From Nitrospirota bacterium (GTDB taxonomy: Bacteria; Nitrospirota; Nitrospiria; Nitrospirales; Nitrospiraceae): a stretch of 38,469 nucleotides of DNA. A model generated the notes under the pieces. The model did no database searches. It saw only the letters and a program-made list of their open reading frames with translations, and was not told the origin of the DNA. The DNA is taken from assembly GCA_016200355.1 (NCBI GenBank), contig JACQEY010000187.1, forward strand, positions 1 to 38,469, in the 5' to 3' direction. This document shows positions 1 to 38,469 of the stretch, one piece after another (position 1 is the first letter of the stretch; each line of letters opens with the position of its first letter). The translations under genes were made by a program, and so were the position numbers.

Positions 1-131
1 ACATGCGGATCGATATCTTTTATCAAATCACCTGTGTATCGCAGAACCAGGCTACAGGGCTCACCAGTCAAGTCGGGGCGTTGTACGCCTGCAACAATAC
101 CGGCGTGTTTTGTCAGCCGAGACCCTACTAG
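1..131 (+). CDS. C-terminal end of a PilX-like pilus assembly protein (partial)
   Basis: An open frame enters from the left edge and stops at TAG 129-131. It encodes about 43 visible residues that begin near RIDIFYQIT and end in CQPRPY. The pattern of an FYQIT strand followed by a short cysteine-containing tail resembles the C-terminus of PilX-type minor-pilin assembly proteins, which are usually encoded just upstream of pilY1, as here. The next gene follows after about 30 bases with a strong ribosome binding site, so this is probably the same operon. The start lies outside the window. Identification rests mainly on position, because too little sequence is visible for a firm family call. Confidence 0.5.
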   Translation, partial: MRIDIFYQITCVSQNQATGLTSQVGALYACNNTGVFCQPRPY

Positions 132-161
132 ACCTGTGGCTCCGAGATGAGGAGGATCACC

Positions 162-554
162 ATGATGGACGACGTTCGTACAGATGAAAAGAAGAAGGGC
201 CTCCACCGGGGCAGCCAGTTGAATGGGCACTGCCGATTGCTCCTGCGCAGCGGGATAACGCTGTTGGCAGTGACAGTCCTCTCCGTCATGAACGTCGGCG
301 TCACACTGGCGGACGATCAGCCTGTTCCTTCGATCACGGTCGGCTATCAAAGCGGCACGATCACGGCCATCCATGAGAAGACGCTCGACATCGATGGGCG
401 GACCTATGGCGTGACGCCGGATGTCGTCATGCTTGACGCCCATGGAAGGATGATGGATCTCGGTCGCCTTAGGGTGACCGCTGAGGTGAAGTTTCATGTG
501 ACGAAAGAACAAAGCAACATGATCGACAAGATGATCGTGACGCTACCCAGGTAA
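162..554 (+). CDS. Small exported protein in the pilY1 operon, function unknown
   Basis: This is a 130-residue protein. I chose the ATG at 162 because GGAGG at 151-155 lies six bases upstream; an in-frame ATG at 147 lacks such a site. A long basic N-terminus is followed by a hydrophobic stretch (LLAVTVLSVMNVGVTLA), so a signal peptide or membrane anchor is likely. The mature part is about 80 residues, beta-rich, with GYQSGTITAI and IDGRTYGV and ending in IVTLPR. I do not recognise a named family. Its place between a PilX-like end and pilY1 suggests a periplasmic accessory of type IV pilus assembly; this is inferred from context only. Confidence 0.7.
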   Translation: MMDDVRTDEKKKGLHRGSQLNGHCRLLLRSGITLLAVTVLSVMNVGVTLADDQPVPSITVGYQSGTITAIHEKTLDIDGRTYGVTPDVVMLDAHGRMMDLGRLRVTAEVKFHVTKEQSNMIDKMIVTLPR

Positions 555-603
555 CAAGGAAATGGTGGAAAGTATGTTTGGTGCAACAAGAACGGAGGGG
601 GCC

Positions 604-3600
604 ATGAAGAGCCGGAATATTGCCACTCGTGGAACCGTCATGCTGGCATTGGTGGGTTGTCTCCTGGGGCCTAGCGCGTTGCAGGCCCAAACGATGGACC
701 AGTACTATGCAGTCCCGCCCTTCGTCAGCGACCAGGTCGCGCCCAACATTCTGCTGCTGCTCGATAACTCCGGCAGTATGGGTAACCTGGCTTGTGACCG
801 TAATGACGACGGAGACTGCCTTACTGTCGGCACTGACCTCACGTTCACGAATACGACCAGTTATGCAGGTTATTTCGATCCTCTAACCTGTTACACCTAC
901 AATACGACCGACACACGCTTCGTGTCCGGCACGGTGAAAGCCACCTTGGCGACGGCTTGTTTGACTACCGAGTGGGACGGAAACTTTTTGAACTTTGCGA
1001 CCTTCCGGCGATTCGATGCCCTCAAAAAAGCGATGTCCGGTGGCGACTGTTTTGTCACTCGTGCCGCGGACGGAACCTGTCCGACGAATGGGACTCCCGC
1101 GCTGAAGACAATCGTGGCCCAGGCGTTAGGAGTCAGCACACACCAAGCGATAATTGGCTACAATGCAGGAGCCGGCGCCAATACCTATGTAGGAAGAATT
1201 CCCTTAACCGACAGAACTGGCAATCCCGCAACCATCTACATCGGCACCGACGCGGCCTATTTCTGTGTCGACAACGACAACTCATTTAATAGCGGCTGCA
1301 CAGATTCCTTTAGCGTAAGAAAGTATCAACTCAAGATTGGACTCAGTGCCGAGCCGACGGGAGTCATCCAGCAGATTGGGGCCCAGGCTCGGTTTGGGCT
1401 CTTTGAATTCAAACCGGCCGGCGACGGAGCCAGAATGCTCGTGGGCCTCGGTTCTCGCCAAGCGATCGATTTTGGCGATTCGATCGTGGAGACTTTTAAT
1501 ACGAATACCGCAGCCATGCTGGATGCGGTTGGGGAGTCGTTTCCCTCGACCTGGACGCCTCTGTCCGAGTCTCTCTATGAAACGGCCCGTTATATTGCCC
1601 AGATCAATTCCACGTACGATGCCAGTAACTATGTCTATCCCATTGCCTATGCCGGAGGCGTCTCCAACGGCGTGGCCTTTGGGGCGACCGGGGTGGGTTC
1701 GATAGGCGCGCCTGAAATTAGCGCTTTGACAGGCGCCGAGACCTGCACGGCCGGAGCCGGCTATATCACCAACGCCTGCGGACGAGATCCGTACTTTTTT
1801 GGAAGCAACCACACGCCCCCTTGGGCCACGACGTCCACGCAGGTCCGCTGCTGCAAAACGTTCGTCATCATCGTGACGGACGGGGAGCCGACGCAGGACA
1901 CGAATATTCCGGCCGGGCTACAAGACTATGCCCACGGACACCATGGGGTTCACTGTACGGGAGCGGATACGAGCAGTCCGACGGCTCCCATCAATGCGAC
2001 ATGTAACGCCAACGTGAACACCACCGCTCCCTACCTGATCGGCACAAATCCTAACGCCACCGGAACTTCAGGCGAGCACAAGACGGACTATGCGAGCAGT
2101 GGAAACCACTATCTGGATGACGTGGCCTATTGGGCCCACACGAATGACCTCCGGCCTTGCAACGGCACTGCCGATGGCACGATTGCCGTCCTCAACGTGA
2201 CGGGCCATTGTTTGCCGGGACTCCAAAATATTTCTCTCTACACATTCTTCGCCTTCGGCAACATCGCCGGCAGAGAACTCTTGATGCATGCGGCCCAATT
2301 GGGCGGGTTCGAGGACAGCAACAACAATAACCTTCCGGACCTGGTGACTGAGTGGGACAAGGTCATCAATGCGACTGGCGCGCCGGGCACCGACGGAATT
2401 CCGGATAACTACTTCGAGTCCTCCAACGTGGACGACTTACAGGATCGATTGATGGCGGCCATCACGGCGATCTTGAGGAAGAGTTCGTCCGGAACGGCCA
2501 TTTCCGTGTTGGCCACCTCTGCCAGCGGTGAAGGGAGCGTCTATCAAGCCTACTTCTACACCAGCAACGTCGGCCAGAATGGAGCCAATGTGAAATGGAC
2601 CGGCTATGCGCAGGGGCTGTTTATCGACCATCTGGGGAATTTCCGAGAAGATACGGATCAGGACGGAAAATTAGTCTATGAAAATGATTACATCGTGAAG
2701 ACCCGATACGATAACAATACGGCCAGTCTTACCTATGGGACAGTGTTGGTCGACAAGTACGGGGATGCCAACGGCGACGGAAACCCCGACAATCCGTTGG
2801 TCCCGACAATCTCGGGCCTGGGCCTGAAAGATATTCTTCCCTTCTGGGAAGGGGGCAAACAGTTGGCCAACGTCGCCTCCTCGGCGCGAAACCTGATTAC
2901 GTGGGTGGACTCCAACAACAATGGGCTCGTGGACGCAGGCGAGCAGATGCAATTCAGCACCGCGAATTCGGGAACGTTGGGTCCATACCTGAGAGCCGGC
3001 GCCGCCCCCTATACGGCGGACAACATCATCAACTTCATTCGCGGGGACGAAATCGCGGGGCTTCGCACACGCATGCTGGAAGTGCCGCTCGGCAGTGGGA
3101 CCTACAAGGTGTGGAAATTGGGCGATCCCATCCACTCGACGCCCACCATTGTGGCTGCGCCGAACACGAACTATGATCTCATTTATGGAGATTCCAGTTA
3201 CACGGACTTCTATACCCGTTGGAAAGATCGCCGTGAGGTTGTCTACGTCGGCGCGAACGACGGGATGTTGCACGCTTTCAACGGCGGGTACTACCACAAG
3301 AGCGACGATGTGACCACGGCGGCCGTGGTCGAGCATGGATGGTTCACGAAGAACCCCACCGACAACAGCAGCGGCCGTCCGCTCGGGGACGAGCTCTGGG
3401 GATTTATCCCCTATCAACTCCTGCCGCAGTTGCAGTGGTTGACGAGGGCCGATTACACCCATGTCTACTACGTGGATCTCAAGCCCACGGTGGCGGATGT
3501 GCGGATTTTCACGCCTGACGCAGACCATCCGAACGGCTGGGGTACAGTTCTGATCGGGGGGTTCCGCATGGGAGGGAGCTGTGGAAACTGTGCTTCCGGC

Positions 3601-4980
3601 ACAGGCGCTCCTCCGATGACGGTCAATATCGGCGGGACGAACCGTACGTTCTACAGCGCGTATTTTGTGCTCGATATCACTAATCCGGAGGTCGATCCCA
3701 AAATGCTCTGGAGCTTCAGCGATACCGGGTTGGGGCTTACGACCGTCGCTCCGACTGTGATGCGCGTGAGTCCCACAGCGGATGCGAAGACGGATAACAC
3801 CAATGCGAAGTGGATGGTCTTGTTCGGCTCAGGCCCGAACGGCTATTCGGCAGACTTGCCGCCCGCTCCGGTGCAAACAGGCATGCTCTATGCTGTGGAC
3901 TTGAAGGTCGGGCCCGGGGCCGGGAACTCGCAGGTGACCAAGATGCCGGTCGGCTCCTGGCAGTCGTTTCTCGGTAACATTACGGTGCTGGATAGGGATT
4001 TCGACTACCGCCACGACGTGGCCTACTTCGGGCGCACGATCAATGACGGCGCTCTGCCCTGGAGGGGCAAGATGTATCGGTTGACCACCGGAGGCTGTAC
4101 GAACGCCCCTTGCAGTACTTCGACCTGGGGTGTGAACAGCGGGGGCCTCCGATCACCGACGGAGATGATCGATACCTTCAATGACTACAATGCGTCAAGC
4201 GGAACCACAGTGGAAACGGGGCCGATAACGACTGCACCGTCGGTGACGATCGACGATGCCAATAAGGTCTGGGTCTTCTTCGGAACGGGCCGCTATTTAA
4301 GTAACTCCGACAAGACCAACACGGAGCAACAGTACCTGTTCGGAATTAAAGACAACGTGATGAACGGGGGGTGCAGTGAGGCAAGCACCACCAATTGCAA
4401 TAACGTCAATCTGGTGAACACCACGAATTCGGTGGTCTGTGTCGTCTGTGCGCCTGGGACGAACCAAATGACGGACCCGAACAATCCTGCGCTCACCAGT
4501 GTCACCACGGGAGCCACCTCGATGGTAGGGTTGGTCCAGAGCAGGGATGGATGGTACGTCAAGCTGGCCACTGCGGCAGGCACGGCGGCTGAGCGGTCAG
4601 TGTCCACCTCCGTCGTGCTTGCTGGAGCGGTATTCTTTCCGACGCTCGTGCCTACGAATGATTTCTGCGCTTCGACTGGAACGAGCTATCTCTACGCGTT
4701 GTATTACAAGACCGGGTCGGCGATGTCGTCTCCGATCATCGGGACCAGCGCCGCCGGTGCGAATACCATCAGCAATACGAGGATGAATCTTGGCGACGGA
4801 GTGGCCTCGCAAGTTGCTATCCATATCGACGGGACTGGTAACCTTCCCGGAGGGCCTCCAGGAGGGCCGCCGATCAAGGCCTGCAGCCAGATGAGCACAG
4901 GGAGCAGCACGTGTATAGATGCAAATGCGCCGAATCCTCCCTGGAGTCGGTATATGTCATGGGAGCATGAGCGAAGGTAA
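604..4980 (+). CDS. pilY1: PilY1-type pilus tip/assembly protein
   Basis: The 1458-residue exported protein matches the PilY1 family of type IV pilus tip adhesins and biogenesis factors. Start 604 is chosen over 562 because GGAGGGG at 594-600 precedes it and it gives a clean signal peptide ending near ALQAQ (residues 25-29). A von Willebrand A-like region follows, with the metal-site motif DNSGS at residues 54-58. Calcium-loop-like sequences lie near residue 721 (DANGDGNPD) and residue 769 (DSNNNGLVDAGEQ). The C-terminal half has the PilY1 beta-propeller, including YVGANDGMLHAFNGG near residue 880. Length is typical of long PilY1 proteins. In known systems PilY1 acts at the pilus tip, in priming with minor pilins and in surface sensing. 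It is preceded by a small exported gene and followed directly by a lipoprotein gene. Confidence 0.93.
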   Translation: MKSRNIATRGTVMLALVGCLLGPSALQAQTMDQYYAVPPFVSDQVAPNILLLLDNSGSMGNLACDRNDDGDCLTVGTDLTFTNTTSYAGYFDPLTCYTYNTTDTRFVSGTVKATLATACLTTEWDGNFLNFATFRRFDALKKAMSGGDCFVTRAADGTCPTNGTPALKTIVAQALGVSTHQAIIGYNAGAGANTYVGRIPLTDRTGNPATIYIGTDAAYFCVDNDNSFNSGCTDSFSVRKYQLKIGLSAEPTGVIQQIGAQARFGLFEFKPAGDGARMLVGLGSRQAIDFGDSIVETFNTNTAAMLDAVGESFPSTWTPLSESLYETARYIAQINSTYDASNYVYPIAYAGGVSNGVAFGATGVGSIGAPEISALTGAETCTAGAGYITNACGRDPYFFGSNHTPPWATTSTQVRCCKTFVIIVTDGEPTQDTNIPAGLQDYAHGHHGVHCTGADTSSPTAPINATCNANVNTTAPYLIGTNPNATGTSGEHKTDYASSGNHYLDDVAYWAHTNDLRPCNGTADGTIAVLNVTGHCLPGLQNISLYTFFAFGNIAGRELLMHAAQLGGFEDSNNNNLPDLVTEWDKVINATGAPGTDGIPDNYFESSNVDDLQDRLMAAITAILRKSSSGTAISVLATSASGEGSVYQAYFYTSNVGQNGANVKWTGYAQGLFIDHLGNFREDTDQDGKLVYENDYIVKTRYDNNTASLTYGTVLVDKYGDANGDGNPDNPLVPTISGLGLKDILPFWEGGKQLANVASSARNLITWVDSNNNGLVDAGEQMQFSTANSGTLGPYLRAGAAPYTADNIINFIRGDEIAGLRTRMLEVPLGSGTYKVWKLGDPIHSTPTIVAAPNTNYDLIYGDSSYTDFYTRWKDRREVVYVGANDGMLHAFNGGYYHKSDDVTTAAVVEHGWFTKNPTDNSSGRPLGDELWGFIPYQLLPQLQWLTRADYTHVYYVDLKPTVADVRIFTPDADHPNGWGTVLIGGFRMGGSCGNCASGTGAPPMTVNIGGTNRTFYSAYFVLDITNPEVDPKMLWSFSDTGLGLTTVAPTVMRVSPTADAKTDNTNAKWMVLFGSGPNGYSADLPPAPVQTGMLYAVDLKVGPGAGNSQVTKMPVGSWQSFLGNITVLDRDFDYRHDVAYFGRTINDGALPWRGKMYRLTTGGCTNAPCSTSTWGVNSGGLRSPTEMIDTFNDYNASSGTTVETGPITTAPSVTIDDANKVWVFFGTGRYLSNSDKTNTEQQYLFGIKDNVMNGGCSEASTTNCNNVNLVNTTNSVVCVVCAPGTNQMTDPNNPALTSVTTGATSMVGLVQSRDGWYVKLATAAGTAAERSVSTSVVLAGAVFFPTLVPTNDFCASTGTSYLYALYYKTGSAMSSPIIGTSAAGANTISNTRMNLGDGVASQVAIHIDGTGNLPGGPPGGPPIKACSQMSTGSSTCIDANAPNPPWSRYMSWEHERR

Positions 4981-5085
4981 GTGAAGGTTCAATCGAGTTG
5001 GGAGGGACCAGCCGCTTGGTTCCTCCCGCTCTATCCCAGGGGTAAAGTAGCGTTCAAGCAGCGAACGAGATCGTCGCATCAACAA

Positions 5086-6051
5086 GTGGTGTACATAAGA
5101 TCCTTTTCATCACTATGCCTTGTTCTTCCCCTCCTGTTTATCGGGTGTAATTCGAGTACTGCTCCAGGCAACGAGTCCTCCTCTCCAAGTAATGCCTCTC
5201 CACAGCGCCCCGCGACCATCCGTTTAGCAACGATTACCCCGGACCCTATTACGCTGAACGAGACGGTCAAGGTCATGATCGAGACCGATGATAGCGAGTC
5301 CCGTACGGCTGGATTTCAGTACCAGTGGATGGTCAACGGGGCCTCCCTCCGAGATCAGACTGGATCTACATTGACGCCGAGCATGTTAAAGCGTGGTGAC
5401 CGTGTGACGGTCGATCTTGTGCCCACGAGAGGAACGGTTCAAGGAACTCGTTACCAGGCTGGCCCCGTTGTGGTCGGCAATGCCCCCCCTGTTGTCTCAC
5501 ATATCTCAATCGAGAGGCCGGCTGACCCGCATGCTCCGGTCTTTGCGAAGGTGGAGGCTGTCGATGCAGATCAGGACGAGATGCAGTTCGACTTTCGTTG
5601 GTCGCGTAATGATAAAGTCGTAAAGCAGGGACCGGAGTCGACGTTGGATACCACGGGATTTCAGACCAAAGATACGCTTGAGGTGGAAGTGACCCCGCGG
5701 GACCAATCCTCTGTCGGGAAGGCGGTCCGTTCTGAATCGGTCTACGTCGGCAATAGTCCCCCGAAGATCGTCTCGGCTCCCGCAGTGCTCATCGGTCGCG
5801 AACGGTACGAGTATATGGTGAAAGCGGTCGATGGGGACGGCGACCCAGTCAGTTTTCTACTAGAAGCGGCGCCACCGGGGATGGTGATTGACAAAGAGAC
5901 CGGCCATCTCGTTTGGCAGATTCCTCCAGACCAACTTGGCAGCCAGCGAGTTCGCATCGTGGCTGAAGATGGGCAAGGGGGAAAAGCCTTTCAGGAATTC
6001 CACTTCACCCTTCCTGCTCCTGTCCCGCCGGCTAAACCCAAAGGCGCATGA
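5086..6051 (+). CDS. Putative lipoprotein with Ig/cadherin-like repeats
   Basis: The protein has about 321 residues. The frame is open from GTG 4981, directly after the pilY1 stop, but the signal sequence only makes sense from about GTG 5086 or 5089: a hydrophobic run then LLFIGC, a lipobox with Cys near residue 20. No clear Shine-Dalgarno is visible, so the start is uncertain. After a Ser/Pro-rich linker come about three beta-sandwich repeats with recurring VGNAPPVV and VGNSPPKIV junctions. The last has the GMVIDKETGHLVWQIP pattern of putative Ig (He_PIG-like) domains. It is likely anchored to the outer membrane and probably co-transcribed with pilY1. A role in pilus anchoring or adhesion is inferred from context only. 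Confidence 0.72.
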   Translation: MVYIRSFSSLCLVLPLLFIGCNSSTAPGNESSSPSNASPQRPATIRLATITPDPITLNETVKVMIETDDSESRTAGFQYQWMVNGASLRDQTGSTLTPSMLKRGDRVTVDLVPTRGTVQGTRYQAGPVVVGNAPPVVSHISIERPADPHAPVFAKVEAVDADQDEMQFDFRWSRNDKVVKQGPESTLDTTGFQTKDTLEVEVTPRDQSSVGKAVRSESVYVGNSPPKIVSAPAVLIGRERYEYMVKAVDGDGDPVSFLLEAAPPGMVIDKETGHLVWQIPPDQLGSQRVRIVAEDGQGGKAFQEFHFTLPAPVPPAKPKGA

Positions 6052-6083
6052 GAGTGTCCGCGCAGCGCCATTGTTTCTTCTGC

Positions 6084-6112
6084 TTGTCACACCTTCCTCG
6101 GTTTGTTAGAAT
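6084..6112 (+). promoter_or_regulatory. Predicted sigma-70-type promoter of phoH-ybeY-ftsY
   Basis: TTGTCA (6084-6089) and TAGAAT (6107-6112) are separated by exactly 17 bases. The pair lies 43 bases upstream of the phoH start in the gap after the lipoprotein gene. It is close to the -35/-10 consensus and resembles the candidate at 18055-18084, which also has TAGAAT. Confidence 0.55.
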
Positions 6113-6154
6113 CACCCCACGATCACTGCAGGGAGGGAGAACGCCTTAGCGCTT

Positions 6155-7219
6155 GTGCGTAAACTTAAACTTCGAGAAGGCACCAATACTGCCGTTCTGT
6201 TCGGTCACCACGACCGGCACCTCAAGCTGATCGAAGAAGACCTCGGTGTGCGCCTCTCGGCGCGCGGAGAAGAACTCACACTCGACGGTACGTCAGATGC
6301 CACCCGCCACGCGGAACGTGTCCTCACGGAGCTCGCCACCCTAGCCAACGACGGGATGGTGCTCCAGCCGGACGATATTACCCACGCCTTGACCGCGCTC
6401 CGGCAGAGTCCTGAGACCCAGATCAAAGAACTCCTCTCCAACGCGGCGACTATCGTCACAAAAAAACGATTTGTCGCGCCGAAAACGCCGACGCAAAAAG
6501 CCTATATCGAAGCCATCGAGACGCACGATATCGTAATTGGAATCGGCCCGGCTGGAACAGGTAAGACGTATTTGGCAATGGCTATGGCGGTCAGTGCCCT
6601 CATGAAGAAAGAAGTGAGCCGCATCATTCTGGCGCGTCCGGCTGTTGAAGCGGGCGAGAAGCTCGGATTCCTGCCCGGCGATATGTATGCCAAAGTGAAT
6701 CCCTATCTCCGCCCTCTGTACGACGCGTTGTTCGACATGATGGATATGGAACGGGCTGCACGCGCGATCGAGCGGGGCGACATCGAAATTGCACCGCTCG
6801 GCTTTATGCGAGGCCGCACGTTGAACGATTCGTTCGTCATTCTCGACGAAGCGCAGAACGCTACGGCGGAGCAAATGAAAATGTTTCTGACGCGACTCGG
6901 GTTCCATTCCAAGGTGGTCGTCACAGGCGATATCACGCAGGTGGACTTGCCGCCTGAACGGGTCTCCGGGCTGATTGAGGTGCGGGAGATTCTTCGCGAC
7001 GTCGAGGGCATCGAATTCGTCTACTTCGACGAGCGAGATGTGGTGCGTCACAAGTTGGTGCAGGACATTATCAAAGCCTACGATCAGCATCAGAACCCCG
7101 CTCAGTCTTCCGGCCCCTCATCCAGCGCAACTGGGCGGCGACCGTCGCCGCTTCATAAGCAATCGAAGCCTGCCATTCCTTCCTCGCCGCTCACGGACTC
7201 TTGGGGCCAGTCGCATTAA
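6155..7219 (+). CDS. phoH: PhoH-family ATPase (PhoL/YbeZ type)
   Basis: This 354-residue protein is a PhoH-family P-loop NTPase. An N-terminal KH-like region (residues 1-90) is followed by the ATPase core, with Walker A GPAGTGKT near residues 131-138 and Walker B VILDEAQN near 228-235. The FLPGDMYAKVNPYLRPLYD segment is typical of PhoH. The last 40 residues are Ser/Pro-rich and probably disordered. The start is GTG 6155; GGGAGGG at 6131-6137 is rather far upstream (17 bases), so the exact start is less certain than the family. The stop overlaps the ybeY start (TAATG), the usual phoH-ybeY pairing. The family is linked to RNA metabolism and ribosome maturation together with YbeY. Confidence 0.93.
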   Translation: MRKLKLREGTNTAVLFGHHDRHLKLIEEDLGVRLSARGEELTLDGTSDATRHAERVLTELATLANDGMVLQPDDITHALTALRQSPETQIKELLSNAATIVTKKRFVAPKTPTQKAYIEAIETHDIVIGIGPAGTGKTYLAMAMAVSALMKKEVSRIILARPAVEAGEKLGFLPGDMYAKVNPYLRPLYDALFDMMDMERAARAIERGDIEIAPLGFMRGRTLNDSFVILDEAQNATAEQMKMFLTRLGFHSKVVVTGDITQVDLPPERVSGLIEVREILRDVEGIEFVYFDERDVVRHKLVQDIIKAYDQHQNPAQSSGPSSSATGRRPSPLHKQSKPAIPSSPLTDSWGQSH

Positions 7220-7719
7220 TGCCGGTCCATATGCAGAGTCAGGTCCGACGTATCACGTTTGACCAGGCACGCCTGGAACGATCGGCACGGGCGATTCTTG
7301 TCGATGTCGGGGAAACGTCGGCGGAGCTGTGTATCTTCTTCGTGGGTGATCAGCGGATGAGGGGCCTCAATCGTCGGTATCGGGGCAAGGATCGCACGAC
7401 CGACGTGTTGGCCTTTGCCATGCGGGAAGCCCGCACCGCGCACGCCCTTCGACAGGCTCAGGGCAGGCCCTTACGCCTCATGCCGGATATGCTGGGCGAT
7501 GTGGTAATCTCGGTGCCGACGGCAGTTCGCCAAGCCAAAGAGGGCCAACGATCGCTGGACGAAGAGCTGACGGTGCTCTTGGTCCATGGCATTCTGCATC
7601 TCTGCGGTTACGATCATGAGTGGAGTGAGAAAGAAGCGCGCCGGATGCATCGGCGTGAACGGATGGTCCTACGGTCAATCGCAATGAGTCACACAACGCA
7701 CGTTATGCCTCACGAGTAG
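7219..7719 (+). CDS. ybeY: Endoribonuclease YbeY (rRNA maturation factor)
   Basis: The 166-residue protein carries the YbeY zinc signature HGILHLCGYDH (about residues 123-133), whose three histidines bind the metal. TTDVLAFAM and LGDVVIS are the other conserved blocks. YbeY acts in 16S rRNA 3' end maturation and ribosome quality control. ATG 7219 overlaps the phoH stop as TAATG, so translation is probably coupled; an upstream in-frame TTG at 7201 is less likely. Oddity: the loop between the FAM and LGD blocks is lengthened by a segment containing LRQAQGRP, encoded by a short dispersed-type repeat at 7445-7463. The loop is naturally variable in this family, so activity is probably retained. 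Confidence 0.95.
   Translation: MPVHMQSQVRRITFDQARLERSARAILVDVGETSAELCIFFVGDQRMRGLNRRYRGKDRTTDVLAFAMREARTAHALRQAQGRPLRLMPDMLGDVVISVPTAVRQAKEGQRSLDEELTVLLVHGILHLCGYDHEWSEKEARRMHRRERMVLRSIAMSHTTHVMPHE
7445..7463 (+). repeat. Short dispersed-type repeat within ybeY
   Basis: CCCTTCGACAGGCTCAGGG is an imperfect palindrome (CCCT...AGGG) of a kind I recall as highly repeated in many environmental bacterial genomes. Here it is read in frame as part of LRQAQGRP, inside the variable loop of YbeY. Only one copy is visible in this window, so calling it a repeat rests on general knowledge. Confidence 0.55.
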
Positions 7720-7723
7720 ATCT

Positions 7724-8662
7724 ATGGGATGGCTGCAGCGACTGAGTGACGGGCTCACCAAAACGCGCGATGTCGTTCGTGGATCCTTGGATCGGCTGCT
7801 TGGCCGTGCGGCGGATCCTGCCCTCTTGGAGGAATTTGAAGCGGCCCTCATTGCTTCCGATCTCGGTGCCCGCGTTGTGGACCGTGTGATGGAGCGTCTC
7901 AAGAAACAGCTTCAAGGGACCGATGCCTCACAGTCCGGTCGGGTGCAAACGGTATTACGGGATACCCTGCTCGATGCGTTGACGCCCGTGCAAGGGTTGT
8001 CATTGGAGCCTCTGATCGCGAAGGGTCCCAAGCCCTTCGTCATCCTGGCGGTGGGCGTGAATGGTGTGGGTAAGACGACCACGATTGCCAAGATTGCGCA
8101 ACGGCTCATGCAGGCAGGGACAGTGCCATTGCTGGTAGCGTGCGATACCTTTAGAGCGGCGGCGATCGATCAGCTGCAAGTCTGGGCCGACCGAATCGGC
8201 GTCGACGTGATCCGTCACCGCCATGGAGCCGATCCAGCCGCCGTCGCGTTCGATGGGATTGCCGCCGCGAAAGCACGGCAGGTGGACGTAGTGTTGATCG
8301 ACACGGCCGGCCGGCTGCACACGAAATCGAATCTCATGGACGAACTCCGCAAGATCACGCGCGTCATCGCAGGAGAATGTCCTGGCGCGCCGCACGAAGT
8401 GCTCCTCGTGCTGGACGCCACGGTCGGGCAGAACGCGCTGTCCCAAGCCCGTCAATTCCATCAAGCGGTCGGTGTCACCGGTTTGGTCTTGACAAAGCTC
8501 GATGGCACCGCTCGCGGAGGGATCGTCGTCGCGATCGCCGAGGAACTCAAGTTGCCCGTGAGGCTGATCGGAGTCGGAGAGTCGGTTGAGGATCTGCAGG
8601 ATTTTCAGAGCGACGCATTCGTGGATGCGCTCCTCGGGGCGACAGCCTCGACCTCTGCGTAA
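7724..8662 (+). CDS. ftsY: Signal recognition particle receptor FtsY
   Basis: This 312-residue SRP-type GTPase delivers ribosome-nascent chains with Ffh to the membrane. The N domain (about residues 1-95) is followed by the NG GTPase: P-loop GVNGVGKTTT near residues 111-120, the DTFRAAA motif, DTAGR, and TKLDGTARGG. VGESVEDLQDF closes the G domain as in FtsY. There is no long acidic A domain, so this is the short form common outside enterobacteria. It starts five bases after the ybeY stop, so it belongs to the phoH-ybeY operon; the Shine-Dalgarno is weak, which fits coupled translation. Confidence 0.96.
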   Translation: MGWLQRLSDGLTKTRDVVRGSLDRLLGRAADPALLEEFEAALIASDLGARVVDRVMERLKKQLQGTDASQSGRVQTVLRDTLLDALTPVQGLSLEPLIAKGPKPFVILAVGVNGVGKTTTIAKIAQRLMQAGTVPLLVACDTFRAAAIDQLQVWADRIGVDVIRHRHGADPAAVAFDGIAAAKARQVDVVLIDTAGRLHTKSNLMDELRKITRVIAGECPGAPHEVLLVLDATVGQNALSQARQFHQAVGVTGLVLTKLDGTARGGIVVAIAEELKLPVRLIGVGESVEDLQDFQSDAFVDALLGATASTSA

Positions 8663-8782
8663 CCCCCGGTGAGATCCCGTCATTTTCTTCTCCGCCGGTA
8701 TCGCCTGTGGTAGGCTGAGATTCCTAATGAACCAGTATCCAGTTAGTGCGCGCTGCGCAGGTCTGTCCGTGAGGCTGAGAAT

Positions 8783-9565
8783 ATGATCAAGATTTTGGTT
8801 ATCGACGACGATCGTATGAATTGCGAATTGATCCAGTCCGTCTTTACCCGGCATGGGTATCAGGTGCTATCGGCGACGAGCGGGGTCGAAGGCCTGACCC
8901 TCTTCCGCCAGCAGGCTCCTCGCGTCACCATTCTCGATCTTCGCATGCCTGAAATGGATGGGCTGACCGTCCTCAAAGAAATCCGTGCGTACGACCCCTA
9001 TGCGCCGGTGATCATTCTGGGTGGTGGGGCGACCGAGGGACAGGAAAATCAAGCGCGGGGATTACGCGTGACCGATTTTATCCGAAAGGGCCTGTCGCTC
9101 GATGTGCTGGTCGAATGCGTCAACCGGGTGGTGCAGCTTCCGGCTAAATCCGTTCCCGCTCTGTCGATGGCGGGTAGTGCAGCTATGGCCGATACGGGGG
9201 AGACGGTCCTCGTCGTCGATGATGAGCCGTTGGTCCGCGACCTGCTCGTTCAGTTTCTCAGTCTTCGTGGCTATCGGGCACTCGGTGTGAAAGACGGCCC
9301 TGAGGCGCTCTCGATGGTGGAGCAATCCCCCCCTGATTTGATCCTTCTCGACCTGTTTATGCCAGGCATGGAGGGAGTCGAGGTGCTCAGACAACTCCGC
9401 CAACGCGAATACACCGGCGGGGTCATCATCATCACCGGGAGTCATGACGAAGAACGTCTCGATGAAGCCTGGGCTGTGGGGCCGCAAGAAGTCATCTCGA
9501 AACCGATCGACTTGGAGCAATTGCTGACATCCATCCAGCTTGTGCTCGTCTGTCGCGAATGCTAA
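8783..9565 (+). CDS. Response regulator with two receiver domains
   Basis: The 260-residue protein is two CheY-like receiver domains with no output domain. REC1 (residues 1-120) has the acidic pair DDD at 8-10 and the likely phospho-Asp52 in TILDLRMPEMDG. REC2 (about 140-255) has VVDDE, LLDLFMPGMEG and the lysine in ISKPID. In REC2 the conserved Thr is present (IIITGS). In REC1 the same position reads IILGGG, with no Thr/Ser, so phosphorylation-driven switching there may be altered. No kinase gene is adjacent, so the partner is unknown. GAGGCTGAG lies just upstream of ATG 8783. The stop at 9565 is just before the next start at 9576. Confidence 0.9.
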   Translation: MIKILVIDDDRMNCELIQSVFTRHGYQVLSATSGVEGLTLFRQQAPRVTILDLRMPEMDGLTVLKEIRAYDPYAPVIILGGGATEGQENQARGLRVTDFIRKGLSLDVLVECVNRVVQLPAKSVPALSMAGSAAMADTGETVLVVDDEPLVRDLLVQFLSLRGYRALGVKDGPEALSMVEQSPPDLILLDLFMPGMEGVEVLRQLRQREYTGGVIIITGSHDEERLDEAWAVGPQEVISKPIDLEQLLTSIQLVLVCREC

Positions 9566-9575
9566 AACTCTTCCG

Positions 9576-11834
9576 ATGCCAATCGGAAGCAGAATTGTCA
9601 CATTTCCCTGTCTGTTTCTCCTCGCGTTCCTCAGCCACGGGGCTCTTGGTGTTGCCTGCGCAGCCGACCCAGTCCTACCGCGAGTCGTCATTCGGCATCA
9701 CGAGTTATTCGTCCAGATTGTCCCTGGGCAACATGCGCTCATTGCAAAGGACCGGCTGACCCTTGAGGTGCCGCAGCAGAAGTCTCCGATTCGTTTCTCC
9801 CTCGCCCCCACGCTCCAGATCGACCACGTTGTACTCGTGCAAGAATCGGCCGGGACGGAATCCCTGATTCACGATGTGCCGTTTGAACTCGAGCGTGGTC
9901 CCACGCCGGAGTCAGCGCAACAGATCTTGATTCCCCTGCAGATCGTGGCTGCCGGATTGGTGACGTTGGATGTGCACTATCATGGCGTCATCAACGATCC
10001 GCCTCGCGATCCGCGCCATCTTCGGTTTGTGACGCCGAGCGAAACTGCCGGACATATCGGTCCGGAAGGCGTCTATATCAGCAGCGAAAGCTCCTGGTAC
10101 CCCGATGTCCCGGAATCGCTCAGCACCTATGCGCTGCTGGTTGCCGTGCCGGTGGGGTGGACCGTGGTGACCCAAGGGAAGGCTGGTGAGACGCGCACTT
10201 GCCCCAATGGGCTCTGCCGCGACGATAAGATGGTAATGACAGAGTGGGCCGTGACGCAGCCTAGCGAGGCCCTCACGCTCGTGGCGAATACATTTGTCTC
10301 TACGTTTCGAGATTGGACGGCCAAAACCGGTCAGAAGATTCGGCTCTCGACCTATTTCTTCCCCGACGATGCGCATCTGGCCGAGGAATATCTCGATGCC
10401 ACCGCGCGCTATCTGGACGCCTATATTCCCCTGCTGGGCCCCTATCCGTTCGAAAAGTTCGCCGTGGTGGAGAATTTCTTTGCCAGTGGGCTCGGCATGC
10501 CCTCATTCACCCTGCTGGGGAGCGGCATCATTAAGCGGCACTATGTGCAGCCCTACGCACTCGGCCACGAGATCGTGCATTCGTGGATCGGCAATGATGT
10601 TTTCAATCGTGCCGAGCGCGGGAATTGGGTGGAAGGTCTCACGACATATCTAGCCAATTATTACTGGCACGAACTGATGGGAGATCGTGCGCAGGCACAG
10701 GAACAGCGGCGCCTGATGGTGCAGAGCTACAATCTCCATGTGCCACCGGAGCGGGACTATCCGATCGCGCAATTCACGCAGAAACTGGATGAGCATGATA
10801 ATGCCATCGGCTATCAAAAGGCCGCCATGTTGTTTCACCTCCTGCGCCAGGAGGTGGGAGAGGAGACGTTTTGGCGGGCACTAAAAAAACTGGTGACGCA
10901 GTATCACGGCAAACATGCGGAATGGCGCGATCTCGAGCGAGTGTTTGCAGAAGAGAACCGCCAGGATCTCCGATGGTTTTTCGCACAATGGCTGGAACAG
11001 GATGGAGCGCCGATGCTGTCGTTGCCGGAGGCAACCGCCCGTCCGGTGGCGGGGGAGCTGGCGCAAGCCTTTCAGCTGGAGGCCGCAATCGTCCAATCGA
11101 ACAAGCCCTTCCGTCTTTTTCTACAAGTACGGATTCGCATGGAGAATGACCGCGAGCAGATGCTGACGGTACCGCTGCGTTCGCCGCGCGAGCCGATCTC
11201 TGTGACCTTGCCTGCCCGTCCGATTGCGATTGATCTCGACCCCGAGTTCATGGCCTTCCGGCGGATCGCCCGGCAATCGTTGTCGCCGGTGCTTAATCAC
11301 TATGTCACCGATCGGCATCGATCGGTGTTGATGGCGTTTACGGATGAGCCGGGCCATCCCTCGCCGTTTCGGGACGTCGTCGCGCGTATCGAAACTCAGG
11401 AGCAGCAGAAACCGTCCAGCGAGCGAACAGTGATTGCCTCGCTGGCTCCGGACGGGCTGTTGCCTCAGGAAGGTTCGGTGTTAGTATTGGGCAGCCAAGA
11501 ATCCCGTTCGGGGATTCAATCGATCCTGGCCTATCACTGCGGTGAGCGCGCGACCCTGAACGATAGGGGTGTCACCGTGATGGGGACGGTGTACGAAGGG
11601 CCTGGGCTGGCCCTGCTGGTCAGTTGCCATAGGGTCGATCATCCAGGCAGCGTCGTCACAGTGTTGTACGCAGCTACGCCACAGGCCGTGGCGAAGGTGG
11701 CGCGGCTGCTTTTTTTTTACGGATGGAATAGTTTCGTGTTGTTCAAGGATGGAGTGGTGGCTGCCCGCGGAGAGTGGCCACTCGTGGGCGATCGTACGGA
11801 GGTGCATCTCGATGCCAGCAATCCCCTTCGGTAA
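9576..11834 (+). CDS. Exported M1-family-like zinc metallopeptidase
   Basis: The protein has 752 residues. ATG 9576 gives a clear signal peptide with a likely cleavage after GVACA; an upstream GTG at 9540 would overlap the response regulator gene. The gluzincin motif HEIVHSW is at residues 331-337, with the third ligand Glu in NWVEG at 353. Seventeen residues lie between the second His and this Glu, against 18 in classical M1 enzymes. VENFFASGLGMPSF upstream occupies the place of the GAMEN substrate-binding motif. The family includes aminopeptidases. The C-terminal 250 residues are not recognised. The end overlaps the TolB-like gene by 23 bases, indicating an operon. The substrate is unknown; the predicted location is periplasm or outside the cell. 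Confidence 0.85.
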   Translation: MPIGSRIVTFPCLFLLAFLSHGALGVACAADPVLPRVVIRHHELFVQIVPGQHALIAKDRLTLEVPQQKSPIRFSLAPTLQIDHVVLVQESAGTESLIHDVPFELERGPTPESAQQILIPLQIVAAGLVTLDVHYHGVINDPPRDPRHLRFVTPSETAGHIGPEGVYISSESSWYPDVPESLSTYALLVAVPVGWTVVTQGKAGETRTCPNGLCRDDKMVMTEWAVTQPSEALTLVANTFVSTFRDWTAKTGQKIRLSTYFFPDDAHLAEEYLDATARYLDAYIPLLGPYPFEKFAVVENFFASGLGMPSFTLLGSGIIKRHYVQPYALGHEIVHSWIGNDVFNRAERGNWVEGLTTYLANYYWHELMGDRAQAQEQRRLMVQSYNLHVPPERDYPIAQFTQKLDEHDNAIGYQKAAMLFHLLRQEVGEETFWRALKKLVTQYHGKHAEWRDLERVFAEENRQDLRWFFAQWLEQDGAPMLSLPEATARPVAGELAQAFQLEAAIVQSNKPFRLFLQVRIRMENDREQMLTVPLRSPREPISVTLPARPIAIDLDPEFMAFRRIARQSLSPVLNHYVTDRHRSVLMAFTDEPGHPSPFRDVVARIETQEQQKPSSERTVIASLAPDGLLPQEGSVLVLGSQESRSGIQSILAYHCGERATLNDRGVTVMGTVYEGPGLALLVSCHRVDHPGSVVTVLYAATPQAVAKVARLLFFYGWNSFVLFKDGVVAARGEWPLVGDRTEVHLDASNPLR

Positions 11835-12939
11835 GTGGTGCGTGCTCGGACTCGTCTGTCTGTTGTCGGGCGAGCAGCAGGGACAGGCAGAGGACCTTTC
11901 GTCGAAGGTTCAGGCGGTTCCCGCTCACCAGGCTGAGCGGCATCTGAAGAATGTTCGCCAGCTGACGGTGGGCCGGCAGAATGCCGAAGCCTACTTTTCC
12001 TTCAGCGGGACTAAATTGATTTTCCAATCCACGAACAATTGGATGAAAGATACCCACGAGGCCGCCCTCAAGCCGGCCGACGCTGGGTTGGGTTGTTATC
12101 AGATGTACGTGATGGACCTGGACAGCAACACAGTTCGATTGGTGAGCACCGGCACCGGCGCCACAACGTGTGGATATTTTTTCCCGGGCGATCGCCGCCT
12201 GCTCTACTCATCGACCCATGCGTTGGGGCCGAACTGTCCGCCGAAGCCGAAGCGGGAGGGAGCCTATCGCTGGGCCTTGGACGATTACGATATCTATGCC
12301 GTAGATATCGATGGTCAGGAGATGCAGCGCCTGACCTTCACCCCCGGCTACGATGCGGAAGCGACCATTTCACCGGACGGCAAGACAATCGTCTGGACGT
12401 CCGTGAAAGATGGGGACTTGGATCTCTATGCCATGAATCTCGATGGCTCTAAGCCCCGGCGGCTAACACATGAGGTCGGCTACGACGGTGGGGCGTTCTT
12501 TTCGCCTGACAGCAAGCGCATCGTCTATCGGGCGGCGCATCCCACCGATCAGGCGGAGATCGATAAGTATAAGGGCTTGCTTGCCCAGGGTTTGGTGGAA
12601 CCGGGGCAACTTGAAATTTTTGTGATGAACGCCGATGGAAGCGGTCAGCGACCGGTCACATCGAATAGCGCCTCGAACTTTTCGCCGTTCTATTTTCCCG
12701 ACGGCAAGAAGATTATTTTCTCATCGAACATTGAAACGAAGGGCGAAGGAGGCCGGCCAAGTTTTCATCTCTACGCGATCAGTGAGGACGGGCAAGGTCT
12801 CGAGCGGCTCACGTTCGACGGGCAATTCAACAGTTTTCCCATGTTTTCGCCGGATGGTACCAAGCTGGTTTGGGTATCGGATCGCCAGGCCAAGACCCCT
12901 GGCGAGTTCAATGTCTTTCTCGCCGACTGGGTGCCGTGA
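11812..12939 (+). CDS. TolB-like beta-propeller protein, exported
   Basis: This 375-residue protein starts at ATG 11812, nine bases after GGAGG at 11798-11802, inside the end of the peptidase gene. The N-terminus is hydrophobic (VLGLVCLLSG) and looks like a signal peptide ending near GQAED. The rest consists of PD40/TolB-type propeller repeats, seen in ISPDGKTIVWTS, FSPDSKRIVY, YFPDGKKIIFSS and FSPDGTKLVWVS. This is not canonical TolB, since no Tol-Pal genes are adjacent and the N-terminal TolB domain is not evident. The tight overlap suggests it works with the peptidase, perhaps as a periplasmic partner. That link is inference. Confidence 0.85.
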   Translation: MPAIPFGKWCVLGLVCLLSGEQQGQAEDLSSKVQAVPAHQAERHLKNVRQLTVGRQNAEAYFSFSGTKLIFQSTNNWMKDTHEAALKPADAGLGCYQMYVMDLDSNTVRLVSTGTGATTCGYFFPGDRRLLYSSTHALGPNCPPKPKREGAYRWALDDYDIYAVDIDGQEMQRLTFTPGYDAEATISPDGKTIVWTSVKDGDLDLYAMNLDGSKPRRLTHEVGYDGGAFFSPDSKRIVYRAAHPTDQAEIDKYKGLLAQGLVEPGQLEIFVMNADGSGQRPVTSNSASNFSPFYFPDGKKIIFSSNIETKGEGGRPSFHLYAISEDGQGLERLTFDGQFNSFPMFSPDGTKLVWVSDRQAKTPGEFNVFLADWVP

Positions 12940-12965
12940 CTTCGTCGGGTGAGGGGCGGGGGGCG

Positions 12966-14066
12966 ATGGGCGAGAGGCCGGAAAGCCAGCTCCTGTATGT
13001 CCCACCCCTTGCCACTCGCCTCTTGCCTCTTACCTGTTCATGTGCCGCCCTCATTCTGGCGTTCGCAGGGTTATTCGAATGGGATGTGCCGCTGACCCGG
13101 TTCATCCGTTCCCTCCACGATTTTCACATGGGCCACCTCGCCAATCCCTGGCTGGCCCAACTCAGCGATATCGGCGACCGTCTGGGCAAGGGAGAGTCAC
13201 TAGTGATCCTGAGTCTCGTGCTGCTGGCGGTCGGATATGGATTGAAACATCCGCAGTGGAAGGATGCCGGGTGGCAGAGTCTCATTGCACATGGTCTAGC
13301 CGCAGCGACCGCCAATATTTTGAAACATGTCATTGGCCGTCCCCGCCCCAAGTTCATGCATGCCGGCAACCTCGAGTTTTCCCCAGTCAGTGGCAGCGGA
13401 TGGGATTCGTTCCCGTCCGGGCATGCGGCGGCATCGTTCGCGGTCGCAACCGTGTTGGCCACAAAGTTCCCGCGAGCGAGATGGCCCATTCTCGCTGTGG
13501 CAGTGGTCATTGCCGCCAGTCGGGTCATCCGCGGGTCTCACTATCTGACCGACGTGGCTGGAGGAGCCGCCCTCGGCTGTCTCATGGGAATGATTGCAGC
13601 CCATCCCTGGCGTGAATGGCGTTCATCGGTTGGAATTGCTGTCAGTCGGATGACGCCATTTTTTGTCGCGACGCTCGCGCTTGTCTGGACGATCGTGCAT
13701 CTCCCGTCAGAGGCCTGGCCGTTCCAACAGCTCTTGTGGGGCGGACTGATGCTGACCCTGGTGGGACTCGTGGGCCATGTCTTGTGGTCGGTGCAGTCGT
13801 CATGGCGTCCGGCCTGGCTATCCGGACCGCTGGCTCGCGGTCTTGTGGGACTGGGGTTAGGAATGACGACCGGTTCTCTGTTTGTCACGACCCTTGTACT
13901 GCTCGTCTGTGCTGCCTATTGGTTGGACAGTCTCCCTGGCCAGATCGAGTCCGTGACAGAGGGTCATGTGGGGGTATGGGCAGCCATGGCGGAGGGTCTG
14001 TTCGTCGCGGCCATGTTGCTGGTGCTGGGGGCAAGCTATGTCCTGAAAGGCATCGTGCCGATGTGA
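12966..14066 (+). CDS. PAP2-family membrane phosphatase
   Basis: The integral membrane protein has about 366 residues. All three PAP2 acid-phosphatase motifs are present: KHVIGRPRP (Lys-x6-Arg-Pro) near residue 119, FPSGHAA near 147, and SRVIRGSHYLTD near 184. The family dephosphorylates lipid phosphates such as undecaprenyl pyrophosphate or phosphatidylglycerol phosphate. The PAP2 domain fills the first 220 residues; several more hydrophobic helices follow, making it longer than simple PAP2 proteins. ATG 12966 follows a G-rich stretch with GAGG; GTG 12936, overlapping the previous stop, is an alternative. It faces the ArnT-like gene convergently. Recycling of lipid carrier for that glycosyltransferase module would make sense but is inferred. 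Confidence 0.9.
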   Translation: MGERPESQLLYVPPLATRLLPLTCSCAALILAFAGLFEWDVPLTRFIRSLHDFHMGHLANPWLAQLSDIGDRLGKGESLVILSLVLLAVGYGLKHPQWKDAGWQSLIAHGLAAATANILKHVIGRPRPKFMHAGNLEFSPVSGSGWDSFPSGHAAASFAVATVLATKFPRARWPILAVAVVIAASRVIRGSHYLTDVAGGAALGCLMGMIAAHPWREWRSSVGIAVSRMTPFFVATLALVWTIVHLPSEAWPFQQLLWGGLMLTLVGLVGHVLWSVQSSWRPAWLSGPLARGLVGLGLGMTTGSLFVTTLVLLVCAAYWLDSLPGQIESVTEGHVGVWAAMAEGLFVAAMLLVLGASYVLKGIVPM

Positions 14067-14070
14067 GTCT

Positions 14071-14115
14071 TGTTTATTTGGTTGAACCAAACCAACCAAA
14101 TGAACCAGATCAACC
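14071..14115. repeat. Inverted 9-mer tandem repeat between convergent stop codons
   Basis: The stretch between the PAP2 stop (14066) and the stop of the opposite ArnT-like gene (14118) is filled by 9-base units: CCAAACCAA, CCAAATGAA, CCAGATCAA. It starts with a foldback in which TTTGGTTG pairs with CAACCAAA. A related array on the other strand at 35059-35126 shares an exact 18-base core (14072-14089 here). Its place suggests it could act as a two-way 3' end structure. Confidence 0.8.
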
Positions 14116-14117
14116 GT

Positions 14118-15884
14118 TTAATGGCCGAGAATGGTTGGTGGTGGTGGCGGAATTGCACCTTCTGGAATCGTCACCATCGGCTGGTTGGCCAGCAGCACGT
14201 AGCCGTAGCGTTTGAGAATGGGGACCAGTCCATTGGCTTCTGCCGGCAACTTCGATTGTGCGCTCTCCGGCAAGAGGATCATCACTCTCTTTGTCTCTTT
14301 CAGCGCCGCCCGTATCTTGTCTTCCTCCCCGATGGGTACGAAGAGTGTCTTGCGTTTCGCGTAAAATACAGAGGAAGGTCTCACGGTACCGTACGCAATG
14401 AATTGATCCTGGCGATCCAGATTCAAGCCCGCGGCATAGGCAAGTTCCTGCGGGGGTGCGACCACATATCGATTGATGTGCGGAATCGCGATCACGATCA
14501 CGATCAGAACAAGACCGGCCAAGGTCGCCCCTGCCGACCAAAACGCTCCTCCGCGCCGTTCGTCGCTCAATCCAAAATATCCCACCAACGTCATCCCGAG
14601 TAACAACAGGGTCGCAGCCAGATAAGGGCCACTGCCGAGATCCACCTGCCCGGCCAAGGGGAACTCCCGCACCATCTTGGAGGCGTAGGTGGAGTAGAGC
14701 GTGGGGAGGCAGGCAAAGCCGATCGCCAAGAGATACCCCACTCCCATCATGAGATGGATGGACCCCCGAATCCCTCTCGTCGTCGGATCGTGCAGGCAGC
14801 GGGACCAGTATGAGGCCGTCAATAGGGCGGCGGCAGGAAATAATGGACCGATATAGTGGGGGAGGCGGGTTGCAGAGGCCGTGAAGAATACAAAGACGCC
14901 CACAACCCAAAGGGCGGCAAAGAGGTCGAGTTCGGATGTTTCTGTGTGGCCTGGATGAGCACGCGCTCGACGTATAAGGTACCACTCTTTGAGTGTGCGA
15001 TAGAGTGGTACAGGAAGGAGCGCGCTCCAAGGGAAAAAGCCTAAGAGTACGACCGGGAGATAGAAGAAGATGGTGCCCTGGTGTCCTTCCATTGGACTGA
15101 GGAATCGTCCGATCGTATGGGCCTTCGCGCCTGTAGCATAGGCGTCGCCATGCACGAGGAACATGGCCGCATACCAAGGGGCGGCAAGCAGAATGAACAG
15201 CAGCATGCCCGCAAGGGGAGCCCCCTTCTGCCAATAGTCCTGCCACCGGCGCATCCAGGTGAGGTAGACTGCTGCGACGATGAGGGGCACGGCGAACCCG
15301 ACTGGTCCCTTCGTCAGCGTGGCGACCGCCATACCGATATAGAACGCCCAGATCCATCGGCGTACGCCGCCTGTTCCATGCAGTCCCAGCCAGAATCCGT
15401 ACAGCGATGCGGTGGTGAAAAAAATCAAGACACTATCGGTTAGCGCCATGCGTCCGAGTCCGAGGATTTCCAGGTTGAGCAAGAGCATCAACCCGCCGAA
15501 GAGCGCAACGGTTCGATCGCGCTGGTGCACGAGAAATAGGTAATGGATGAGGATCAAGCCCACGCCGAAGAGAGCTGAGGGGAATCGTGCGGCGAACTCA
15601 TTGACACCGAACAGACGATACGACTGTTCCATCAACCAATAGAGAAAGACCGGTTTCGCGACGAGCAGCTCACCGTTGAACGTCGGCGTCAGGCGATCCC
15701 CCGACTCGAACATTTCACGTCCTGCTTCGGCGTTCCGTCCCTCGTCACGGTCGGTCAAGCCCATGTTGCCGAGCCCGAAGAAGAACAACAATCCCGACAG
15801 GAGCAGGAGGGCGAGAAGGAGTAATGCATGGGGAGAACGGTCGGTTGGGGTCATAGAATCGTTCGGATCGTGTGATGACTGCAT
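14118..15884 (-). CDS. ArnT/PMT-like lipid-linked sugar glycosyltransferase (GT83 type)
   Basis: This polytopic membrane protein has up to 588 residues; Met11 (15854) is an alternative start. After the first transmembrane segment comes LTDRDEGRNAEAGREMF, the acidic periplasmic-loop motif of ArnT/PMT-type enzymes, then KPVFLYW. About 12 hydrophobic helices follow, and a soluble C-terminal domain with VRPSSVFYAKRK and IPIGEEDKI-like segments. The family transfers a sugar from a polyprenyl phosphate carrier to lipid A or another periplasmic acceptor. The genes immediately upstream on the same strand encode a LABN-domain protein and an ArnC/DPM1-like transferase, a common grouping. The sugar is unknown; no complete arn set is present here. 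Confidence 0.87.
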   Translation of the reverse strand: MQSSHDPNDSMTPTDRSPHALLLLALLLLSGLLFFFGLGNMGLTDRDEGRNAEAGREMFESGDRLTPTFNGELLVAKPVFLYWLMEQSYRLFGVNEFAARFPSALFGVGLILIHYLFLVHQRDRTVALFGGLMLLLNLEILGLGRMALTDSVLIFFTTASLYGFWLGLHGTGGVRRWIWAFYIGMAVATLTKGPVGFAVPLIVAAVYLTWMRRWQDYWQKGAPLAGMLLFILLAAPWYAAMFLVHGDAYATGAKAHTIGRFLSPMEGHQGTIFFYLPVVLLGFFPWSALLPVPLYRTLKEWYLIRRARAHPGHTETSELDLFAALWVVGVFVFFTASATRLPHYIGPLFPAAALLTASYWSRCLHDPTTRGIRGSIHLMMGVGYLLAIGFACLPTLYSTYASKMVREFPLAGQVDLGSGPYLAATLLLLGMTLVGYFGLSDERRGGAFWSAGATLAGLVLIVIVIAIPHINRYVVAPPQELAYAAGLNLDRQDQFIAYGTVRPSSVFYAKRKTLFVPIGEEDKIRAALKETKRVMILLPESAQSKLPAEANGLVPILKRYGYVLLANQPMVTIPEGAIPPPPPTILGH

Positions 15885-15911
15885 GCGTTGGGTGTATTGG
15901 ATCTCAAAGAA

Positions 15912-16202
15912 TTAAGAAGAGGGGTTGACCGGCGGGTCCACCTGGCTTGCCCGAGAGATCAGCATCAGGTTGCGAACATAGACGATCGTTCCGATGCTCT
16001 GTCCTGCGATGAAGACAGGATCTTCCCGATAGATCGCATAGGCGAGCGTGATGAGTCCACCTATCAGGCTCATGTACCAAAACGAGACCGGGACTTGGCT
16101 CTCCGCCTTTTTTTCAGAGGCAATCCATTGGACCACCCAGCGGCCGAAAAACAGCCCTTGGCCGAAAAATCCGATGGCGAGCCAGATCGTTTCAAGGCTC
16201 AT
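15912..16202 (-). CDS. Lipid A biosynthesis N-terminal (LABN) domain membrane protein
   Basis: The protein has 96 residues from ATG 16202; the open frame reaches TTG 16256 but the LABN pattern begins at MSLETIWLAIGFFGQG. It has three hydrophobic helices and the signature GRWVVQWIASEK...VPVSFWYMSL, then GQSIGTIVYVRNL. LABN proteins are small integral membrane proteins often found beside ArnC/DPM1-like and ArnT-like glycosyltransferases; their biochemical role is poorly defined. It lies 27 bases upstream of the ArnT-like start on the same strand, so an operon is likely. No good Shine-Dalgarno is visible before the chosen start. Confidence 0.86.
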   Translation of the reverse strand: MSLETIWLAIGFFGQGLFFGRWVVQWIASEKKAESQVPVSFWYMSLIGGLITLAYAIYREDPVFIAGQSIGTIVYVRNLMLISRASQVDPPVNPSS

Positions 16203-16327
16203 AATGAAACCGTCATGTACGATGGGCGAGCTGTACGTGAAGTGTGGGATGCGCAAGGTAGCCGAATCTCACGGCCCATGGAGTCTCGCTTGTCACACAT
16301 TTCTCGCTCTTCTCGCCCGTCCGCTCG

Positions 16328-17062
16328 TCACTTGTTGCGGAATGTATAGCGCAGCACTCTGGTTTGCATCCAGCGCACGGCAATCAAATCGTAGAGAGAT
16401 TTGAATAATCGGTTGCCCATGCCGTACTTGGAGACGCCGTGAATGCGAGGGTAATGGCGGACCGGCACCTCCGTGACTGTGAACCCGTGCATGAGGGCGA
16501 GTGCGGGAAAGAATCGGTGCATGCCCTCGAAGAGGCAGATGCGTTCCAGCACGGGCCGCCGGAATATCTTGAGCGGGCATCCCGTGTCGTGGACGCCGTC
16601 GTGGGTAAAGAAGTTCCGTACGCGGTTGGCGATTCGGGACGACATTTTCTTCACTAGGCCATCTTGCCGCTCTTGCCTCCATCCACACACGAGATCGTGG
16701 GTATCCGTATAGGGAAGGAGTTTCAAGATGTCTTGGCTGTCCTGTTGAAGATCGCCGTCGAGTTCGATGATCAGTTCACCGGAAGACCGGCTGAAGCCCG
16801 CCGCGAACGCGCAAGTTTTGCCGTAGTTTCGATCGAGGTGGAACACCCGAATCTGGGAGTGCTGCGCCGCCAGGCGATCCAGCTCATCACCGCTGCCGTC
16901 GCTGCTGCCATCGTCTACGAAGACGATTTCGAACGGCCGAGTCTGCGAGGCCGCGTGTGAACTCATGACGGTCAGCAGACCCTCAATCAGTGGAACGAGA
17001 TTGTCTCGTTCATCCTTAATGGGGACGATGACGGAAGCCCATGGATGGGATGGCACGGCCAT
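16328..17062 (-). CDS. Family 2 glycosyltransferase, DPM1/ArnC-like, soluble form
   Basis: The 244-residue protein begins ASVIVPIKDERDN, followed by the GT-A nucleotide-sugar motifs VFVDDGSSDGS (about residues 49-59) and ELDGDLQQDSQD (about 100-111). GVHDTGCPLKIFRR and the RIHGVSKYG block are typical of polyprenyl-phosphate mannosyl/glucosyl/Ara4FN transferases. It lacks the C-terminal transmembrane helices of ArnC, as in bacterial DPM1-like forms. The expected reaction is transfer of a sugar from a nucleotide to a polyprenyl phosphate on the cytoplasmic face, giving the donor for the ArnT-like enzyme encoded downstream. The sugar cannot be told from sequence. A 125-base gap separates it from the LABN gene. 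Confidence 0.9.
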   Translation of the reverse strand: MAVPSHPWASVIVPIKDERDNLVPLIEGLLTVMSSHAASQTRPFEIVFVDDGSSDGSGDELDRLAAQHSQIRVFHLDRNYGKTCAFAAGFSRSSGELIIELDGDLQQDSQDILKLLPYTDTHDLVCGWRQERQDGLVKKMSSRIANRVRNFFTHDGVHDTGCPLKIFRRPVLERICLFEGMHRFFPALALMHGFTVTEVPVRHYPRIHGVSKYGMGNRLFKSLYDLIAVRWMQTRVLRYTFRNK

Positions 17063-17171
17063 GCGGGGTAGATATTCCTGACGCAGAAGGGAGCCAACAT
17101 GCTCACGCAGGCATTCTACAGAATGCCGTGGGGAGCGTCAAACCACGGACGTGCTGAGTGATGGGTGAACC

Positions 17172-17207
17172 GTGATGAGGGGGAACTATTCGGTCTTTGC
17201 TCATCAC
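17172..17207. repeat. Heptamer-type inverted repeat after the secreted-protein stop codon
   Basis: GTGATGAG (17172-17179) pairs perfectly with CTCATCAC (17200-17207). Read on the minus strand, the TGA stop of the neighbouring gene is the first three bases of TGATGCGTGATGAG, two 7-base units. No U-tract follows, so this is not a classical terminator. It resembles the palindrome at 25187-25212. Confidence 0.65.
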
Positions 17208-17210
17208 GCA

Positions 17211-17801
17211 TCACGTTCCCGCTGCGGCGATGGTGAATCGCATCGTGCCCATCAGACTCATCTCGTTGACCTGTTCTCCCACATGGATTTCCACTTTGTA
17301 TCGTCCGGGTTTCCATGCGCCCTGTGGAGGGGAGAGCGTGAGATAGCCGCTGTCGTCTTCGAGCGCAATGTGCATAGCATCTTGTCCGATCACCACCGTG
17401 GGATCGAGGCCATTTACCGATTCAGGGAAGCAGCGTCCGAACACTTGGAATCCCTGATAGTGCTGGTGAAGGTGGAACACAATGAAGACTGCCTGAGTAT
17501 CGGGGCGGAACCGGTCGGTCGGTTTCACCGGCACGATCTCGTGCGTACGTTGGGGGCCCAGTTCCTCGTCAAAGCCTTCCGCTGTCGTAATGGCGAGGAA
17601 CAGGCCTTTCGGCGGAGCGTCGAAGTCGTAGGGGACGACGTCTTGGGTGCGGTTCTGAAAATCGGAGATGGGGGCATTCTTGGTGATCGGCAGCTCCGCT
17701 GCCAGAGCCGGGATTCCTGTAAGGCAGCAGAAGACTATGAGCAGTGTGATGAAAAGGATAGGCACGGTTGTTTTCGTACACTGGTTGATGGGAGCTGTCA
17801 A
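17211..17801 (-). CDS. Secreted protein of unknown function
   Basis: The 196-residue protein has an N-terminal signal peptide: hydrophobic ILFITLLIVFCCLTGIPALAA with likely cleavage after ALAA. The mature part looks beta-rich, with FIVFHLHQHYQGFQVFGRC in the middle and GAWKPGRYKVEIHVGE near the end. The latter is a pattern of Ig-like or C2-like periplasmic domains that I have seen in many unknown proteins. I do not recognise a named family. It lies on the same strand as the glycosyltransferase cluster, downstream of a foldback element at 17821-18014 that occupies its promoter region. Export is well supported; function is open. Confidence 0.78.
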   Translation of the reverse strand: MTAPINQCTKTTVPILFITLLIVFCCLTGIPALAAELPITKNAPISDFQNRTQDVVPYDFDAPPKGLFLAITTAEGFDEELGPQRTHEIVPVKPTDRFRPDTQAVFIVFHLHQHYQGFQVFGRCFPESVNGLDPTVVIGQDAMHIALEDDSGYLTLSPPQGAWKPGRYKVEIHVGEQVNEMSLMGTMRFTIAAAGT

Positions 17802-17820
17802 GGGAGCGAACCCAAGGTTT

Positions 17821-18014
17821 AGCCCGCATCATTCACGAAGGCTTCTACTGCAACCGCCGATACACCGCTGCGACAAGCCTAACGGCGGGCGGGCTCGCCG
17901 CTCGGTCGGTCAACATACTGTTTCAAGTATGCCTCCCTCCCTCACGGCTCCGCGCGCCCGTCTCGCCTGCCGTCTCGGCGGTTTCGTCACGAACCCCCGT
18001 GAATAATGCGGGCT
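17821..18014. mobile_element. 194 bp foldback (MITE-like) element
   Basis: The ends AGCCCGCATCATTCACG (17821-17837) and CGTGAATAATGCGGGCT (17998-18014) are inverted repeats, 16 of 17 bases matching. Inside, AACCGCCGA (17852-17860) pairs with TCGGCGGTT (17975-17983), GGCGGGCGGGC-type arms match the GCCCGTCTCGCCTGCC arm imperfectly, and CATACT/AGTATG (17914-17919, 17926-17931) closes a six-base loop near the centre. The whole piece can fold as one long hairpin. It has no credible open frame. It sits between two divergent genes. No target duplication is obvious, so mobility is inferred from structure. Confidence 0.75.
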
Positions 18015-18054
18015 AGCGGCTTGAGGCGAGGGGCGAGAGGCACGGAAGGGACGG

Positions 18055-18084
18055 TTGCGACTAAATTTCTGGTTCTGTTAGAAT
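18055..18084 (+). promoter_or_regulatory. Predicted promoter of the methyltransferase gene
   Basis: TTGCGA (18055-18060) and TAGAAT (18079-18084) are 18 bases apart, about 115 bases upstream of ATG 18199. The -10 matches that of the phoH candidate promoter. It begins 40 bases after the foldback element ends. Confidence 0.45.
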
Positions 18085-18198
18085 CCGCCTCCTTAAAGCT
18101 GGAAGCGAGAAGGGCTGGACGCGCGGAACAAGCGCGACCCAAGAAGCGAACGAGTCCCGCCTCTCTCGCATGTCTCGCCCGTTTCAACCAGGAATTTT

Positions 18199-19635
18199 AT
18201 GTTGCAAGATGCAGACGCCTTACCCCAGCTCATCGGCGACTATAAGCCGGTTGATCAGTGGCAAGTTCACATCAACAGACTCTTCTATCGCTTCCGGGGC
18301 GATCAGGTCCGCAGCTTCTACCAAACGTTTGCCTCAGCCGATTATCGGCTCGCCCATGCGCTCGCAGCAGACTATCTCGAAAAAGTCGTGAAGCGCGACG
18401 CTACGCGCGCGTCGAAATCTCAGCATTCAGCACTCAGCACTCAGTCTTTGACAGTCATGGAACTCGGTCCCGGTAATGGCAACCTCGCCGCCTGTTTCTT
18501 GAGCCATCTCAAGATCCTCGATAAAGATGGACTGGTGTATCCCCGCATTCGCTATGTGTTGGTCGATTGGGAACAAGCCGTGCTCGATGCAGCCATGGCT
18601 CATCCGGAACTCGCGTCCCATCGCAACCGGGTCGAGACGCATCGGGGGACGGTGGATCGACTCGATGGCATAGCGGACGGCAGCGTAGATCGCATTATCT
18701 GTAACGAACTGTGGAACGATCTCTCAACGAAACTGCTGTCGCGCCAGGGGGGCGACATTGAAGAAGAGTTCATGCGGCCGAACGTGAGCGAAGCCGCTCA
18801 TGCGAAAATTTCCGACTGGGCGGCTTTTGTCAGGGCGTTCGACCGTGTGGATATCGAGACGCTCAAGGGTTTTCCGCCGTTTCTCGATGACCTGGTGTGG
18901 GAGCGTGAGTATCGGGCAGTCGAATGGAAAGATGTCCCCTACCGGAAGACGATCACGGATTTTCTCAAACGTATCGATGAGCATGTGCTGGTTCCCGTCA
19001 ATCTGGGGGCCTATGCCACGATCAAGGAAGCCAAGCGCCTGTTGGCCCCTGATGCGATCGGGTTCAGCAGTTTCGACGCAGGTACAGCGGATATGGATGT
19101 GCTGAACGATCCGGAGAAGCCTTGCTATGGCCAATTTGGCGGGCAACAGAGTTTCATGGTCAACTTTGCATTAGCCGAAGCGGTTGCCAAGCAGTTGGAG
19201 GCCGGCACGATGACCGTAGAAAGCCAGCGTGAGTTCGTAGGGCGCAGCTTGGGAACCAACGTCTTGACCCTCATGGATCTCATCGCTACCCATCCTTCCG
19301 CCGGTACAAGAATGGCGCCGTGGGAACAGGATCGCTTGATGCTCAAGACCCTCCGCGCACTGAACGAAACCTATCGGAGCCCCTATGCGCGCCATCTGGA
19401 CTTCCCCATTCCGTTGGAGATGCCGCCGGAGGAGCGTGAATCGCTCCAGGATCTTGTGCGCTCCCTCACGCCGACAGGCATTCCGGACACCGTCGCCTAC
19501 CTCACGGAGGAAGAGTTGACCCTGGCCTCGAAAGATCTCGAAGACATCGGCTACGACCCTCACTCGTTCATGATCGCCTTAACCGCACCACCGAGTCCCG
19601 TGGATTACTGTCATTTCCTTATCCAACCGCGCTGA
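18199..19635 (+). CDS. SAM-dependent methyltransferase, possibly MidA/NDUFAF7-like
   Basis: The 478-residue protein has a class I methyltransferase motif, MELGPGNGNLAACFL (from about residue 87), followed by YVLVDWEQAVLDAA as the acidic motif II region and DRIICNELWNDLS. The overall plan, an N-terminal helical part and a GPGNG motif, resembles the COG1565 (MidA/NDUFAF7) group, but I am not certain; the substrate is unknown. AGGA at 18190-18193 lies five bases before ATG 18199. Oddity: the linker before the motif (about residues 64-84, containing QHSALSTQS) is encoded by a small inverted repeat plus a heptamer array at 18421-18444 and is probably an insertion tolerated in a loop. Confidence 0.7.
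   Translation: MLQDADALPQLIGDYKPVDQWQVHINRLFYRFRGDQVRSFYQTFASADYRLAHALAADYLEKVVKRDATRASKSQHSALSTQSLTVMELGPGNGNLAACFLSHLKILDKDGLVYPRIRYVLVDWEQAVLDAAMAHPELASHRNRVETHRGTVDRLDGIADGSVDRIICNELWNDLSTKLLSRQGGDIEEEFMRPNVSEAAHAKISDWAAFVRAFDRVDIETLKGFPPFLDDLVWEREYRAVEWKDVPYRKTITDFLKRIDEHVLVPVNLGAYATIKEAKRLLAPDAIGFSSFDAGTADMDVLNDPEKPCYGQFGGQQSFMVNFALAEAVAKQLEAGTMTVESQREFVGRSLGTNVLTLMDLIATHPSAGTRMAPWEQDRLMLKTLRALNETYRSPYARHLDFPIPLEMPPEERESLQDLVRSLTPTGIPDTVAYLTEEELTLASKDLEDIGYDPHSFMIALTAPPSPVDYCHFLIQPR
18421..18444 (+). repeat. In-frame heptamer array inside the methyltransferase gene
   Basis: CAGCATT CAGCACT CAGCACT CAG is a 7-base-period array. Three units make 21 bases, so the reading frame is preserved and they are read as QHSALSTQS. 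Just upstream CGACGC and GCGTCG form a short inverted repeat. The segment lies between the N-terminal part and the SAM-binding motif. Confidence 0.75.
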
Positions 19636-19676
19636 TTCTTGCGGAGCCAAACGGCCAGATTGTCGAATTTCTCTGC

Positions 19677-19704
19677 TTGACTCAGTTCTTGTTCTTCCTA
19701 TACC
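19677..19704 (+). promoter_or_regulatory. Predicted promoter of tatA
   Basis: TTGACT (19677-19682) and TATACC (19699-19704) are 16 bases apart, about 105 bases upstream of the tatA start, in the 170-base gap after the methyltransferase gene. Confidence 0.5.
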
Positions 19705-19808
19705 CTTTATAGTCTTCTCCTCGTATGAGGAAGGCTCCATCGTTCGTTTGTTTCAACGCCGCAGGGCGAGTAGGTCTGGGTGGAGCAACAAGAGAAAGCA
19801 GGTGATTG

Positions 19809-20078
19809 ATGTTTGGATCGTTTGGATGGATGGAATTGACGCTGATCCTGGTCATTGTCTTGATCATTTTCGGCGCAGGCAAGATTCCGCAGTTGGGTGA
19901 AGGGCTCGGGAAGGCGATCAAAGGGTTTAAGAAGAGCGTTAACGAGGCTGATGCCATTGACGTGACACCTCCTCCGTCCGAGGCACCCGAAGCGCCGCCT
20001 TCACAGGTTGCGCAAGCGCAGGCCGTCCCACCGGCAACAGCGCCGGCTCAATCGGGGAAGCAGGTCAAGCAAGGATAG
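19809..20078 (+). CDS. tatA: Twin-arginine translocase subunit TatA
   Basis: The 89-residue protein has the TatA layout: one N-terminal transmembrane helix (about residues 4-21), then FGAGKIPQLGEGLGKAIKGFKK, the FG hinge and amphipathic helix, and a Pro/Ala-rich unstructured tail. TatA oligomers form the passage for folded proteins with twin-arginine signals. ATG 19809 is chosen over TTG 19806; GCAGGTG lies just upstream. A TatB-like gene follows 104 bases downstream. No tatC gene is in the window, so the receptor part must be encoded elsewhere. Confidence 0.93.
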   Translation: MFGSFGWMELTLILVIVLIIFGAGKIPQLGEGLGKAIKGFKKSVNEADAIDVTPPPSEAPEAPPSQVAQAQAVPPATAPAQSGKQVKQG

Positions 20079-20084
20079 GGAGAC

Positions 20085-20112
20085 GTGAGGCGTCAGGCGT
20101 CAGGCGTGAAGC
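20085..20112 (+). repeat. Heptamer array after tatA
   Basis: GTGAGGC GTCAGGC GTCAGGC GTGAAGC is four 7-base units starting seven bases after the tatA stop. The last unit forms the left arm of the hairpin at 20108-20134. It has the same period as the arrays at 18421 and 25187. Confidence 0.75.
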
Positions 20113-20141
20113 GCCAAGAGGAATCAGACGCTTCCTTTTTT
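20108..20141 (+). terminator. Possible intrinsic terminator after tatA
   Basis: GAAGCG (20108-20113) pairs with CGCTTC (20129-20134) around a 15-base loop and is followed by a run of six T. The stem is short and the loop long, so termination may be partial, letting some transcription continue into the tatB-like gene. Confidence 0.45.
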
Positions 20142-20181
20142 GCTTTTCGCATGACGCGTGATGTTTTGCGTATGACGAACC

Positions 20182-20481
20182 ATGTTCGGGTTGGGCATCG
20201 GCGAAGTTCTCATTATTTTGGTGATAGCGTTCTTGCTGTTCGGCCCCAAGCAGCTGCCTGAAGTCGCTCGCCAGGTTGGGAAAGCGGTGAAGGGGTTCAA
20301 GACCACGGCGGAGGATTTGCGGAAGTCGGTCGAGCCTGAGCTCAACATGATCCAGCAGGAAGTGAAGATGGTCGAGCAGGACTTTCAGTCCTCGATCAAA
20401 GACGCGGAAGAGCAGATCAACGCCGTGACGACGTTGGAAGAGAAACAGGCTGATTCAAAGGGATCGGCCAATCAGACGTGA
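20182..20481 (+). CDS. tatB: TatA/TatB-family protein, TatB-like
   Basis: The 99-residue protein has an N-terminal transmembrane helix, the FGPKQLPEVARQVGKAVKGFK hinge and amphipathic helix, then a long charged helix (EDLRKSVEPELNMIQQEV onward). The Glu at position 8 in GIGEVL and the long second helix favour TatB, but the PKQLPE-KAVKGF pattern is also found in TatA paralogues, so the subunit call is moderate. TatB works with TatC in recognising twin-arginine signals. It follows tatA after a heptamer array and possible terminator. The Shine-Dalgarno before ATG 20182 is weak. Confidence 0.8.
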   Translation: MFGLGIGEVLIILVIAFLLFGPKQLPEVARQVGKAVKGFKTTAEDLRKSVEPELNMIQQEVKMVEQDFQSSIKDAEEQINAVTTLEEKQADSKGSANQT

Positions 20482-20776
20482 AGATGCGGCGAGAAAAACA
20501 GGAAAGGCGAAACGCGCACGCCCTGGGTCGCTGGGTGGTCTGCCGGTCGGTACATGCAGCCGGCTCGGCCTGAGTGCAGGTCCGTTCCCATGAAACGTAT
20601 GTGGTTCGAAGTTCACGGAGACCATCTCTTCAGCCGGCATCTTCACATGGTCCGTTATGGTTTCTTGTCCAGTTTGGCATTGACCGTCAGCCCCGCCCTC
20701 GTTGTGGTCACCCCGATTAGTCGCATCACCGCATGACTCACTAACAGTCGCCCTCTCCAATCATTAGGAAAGCCAT
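20482..20776 (+). other. 295-base intergenic region before the porin gene
   Basis: I see no supported gene here. A 60-codon frame at 20554-20736 has a weak hydrophobic segment but no clear ribosome site or recognisable motif. The porin ribosome site (TAGGAAAG) lies at the end. I did not find a convincing promoter, although one is expected. Confidence 0.5.
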
Positions 20777-22456
20777 ATGAGCATCATTAGACAGATAAGG
20801 TGGGCCGGGTTACCCGCTTTCTTCAGTGCAGCCGTGATGGCAGTGGGGATGTCATTCGTAACGATCCCAGCGCAAGCTGCGTTTGAAGTGCCGGAAGGCG
20901 AAAGAATCACCCACCTCGCAGTCGTTCCGCGCGCGATTCCGCAGAAGGAAGAGTATGAACTCTATGATCCGAAGATCGGAAGGAATTTCGATCTCCAGAA
21001 GTTCTGGATACGAGCCGATCTCCGTGTCCGACCGATCATGCGGAACGGTGTCTGTTTCGGCAGCACTATCATCGGGAACGGAGCTTGTAACGACCCTAAC
21101 CCCGGCACCACCCCGAATGGTACTCCTGGCAAACAAAACGACTTCTATTCCCAACAGTTGACACGGTTGGGTATTGGGTACGACCTCTCGCCAGACCTGA
21201 ATTTCTACATGGAACTCCAAGATTCGAGGACCTGGGGCGGAAACGGGGCCAATGGTAGAGAGGGCATCCAAGACGATGCGAGGAACCATAACGGCTGTGC
21301 GACACAGAATGGCGGGGGTAACTGCAACACATTGGGGGTCCGTGCTGCCTACATGTTGGTTCGGAACTTCGCCGGGTTTCAAGGCCTGAGCGTGAAGGCC
21401 GGTCGGCAATATGTGGTGTTAGGCAACCAGTCTCTGTTCGGCGCCTTCGACTGGTCCAATACAGGAATTTCCCATGACGGTGTGATGTTGCAATACAGCA
21501 CCAAGGCCTGGGATACCTACGCCGGTTGGTTTCGGACCTCTGAATCCGATCTCGGACAAGCATTGTCGGTCGGCGCTCGCGACCCGAACATCGGCCCAAG
21601 CACCGTCAATAACGGCAATGCAAACCAAGATTCCGACGTTTATATTTTCTACAACCAGATCAAGTCGGTGCCGGGATTCATCATCGAGCCCTACTACTTC
21701 CTCTACTCCAACCGGTACAATTCTCTGGACAACCGGGGCCAGGGTCTCGGGACGCCGAGGCATTCGAACCAGACCCGTCATAACGTCGGAGGCCGGATCG
21801 AGATGCGCAAGGGCAACTTCGACGCGGTAAGCGAAGCGCTCTACCAGTTCGGCCAAATGGGCGACACCGGTGGGCCCAATGGCGCAGGTTATGGAAACCA
21901 AAAGTACCTCCACATCAGTGCCTGGGCGACCAGAAACTGGATCGGATATACGCATTATGAGTGGGCCTGGAAGCCGCGACTCGCTTTCAACTTCGATTAT
22001 GCCTCGGGCGATGGCCGGGCAAATTGCACGATCGGCGGTGGCACAGATTGTAAAACTGCCAATACGTTTGAGAACATGTACCCGACCAACCACCTTCACA
22101 TGGGCTATATGGATGTCCAAGGCTGGAAGAACATGATGATGCCTTCGGTGAATTTTCAATTCCGTCCAAGCAAGGATGACCATATTGAAATTTGGTACAC
22201 CAACTTCAACTTGGCCAATACGAAGGACAACTGGTATCGTGCCACGCAGGGCGTCTATGTTTTTTCAAAGAGGAACAACACCAAGCGACACGTCGGAGAC
22301 GAAATAGACTTTGCTTGGACGCACATGTTTATGGACGGCAAGTTGTCCCTGCAGGCGGTTTATGGCCACATGTTCGCCGGCGGATATATCGCGGAGAACC
22401 TTGGTACCAGCACCGATCAAGACTGGGCGTATCTCCAGCTCTGGATGAATTTCTAG
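20777..22456 (+). CDS. Outer-membrane porin, alginate-export (AlgE)-like
   Basis: The 559-residue protein has a signal peptide ending near PAQA and a body of alternating beta strands ending in WAYLQLWMNF; a C-terminal aromatic is typical of beta-barrel proteins recognised by BamA. The sequence VKAGRQYVVLGNQSLFG is the GRQ element of the alginate-export porin family, and WRYD-type strands follow. In Nitrospira-like genomes this family is common and the true substrate is generally unknown. TAGGAAAG precedes ATG 20777. The stop codon directly abuts repeat copy 1. No exopolysaccharide genes are adjacent, so alginate transport should not be assumed. Confidence 0.82.
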   Translation: MSIIRQIRWAGLPAFFSAAVMAVGMSFVTIPAQAAFEVPEGERITHLAVVPRAIPQKEEYELYDPKIGRNFDLQKFWIRADLRVRPIMRNGVCFGSTIIGNGACNDPNPGTTPNGTPGKQNDFYSQQLTRLGIGYDLSPDLNFYMELQDSRTWGGNGANGREGIQDDARNHNGCATQNGGGNCNTLGVRAAYMLVRNFAGFQGLSVKAGRQYVVLGNQSLFGAFDWSNTGISHDGVMLQYSTKAWDTYAGWFRTSESDLGQALSVGARDPNIGPSTVNNGNANQDSDVYIFYNQIKSVPGFIIEPYYFLYSNRYNSLDNRGQGLGTPRHSNQTRHNVGGRIEMRKGNFDAVSEALYQFGQMGDTGGPNGAGYGNQKYLHISAWATRNWIGYTHYEWAWKPRLAFNFDYASGDGRANCTIGGGTDCKTANTFENMYPTNHLHMGYMDVQGWKNMMMPSVNFQFRPSKDDHIEIWYTNFNLANTKDNWYRATQGVYVFSKRNNTKRHVGDEIDFAWTHMFMDGKLSLQAVYGHMFAGGYIAENLGTSTDQDWAYLQLWMNF

Positions 22457-22579
22457 CAGGATGCTGAAAAAGTCCGCCAGCGGCGTTCTCGCATCGCTCA
22501 GAGGCTCAACGTACCGAAGCGTACGCCTCGCCTCTTCGCTCGCTGCGGCCTTGCTGGACGGCCTTTTTGAGCATCCTGC
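22456..22579 (-). repeat. Structured inverted-repeat element, copy 1
   Basis: The 124 bp piece is bounded by GCAGGATGCTGAAAAAGTCC (left) and, inverted, GCAGGATGCTCAAAAAGGCC (right); the arms continue to the CCAGC boxes. A central hairpin CGTAC-CGAAGC-GTACG lies at about 22510-22525. It begins on the last base of the porin stop codon. Copies 2 (27979) and 3 (37189) lie on the opposite strand. Confidence 0.88.
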
Positions 22580-22599
22580 GAACTGTTGACTCATCCGAC

Positions 22600-22628
22600 T
22601 TGCCCGCAGGAAGTCAGTCGTCTATACT
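22600..22628 (+). promoter_or_regulatory. Predicted promoter of recQ
   Basis: TTGCCC (22600-22605) and TATACT (22623-22628) have a 17-base spacer. Transcription would start near 22635, downstream of the TTG 22586 that opens the frame, which supports GTG 22679 as the recQ start. Confidence 0.55.
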
Positions 22629-22678
22629 CTGCGGACTTTCGCGCTTCACCACTATCCTTCTTTCTGATTAACCTCACC

Positions 22679-24541
22679 GTGGATGATCTGACTCGACAGC
22701 TCAGCGAACAGTTCGGGTTTGCGAAGTTCCGGCCTGGCCAGGAAGAGGTCATCCGCGCCGTGTTGGCTGGGCGCGATGCGATGACAGTTATGCCGACCGG
22801 GCAGGGCAAGTCTCTCTGCTACCAATTGCCTGCGACTCTCTTGCCCGGGTTAACACTAGTCATTTCTCCTCTCATCGCGCTCATGCAAGATCAGGTGGCC
22901 AGCTTACGGCAGCGAAAGATCAGCGCAGCAGCGTTTCACTCGGGCCTCACGGGTTCTGAAAAGCACCGCGTGATCCAAGATCTCAACCAGAAACGGCTTC
23001 AATTGCTCTATCTGGCACCGGAGCGGATGCAACATGAAGGGTTTCTCCAGCTCTTGCGGACTCTGTGGGTTTCACTGCTGGTGGTCGACGAAGCGCACTG
23101 CATTTCCCAGTGGGGCCACGATTTCAGACCCGACTATCTCAAAATCGGCCGCCTTCGCCAGGAACTCACGAATCCTCCTTGCTTAGCTCTGACCGCTACC
23201 GCTACGGCCCGTGTGCAGACGGATCTGTGCAACCGGTTGTCACTCCGCGATCCCCTCAAATTGGTGGCGGGTTTCCGTCGGGCCAATCTCTCCTTGTCTG
23301 TTCGACTCTGCCAGTCCCGCCAGGAGAAACTGGCTGCCTTGGAGCGGTTGGTTCGTGAGGCGGACAAGGGCACGATCCTGATCTATTGCGCCACGCGCCG
23401 GGCGGTAGAGGAGGTCGCGGAATGTCTTGAACAGTCCCACCAGTCGGTCGGCTACTACCATGCCGGTCTCGCGGATGAGGAGCGGCGGCTTGTGCATGAC
23501 GACTTTCGGAGAGGGACTACGAGGATTCTGGCTGCAACGAATGCTTTCGGCATGGGCATCGATAAGTCGGATGTCCGGCTGGTCGTCCATTTCGACATTC
23601 CGGGAAGTGTGGAGGCCTATTACCAAGAGGTCGGGCGGGCCGGTCGCGACGGACGACCCGCTGCCTGCTGGTTGCTGTTTCATGAGCGGGATCTAGCCAC
23701 ACAGGAATATTTCATTCAGCAAGCGTCGCAAGATCCCGAAGGCGCTGAACGCGCGAAGCGGATGAAGACTCTACTCCAAGAAATGCTCGGGTATGTGTCG
23801 GTGCAAACCTGCCGACAGCTCGCAATTCTTGAGTATTTCAGCGATGAAGCCGAGCTGGCCTTAGGTCCTTGCGGCCTTTGTGACCGTTGCGTCGCTCCGG
23901 TGCGGCAGCCAAGCAGGGAGGTCTCCCATGATGATGCCGTTTCCGCGAAGGCCATCTTGGAGACCGTGTCCTGGTGCAGGGGTCGGTTTGGCGTGAGTCG
24001 AATTGTCGAGATTCTTCGCGGGAGTCGTTCGAAAGCCATGCAGGCTTATGGCGCGGAAGACTGCCCGACATACGGAATGTGCCGCGCACATTCGAAGCTG
24101 TCTATGACTGGCTTAGTGAAGGATCTGATCGACTCAGGCTATCTTCAAGTCGAAGGCACGGAGTATCCCACTCTCGATGTGACGCGCAGGGGACGGGAGA
24201 TCCTGCAAGGGATCGGTGCAGTGGTATTGAGGCAGGCAGAAAAGCTGCAACCTGATTTACCGGTCACAAAGCCGTTCCGTGAAAAGGCCGTGCCCGCAGT
24301 TGTCCTGCGAACATCGCCGGCAGACCCACAGCTCTTTGAACGGCTTCGGCAACTTCGCACGGAGCTTGCCGAGGAAGAGGGCGTCTCGGCCTTTCTGATA
24401 TTTCACGACAAGACGTTGAAGGCCATTGCCGGCCACAAGCCCGTGACGCCCGCTGCCCTGTTGGAGATTCCCGGCATCGGCGCTCTGAAGGCAGAACGTT
24501 ATGGCCGGCGCGTGCTGGCGGTGGTGAATGGAGATATATAG
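22679..24541 (+). CDS. recQ: ATP-dependent DNA helicase RecQ
   Basis: The protein has 620 residues from GTG 22679, which gives the usual N-terminus (DDLTRQLSEQFGFAKFRPGQ). Helicase motifs are in order: Walker A MPTGQGKS near residue 38, DEAH in VVDEAHCISQWGHDFRPDY near 136, and QEVGRAGRDGRPA in motif VI. The zinc region has CRQLAILEYF and CGLCDRC near 396, then the winged-helix and a C-terminal HRDC domain (about 550-620). RecQ unwinds DNA 3' to 5' in recombination and replication repair. It is convergent with thrH; ATAGCT-GAC-AGCTAT (24538-24552) spans both stop codons. Confidence 0.96.
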   Translation: MDDLTRQLSEQFGFAKFRPGQEEVIRAVLAGRDAMTVMPTGQGKSLCYQLPATLLPGLTLVISPLIALMQDQVASLRQRKISAAAFHSGLTGSEKHRVIQDLNQKRLQLLYLAPERMQHEGFLQLLRTLWVSLLVVDEAHCISQWGHDFRPDYLKIGRLRQELTNPPCLALTATATARVQTDLCNRLSLRDPLKLVAGFRRANLSLSVRLCQSRQEKLAALERLVREADKGTILIYCATRRAVEEVAECLEQSHQSVGYYHAGLADEERRLVHDDFRRGTTRILAATNAFGMGIDKSDVRLVVHFDIPGSVEAYYQEVGRAGRDGRPAACWLLFHERDLATQEYFIQQASQDPEGAERAKRMKTLLQEMLGYVSVQTCRQLAILEYFSDEAELALGPCGLCDRCVAPVRQPSREVSHDDAVSAKAILETVSWCRGRFGVSRIVEILRGSRSKAMQAYGAEDCPTYGMCRAHSKLSMTGLVKDLIDSGYLQVEGTEYPTLDVTRRGREILQGIGAVVLRQAEKLQPDLPVTKPFREKAVPAVVLRTSPADPQLFERLRQLRTELAEEEGVSAFLIFHDKTLKAIAGHKPVTPAALLEIPGIGALKAERYGRRVLAVVNGDI

Positions 24542-24552
24542 CTGACAGCTAT
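24538..24552. terminator. Small hairpin spanning recQ and thrH stops
   Basis: ATAGCT (24538-24543) and AGCTAT (24547-24552) form a 6 bp stem that contains both convergent stop codons (TAG 24539-24541 and, on the minus strand, TAG 24549-24551). Short T and A runs flank it. It could end transcription in both directions, but the stem is weak. Confidence 0.35.
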
Positions 24553-25166
24553 TTGAAATTCCCCGCCTGTGCGAAGCGCGTTTGCAGCTCCGCGTAGGTC
24601 TTCGTTACCGGAAATTGTGGGAACTCCTTGGGAAGGTGATCCGGCGGACAGAAGAAGAACCCCGAGTGGGCTTCTCCTAGCATGGCGGTATCGTTGTAGG
24701 CATCGCCGGCGGCCAGGACGTGAAAATTGAGGGACTTCAGTGCCGCTACCGAGTGTTTCTTCTGATTCGGCATCCGCATGTGGTAATTGACGATGCGGCC
24801 GGCTTGATCGATCGCTAGCTGGTTGCAAAAGAGCGTTGGGAATCCTAGCTGGCGCATCAGCGGTTGGGCGAACTGATAGAACGTATCGGACAAGATAATC
24901 ACCTGGCATCGTTCGCGGAGCCAGGCGACAAAATCCACAGCGCCTTCCAGCGGATCCATTTTGTCGATGACACGCTGGATATCGTGAATGGTGAGTTTGT
25001 GCTGATCCAGAATGGCCAGGCGCCGTGTCATCAAGGCATCGTAATCCGGCATCTCGCGGGTGGTAATTTTTAGTTCGTCGATGCCGGTCTTGAGCGCGAC
25101 GTTGATCCAAATCTCCGGCACCAACACTCCTTCGAGATCCAAACAGACGATCACGGGTTTGTGCAT
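24549..25166 (-). CDS. thrH: ThrH-type phosphoserine phosphatase / homoserine phosphotransferase
   Basis: The 205-residue HAD-family enzyme begins VIVCLDLEGVLVPEIW, where LEGVLVPE is the distinctive ThrH form of motif I (usually DxDxT in SerB). Motif II is ILSDTFYQF, and motif IV is AAGDAYNDTAML near residue 155. ThrH of Pseudomonas is known to dephosphorylate phosphoserine and to move phosphate to homoserine, so a role in serine or threonine synthesis is expected. AAAGGAG lies upstream of the ATG on the minus strand. It sits downstream of the YkgJ-type gene on the same strand, separated by a 26-base perfect palindrome. Confidence 0.92.
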   Translation of the reverse strand: MHKPVIVCLDLEGVLVPEIWINVALKTGIDELKITTREMPDYDALMTRRLAILDQHKLTIHDIQRVIDKMDPLEGAVDFVAWLRERCQVIILSDTFYQFAQPLMRQLGFPTLFCNQLAIDQAGRIVNYHMRMPNQKKHSVAALKSLNFHVLAAGDAYNDTAMLGEAHSGFFFCPPDHLPKEFPQFPVTKTYAELQTRFAQAGNFK

Positions 25167-25186
25167 TCGCGTTTCTCCTTTGGGGT

Positions 25187-25212
25187 CAGTGATGAGTGAT
25201 CACTCATCACTG
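25187..25212. repeat. 26-base perfect palindrome
   Basis: CAGTGATGAGTGA (25187-25199) is followed directly by its exact reverse complement (25200-25212). The TGA stop of the upstream YkgJ-type gene lies inside it (25207-25209). The units TGATGAG repeat with period seven. It lies about 20 bases before the thrH ribosome site. It could be a processing or termination structure, a protein site, or a repeat relic. Confidence 0.85.
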
Positions 25213-25959
25213 CCTCTGAAATGCCTGGCTTAGAAACCGCCACATGTTATCGAGGACCTGGTCCAAGAGAGACGAGCCGGACCAGGTCCGTCTGGACTCT
25301 TCCACATGTCGTTCGGCCCACTCTAAGGCCATCGGGAGTGGGATGAGTCGAGGGGGAGAACTGGTCAAGGTTCCCCAGACCAGTCCCAGGATGGAACTGA
25401 TTCGCATCGAGACCGGGAGGGGGGTAACCGGATTGTGCGCCAGATCCTGGCACAGTTCCGCCGGCGAAGTGACGAGGAGTTCCCGGCAAGCGGCTGGTCG
25501 TGACTCGTAAATTGAACACATTTCGTCCTCTAAATAGGGACAGGGGATTCTCAGTGCATAGTAGGACTGGTTGATCGGATCGAGTTCTTCGTCCGGCACT
25601 GATCTGTTGGCCTCTGCAACATCGTTGAGCCGATCCCACAGACCCGCTCGCTTCAGGCTCTCCTTCCTGTCGCTGAGGCGGCTCAGCAGATGGGTTCGTC
25701 GATCCGTCGGCAGCTGTTCGACATACTCGCGCAACGCAAACGCTTCCGGCGCGGAAAGCGGAACCAGCATGCGACAACAGGCTGCACAGCCTATCCGGCA
25801 GGAAATCGTCTGGCCTGCTTCGATGGCCTGCTGGACTTCCAGTTGTGCGGCTTCATCCCCCAGGCGGCGCGTGACTGGGACAATCGCCGTGATGGGGATG
25901 AGTTGCGTCGGCACATCAATGGCCGTGGTCAGCCGTCCGGCCGGGGTATTTAGCGCCAC
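25207..25959 (-). CDS. YkgJ-family cysteine-cluster protein
   Basis: The 250-residue protein carries the zinc/iron-chelating YkgJ (CxxCxxCC-type) pattern: CRIGCAACCRMLVPLS near residues 53-68, then CPYLEDEMCSIYESRPAACREL near 140-161. These cysteines are thought to bind a metal or Fe-S cluster; the biochemical role of the family is not established. The N-terminal 50 and C-terminal 80 residues are not recognised. The start is GTG 25959 with no strong Shine-Dalgarno. It is upstream of thrH on the same strand, probably in one transcript. Confidence 0.86.
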   Translation of the reverse strand: MALNTPAGRLTTAIDVPTQLIPITAIVPVTRRLGDEAAQLEVQQAIEAGQTISCRIGCAACCRMLVPLSAPEAFALREYVEQLPTDRRTHLLSRLSDRKESLKRAGLWDRLNDVAEANRSVPDEELDPINQSYYALRIPCPYLEDEMCSIYESRPAACRELLVTSPAELCQDLAHNPVTPLPVSMRISSILGLVWGTLTSSPPRLIPLPMALEWAERHVEESRRTWSGSSLLDQVLDNMWRFLSQAFQRQ

Positions 25960-26154
25960 CTAAAAGCGTTCGACCATCACAACACTTCGCCTCGTTCTGC
26001 TGTTTTGTCGGCATCATAAAGGAGGCAGGACTTGCGAGACAAGCGAGGGTGGCGCGACTCGAAAGTCGGACTTCGAACCTTGCCTGTTTCGGACGCGTGT
26101 CGGTTCTTGTTCCCACTCTGATATAGCCGCATAATGTGGGCAAAGGAGAATGGC

Positions 26155-26517
26155 ATGGCATTGTCCGGTCATGTGGTAGGCTTGCTCAAAGAGTACATGC
26201 GGGATCTGGTCGAGCAGGCGAAGCAGGAGACGGCGGCCCATGCCTCCCTTGGCTTTTCCCCTACGCCCTATCGGTCGGATCAGGCACTGTCCGATTTGTT
26301 GGCCATTCTAGACGATCGCATCGAGTCCGAAGGGCTGCAAGTTGGACTGCCTGACGGACTTCTCCACCAGATGTGGGGGATCTGCAACGACGCCGGTGCC
26401 CAGGTGAAGGAACGTGTTTGGTTGGATTTAAACAGCAGCGACCAACCATCGTCAAAGGCCAGGGTTCGCGAGCTGACCTATCGCGCGCTGCTCGCTGTGA
26501 TCGAAGGCTCCTGCTAG
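26155..26517 (+). CDS. Small conserved-looking protein of unknown function
   Basis: This 120-residue protein starts at ATG 26155, six bases after AAGGAG (26143-26148); ATG 26134 is an alternative without a good site. It has no signal peptide or membrane segment. The sequence looks mostly helical and acidic, with LLKEYMRDLVEQAKQE near the N-terminus and LTYRALLAVIEGS at the end. I do not recognise a family. Its stop shares CTAG with the stop of the convergent YdcF-type gene (26514-26517). It is divergent from the YkgJ-type gene across a 195-base gap in which I see no convincing signal. Confidence 0.7.
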   Translation: MALSGHVVGLLKEYMRDLVEQAKQETAAHASLGFSPTPYRSDQALSDLLAILDDRIESEGLQVGLPDGLLHQMWGICNDAGAQVKERVWLDLNSSDQPSSKARVRELTYRALLAVIEGSC

Positions 26518-27326
26518 AGCTTCCCTGCCAGCCAATAAATCACCATGCCTGCTACTTCCACCACGGTTTCCCTGGTGTGCTGTAGCTCGATATCCCTCGG
26601 CAAGACATCAAACGGGTCGATGTCATCCCAGCTCTCTCGCGGCAGGTTCTGTGAAGTATAGTCGCAGGGAACCGGCGTGACGCGGAAGCCCTGCTTCGTG
26701 AACACCGGGACGGCGCGTGGCAGATGGCTGGCTGAACTCACGAGTAGAATTGATGCGGGTCCGAGTAATCGTTTGCTCCCCGTCGCGTTCTCGTAGGTGT
26801 TTCGGGCCTCCGTATCGATCTTTGTGGCGGACTCAGGAACGCCGAGGCGAACCGCCCATCGTTTCATTTCGACTGCTTCTTGGGGGCCCGTGCCGAAGAC
26901 TTGCCCGTCTCCCCCTGTCAGTACCAAGGTCGGAGCATAGCCTTGCTGGTAGAGGTCCACGCCGCAGGTGGTTCGATTTCTGGAATAAGAAGATGGCTCG
27001 GTGGTTGGTCGAAGCGAGCCTTTCGCATTGATGCCTCCCCCCAATACAACGATGGCATCAAAGCGATCGGTCGGTGTCAACTGTGGGATGCGGTACCAGG
27101 ATTCGAGCGAACCAATCAGCGGAGTGGCGATCAACGGACTGGATAGCGCCACGAGGAGAAGGAGGGAAGACATAAGGAGTTGGCGCACCCACCGCAGGCG
27201 TTTGGGCGAGAATGGCAAGAGGGCCAAGACCGTCGCTACGCCAAGGAGTAGCACGACCCACGTCAGCGGGTAGAGAGCGTACTTGACGAACTTATACAAA
27301 CCGAAGAAGAATGGAGTGAGTTCCAT
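26514..27326 (-). CDS. YdcF/ElyC-family (DUF218) membrane protein
   Basis: The 270-residue protein has two N-terminal hydrophobic segments (about residues 15-38 and 48-68), then a DUF218 domain with AIVVLGGGINAKG, LVLTGG, EARNTYENA and VSSASHLPRA, the last two being family signatures. ElyC/SanA-type proteins act in cell-envelope integrity and peptidoglycan lipid-carrier use; the exact reaction is not settled. The predicted soluble domain is periplasmic. It is divergent from the EVE-domain gene with 82 bases between starts. Confidence 0.9.
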   Translation of the reverse strand: MELTPFFFGLYKFVKYALYPLTWVVLLLGVATVLALLPFSPKRLRWVRQLLMSSLLLLVALSSPLIATPLIGSLESWYRIPQLTPTDRFDAIVVLGGGINAKGSLRPTTEPSSYSRNRTTCGVDLYQQGYAPTLVLTGGDGQVFGTGPQEAVEMKRWAVRLGVPESATKIDTEARNTYENATGSKRLLGPASILLVSSASHLPRAVPVFTKQGFRVTPVPCDYTSQNLPRESWDDIDPFDVLPRDIELQHTRETVVEVAGMVIYWLAGKL

Positions 27327-27408
27327 CGGCAGACCTCAATCGAACAGTGAGCATCGCTGATAGCATACATGGAGTCAGGCAAATGACCAAGCAGGAAGAG
27401 GTGATGCG

Positions 27409-27891
27409 ATGGCACAAGGGCGCCGCTATTGGCTGATGAAATCGGAACCACGTGTATTTTCGATCGACGATCTCGCGCAATCTCCCAAGCAGACGACCTG
27501 TTGGGATGGGGTGCGGAACTATCAGGCGCGCAACTTTATGCGCGCGATGGCCGTCGGCGACCATGTGCTTTTTTACCATAGCAATGCCGAGCCGCCGGCT
27601 GTGGTGGGGATTGCGGAAGTTGTGCGGACAGCCTATCCCGATCAGACGCAGTTCGACAAGACGTCCCACCACTATGATCCAGCCAGTGTTCCCTCTGCTC
27701 CGCGGTGGGATATGGTGAACATCCGGTATCGTCAGACATTCAAGACCGGTCTGCCGCTTGATCGACTAAGGCAGGAACCAAAACTGAAGGGCATGGTCTT
27801 GTTGCAAAAAGGCTCTCGCCTCTCGGTCCAGCCGGTGACGGAAGCTGAGTGGGCTGTGATATTGAAACTTGCCGGAGCAAAGATCAGCTAG
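27409..27891 (+). CDS. EVE-domain protein
   Basis: The 160-residue protein is almost entirely an EVE domain: YWLMKSEPRVFSIDDL at the start, TCWDGVRNYQARNFMRAM, then GDHVLFYHSN, and LLQKGSRLSVQPVTEAEW at the end. EVE belongs to the PUA-like fold and homologues such as THYN1 bind modified DNA bases. A role in sensing modified nucleic acids is possible, but no restriction or modification gene is nearby. A purine-rich AGGAAGAGGTG precedes ATG 27409. Confidence 0.93.
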   Translation: MAQGRRYWLMKSEPRVFSIDDLAQSPKQTTCWDGVRNYQARNFMRAMAVGDHVLFYHSNAEPPAVVGIAEVVRTAYPDQTQFDKTSHHYDPASVPSAPRWDMVNIRYRQTFKTGLPLDRLRQEPKLKGMVLLQKGSRLSVQPVTEAEWAVILKLAGAKIS

Positions 27892-27978
27892 CGGAGCTGC
27901 TACCGGGCTGTAGAAAAATTATGTTGGGCTGGTGAAAATTCAATGGCCAGCATGTCTGGGGCAAAGGGACATGGTCCT

Positions 27979-28105
27979 GCAGGATGCTCAAAAAGTTCGT
28001 CCAGCAAGGCCGCAGCCGATGAAAGCACCGGAGGCGTAGCCCTGGGCTACGTTGAGGATGCTTTCGAGGGGAGAACGAAGCTGGAGGACTTTTTCAGCAT
28101 CCGAT
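27979..28105 (+). repeat. Structured inverted-repeat element, copy 2
   Basis: It begins GCAGGATGCTCAAAAAG and ends CTTTTTCAGCATCC, the same arms as copy 1. The centre CGTAGCCC-T-GGGCTACG (about 28034-28050) replaces CGTAC...GTACG of copy 1 but stays fully paired; GAAAGCA/TGCTTTC form an outer stem. The right end touches the stop codon of the minus-strand metalloprotease gene. Confidence 0.88.
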
Positions 28106-28353
28106 TAGGTTTTGGCTTTGCCGTTATCAAGATGTCGGTGCTGCCAGTCGAGCCAGGCATGGCCAAGTTCGTGGGCGAGAATGTAGCGCCGTCTGGTCAC
28201 AGGCAAGCGCTTGCGAAGATAGATGGTCTTCGTGGCGTCGTCCCAGATTCCGTCGGCATTCGGATCCCGACGGTCCATGTCGGTATCGGAAAGTTGACGG
28301 ATGGAGATCCGATAGCCGAACGGAAGCACGACTCGAGAGGGCATTCGCAACAT
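28105..28353 (-). CDS. Minimal HExxH metalloprotease-like protein
   Basis: This 82-residue protein has the zinc-protease motif AHELGHAWLDW near residues 59-69, following a beta segment KTIYLRKRL. The layout resembles the ImmA/IrrE (DUF955-like) or SprT-like minimal protease fold, but it is shorter than usual and the third metal ligand is not certain (a later His or Asp in HRHLD is possible). AGGAG lies upstream of the ATG on the minus strand, so it is probably a real gene rather than a relic. No helix-turn-helix partner gene is adjacent. Its stop codon abuts repeat copy 2. Confidence 0.75.
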   Translation of the reverse strand: MLRMPSRVVLPFGYRISIRQLSDTDMDRRDPNADGIWDDATKTIYLRKRLPVTRRRYILAHELGHAWLDWQHRHLDNGKAKT

Positions 28354-28674
28354 ATCCGCTGCTCCTGATAGTGCGTTAGCGTATCACAAACTCTTCTCTC
28401 GCTTCACGGCTAGCACCCCATTAAAAATCAATGAGTTATACTATTATTCCATTCAGGAGTCCTGCCCATCAATGGTCTTCCCTTGTCAGAGTGACTAGAC
28501 TGTTTTCGGTGTGGCCTGGTCGTAATCCCTCTTGCCGAGGCGGACGGTTCATGCTCCATGAAAGATTTTTTTCGGCTTTCAACGCGTGCCGCCTCCAGCT
28601 AACGGTGCTGAAAACAAGATGTTCTTCATTGGCAACCTAGAGCAGGAGTATACTGACTGCACATGAGGTCTACC
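28354..28674. other. About 320-base divergent intergenic region
   Basis: This gap lies between the divergent metalloprotease and lysine-dehydrogenase-like genes. A 69-codon frame (28431-28640) has no clear ribosome site or motif and is not supported. An AT-rich patch with TATACT at 28437-28442 and another TATACT at about 28649 could be -10 elements, but neither has a good -35 at the right distance. Confidence 0.4.
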
Positions 28675-29763
28675 ATGCATCGTGTACTTGTCTTGGGCGC
28701 TGGAAAAATCGGATCCCTGGTCGCCTGTCTCTTGTCAGAAAGCGGGGACTACGAGGTCTGTCTTGGTGACATCAACCTCGACGCCCCCAAGCGGTTTGTC
28801 GAGGATCTCGGCCTCGCGCGCGTGACACCTCTGCACTTCGATGTCCGACATCATGAAACTATCAGCGCATACATGACGGCATATCGATTCGATGCGGTCC
28901 TATCGAGCCTCCCCTATTTCTGCAACCCCGCTGTAGCCGGATTGGCTCGGGAACATCGGCTTCACTATTTCGACCTGACGGAGGATGTCGAGGTCACCAA
29001 TCAGGTCAAAGTTCTGAGCCTCGACTCACCGCAAGCCTTTGTGCCGCAATGCGGTCTGGCTCCCGGTTTCATCAGTATTGCGGCGCATGACTTGATCACC
29101 CATTTTGATACGGTGGATACGGTCAAAATGCGGGTCGGAGCCTTGCCGGTCCATCCCAGTAACGCCCTCAAGTACTCGCTCACCTGGTCTACCGATGGGC
29201 TGATCAACGAGTACGGCAACATCTGTTACGGAATTGAGGGGGGGGAGAAGGTGTCCCTCCTGCCTCTCGAAGGGTATGAGACGATCGAGGTAGATGGACT
29301 TCTCTACGAAGCGTTCAACACGTCCGGAGGATTGGGAACATTGGCCGATACCTATGCAGGAAAAGTTCGGACCATGAACTACAAGACGCTACGGTATCCG
29401 GGCCATTGCGAGAAAATTCACCTCTTGATGAAAGATCTCAAGTTGAACGAGGACCGTGAGACGCTCAAACGAATTCTCGAACGGGCCGTTCCCCAGACAC
29501 TGCAAGATGTCGTGCTGATTTATACCTCCGTCATGGGGATGAGGAAAGGCGCCTTGTTCGAGGAGAACTATGTAAAGAAGATCTATCCCCTTTGCATTAA
29601 AGGGAAACTCTGGTCCGCCATTCAAGTGACGACCGCCTCGAGCTTCTGTGCCGTAGCCGATCTCGTGCTGGCGGCGCCCGAACGATACAGGGGATTCATC
29701 ACGCAGGAATCGTTTCCGTTACAAGACGTGCTCAAGAATCGGTTTGGAGCTTGCTACCGATGA
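28675..29763 (+). CDS. Saccharopine dehydrogenase-family protein, probable L-lysine 6-dehydrogenase
   Basis: The protein has about 362 residues. ATG 28675 is preceded by GAGGT at five bases; ATG 28663 is also possible. The N-terminal Rossmann motif is [14 protein letters not shown], then VCLGDI as the acidic end of strand 2. The catalytic-domain segment SLPYFCNP and QCGLAPGF are typical of saccharopine-reductase/lysine 6-dehydrogenase proteins. The proposed reaction is oxidation of the 6-amino group of lysine to 2-aminoadipate 6-semialdehyde, in equilibrium with piperideine-6-carboxylate. The stop overlaps the ALDH start by ATGA, which supports a shared pathway. Other saccharopine-type activities are not excluded. 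Confidence 0.82.
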
Positions 29764-31289
29764 TGTCCATCGCGGAAATCCTCAAGGGATTGGGCTTGAG
29801 CGCCATCAACGCGGGCGGCAGCACTGGGACCCATTGGTGGGCCTCTGGCGAGAACGCATCGCTGCTGGATTCCGTGAATCCGGCGACCGGCGAGATGATT
29901 GCGCAGATTCGTGCCTGTTCAGCCGATGACTATGATCACATCGTGCGGGAATCCATGACAGCATTTCAGCAATGGCGGCTCATTCCGGCTCCCAAGCGAG
30001 GTGAACTCGTCCGGTTGCTCGGCGCATCGTTGCGGGAACACAAGGACCTGCTCGGCTCGCTGGTGTCGCTCGAAGTCGGCAAGATCAAAGCAGAGGGGGA
30101 CGGCGAAGTTCAGGAAATGATCGACATGGCGGACTTTGCCGTGGGCCAGTCGCGCATGTTGTATGGAACGACGATGCATTCCGAGCGGCCGCAGCATCGG
30201 ATGTCGGAGCAATGGCATCCGCTCGGGCCGGTCGGCGTGATTACCGCCTTCAATTTTCCCGTAGCAGTCTGGGCCTGGAATGCCTTCCTGGCTGCAATTG
30301 CCGGAGATACGGTGGTGTGGAAGCCTTCGCCGAAAGCGCCGCTGTGCGCGATCGCGGTGCAGCACCTCTGCAACCGAGTGATGGAGCAACAGGGCTATCG
30401 AGGGATCTTCTCTCTCATTGTGACTTCTGAAAAGACCATCGCGGAGACGCTGGTTCGGGATCGCCGATTGCCGTTGATCTCGTTTACAGGGTCCGTATCG
30501 GTTGGTCGAGCTGTGGCCGCGACCGTCGCGCAACGGCTGGGGCGGACGCTGTTGGAACTGAGCGGGAACAATGCGATCATCGTGGACCAGACGGCAGACC
30601 TTTCCCTGGCGATTCGCGCCATCGTGTTCGGTGCGGTCGGCACAGCCGGCCAACGGTGCACGACGACTAGACGGCTGTTCGTCCACGAGTCTCGTTACGA
30701 TGAAGTGGTCACGAAGCTGATCTCGGCATATAGACAGATACGCATTGGTAATCCATTGGATCCAGGCGTGCTTCTGGGTCCGCTGATTGATCGAGCTGCG
30801 GTCGAGGCCTATCGGAGTGCCATCGAAGAGGTAAAGCAGGCGGGAGGGAAAGTTCTCTACGGTGGGCAGGTACTGGATCAGGCGGGCTATTTCGTGGAAC
30901 CGGCCATCGTGAAAGCGGAGAACCATTGGCCCATTGTCCAGCGCGAAACCTTTGCGCCGATTCTCTATGTCATGCCCTTCGAAGAGCTTGACGACGCCAT
31001 CGCGTTACAGAATGCGGTGCCTCAAGGTTTATCTTCCGCAATTTTTACGTCCGACGTGAGGAGCAGCGAGCGGTTCACATCCACTATCGGCAGCGACTGC
31101 GGAATCGCCAATGTGAACATCGGGACGTCAGGAGCGGAAATCGGCGGCGCCTTTGGAGGAGAAAAGGAAACCGGTGGAGGACGCGAAGCCGGCTCGGATG
31201 CTTGGAAAGCCTATCTGCGGCGACAGACGAACACGATCAACTGGGGTCACGATTTGCCGTTGGCCCAGGGCATCAAATTTGGAGAGTGA
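29760..31289 (+). CDS. ALDH7-type aminoadipate-semialdehyde (piperideine-6-carboxylate) dehydrogenase
   Basis: The 509-residue enzyme matches the ALDH7/antiquitin group: [45 protein letters not shown], the Glu of LELSGNN and the catalytic Cys in [14 protein letters not shown]. The C-terminal [14 protein letters not shown] is also typical. The reaction is NAD(P)+-dependent oxidation of 2-aminoadipate 6-semialdehyde to 2-aminoadipate. ATG 29760 overlaps the upstream stop (ATGA), so translation is coupled to the lysine-dehydrogenase-like gene. The next gene follows after 90 bases on the same strand. Confidence 0.92.
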
Positions 31290-31378
31290 GGGCGTCACGG
31301 GTCTCTCGTCAACCGTAGGGACAAGGCCACGAATGACGTTTGACGAAGACCGGGATACCTGGAAAAGGAGTTACCAGC

Positions 31379-31975
31379 ATGGATCACGCTACAGAGTTGG
31401 ATGGGCTCATCGAGAGGATGATCGCGAAGTACGTTTCAGGCAATCGGGCAGCCAAGGTGCTGCGGGATTCGTTGGACAAGGCGGGAGTCGGCTTCTACCC
31501 GGTTGCAGACCATCTGACGCTGCGGACATTGAATATCGATCAGCGTGCGGAGGAATTTACGAGGCTCGGGTATGGGTACAGTGAAACGATCGAGTATGAA
31601 GACTGGTACGCGAAGGTCTATCGGAAGATTGGATACCCAGCGCTCTTCGTGGATCAAGCCTATCCCGACGATCGGGGCCGCACGAGCATCATCCCTGGTT
31701 GGGTCAATAAATTTGGCGATCAGGTGTTCCATCATGTGGCGGTGCGAGTGGAAGATATCGAGCGGGCGATTGAACGGTTGAAAGCACAAGGGGTGGTCTT
31801 TACCGGTCAGATCGTCGGCGCGCGAGGTGGCCAGCTCAGGCAAATTTTTACGGTACCTGAAATGGTGGATGGTCAGCCGTTTTCTGTGCTGGAACTTGCC
31901 GAACGCCATAGAGGATACCAGGGGTTCTCGCCCCCACAGGCAGATAGTTTGATGAAATCCACCATAGTTCGGTAA
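31379..31975 (+). CDS. VOC-fold metalloprotein resembling DUF1338/HglS 2-oxoadipate dioxygenase, short form
   Basis: The 198-residue protein starts at ATG 31379, eight bases after AAGGAG (31365-31370). A vicinal-oxygen-chelate metal triad is visible: His in ADHLTLRTL, His in FHHVAVRV, and Glu in SVLELAER. Arg in HLTLRT corresponds to the DHxxxRT pattern I recall for DUF1338, and the end GFSPPQADSLMKST resembles the DUF1338 C-terminal GFxxxxADKIFEST pattern. HglS enzymes turn 2-oxoadipate into 2-hydroxyglutarate in lysine breakdown but are usually far longer (above 400 residues in Pseudomonas). The neighbours make and oxidise aminoadipate semialdehyde, which fits. A generic VOC protein remains possible. 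Confidence 0.6.
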   Translation: MDHATELDGLIERMIAKYVSGNRAAKVLRDSLDKAGVGFYPVADHLTLRTLNIDQRAEEFTRLGYGYSETIEYEDWYAKVYRKIGYPALFVDQAYPDDRGRTSIIPGWVNKFGDQVFHHVAVRVEDIERAIERLKAQGVVFTGQIVGARGGQLRQIFTVPEMVDGQPFSVLELAERHRGYQGFSPPQADSLMKSTIVR

Positions 31976-32079
31976 TGTCCTGCCCTCTCCCGCATTATTC
32001 ATAGGCGTTTCCGCGCGACTCGCCAACAAGATTGATAAGATTCCCGGTTAATATCGGTGAAGGTCGAGAATGTTTCCGA

Positions 32080-32113
32080 TTGACAATTTATAATATGTCT
32101 AGTATTCTAGACA
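32080..32113 (+). promoter_or_regulatory. ars promoter and ArsR operator overlapping the start codon region
   Basis: TTGACA (32080-32085) and TATTCT (32103-32108) are 17 bases apart. TGTCTAG (32096-32102) and CTAGACA (32107-32113) form a perfect palindrome around TATT that covers the -10, ending one base before ATG 32115. This is the expected layout for autoregulation by ArsR. Transcription would begin at or next to the ATG, giving leaderless mRNA. TATAAT at 32089-32094 is an alternative -10 with a poor -35. Confidence 0.75.
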
Positions 32114-32114
32114 C

Positions 32115-32471
32115 ATGGACATTAAGGAAGCGCTCGCCGCCTTCGATTCGCTGTCGCAGGATACTCGACTGCGAGTGTTTCGGTTGCTGGTCGAATATGG
32201 CGAGCCCGGTGCGCCTGCCGGTGCACTGAGCGAAGCCTTGCATATTCCTCACAATACGCTGTCGTTCCATCTGTCGCATATGAGCCATGCGGGTCTCGTC
32301 GTGTCGAGACGGGACGGGAGGTCGGTTATCTACAGTGCCAATTTTGAGTTTTTTTCAGGGTTGATCCGCTACATGGTCAAGGACTGCTGCCGTGTTGAAT
32401 TTGCCAGCATCCGCGACGACAAAAAGCGGAAATGCTCGATCATCGAACTGTCACACTGTTGCGAACCATAG
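32115..32471 (+). CDS. arsR: ArsR-family metalloregulator
   Basis: The 118-residue winged-helix protein has the ArsR pattern: LSQDTRLRVFRLLV, then recognition helix HNTLSFHLSHMSHAGLV and the wing RRDGRSVIYSAN. Cysteine pairs near the C-terminus (VKDCCRVEF, KRKCSI, SHCCEP) could form the As(III) site; the classic CVC motif of the recognition helix region is not seen. It is expected to release DNA on binding arsenite. No Shine-Dalgarno precedes ATG 32115; the operator lies against it. arsI follows 11 bases after the stop. Confidence 0.93.
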   Translation: MDIKEALAAFDSLSQDTRLRVFRLLVEYGEPGAPAGALSEALHIPHNTLSFHLSHMSHAGLVVSRRDGRSVIYSANFEFFSGLIRYMVKDCCRVEFASIRDDKKRKCSIIELSHCCEP

Positions 32472-32482
32472 GAGGACATATC

Positions 32483-32953
32483 ATGAAACGATTTCACATC
32501 CATGTTGGGGTCGAGAAACTCGACGAATCCATCCGATTTTACAGTGCCCTGTTCGGCGCGGAGCCGGTCAAAACGAAATCTGACTATGCCAAATGGTTGC
32601 TGGAAGATCCCCGCGTGAACTTCGCGATCTCCACACGGGCGAATAAAGGCATGGACCACCTTGGCATTCAGGTCGAGGAAGAGAGCGAACTGACAGAGTT
32701 GCGCGAACGCCTCAAGGCTGGAGACATGGCTGTGGTGGAGGAAGGCGAGACGGTCTGCTGTTACGCCCGGTCGGAAAAGTCGTGGATACAGGATCCCGCC
32801 GGGATTCCGTGGGAAGCCTACCGGACGATGGAGGATGTCCAGCTGTTTTCCAGCCATCCCGATCAGGCTGAAACGGCGTGTTGTACGCCAGACACGATGG
32901 GAACGCCTGAGTGCTGTGAAGCGTCTGAAAAAACCGCCGGGTGTTGCAGCTGA
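32483..32953 (+). CDS. arsI: ArsI, organoarsenical C-As lyase (VOC family)
   Basis: The 156-residue protein begins MKRFHIHVGVEKLDESI. It has the vicinal cysteine pair VCCYA at residues 92-93, which in ArsI binds trivalent organoarsenicals. The Fe(II) triad is visible as His5 (or His7), His59 in MDHLGIQV and Glu111 in PWEAY. The C-terminus carries extra cysteines (CCTPD, CCEAS, GCCS). ArsI breaks the carbon-arsenic bond of methylarsenite with oxygen. GGAGG lies seven bases before ATG 32483. The stop overlaps the arsC start (TGATG). CadI-type proteins are close relatives, but the CC pair and the arsenic genes favour ArsI. Confidence 0.9.
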   Translation: MKRFHIHVGVEKLDESIRFYSALFGAEPVKTKSDYAKWLLEDPRVNFAISTRANKGMDHLGIQVEEESELTELRERLKAGDMAVVEEGETVCCYARSEKSWIQDPAGIPWEAYRTMEDVQLFSSHPDQAETACCTPDTMGTPECCEASEKTAGCCS

Positions 32954-33375
32954 TGAAACCGGCTCCGCATAAAGTGCTGGTGGTATGCACGGGTAATTCC
33001 TGCCGCTCCGTGATGGCGGAAGCGCTGATCAATAATCTCGGCCATGACCGGTATCGGGCCTGGAGCGCCGGAAGTGTTCCGGCGGGATATGTTCACCCGA
33101 AATCCATCGAGACGTTACAACGGCATGGCCTGGATCCCGGTCGGCCACGCAGCAAGTCATGGGATGAGTATGCGGCACAGTCCTTTGATCTGGTGATCAC
33201 GGTATGCGATCAGGCGGCGGGCGAAACCTGTCCACTCTTTCCAGGCAGCCCCAAGAAGCTGCATTGGAGTACGCCTGATCCGGCCAAAGCCACTGGATCA
33301 GATAGCGAAATAGACGCGGCGTTCGACAAGGTTTTTTTCGTGCTCAAAAATCGCGTCGAAGAACTGATGAAATGA
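32953..33375 (+). CDS. arsC: Arsenate reductase, thioredoxin-coupled (LMW-PTP) type
   Basis: The 140-residue protein has the P-loop VVCTGNSCRSVMAEAL, with nucleophile Cys in CTGNSCRS, and the later cysteine pair in VITVCDQAAGETCPLFPG, as in thioredoxin-dependent ArsC. HWSTPDPAKATG is the general acid Asp loop. It reduces arsenate to arsenite. ATG 32953 overlaps the arsI stop. No ArsB or Acr3 efflux gene follows, so arsenite export must be encoded elsewhere, or the operon mainly handles methylarsenicals. Confidence 0.95.
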   Translation: MKPAPHKVLVVCTGNSCRSVMAEALINNLGHDRYRAWSAGSVPAGYVHPKSIETLQRHGLDPGRPRSKSWDEYAAQSFDLVITVCDQAAGETCPLFPGSPKKLHWSTPDPAKATGSDSEIDAAFDKVFFVLKNRVEELMK

Positions 33376-33401
33376 CCGTCTCGCCCGCTCTTGTCTGACC
33401 C

Positions 33402-33417
33402 GCGGGATAATTCCCGC
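33402..33417. terminator. Short hairpin downstream of arsC
   Basis: GCGGGA (33402-33407) and TCCCGC (33412-33417) form a perfect 6 bp stem with loop TAAT, 27 bases after the arsC stop. There is no T run, so it may be a processing or rho-assisted end rather than an intrinsic terminator. Confidence 0.3.
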
Positions 33418-33487
33418 CATGGATCTACAAGCTATAGTCAATCGATACATGCCCGTCTGCGGAGTGATTATTTTCAACGACTCACTT

Positions 33488-34984
33488 CTATCCCCAAGCT
33501 TTCTCGCCTCGCTTTAAGAGCCCACGCAAGAGCCGCTGCATATTTTCCCCGGCCCTCTCTCGACGCTGGCGCTGGCGTTCTACCATGCGTCCGGCGACAA
33601 ATGCGGCCCGTGCGCTGGTCGATTGCTTGAGGAACGTCCGGATGTGCGCCTCAGCTTGAATGGCGTCTTGGTGTATGCCTAAGACATCCTGTACGGCGCA
33701 GGCTTTGTTGATGAAGCGCGTAGCCGGTTTGCCGACCGTTGGTTCAGCGAGTTCGGCGGCATAGCGGGCCCGTTTGGTCCTGATCCTGGTCTTGTGGATT
33801 TTGGCATTGTTCGGTGAGTCACCAGCATGGCGAATCGCGTTTCGCAACTTTGTGAACTCCTGCTTGGCAAGGTCGCGCAACGTCACGGTGGATTCGACGA
33901 CGGTCGGATCATGCGGCGCTTGCCGGAGCCGCCTGATGAGGTCAAGATACCGCTCGCTCTTCAACTCGTTCAACAGAACCTCCTGGACATTGTTTCGCTG
34001 GGCTTCCAGGTGGGCAATGAACTGTGTCAGAGGCCGGCGATCTCGTGCATCCAGCGCGATAGATTCTTCACGGAAATAGGCGATTTGGACATCGAGGTCG
34101 CGGGCCGGTCCCAGCACTTGGCCGAGCCAGCGCAACTCGTCCCGCAACGAATCTGCCCATTCAGGAGCGAGCAGGGGCCGGGCAGCGCGCAGAACAGCGC
34201 GCAACTGTCTCGTGGCCACGCGCATTTGGTGCAGGCTTTCAGGTTCCTTTCCGAGCCTGGTGCCGGGATCATGCGCAATCAACCATCGGACATGACGTGC
34301 CAGGGCCGACTTCACATGATCCATCACCGGCGCATCCGATGCCGGCTGTGGCTCAGGACTGGGAGCCACCAAGGAAAGCGCGCGAATTAGCTTGGGGCGT
34401 CCGTCATGATCTTCGGCTCCCGCTCGACGGAGCTGCCATTCGAGGTCTGGCAGTGCGCTGTCCTTCCCGTTTACCTGTTCGATTTCGAGTTCGCGAAAGC
34501 GCTGAAGGACCGCTCCGTCCTTCATGACGGATACGTGGTCGAGCGTGACGTCTGCGACAGGGACATTGTCCATTCGCACGCGGACGCCCGTCCGCCAGAC
34601 TCGCAAGGTCGCCACAGGCATGAGCTGCCGCTGCTCGAGATGGAGGAAAAGCAGATCACGAAAAAGTGTTGGTGGAGCAGACCGGCGATCGTCCAGCTCA
34701 ATTTCCTGCCGGTCCTTCATCAGAGCGAGTTTCAGTTGCCAGACCTGTTTCCCGCGCTCGACTCGATGGCGCAGGGTGATCCCAGCGTGGGCCAGGTCAT
34801 ACTGAGAGGTGTCGTAGTAGGTCGAGGTCAGCCGCAGTCGTGGAAGCGGGGTGCCAGGGAGCTTGGGCAGACGGAAGTGGTCACCGACCGCCAGTTTGAT
34901 CTCACGCTCGACCGTTGATCGTACAGATGAATTGACCGCAACGGGATCTGGCGGTTTCGAGGAGGATCGGTCGGCACGAGCCAT
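33488..34984 (-). CDS. CYTH-CHAD domain protein
   Basis: The 498-residue protein joins two polyphosphate-related domains. CYTH (about residues 25-205) has the ExExK signature VEREIKLAV and the tunnel-lining YYDTSQYDLA and LRHRVERG. CHAD (about 220-490) is helical and rich in conserved His/Arg, such as LHQMRVATRQLRAVLR and HKTRIRTKRARYAAEL. CYTH members are triphosphate hydrolases or adenylate cyclases; CHAD binds polyphosphate. Together they suggest a polyphosphate-associated triphosphatase. AAGGAG lies before the ATG on the minus strand. It is convergent with arsC. No ppk gene is in the window. Confidence 0.92.
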   Translation of the reverse strand: MARADRSSSKPPDPVAVNSSVRSTVEREIKLAVGDHFRLPKLPGTPLPRLRLTSTYYDTSQYDLAHAGITLRHRVERGKQVWQLKLALMKDRQEIELDDRRSAPPTLFRDLLFLHLEQRQLMPVATLRVWRTGVRVRMDNVPVADVTLDHVSVMKDGAVLQRFRELEIEQVNGKDSALPDLEWQLRRAGAEDHDGRPKLIRALSLVAPSPEPQPASDAPVMDHVKSALARHVRWLIAHDPGTRLGKEPESLHQMRVATRQLRAVLRAARPLLAPEWADSLRDELRWLGQVLGPARDLDVQIAYFREESIALDARDRRPLTQFIAHLEAQRNNVQEVLLNELKSERYLDLIRRLRQAPHDPTVVESTVTLRDLAKQEFTKLRNAIRHAGDSPNNAKIHKTRIRTKRARYAAELAEPTVGKPATRFINKACAVQDVLGIHQDAIQAEAHIRTFLKQSTSARAAFVAGRMVERQRQRRERAGENMQRLLRGLLKRGEKAWG

Positions 34985-35058
34985 CGTGGTCTCCTTGCGG
35001 GACTGTTAACTGTTGCAGATGGAAGGGGAGGGAAGCAATCCCTAGATGGTCTGTTTTG

Positions 35059-35126
35059 TTCATCTGGTTGATTTGGTTTATCTGGTTCAACCAAATAAAC
35101 TAGACAAACCAAACAAACCAAACAAC
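35059..35126. repeat. Inverted 9-mer tandem repeat, second copy
   Basis: Units TTCATCTGG, TTGATTTGG, TTTATCTGG are followed by the near-complementary units CCAAATAAA, CTAGACAAA, CCAAACAAA, CCAAACAAC, each nine bases, so the region folds back. 35083-35100 is identical, as reverse complement, to 14072-14089. It lies against the end of the barrel-gene remnant on the minus strand. Confidence 0.85.
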
Positions 35127-35129
35127 GGT

Positions 35130-35270
35130 CTAAAAGTGGTACGCGACGCCGCCAAGGATGTTGAAGGCGCTGTACATGCCGCTGAATCCAAGGCATATGG
35201 AGGATTTGCCGACTTGGAATGTTCCGAGGATGCGTGTCTGTATTTGACCGTTTGAGCTAAGCGTACAATG
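35130..35270 (-). pseudogene. C-terminal remnant of a beta-barrel outer-membrane protein
   Basis: On the minus strand a frame ending in TAG (35132-35130) reads QIQTRILGTFQVGKS, SICLGFSGMYSAF and NILGGVAYHF. Alternating small/aromatic residues, glycine pairs and a final Phe are typical of the last strands of outer-membrane barrels. Upstream in the same frame the sequence turns into HPCTLSSN and poly-Pro from a G run, with no start or signal peptide. It appears to be the tail of a lost gene; about 40 residues are credible. Confidence 0.55.
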
Positions 35271-35289
35271 GGGGTGGTGTAGGGGGGGG

Positions 35290-35439
35290 GTGAAATTGAG
35301 AGTGGTTGGAATAAATGTGACGGCATGCGTTGTGATTGCAGTTTGCGCCTTGATCGTCGGTTGTGAGGCAAAGCCCTTCGGTTCGGCACCGAGCCAGTCC
35401 AGCCCCGCATCTTTTACTCACAGGCTCCTTCTAGCCTGA
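35290..35439 (+). CDS. Putative very small lipoprotein
   Basis: A 49-residue frame from GTG 35290 encodes KLRVVGINVTACVVIAVCA followed by LIVGC, a lipobox with Cys near residue 25, then a short Pro/Ser-rich tail (FGSAPSQSSPAS). The start follows a run of nine G that could act as a Shine-Dalgarno. Either this is a real mini-lipoprotein or the start of a longer one cut by decay; the surrounding region holds another remnant. No function can be given. Confidence 0.45.
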   Translation: MKLRVVGINVTACVVIAVCALIVGCEAKPFGSAPSQSSPASFTHRLLLA

Positions 35440-35545
35440 ACCGAGTACTTTTCCCTTCTGGTGCAGGATCTGCTGTGTCACAAATGGATACTTACCGTCT
35501 CATCGGCACGTAAGTGAACACCGTTCCACCCCGCAGGAGTATGGG

Positions 35546-35575
35546 TTGACAGTGGGATACGTCCGACGGTACAAA
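35546..35575 (+). promoter_or_regulatory. Predicted promoter of tRNA-Leu and tig
   Basis: TTGACA (35546-35551) is a perfect -35. TACAAA (35570-35575) lies 18 bases downstream. The start site would be near 35582, about 65 bases before the tRNA. A T-rich stretch and the hairpin at 35615-35636 lie in the leader. Confidence 0.55.
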
Positions 35576-35614
35576 ATACCCACAGGAAACTGTTTTTTTG
35601 TTTGTTTGCTCATC

Positions 35615-35636
35615 ATGCCGGAGTTGGCTCCGGCAT
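35615..35636. other. Perfect 9 bp hairpin in the tRNA leader
   Basis: ATGCCGGAG (35615-35623) and CTCCGGCAT (35628-35636) pair perfectly around TTGG, ten bases before the tRNA. No T run follows. It may help 5' processing of the tRNA precursor. Confidence 0.55.
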
Positions 35637-35646
35637 ACCCCACTCT

Positions 35647-35729
35647 GCGAGAGTGGCGGAACTGGCAGACGCGCGAGACTTAGGATCTCGTGGGTAACCG
35701 TGGGGGTTCAAGTCCCCCCTCTCGCACCA
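35647..35729 (+). tRNA. tRNA-Leu (anticodon UAG)
   Basis: The acceptor arms GCGAGAG (35647-35653) and CTCTCGC (35719-35725) pair fully, followed by A and the encoded CCA. The anticodon stem CGAGA/TCTCG encloses CTTAGGA, giving anticodon TAG at 35681-35683, which reads CUA-type Leu codons. The T arm GGGGGTTCAAGTCCCCC is intact. The length of 83 and the variable arm fit the class II tRNA-Leu. Confidence 0.97.
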
Positions 35730-35810
35730 AACAAATCACGGCCGGGCAGCCGGCGATGGCTCGGCAGTCAGCACAAGACTTCTTACAAGGAACAAGGGTG
35801 CGTACCAGCT

Positions 35811-37121
35811 ATGAAAATGGAAGTGACTGAACTGGGACCGATGAAACGCGCCCTCAAGATTGAGGTGCCGGCAGATGAAGTCACCCAACGGTTTGCCCGC
35901 GCTTATGGTGAGTTGAACCGCCAGGTCAATATCCCGGGGTTTCGCCCTGGTAAGGTGCCCTTGGCCCTGCTGGAAAAACGCTATGCCAAAACCGTGGAAG
36001 AGGACGTGATTCGAAGCCTCGTGCCGGACTTTTACGACAAGGCCGTACGCCAAGCGGGGATTGTGCCGGTCCACGTTGAAATTCCCCCGTTGGACCGAGT
36101 GAAGATTAAGAAGAACGAACCCTTTACGTTTACCGCGACCGTCGAGATCAGACCGAACATCGAGTTGCGGGATTATAAGGCGCCGAGTCCGATCTCGCTC
36201 AAGCCTGACAAGCGCACGGTCACCGACGAACAGCTTGACCGAGGCCTTGAGGTCTTGCGCGAACAACAGGCCCGCCTGGAAGCCACACCTCCTGGCCACG
36301 CCATTGTGGACGGGGACTATATTGTGCTGGATGTGCAAGGTGCGCTCGATGGAGCACCGCTGGAAGGGACGAAGAAAGAAGGTCAGCTCCACAAGGTTGG
36401 ATCACACGCGTCCGTCTTGGGCTTGGAAATTGATCCACATGTCGGGGGTAAGAAAGAAGGCGACGCGCTCGAAATTTCCCAGCCGTACCCAACCGGCCAT
36501 CCCGATCCTCGCGTTGCGGGTAAGACAGTCGTATTTACGCTGACGATCAAATCCGTCAAGGAAAAGAAACTGCCGGCCCTGGACGATGAATTTGCGAAAG
36601 ATTGTGGTCCCTACAACTCGCTCCAAGAAATCAAAGACAAACTGCGAGAGGGGATGGAGCAGGGGCTGAAGCGAGAGATTGAAGATACCTATAAGGATAC
36701 GATCGTTAAACGGCTCATGGACACCCACCACTTCGACCTCCCGGAAACCCTAGTAGAGCGTGAGTTGGAGGCCATCATCCGCCAGCACGTGCAGCAGCAA
36801 CAGCGGAAGGGGGGCACCCAGGAATCGCCCGGCACGGAGGAACTCGCAAGCCTTCGCCAAGAACATCGGGACGAAGCGGCGCGCCGTGTGAAGGTCAGCC
36901 TCGTGTTAGAAACGATCGCCGAGAAAGAGGGGCTCACAGTCACGCAGGACAATTTCAACGCCGAAATCGCGCGGCTGGCGTCGGAGCTTAAAATGCCGGC
37001 TGCAGATCTCGTCAAGATGATCAAGGCCGGAGGACAAGAGTCCATCGACGATTTACGTACCAGGATTTTGGTGGATAAAGCCTTGGATTTCGTTTACCGC
37101 AATGCGGTGATTCAGGGATAA
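35811..37121 (+). CDS. tig: Trigger factor
   Basis: The 436-residue ribosome-associated chaperone has the ribosome-docking motif GFRPGK near residues 43-48, in IPGFRPGKVPLALLEKRY. A FKBP-type PPIase domain follows (about 155-245, seen in GDYIVLDVQGALDG and LEIDPHVGGKKEGD), then the long helical C-terminal domain. ATG 35811 is chosen; the frame is open through the tRNA, which is coincidental. It binds nascent chains at the exit tunnel. It lies between tRNA-Leu and clpP, the common tig-clpP-clpX order. Confidence 0.96.
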   Translation: MKMEVTELGPMKRALKIEVPADEVTQRFARAYGELNRQVNIPGFRPGKVPLALLEKRYAKTVEEDVIRSLVPDFYDKAVRQAGIVPVHVEIPPLDRVKIKKNEPFTFTATVEIRPNIELRDYKAPSPISLKPDKRTVTDEQLDRGLEVLREQQARLEATPPGHAIVDGDYIVLDVQGALDGAPLEGTKKEGQLHKVGSHASVLGLEIDPHVGGKKEGDALEISQPYPTGHPDPRVAGKTVVFTLTIKSVKEKKLPALDDEFAKDCGPYNSLQEIKDKLREGMEQGLKREIEDTYKDTIVKRLMDTHHFDLPETLVERELEAIIRQHVQQQQRKGGTQESPGTEELASLRQEHRDEAARRVKVSLVLETIAEKEGLTVTQDNFNAEIARLASELKMPAADLVKMIKAGGQESIDDLRTRILVDKALDFVYRNAVIQG

Positions 37122-37188
37122 TGCCGAGCGGCGCGAGCTGACCGCAGTTTCATTGGTCAGTCTGCTTTGAATAACAGGAGCACCTCAT

Positions 37189-37357
37189 GCGGTATGCTCA
37201 AAAAGGCCGTCCAGCAAGACCGCAGCGAGTGAAGAGGTGAGGCGTACGCTTCGGTACATTGAGCCTCTGAACGATGCGAGAACGAAGTTTGGGAAAAGGT
37301 GCGTCTTGGCGCACCAGGGTTGGGCGGGTGAGAAGGGCGACTTTTTCAGCGCCCTGC
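37189..37357 (+). repeat. Structured inverted-repeat element, copy 3, with an extra insertion
   Basis: It has the same arms and centre as copy 1 (GGCGTACGCTTCGGTAC). About 45 bases (roughly 37290-37335) are added in the right half, including GGTGCG-TCTTGG-CGCACC, a perfect 6 bp hairpin. It ends six bases before the clpP ribosome site, so it fills most of the tig-clpP gap. Confidence 0.88.
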
Positions 37358-37378
37358 TAAATGAAAGGAACGACGTGC

Positions 37379-38014
37379 ATGCTAGTTCCCATTGTTATCG
37401 AAACGACTAACCGAGGCGAACGCGCCTACGACATTTATTCTCGGCTCCTGAAAGACCGCATCATCTTCCTCGGTGCGCCGATCGACGACATCTTTGCCAA
37501 CCTGATTATTGCCCAGCTCTTGTTTCTCGAAGCAGAAGACCCTGAAAAAGACATCAATCTCTACGTCAATTCCCCCGGGGGAAGCGTCACGGCAGGATTG
37601 GGGATTTATGACACCATGCAGTATGTGAAACCCCCGATCAACACCATCTGCCTGGGCCAAGCCGCCAGCATGGGGGCCTTCTTGCTCACCGCCGGAACCA
37701 AAGGGAAGCGATTCGCTCTGCCGAATGCGAGGGTCATGATTCACCAACCCATGGGCGGGTTTCAGGGGCAAGCCACTGAAATCGACATTCATGCCAGAGA
37801 GATCTTGAAAATCCGCGAACGACTCAATGAGATTATGGCCAAACATACTGGCCAGCCTCTGGAGAAGATATCCCTGGATACTGAACGGGACTACTTCATG
37901 TCGGCAGAAGAAGCCAAGCGGTACGGTCTCATCGATGAAGTCATCACACGGCCACCGAAGCTCCTCAAGGCTGTCAGTGGCGACGCAGGAAAAGACGCGG
38001 CTAAGGACAAGTAA
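37379..38014 (+). CDS. clpP: ATP-dependent Clp protease proteolytic subunit
   Basis: The 211-residue serine protease has its catalytic triad at Ser97 (AASMGAF), His122 (MIHQP) and Asp171 (TERDYF). ATG 37379, giving [20 protein letters not shown], matches the usual ClpP start; AAAGGA lies about ten bases upstream. An in-frame ATG at 37361 would add six residues. The tetradecamer works with ClpX, encoded next. The unusual feature is the repeat element directly upstream, which may separate clpP expression from tig. Confidence 0.97.
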
Positions 38015-38027
38015 CAGGGGAGGACTC

Positions 38028-38469
38028 ATGGCGAAGCCGGATAAGATGGATCGACATCTCCGTTGCTCGTTCTGTGGAAAGAGCCGCGATGAAGTCCGCA
38101 AATTGATCGCCGGGCCCACCGTGTACATCTGTGACGAATGCGTAAACCTCTGTAATGACATCATCGCCGAGGATTGGGAAGAAGCCAAAGAAGATATTTC
38201 CTCGAAACTTAAAAAGCCGGTGGAAATCAAACACCACTTGGATCAATACGTCGTCGGACAGGAACGGGCCAAGAAAATTCTCTCCGTGGCCGTTCATAAC
38301 CACTACAAACGAATCTCGACCAAGGACAAAGACGTCGACGATGTGCAACTCCAGAAAGGCAACATCCTCATGCTGGGACCAACCGGCACAGGGAAAACGC
38401 TGTTGGCCCAGACCCTCGCGAAATACCTGGACGTCCCCTTCACACTGGCCGATGCCACCACGCTTACAG
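38028..38469 (+). CDS. clpX: ClpX ATPase subunit (partial, cut by window end)
   Basis: The first 147 residues are visible. A C4 zinc-binding domain is present as CSFCGKS and CDECVNLC (about residues 14-40), followed by the AAA+ start with [20 protein letters not shown] and Walker A GPTGTGKT near residue 121. ClpX unfolds substrates and feeds them to ClpP. GGGGAGG precedes ATG 38028, 13 bases after the clpP stop. The frame runs off the right edge. Confidence 0.97.

Follow-up and report, generated by a model that had tools for sequence, protein, structure and literature searches.

The window, a 38,469-nt stretch of Nitrospira DNA, carries copies of a hairpin element that we interpret, with a probability of roughly 0.85, as a ~200-bp non-autonomous MITE that inserts at TA, rebuilds stop codons with its terminal G, is purged from elsewhere, retains its hairpin, and is mobilised in trans. 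The family is new, and its kind, the TA-flanked MITEs, is already known. In this mechanism, the element enters at TA, mostly within CTAG, and duplicates this TA, as shown by the duplications and empty sites described below. After landing in TAG or TAA, its initial G restores a TA+G stop. By site counts, CTAG is scarce in genes and common at stops, and insertions into genes and promoters would be purged. Surviving copies would concentrate in stops because CTAG is common there and the other insertions are lost. The tail would then decay, with the hairpin arms kept and co-varying, and the hairpin at the head of the 3′ UTR may serve a purpose, or at least be maintained, through mRNA 3′-end protection or as a weak terminator. 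The mobiliser is probably an IS630/Tc1-like or IS5/IS427-like enzyme acting in trans.

Copies in the window and the element family

Copy 1 is represented by its hairpin (GCAGGATGCTGAAAAAGTCC...GGCCTTTTTGAGCATCCTGC; 22456..22579, plus strand), and the ~75-bp tail is unrecognisable here. It begins inside the stop codon of a porin-like gene (Pfam Alginate_exp; 20777..22456, plus strand), whose TAG occupies 22454..22456 on the same strand. Copy 2 is a full element on the minus strand (27903..28105), with the hairpin at 27979-28105 and the tail extending down to 27903. It begins inside the stop codon of a metalloprotease-like gene (Peptidase_M78/IrrE-like; 28105..28353, minus strand, start approximate), whose TAA lies at 28105..28107 on the minus strand. 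The first-pass annotation had placed the onset of copy 1 on the last base of the porin TAG and that of copy 2 at the metalloprotease TAA, with the same arm directly after both stops. These placements were confirmed: base 1 of copy 1 is the G at 22456, position 1 of copy 2 is the last A of the TAA, at 28105, and the exact 16-mer GGATGCTGAAAAAGTC is present at both junctions. With up to 2 mismatches, GGATGCTGAAAAAGTC has 5 matches in the window, compared to 0.04 expected. In the relatives with the consensus end (G006, G044, G047, G017, G043, and G011), position 1 of copy 2 is G and the stop is TAG. The predicted folds have an MFE of -61.1 kcal/mol (z -5.3) for copy 1 and -58.0 kcal/mol (z -6.8) for copy 2. 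The tail of copy 2 ends ~11 bp from the stop of an EVE-domain gene (27409..27891, plus strand), which is convergent to the metalloprotease-like gene. Copy 3 (37189..37357, minus strand) is an interior-rearranged variant in the tig-clpP gap; it has no stop junction and lies 21 bp upstream of the called clpP start. For this copy, comparison of filled and empty sites in relatives shows a TA duplication.

The full element of ~200 bp consists of a 125-bp hairpin with the outer sequences given above and a ~75-bp tail that ends in TTTTTCCGCAGCCTGC, an inverted copy of the left end. The outer ends therefore form imperfect terminal inverted repeats (GCAGGMTGCKGAAAAA), with GCAGGATGCTGAAAAAG on the left and GCAGGCTGCGGAAAAAC as the reverse complement of the right end. 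The tail was recognisable in 33 of 96 copies; these measure ~200 bp, most of them 197-205 bp, and no transposase gene was found inside them. A match of ~206 bp to the query recurs across relatives. At one locus of the host genome (C192:63535 and 63656), two element copies adjoin immediately.

Copies were collected with a covariance model built from 30 copies. It gave at least 133 matches in the host Nitrospira genome (G000), where up to 150 candidates were scored, and matches in all 41 searched genomes of the order, densely in the 24 congeners; Nitrospira genomes carry upwards of a hundred copies each. The exact 21-mer TAGCAGGATGCTGAAAAAGTC was nearly confined to contigs labelled Nitrospira or Nitrospirae. 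Exact matches were also seen in MAG contigs labelled Myxococcales, Deltaproteobacteria, and Acidobacteria, which reflect either horizontal transfer or binning errors. A plasmid collection searched for the element gave no match, and an Rfam search of the window returned a single tRNA and nothing at the element copies. No account of the family in Nitrospira came up in a literature search, subscription papers being outside its reach; stop codons and Nitrospira both go unmentioned in a 2024 review of prokaryotic MITEs.

Insertion at TA and placement within stop codons

The position of the element relative to genes was determined in 401 kb around 96 copies of the host genome, with gene ends resting on a home-made dicodon-model caller. 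In 45 of the 96 copies, the distance from the left end to a same-strand stop is exactly -1; these junctions comprise 39 TAG, 5 TAA, and 1 TGA. G011, a second species, shows the same junction, with the third base of a same-strand stop as the first base of the left arm, in 28 of 75 copies. With even use of noncoding CTAG sites in either orientation, only ~8% of copies would be expected to have this junction (binomial p ~4e-24 for 45/96). The bias is already present in the best-preserved copies, 19 of the top 32 being at -1. About half of the copies lie away from an exact stop junction. Random cuts of the element into coding regions were considered and rejected, as the -12 frame should then equal -1, whereas 2 versus 45 and 2 versus 28 copies were found.

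Both element ends read TA|G outward, and either end is thus able to join a stop. The right end exactly abuts an opposite-strand stop in 9 of 96 copies of the host genome and in 2 of 75 copies of the second species. Between tandem genes, the left-arm-first orientation is favoured 71:32 (p = 0.00015); the ratio is 22:13 among tail-bearing copies, which is not significant, and 49:19 among tail-less copies. Gaps with an element are 57 tandem, 25 convergent, and 8 divergent, compared to 211, 31, and 48 among element-free gaps, so that convergent and tandem gaps are favoured and divergent gaps avoided. The earlier suggestion that the element targets the 3′ ends of genes holds in a sharper form than claimed, as insertion within the stop codon itself. 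The same-arm orientation proposed with it stands as a strong bias (45 versus 9, 28 versus 2, and the tandem ratio above), but not as a rule.

Orthologous filled and empty sites show that the element enters at TA, for the most part in a CTAG context, giving the arrangement C-TA-[GCAGG...CCTGC]-TA-G. At C117:6639, the empty site reads ATCCG-CTAG-CCG, with seven relatives having ATCC-GCTAG or close variants, and the filled site in G000 reads ATCCG-CTA[GCAGG...CAGCCTGC]TAG-CCG, i.e., ATCCGCTA[element]TAGCCG. At C207:13207, the empty site is GAAGT-CTAG-GGGG (two relatives read GAAGTCTAGGGGG), and the filled site in G000 is GAAGT-CTA[GCAGG...CAGCCTAC]TAA-GGGG, i.e., GAAGTCTA[element]TAAGGGGG. In the empty state, the TAG at both sites is the in-frame stop that belongs to the gene itself. 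The TA duplication is also seen upstream of clpP, where more than half of the relatives lack the element and others carry it; the filled site of G013 has TA on both sides. At C117:4185, the gene ends at the same stop in relatives that lack the element, but the right-hand junction has eroded in G000. Whenever the target is a TAG or TAA stop, the initial G of the element directly follows the retained TA and completes a functional stop codon (TA+G), so that the protein is unchanged. Two stop sites demonstrate this cleanly, and two others lend partial support.

A 2-bp TA duplication fits 13 and a 4-bp duplication 4 of the 27 informative copies (TA at both ends, CTAG not on both sides), and an IS5-like duplication of CTAG/YTAR was rejected on these counts. 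In G000, the copy at C207:11526 has no clean TA junction, the empty site in relatives lacks TA, and the terminal codons of the adjacent gene seem to have been replaced by the insertion. Only some members of the genus carry the element in the tig-clpP gap, a short distance ahead of the clpP start, and several of its interiors are rearranged there.

How far the preference for stops follows from the available targets was assessed by site counts. Stops account for 16% of the noncoding CTAG sites outside elements. By region type, with two genomes pooled, 28% of CTAG sites in tandem and 42% in convergent regions are at stops, and exact stop insertions were observed at 50% and 63%, respectively. At YTAR sites, the observed stop shares were 0.50 (tandem) and 0.63 (convergent) against backgrounds of 0.27 and 0.39. 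Most of the stop preference is accounted for by target availability combined with the avoidance of promoters and coding DNA. The leftover 2.4-2.7-fold excess over the within-region background may reflect post-insertion selection, an imperfect background, or a real preference for stops. In the last case, insertion itself would be directed at stops beyond CTAG, e.g., by features of DNA or transcription around the ends of genes. This excess and the bias of the best-preserved copies speak for such targeting; nevertheless, we consider it very unlikely, as fast purging of other insertions would yield the same pattern. Moreover, with CTAG as background, the excess is significant in tandem gaps only, and in convergent gaps, where this background is small, it is not (p = 0.17).

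Retention and possible function of the hairpin

The pairing of the outer 10-bp stem was examined in 155 copies in register by counting double-changed, still-pairing cells against 1000 shuffles. There were 92 such cells, whereas the shuffles averaged 16 and reached at most 32; genome-wide counts of this type are, however, tilted to paired copies because the covariance model rewards pairing. Orthologous sites defined by synteny are free of this bias. At the metalloprotease stop, the element is present in nearly all of ten relatives, with TAG, TAA, or TGA as the stop, and paired changes occurred on both arms (A6 to C6 and A3 to G3). At C117:11467, it is present in all six relatives, five of them with well-paired arms, and both G000 and G016 carry A6 to G6 on both arms; the hairpin length at this site ranges from 68 to 343 nt. 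In G000 and the six relatives, the loop was swapped for unrelated sequences of varied length, and the arms were kept. As paired arm changes persist while hairpin length varies, the arms are what is kept. The hairpin also outlives the tail. Judged from sequence comparison, selection for a 3′-UTR hairpin structure is plausible.

The first-pass annotation had proposed that the element serves as a transcript end or stability structure. The long retention and the compensatory stem changes are compatible with this use, but a strong obligatory terminator fits poorly, because two recent copies sit between tandem genes whose spacing in relatives is only ~6 and ~14 nt. An inner stem (CCAGC...GCTGGACGGCC) is followed by UUUUU; however, these U residues are base-paired to a run of A, the loop is long, and a terminator scan over the element copies flagged none. 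At the porin site, element-free relatives have TAA (G001, G003, G007, G013, and G020) and filled relatives mostly TAG. A canonical terminator (GCCCCGC..GCGGGG..TTTTT) directly follows the porin stop in the element-free G001, G003, G007, and G020 and is absent from G000 and other filled relatives. The comparison is not clean, as the porin locus of G005 and G013 has neither the element nor the canonical terminator.

These observations bear on two further explanations. In one, the element is a selected, vertically inherited 3′-end module, an intrinsic terminator or RNA stabiliser, that owes its place to function and not to insertion chemistry. Such a module would account for the nearly complete occupancy of the metalloprotease site with compensatory arm changes, for hairpins that persist as tails decay, for the tandem orientation bias, and for the exchange with a canonical terminator at the porin stop. 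The A5/U5 tracts beside the G+C stem in each arm also give it the shape of a bidirectional terminator. We nonetheless regard this explanation as doubtful: clean lineage-specific insertions with TA duplication argue for arrival by transposition, a strong terminator between such closely spaced tandem genes should be polar, the terminator scan was silent, and copies are also found upstream of starts, e.g., of clpP. In the other, the stem covariation is mutational and arises by quasipalindrome correction during replication, not by selection. Long imperfect palindromes readily undergo template switching, and the loops are often rearranged. However, the conserved G.G mismatch at position 11 of the arm has gone uncorrected in 147 of the 155 copies, and we consider a mutational origin unlikely. 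Retention of the hairpin of a transposed MITE remains our preferred reading.

A stronger version would be a stop-specialised element that carries the last base of the stop, exceeds the CTAG prediction, and installs a selected 3′-UTR hairpin. We rate it as rather improbable; if true, hundreds of genes across the genus would share a transposed 3′-end module. The MITE reading itself offers a simple, checkable rule for how a transposable element can become so numerous in a compact bacterial genome: with CTAG as the context of its TA target and G as its terminal base, it can land safely in stop codons without altering proteins. Many genes of Nitrospira, an environmentally important nitrifier, are thereby left with a structured 3′ UTR, which makes the element relevant to annotation and transcript studies of this genus. 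The filled and empty orthologous pairs are suited to measuring the effect of the hairpin on termination and mRNA decay.

Candidate mobilising enzymes and comparison with known systems

A search of G000 with the DDE_3 profile gave no match. Among 30 DDE_3 and 18 DUF4096 loci of the genus, none carries the terminal repeats of the element, and both the IS630-like and the DUF4096 IS5-like elements of the genus were rejected as partner IS on this difference. Assembled genomes of such kind often lose multi-copy transposases, and the absence of a transposase from G000 is thus weak evidence. An autonomous partner may exist among families beyond DDE_3 and DUF4096.

Mobilisation of a REP/RAYT-type palindrome by a Y1 (TnpA_REP) transposase is extremely improbable. 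In favour of this origin, the element is palindromic, extragenic, and of high copy number, and it has a TAG tetranucleotide-like motif at one foot. However, single-strand Y1 transposition makes no TA duplication, whereas insertion of the element duplicates TA. A Y1_Tnp (PF01797) profile search of G000 gave no match, with control genomes positive; this result and the TA duplications led us to reject a RAYT/REP origin. The element is also longer (125-200 bp) than REP sequences, which measure 20-40 bp (PMC3733652). What it shares with REP/BIME systems is the nature of an extragenic palindrome and a possible role as RNA stabiliser.

With IS630/Tc1-mariner elements, the Nitrospira element shares the TA target, the 2-bp TA duplication, and the preference for CTAG; for IS630, the preference for TA in CTAG is given in the title of Tenzen and Ohtsubo 1991, as cited in PMC2170065. 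It differs in having no transposase gene and in terminal repeats that are unlike those of the IS630-like elements of the genus. The IS5-like DUF4096 (IS427-type) elements of relatives follow the end rule of the MITE, with flanks of the form C-TA|G...C|TA-G, but have other terminal repeats, such as GGGCCTGTTAACAC, with no clear match to GCAGGMTGCKGAAAAA.

By mechanism, compared by description, the closest kind is that of the TA-flanked bacterial MITEs ERIC/IRU, RUP (mobilised by IS630-Spn1), and Correia/NEMIS (PMC2229807). Like these, the Nitrospira element is small, has no coding gene found in it, and combines terminal inverted repeats with TA ends and a TA duplication; it likewise forms a long RNA hairpin and is mainly intergenic at high copy number. 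It differs in its host group and in that no partner IS was identified for it. Its stop-completing terminal G and frequent exact placement at stops are undescribed for ERIC, RUP, and Correia in the literature examined, and no description of stop-codon insertion regenerated by a terminal G was found in the accessible literature.

By position, the element, with its frequent placement at stop codons, recalls YPAL of Yersinia. De Gregorio et al. reportedly found in 2006 that YPAL lies closely downstream of stops and that YPAL-carrying transcripts reach higher levels. YPAL/RU-2 is a hairpin element of ~168 bp (PMC2229807, PMC2759123) that has no TA termini, carries internal inverted repeats, and is flanked by duplications of 3-26 bp (PMC2229807), whereas the Nitrospira element duplicates TA and is placed inside the stop codon.
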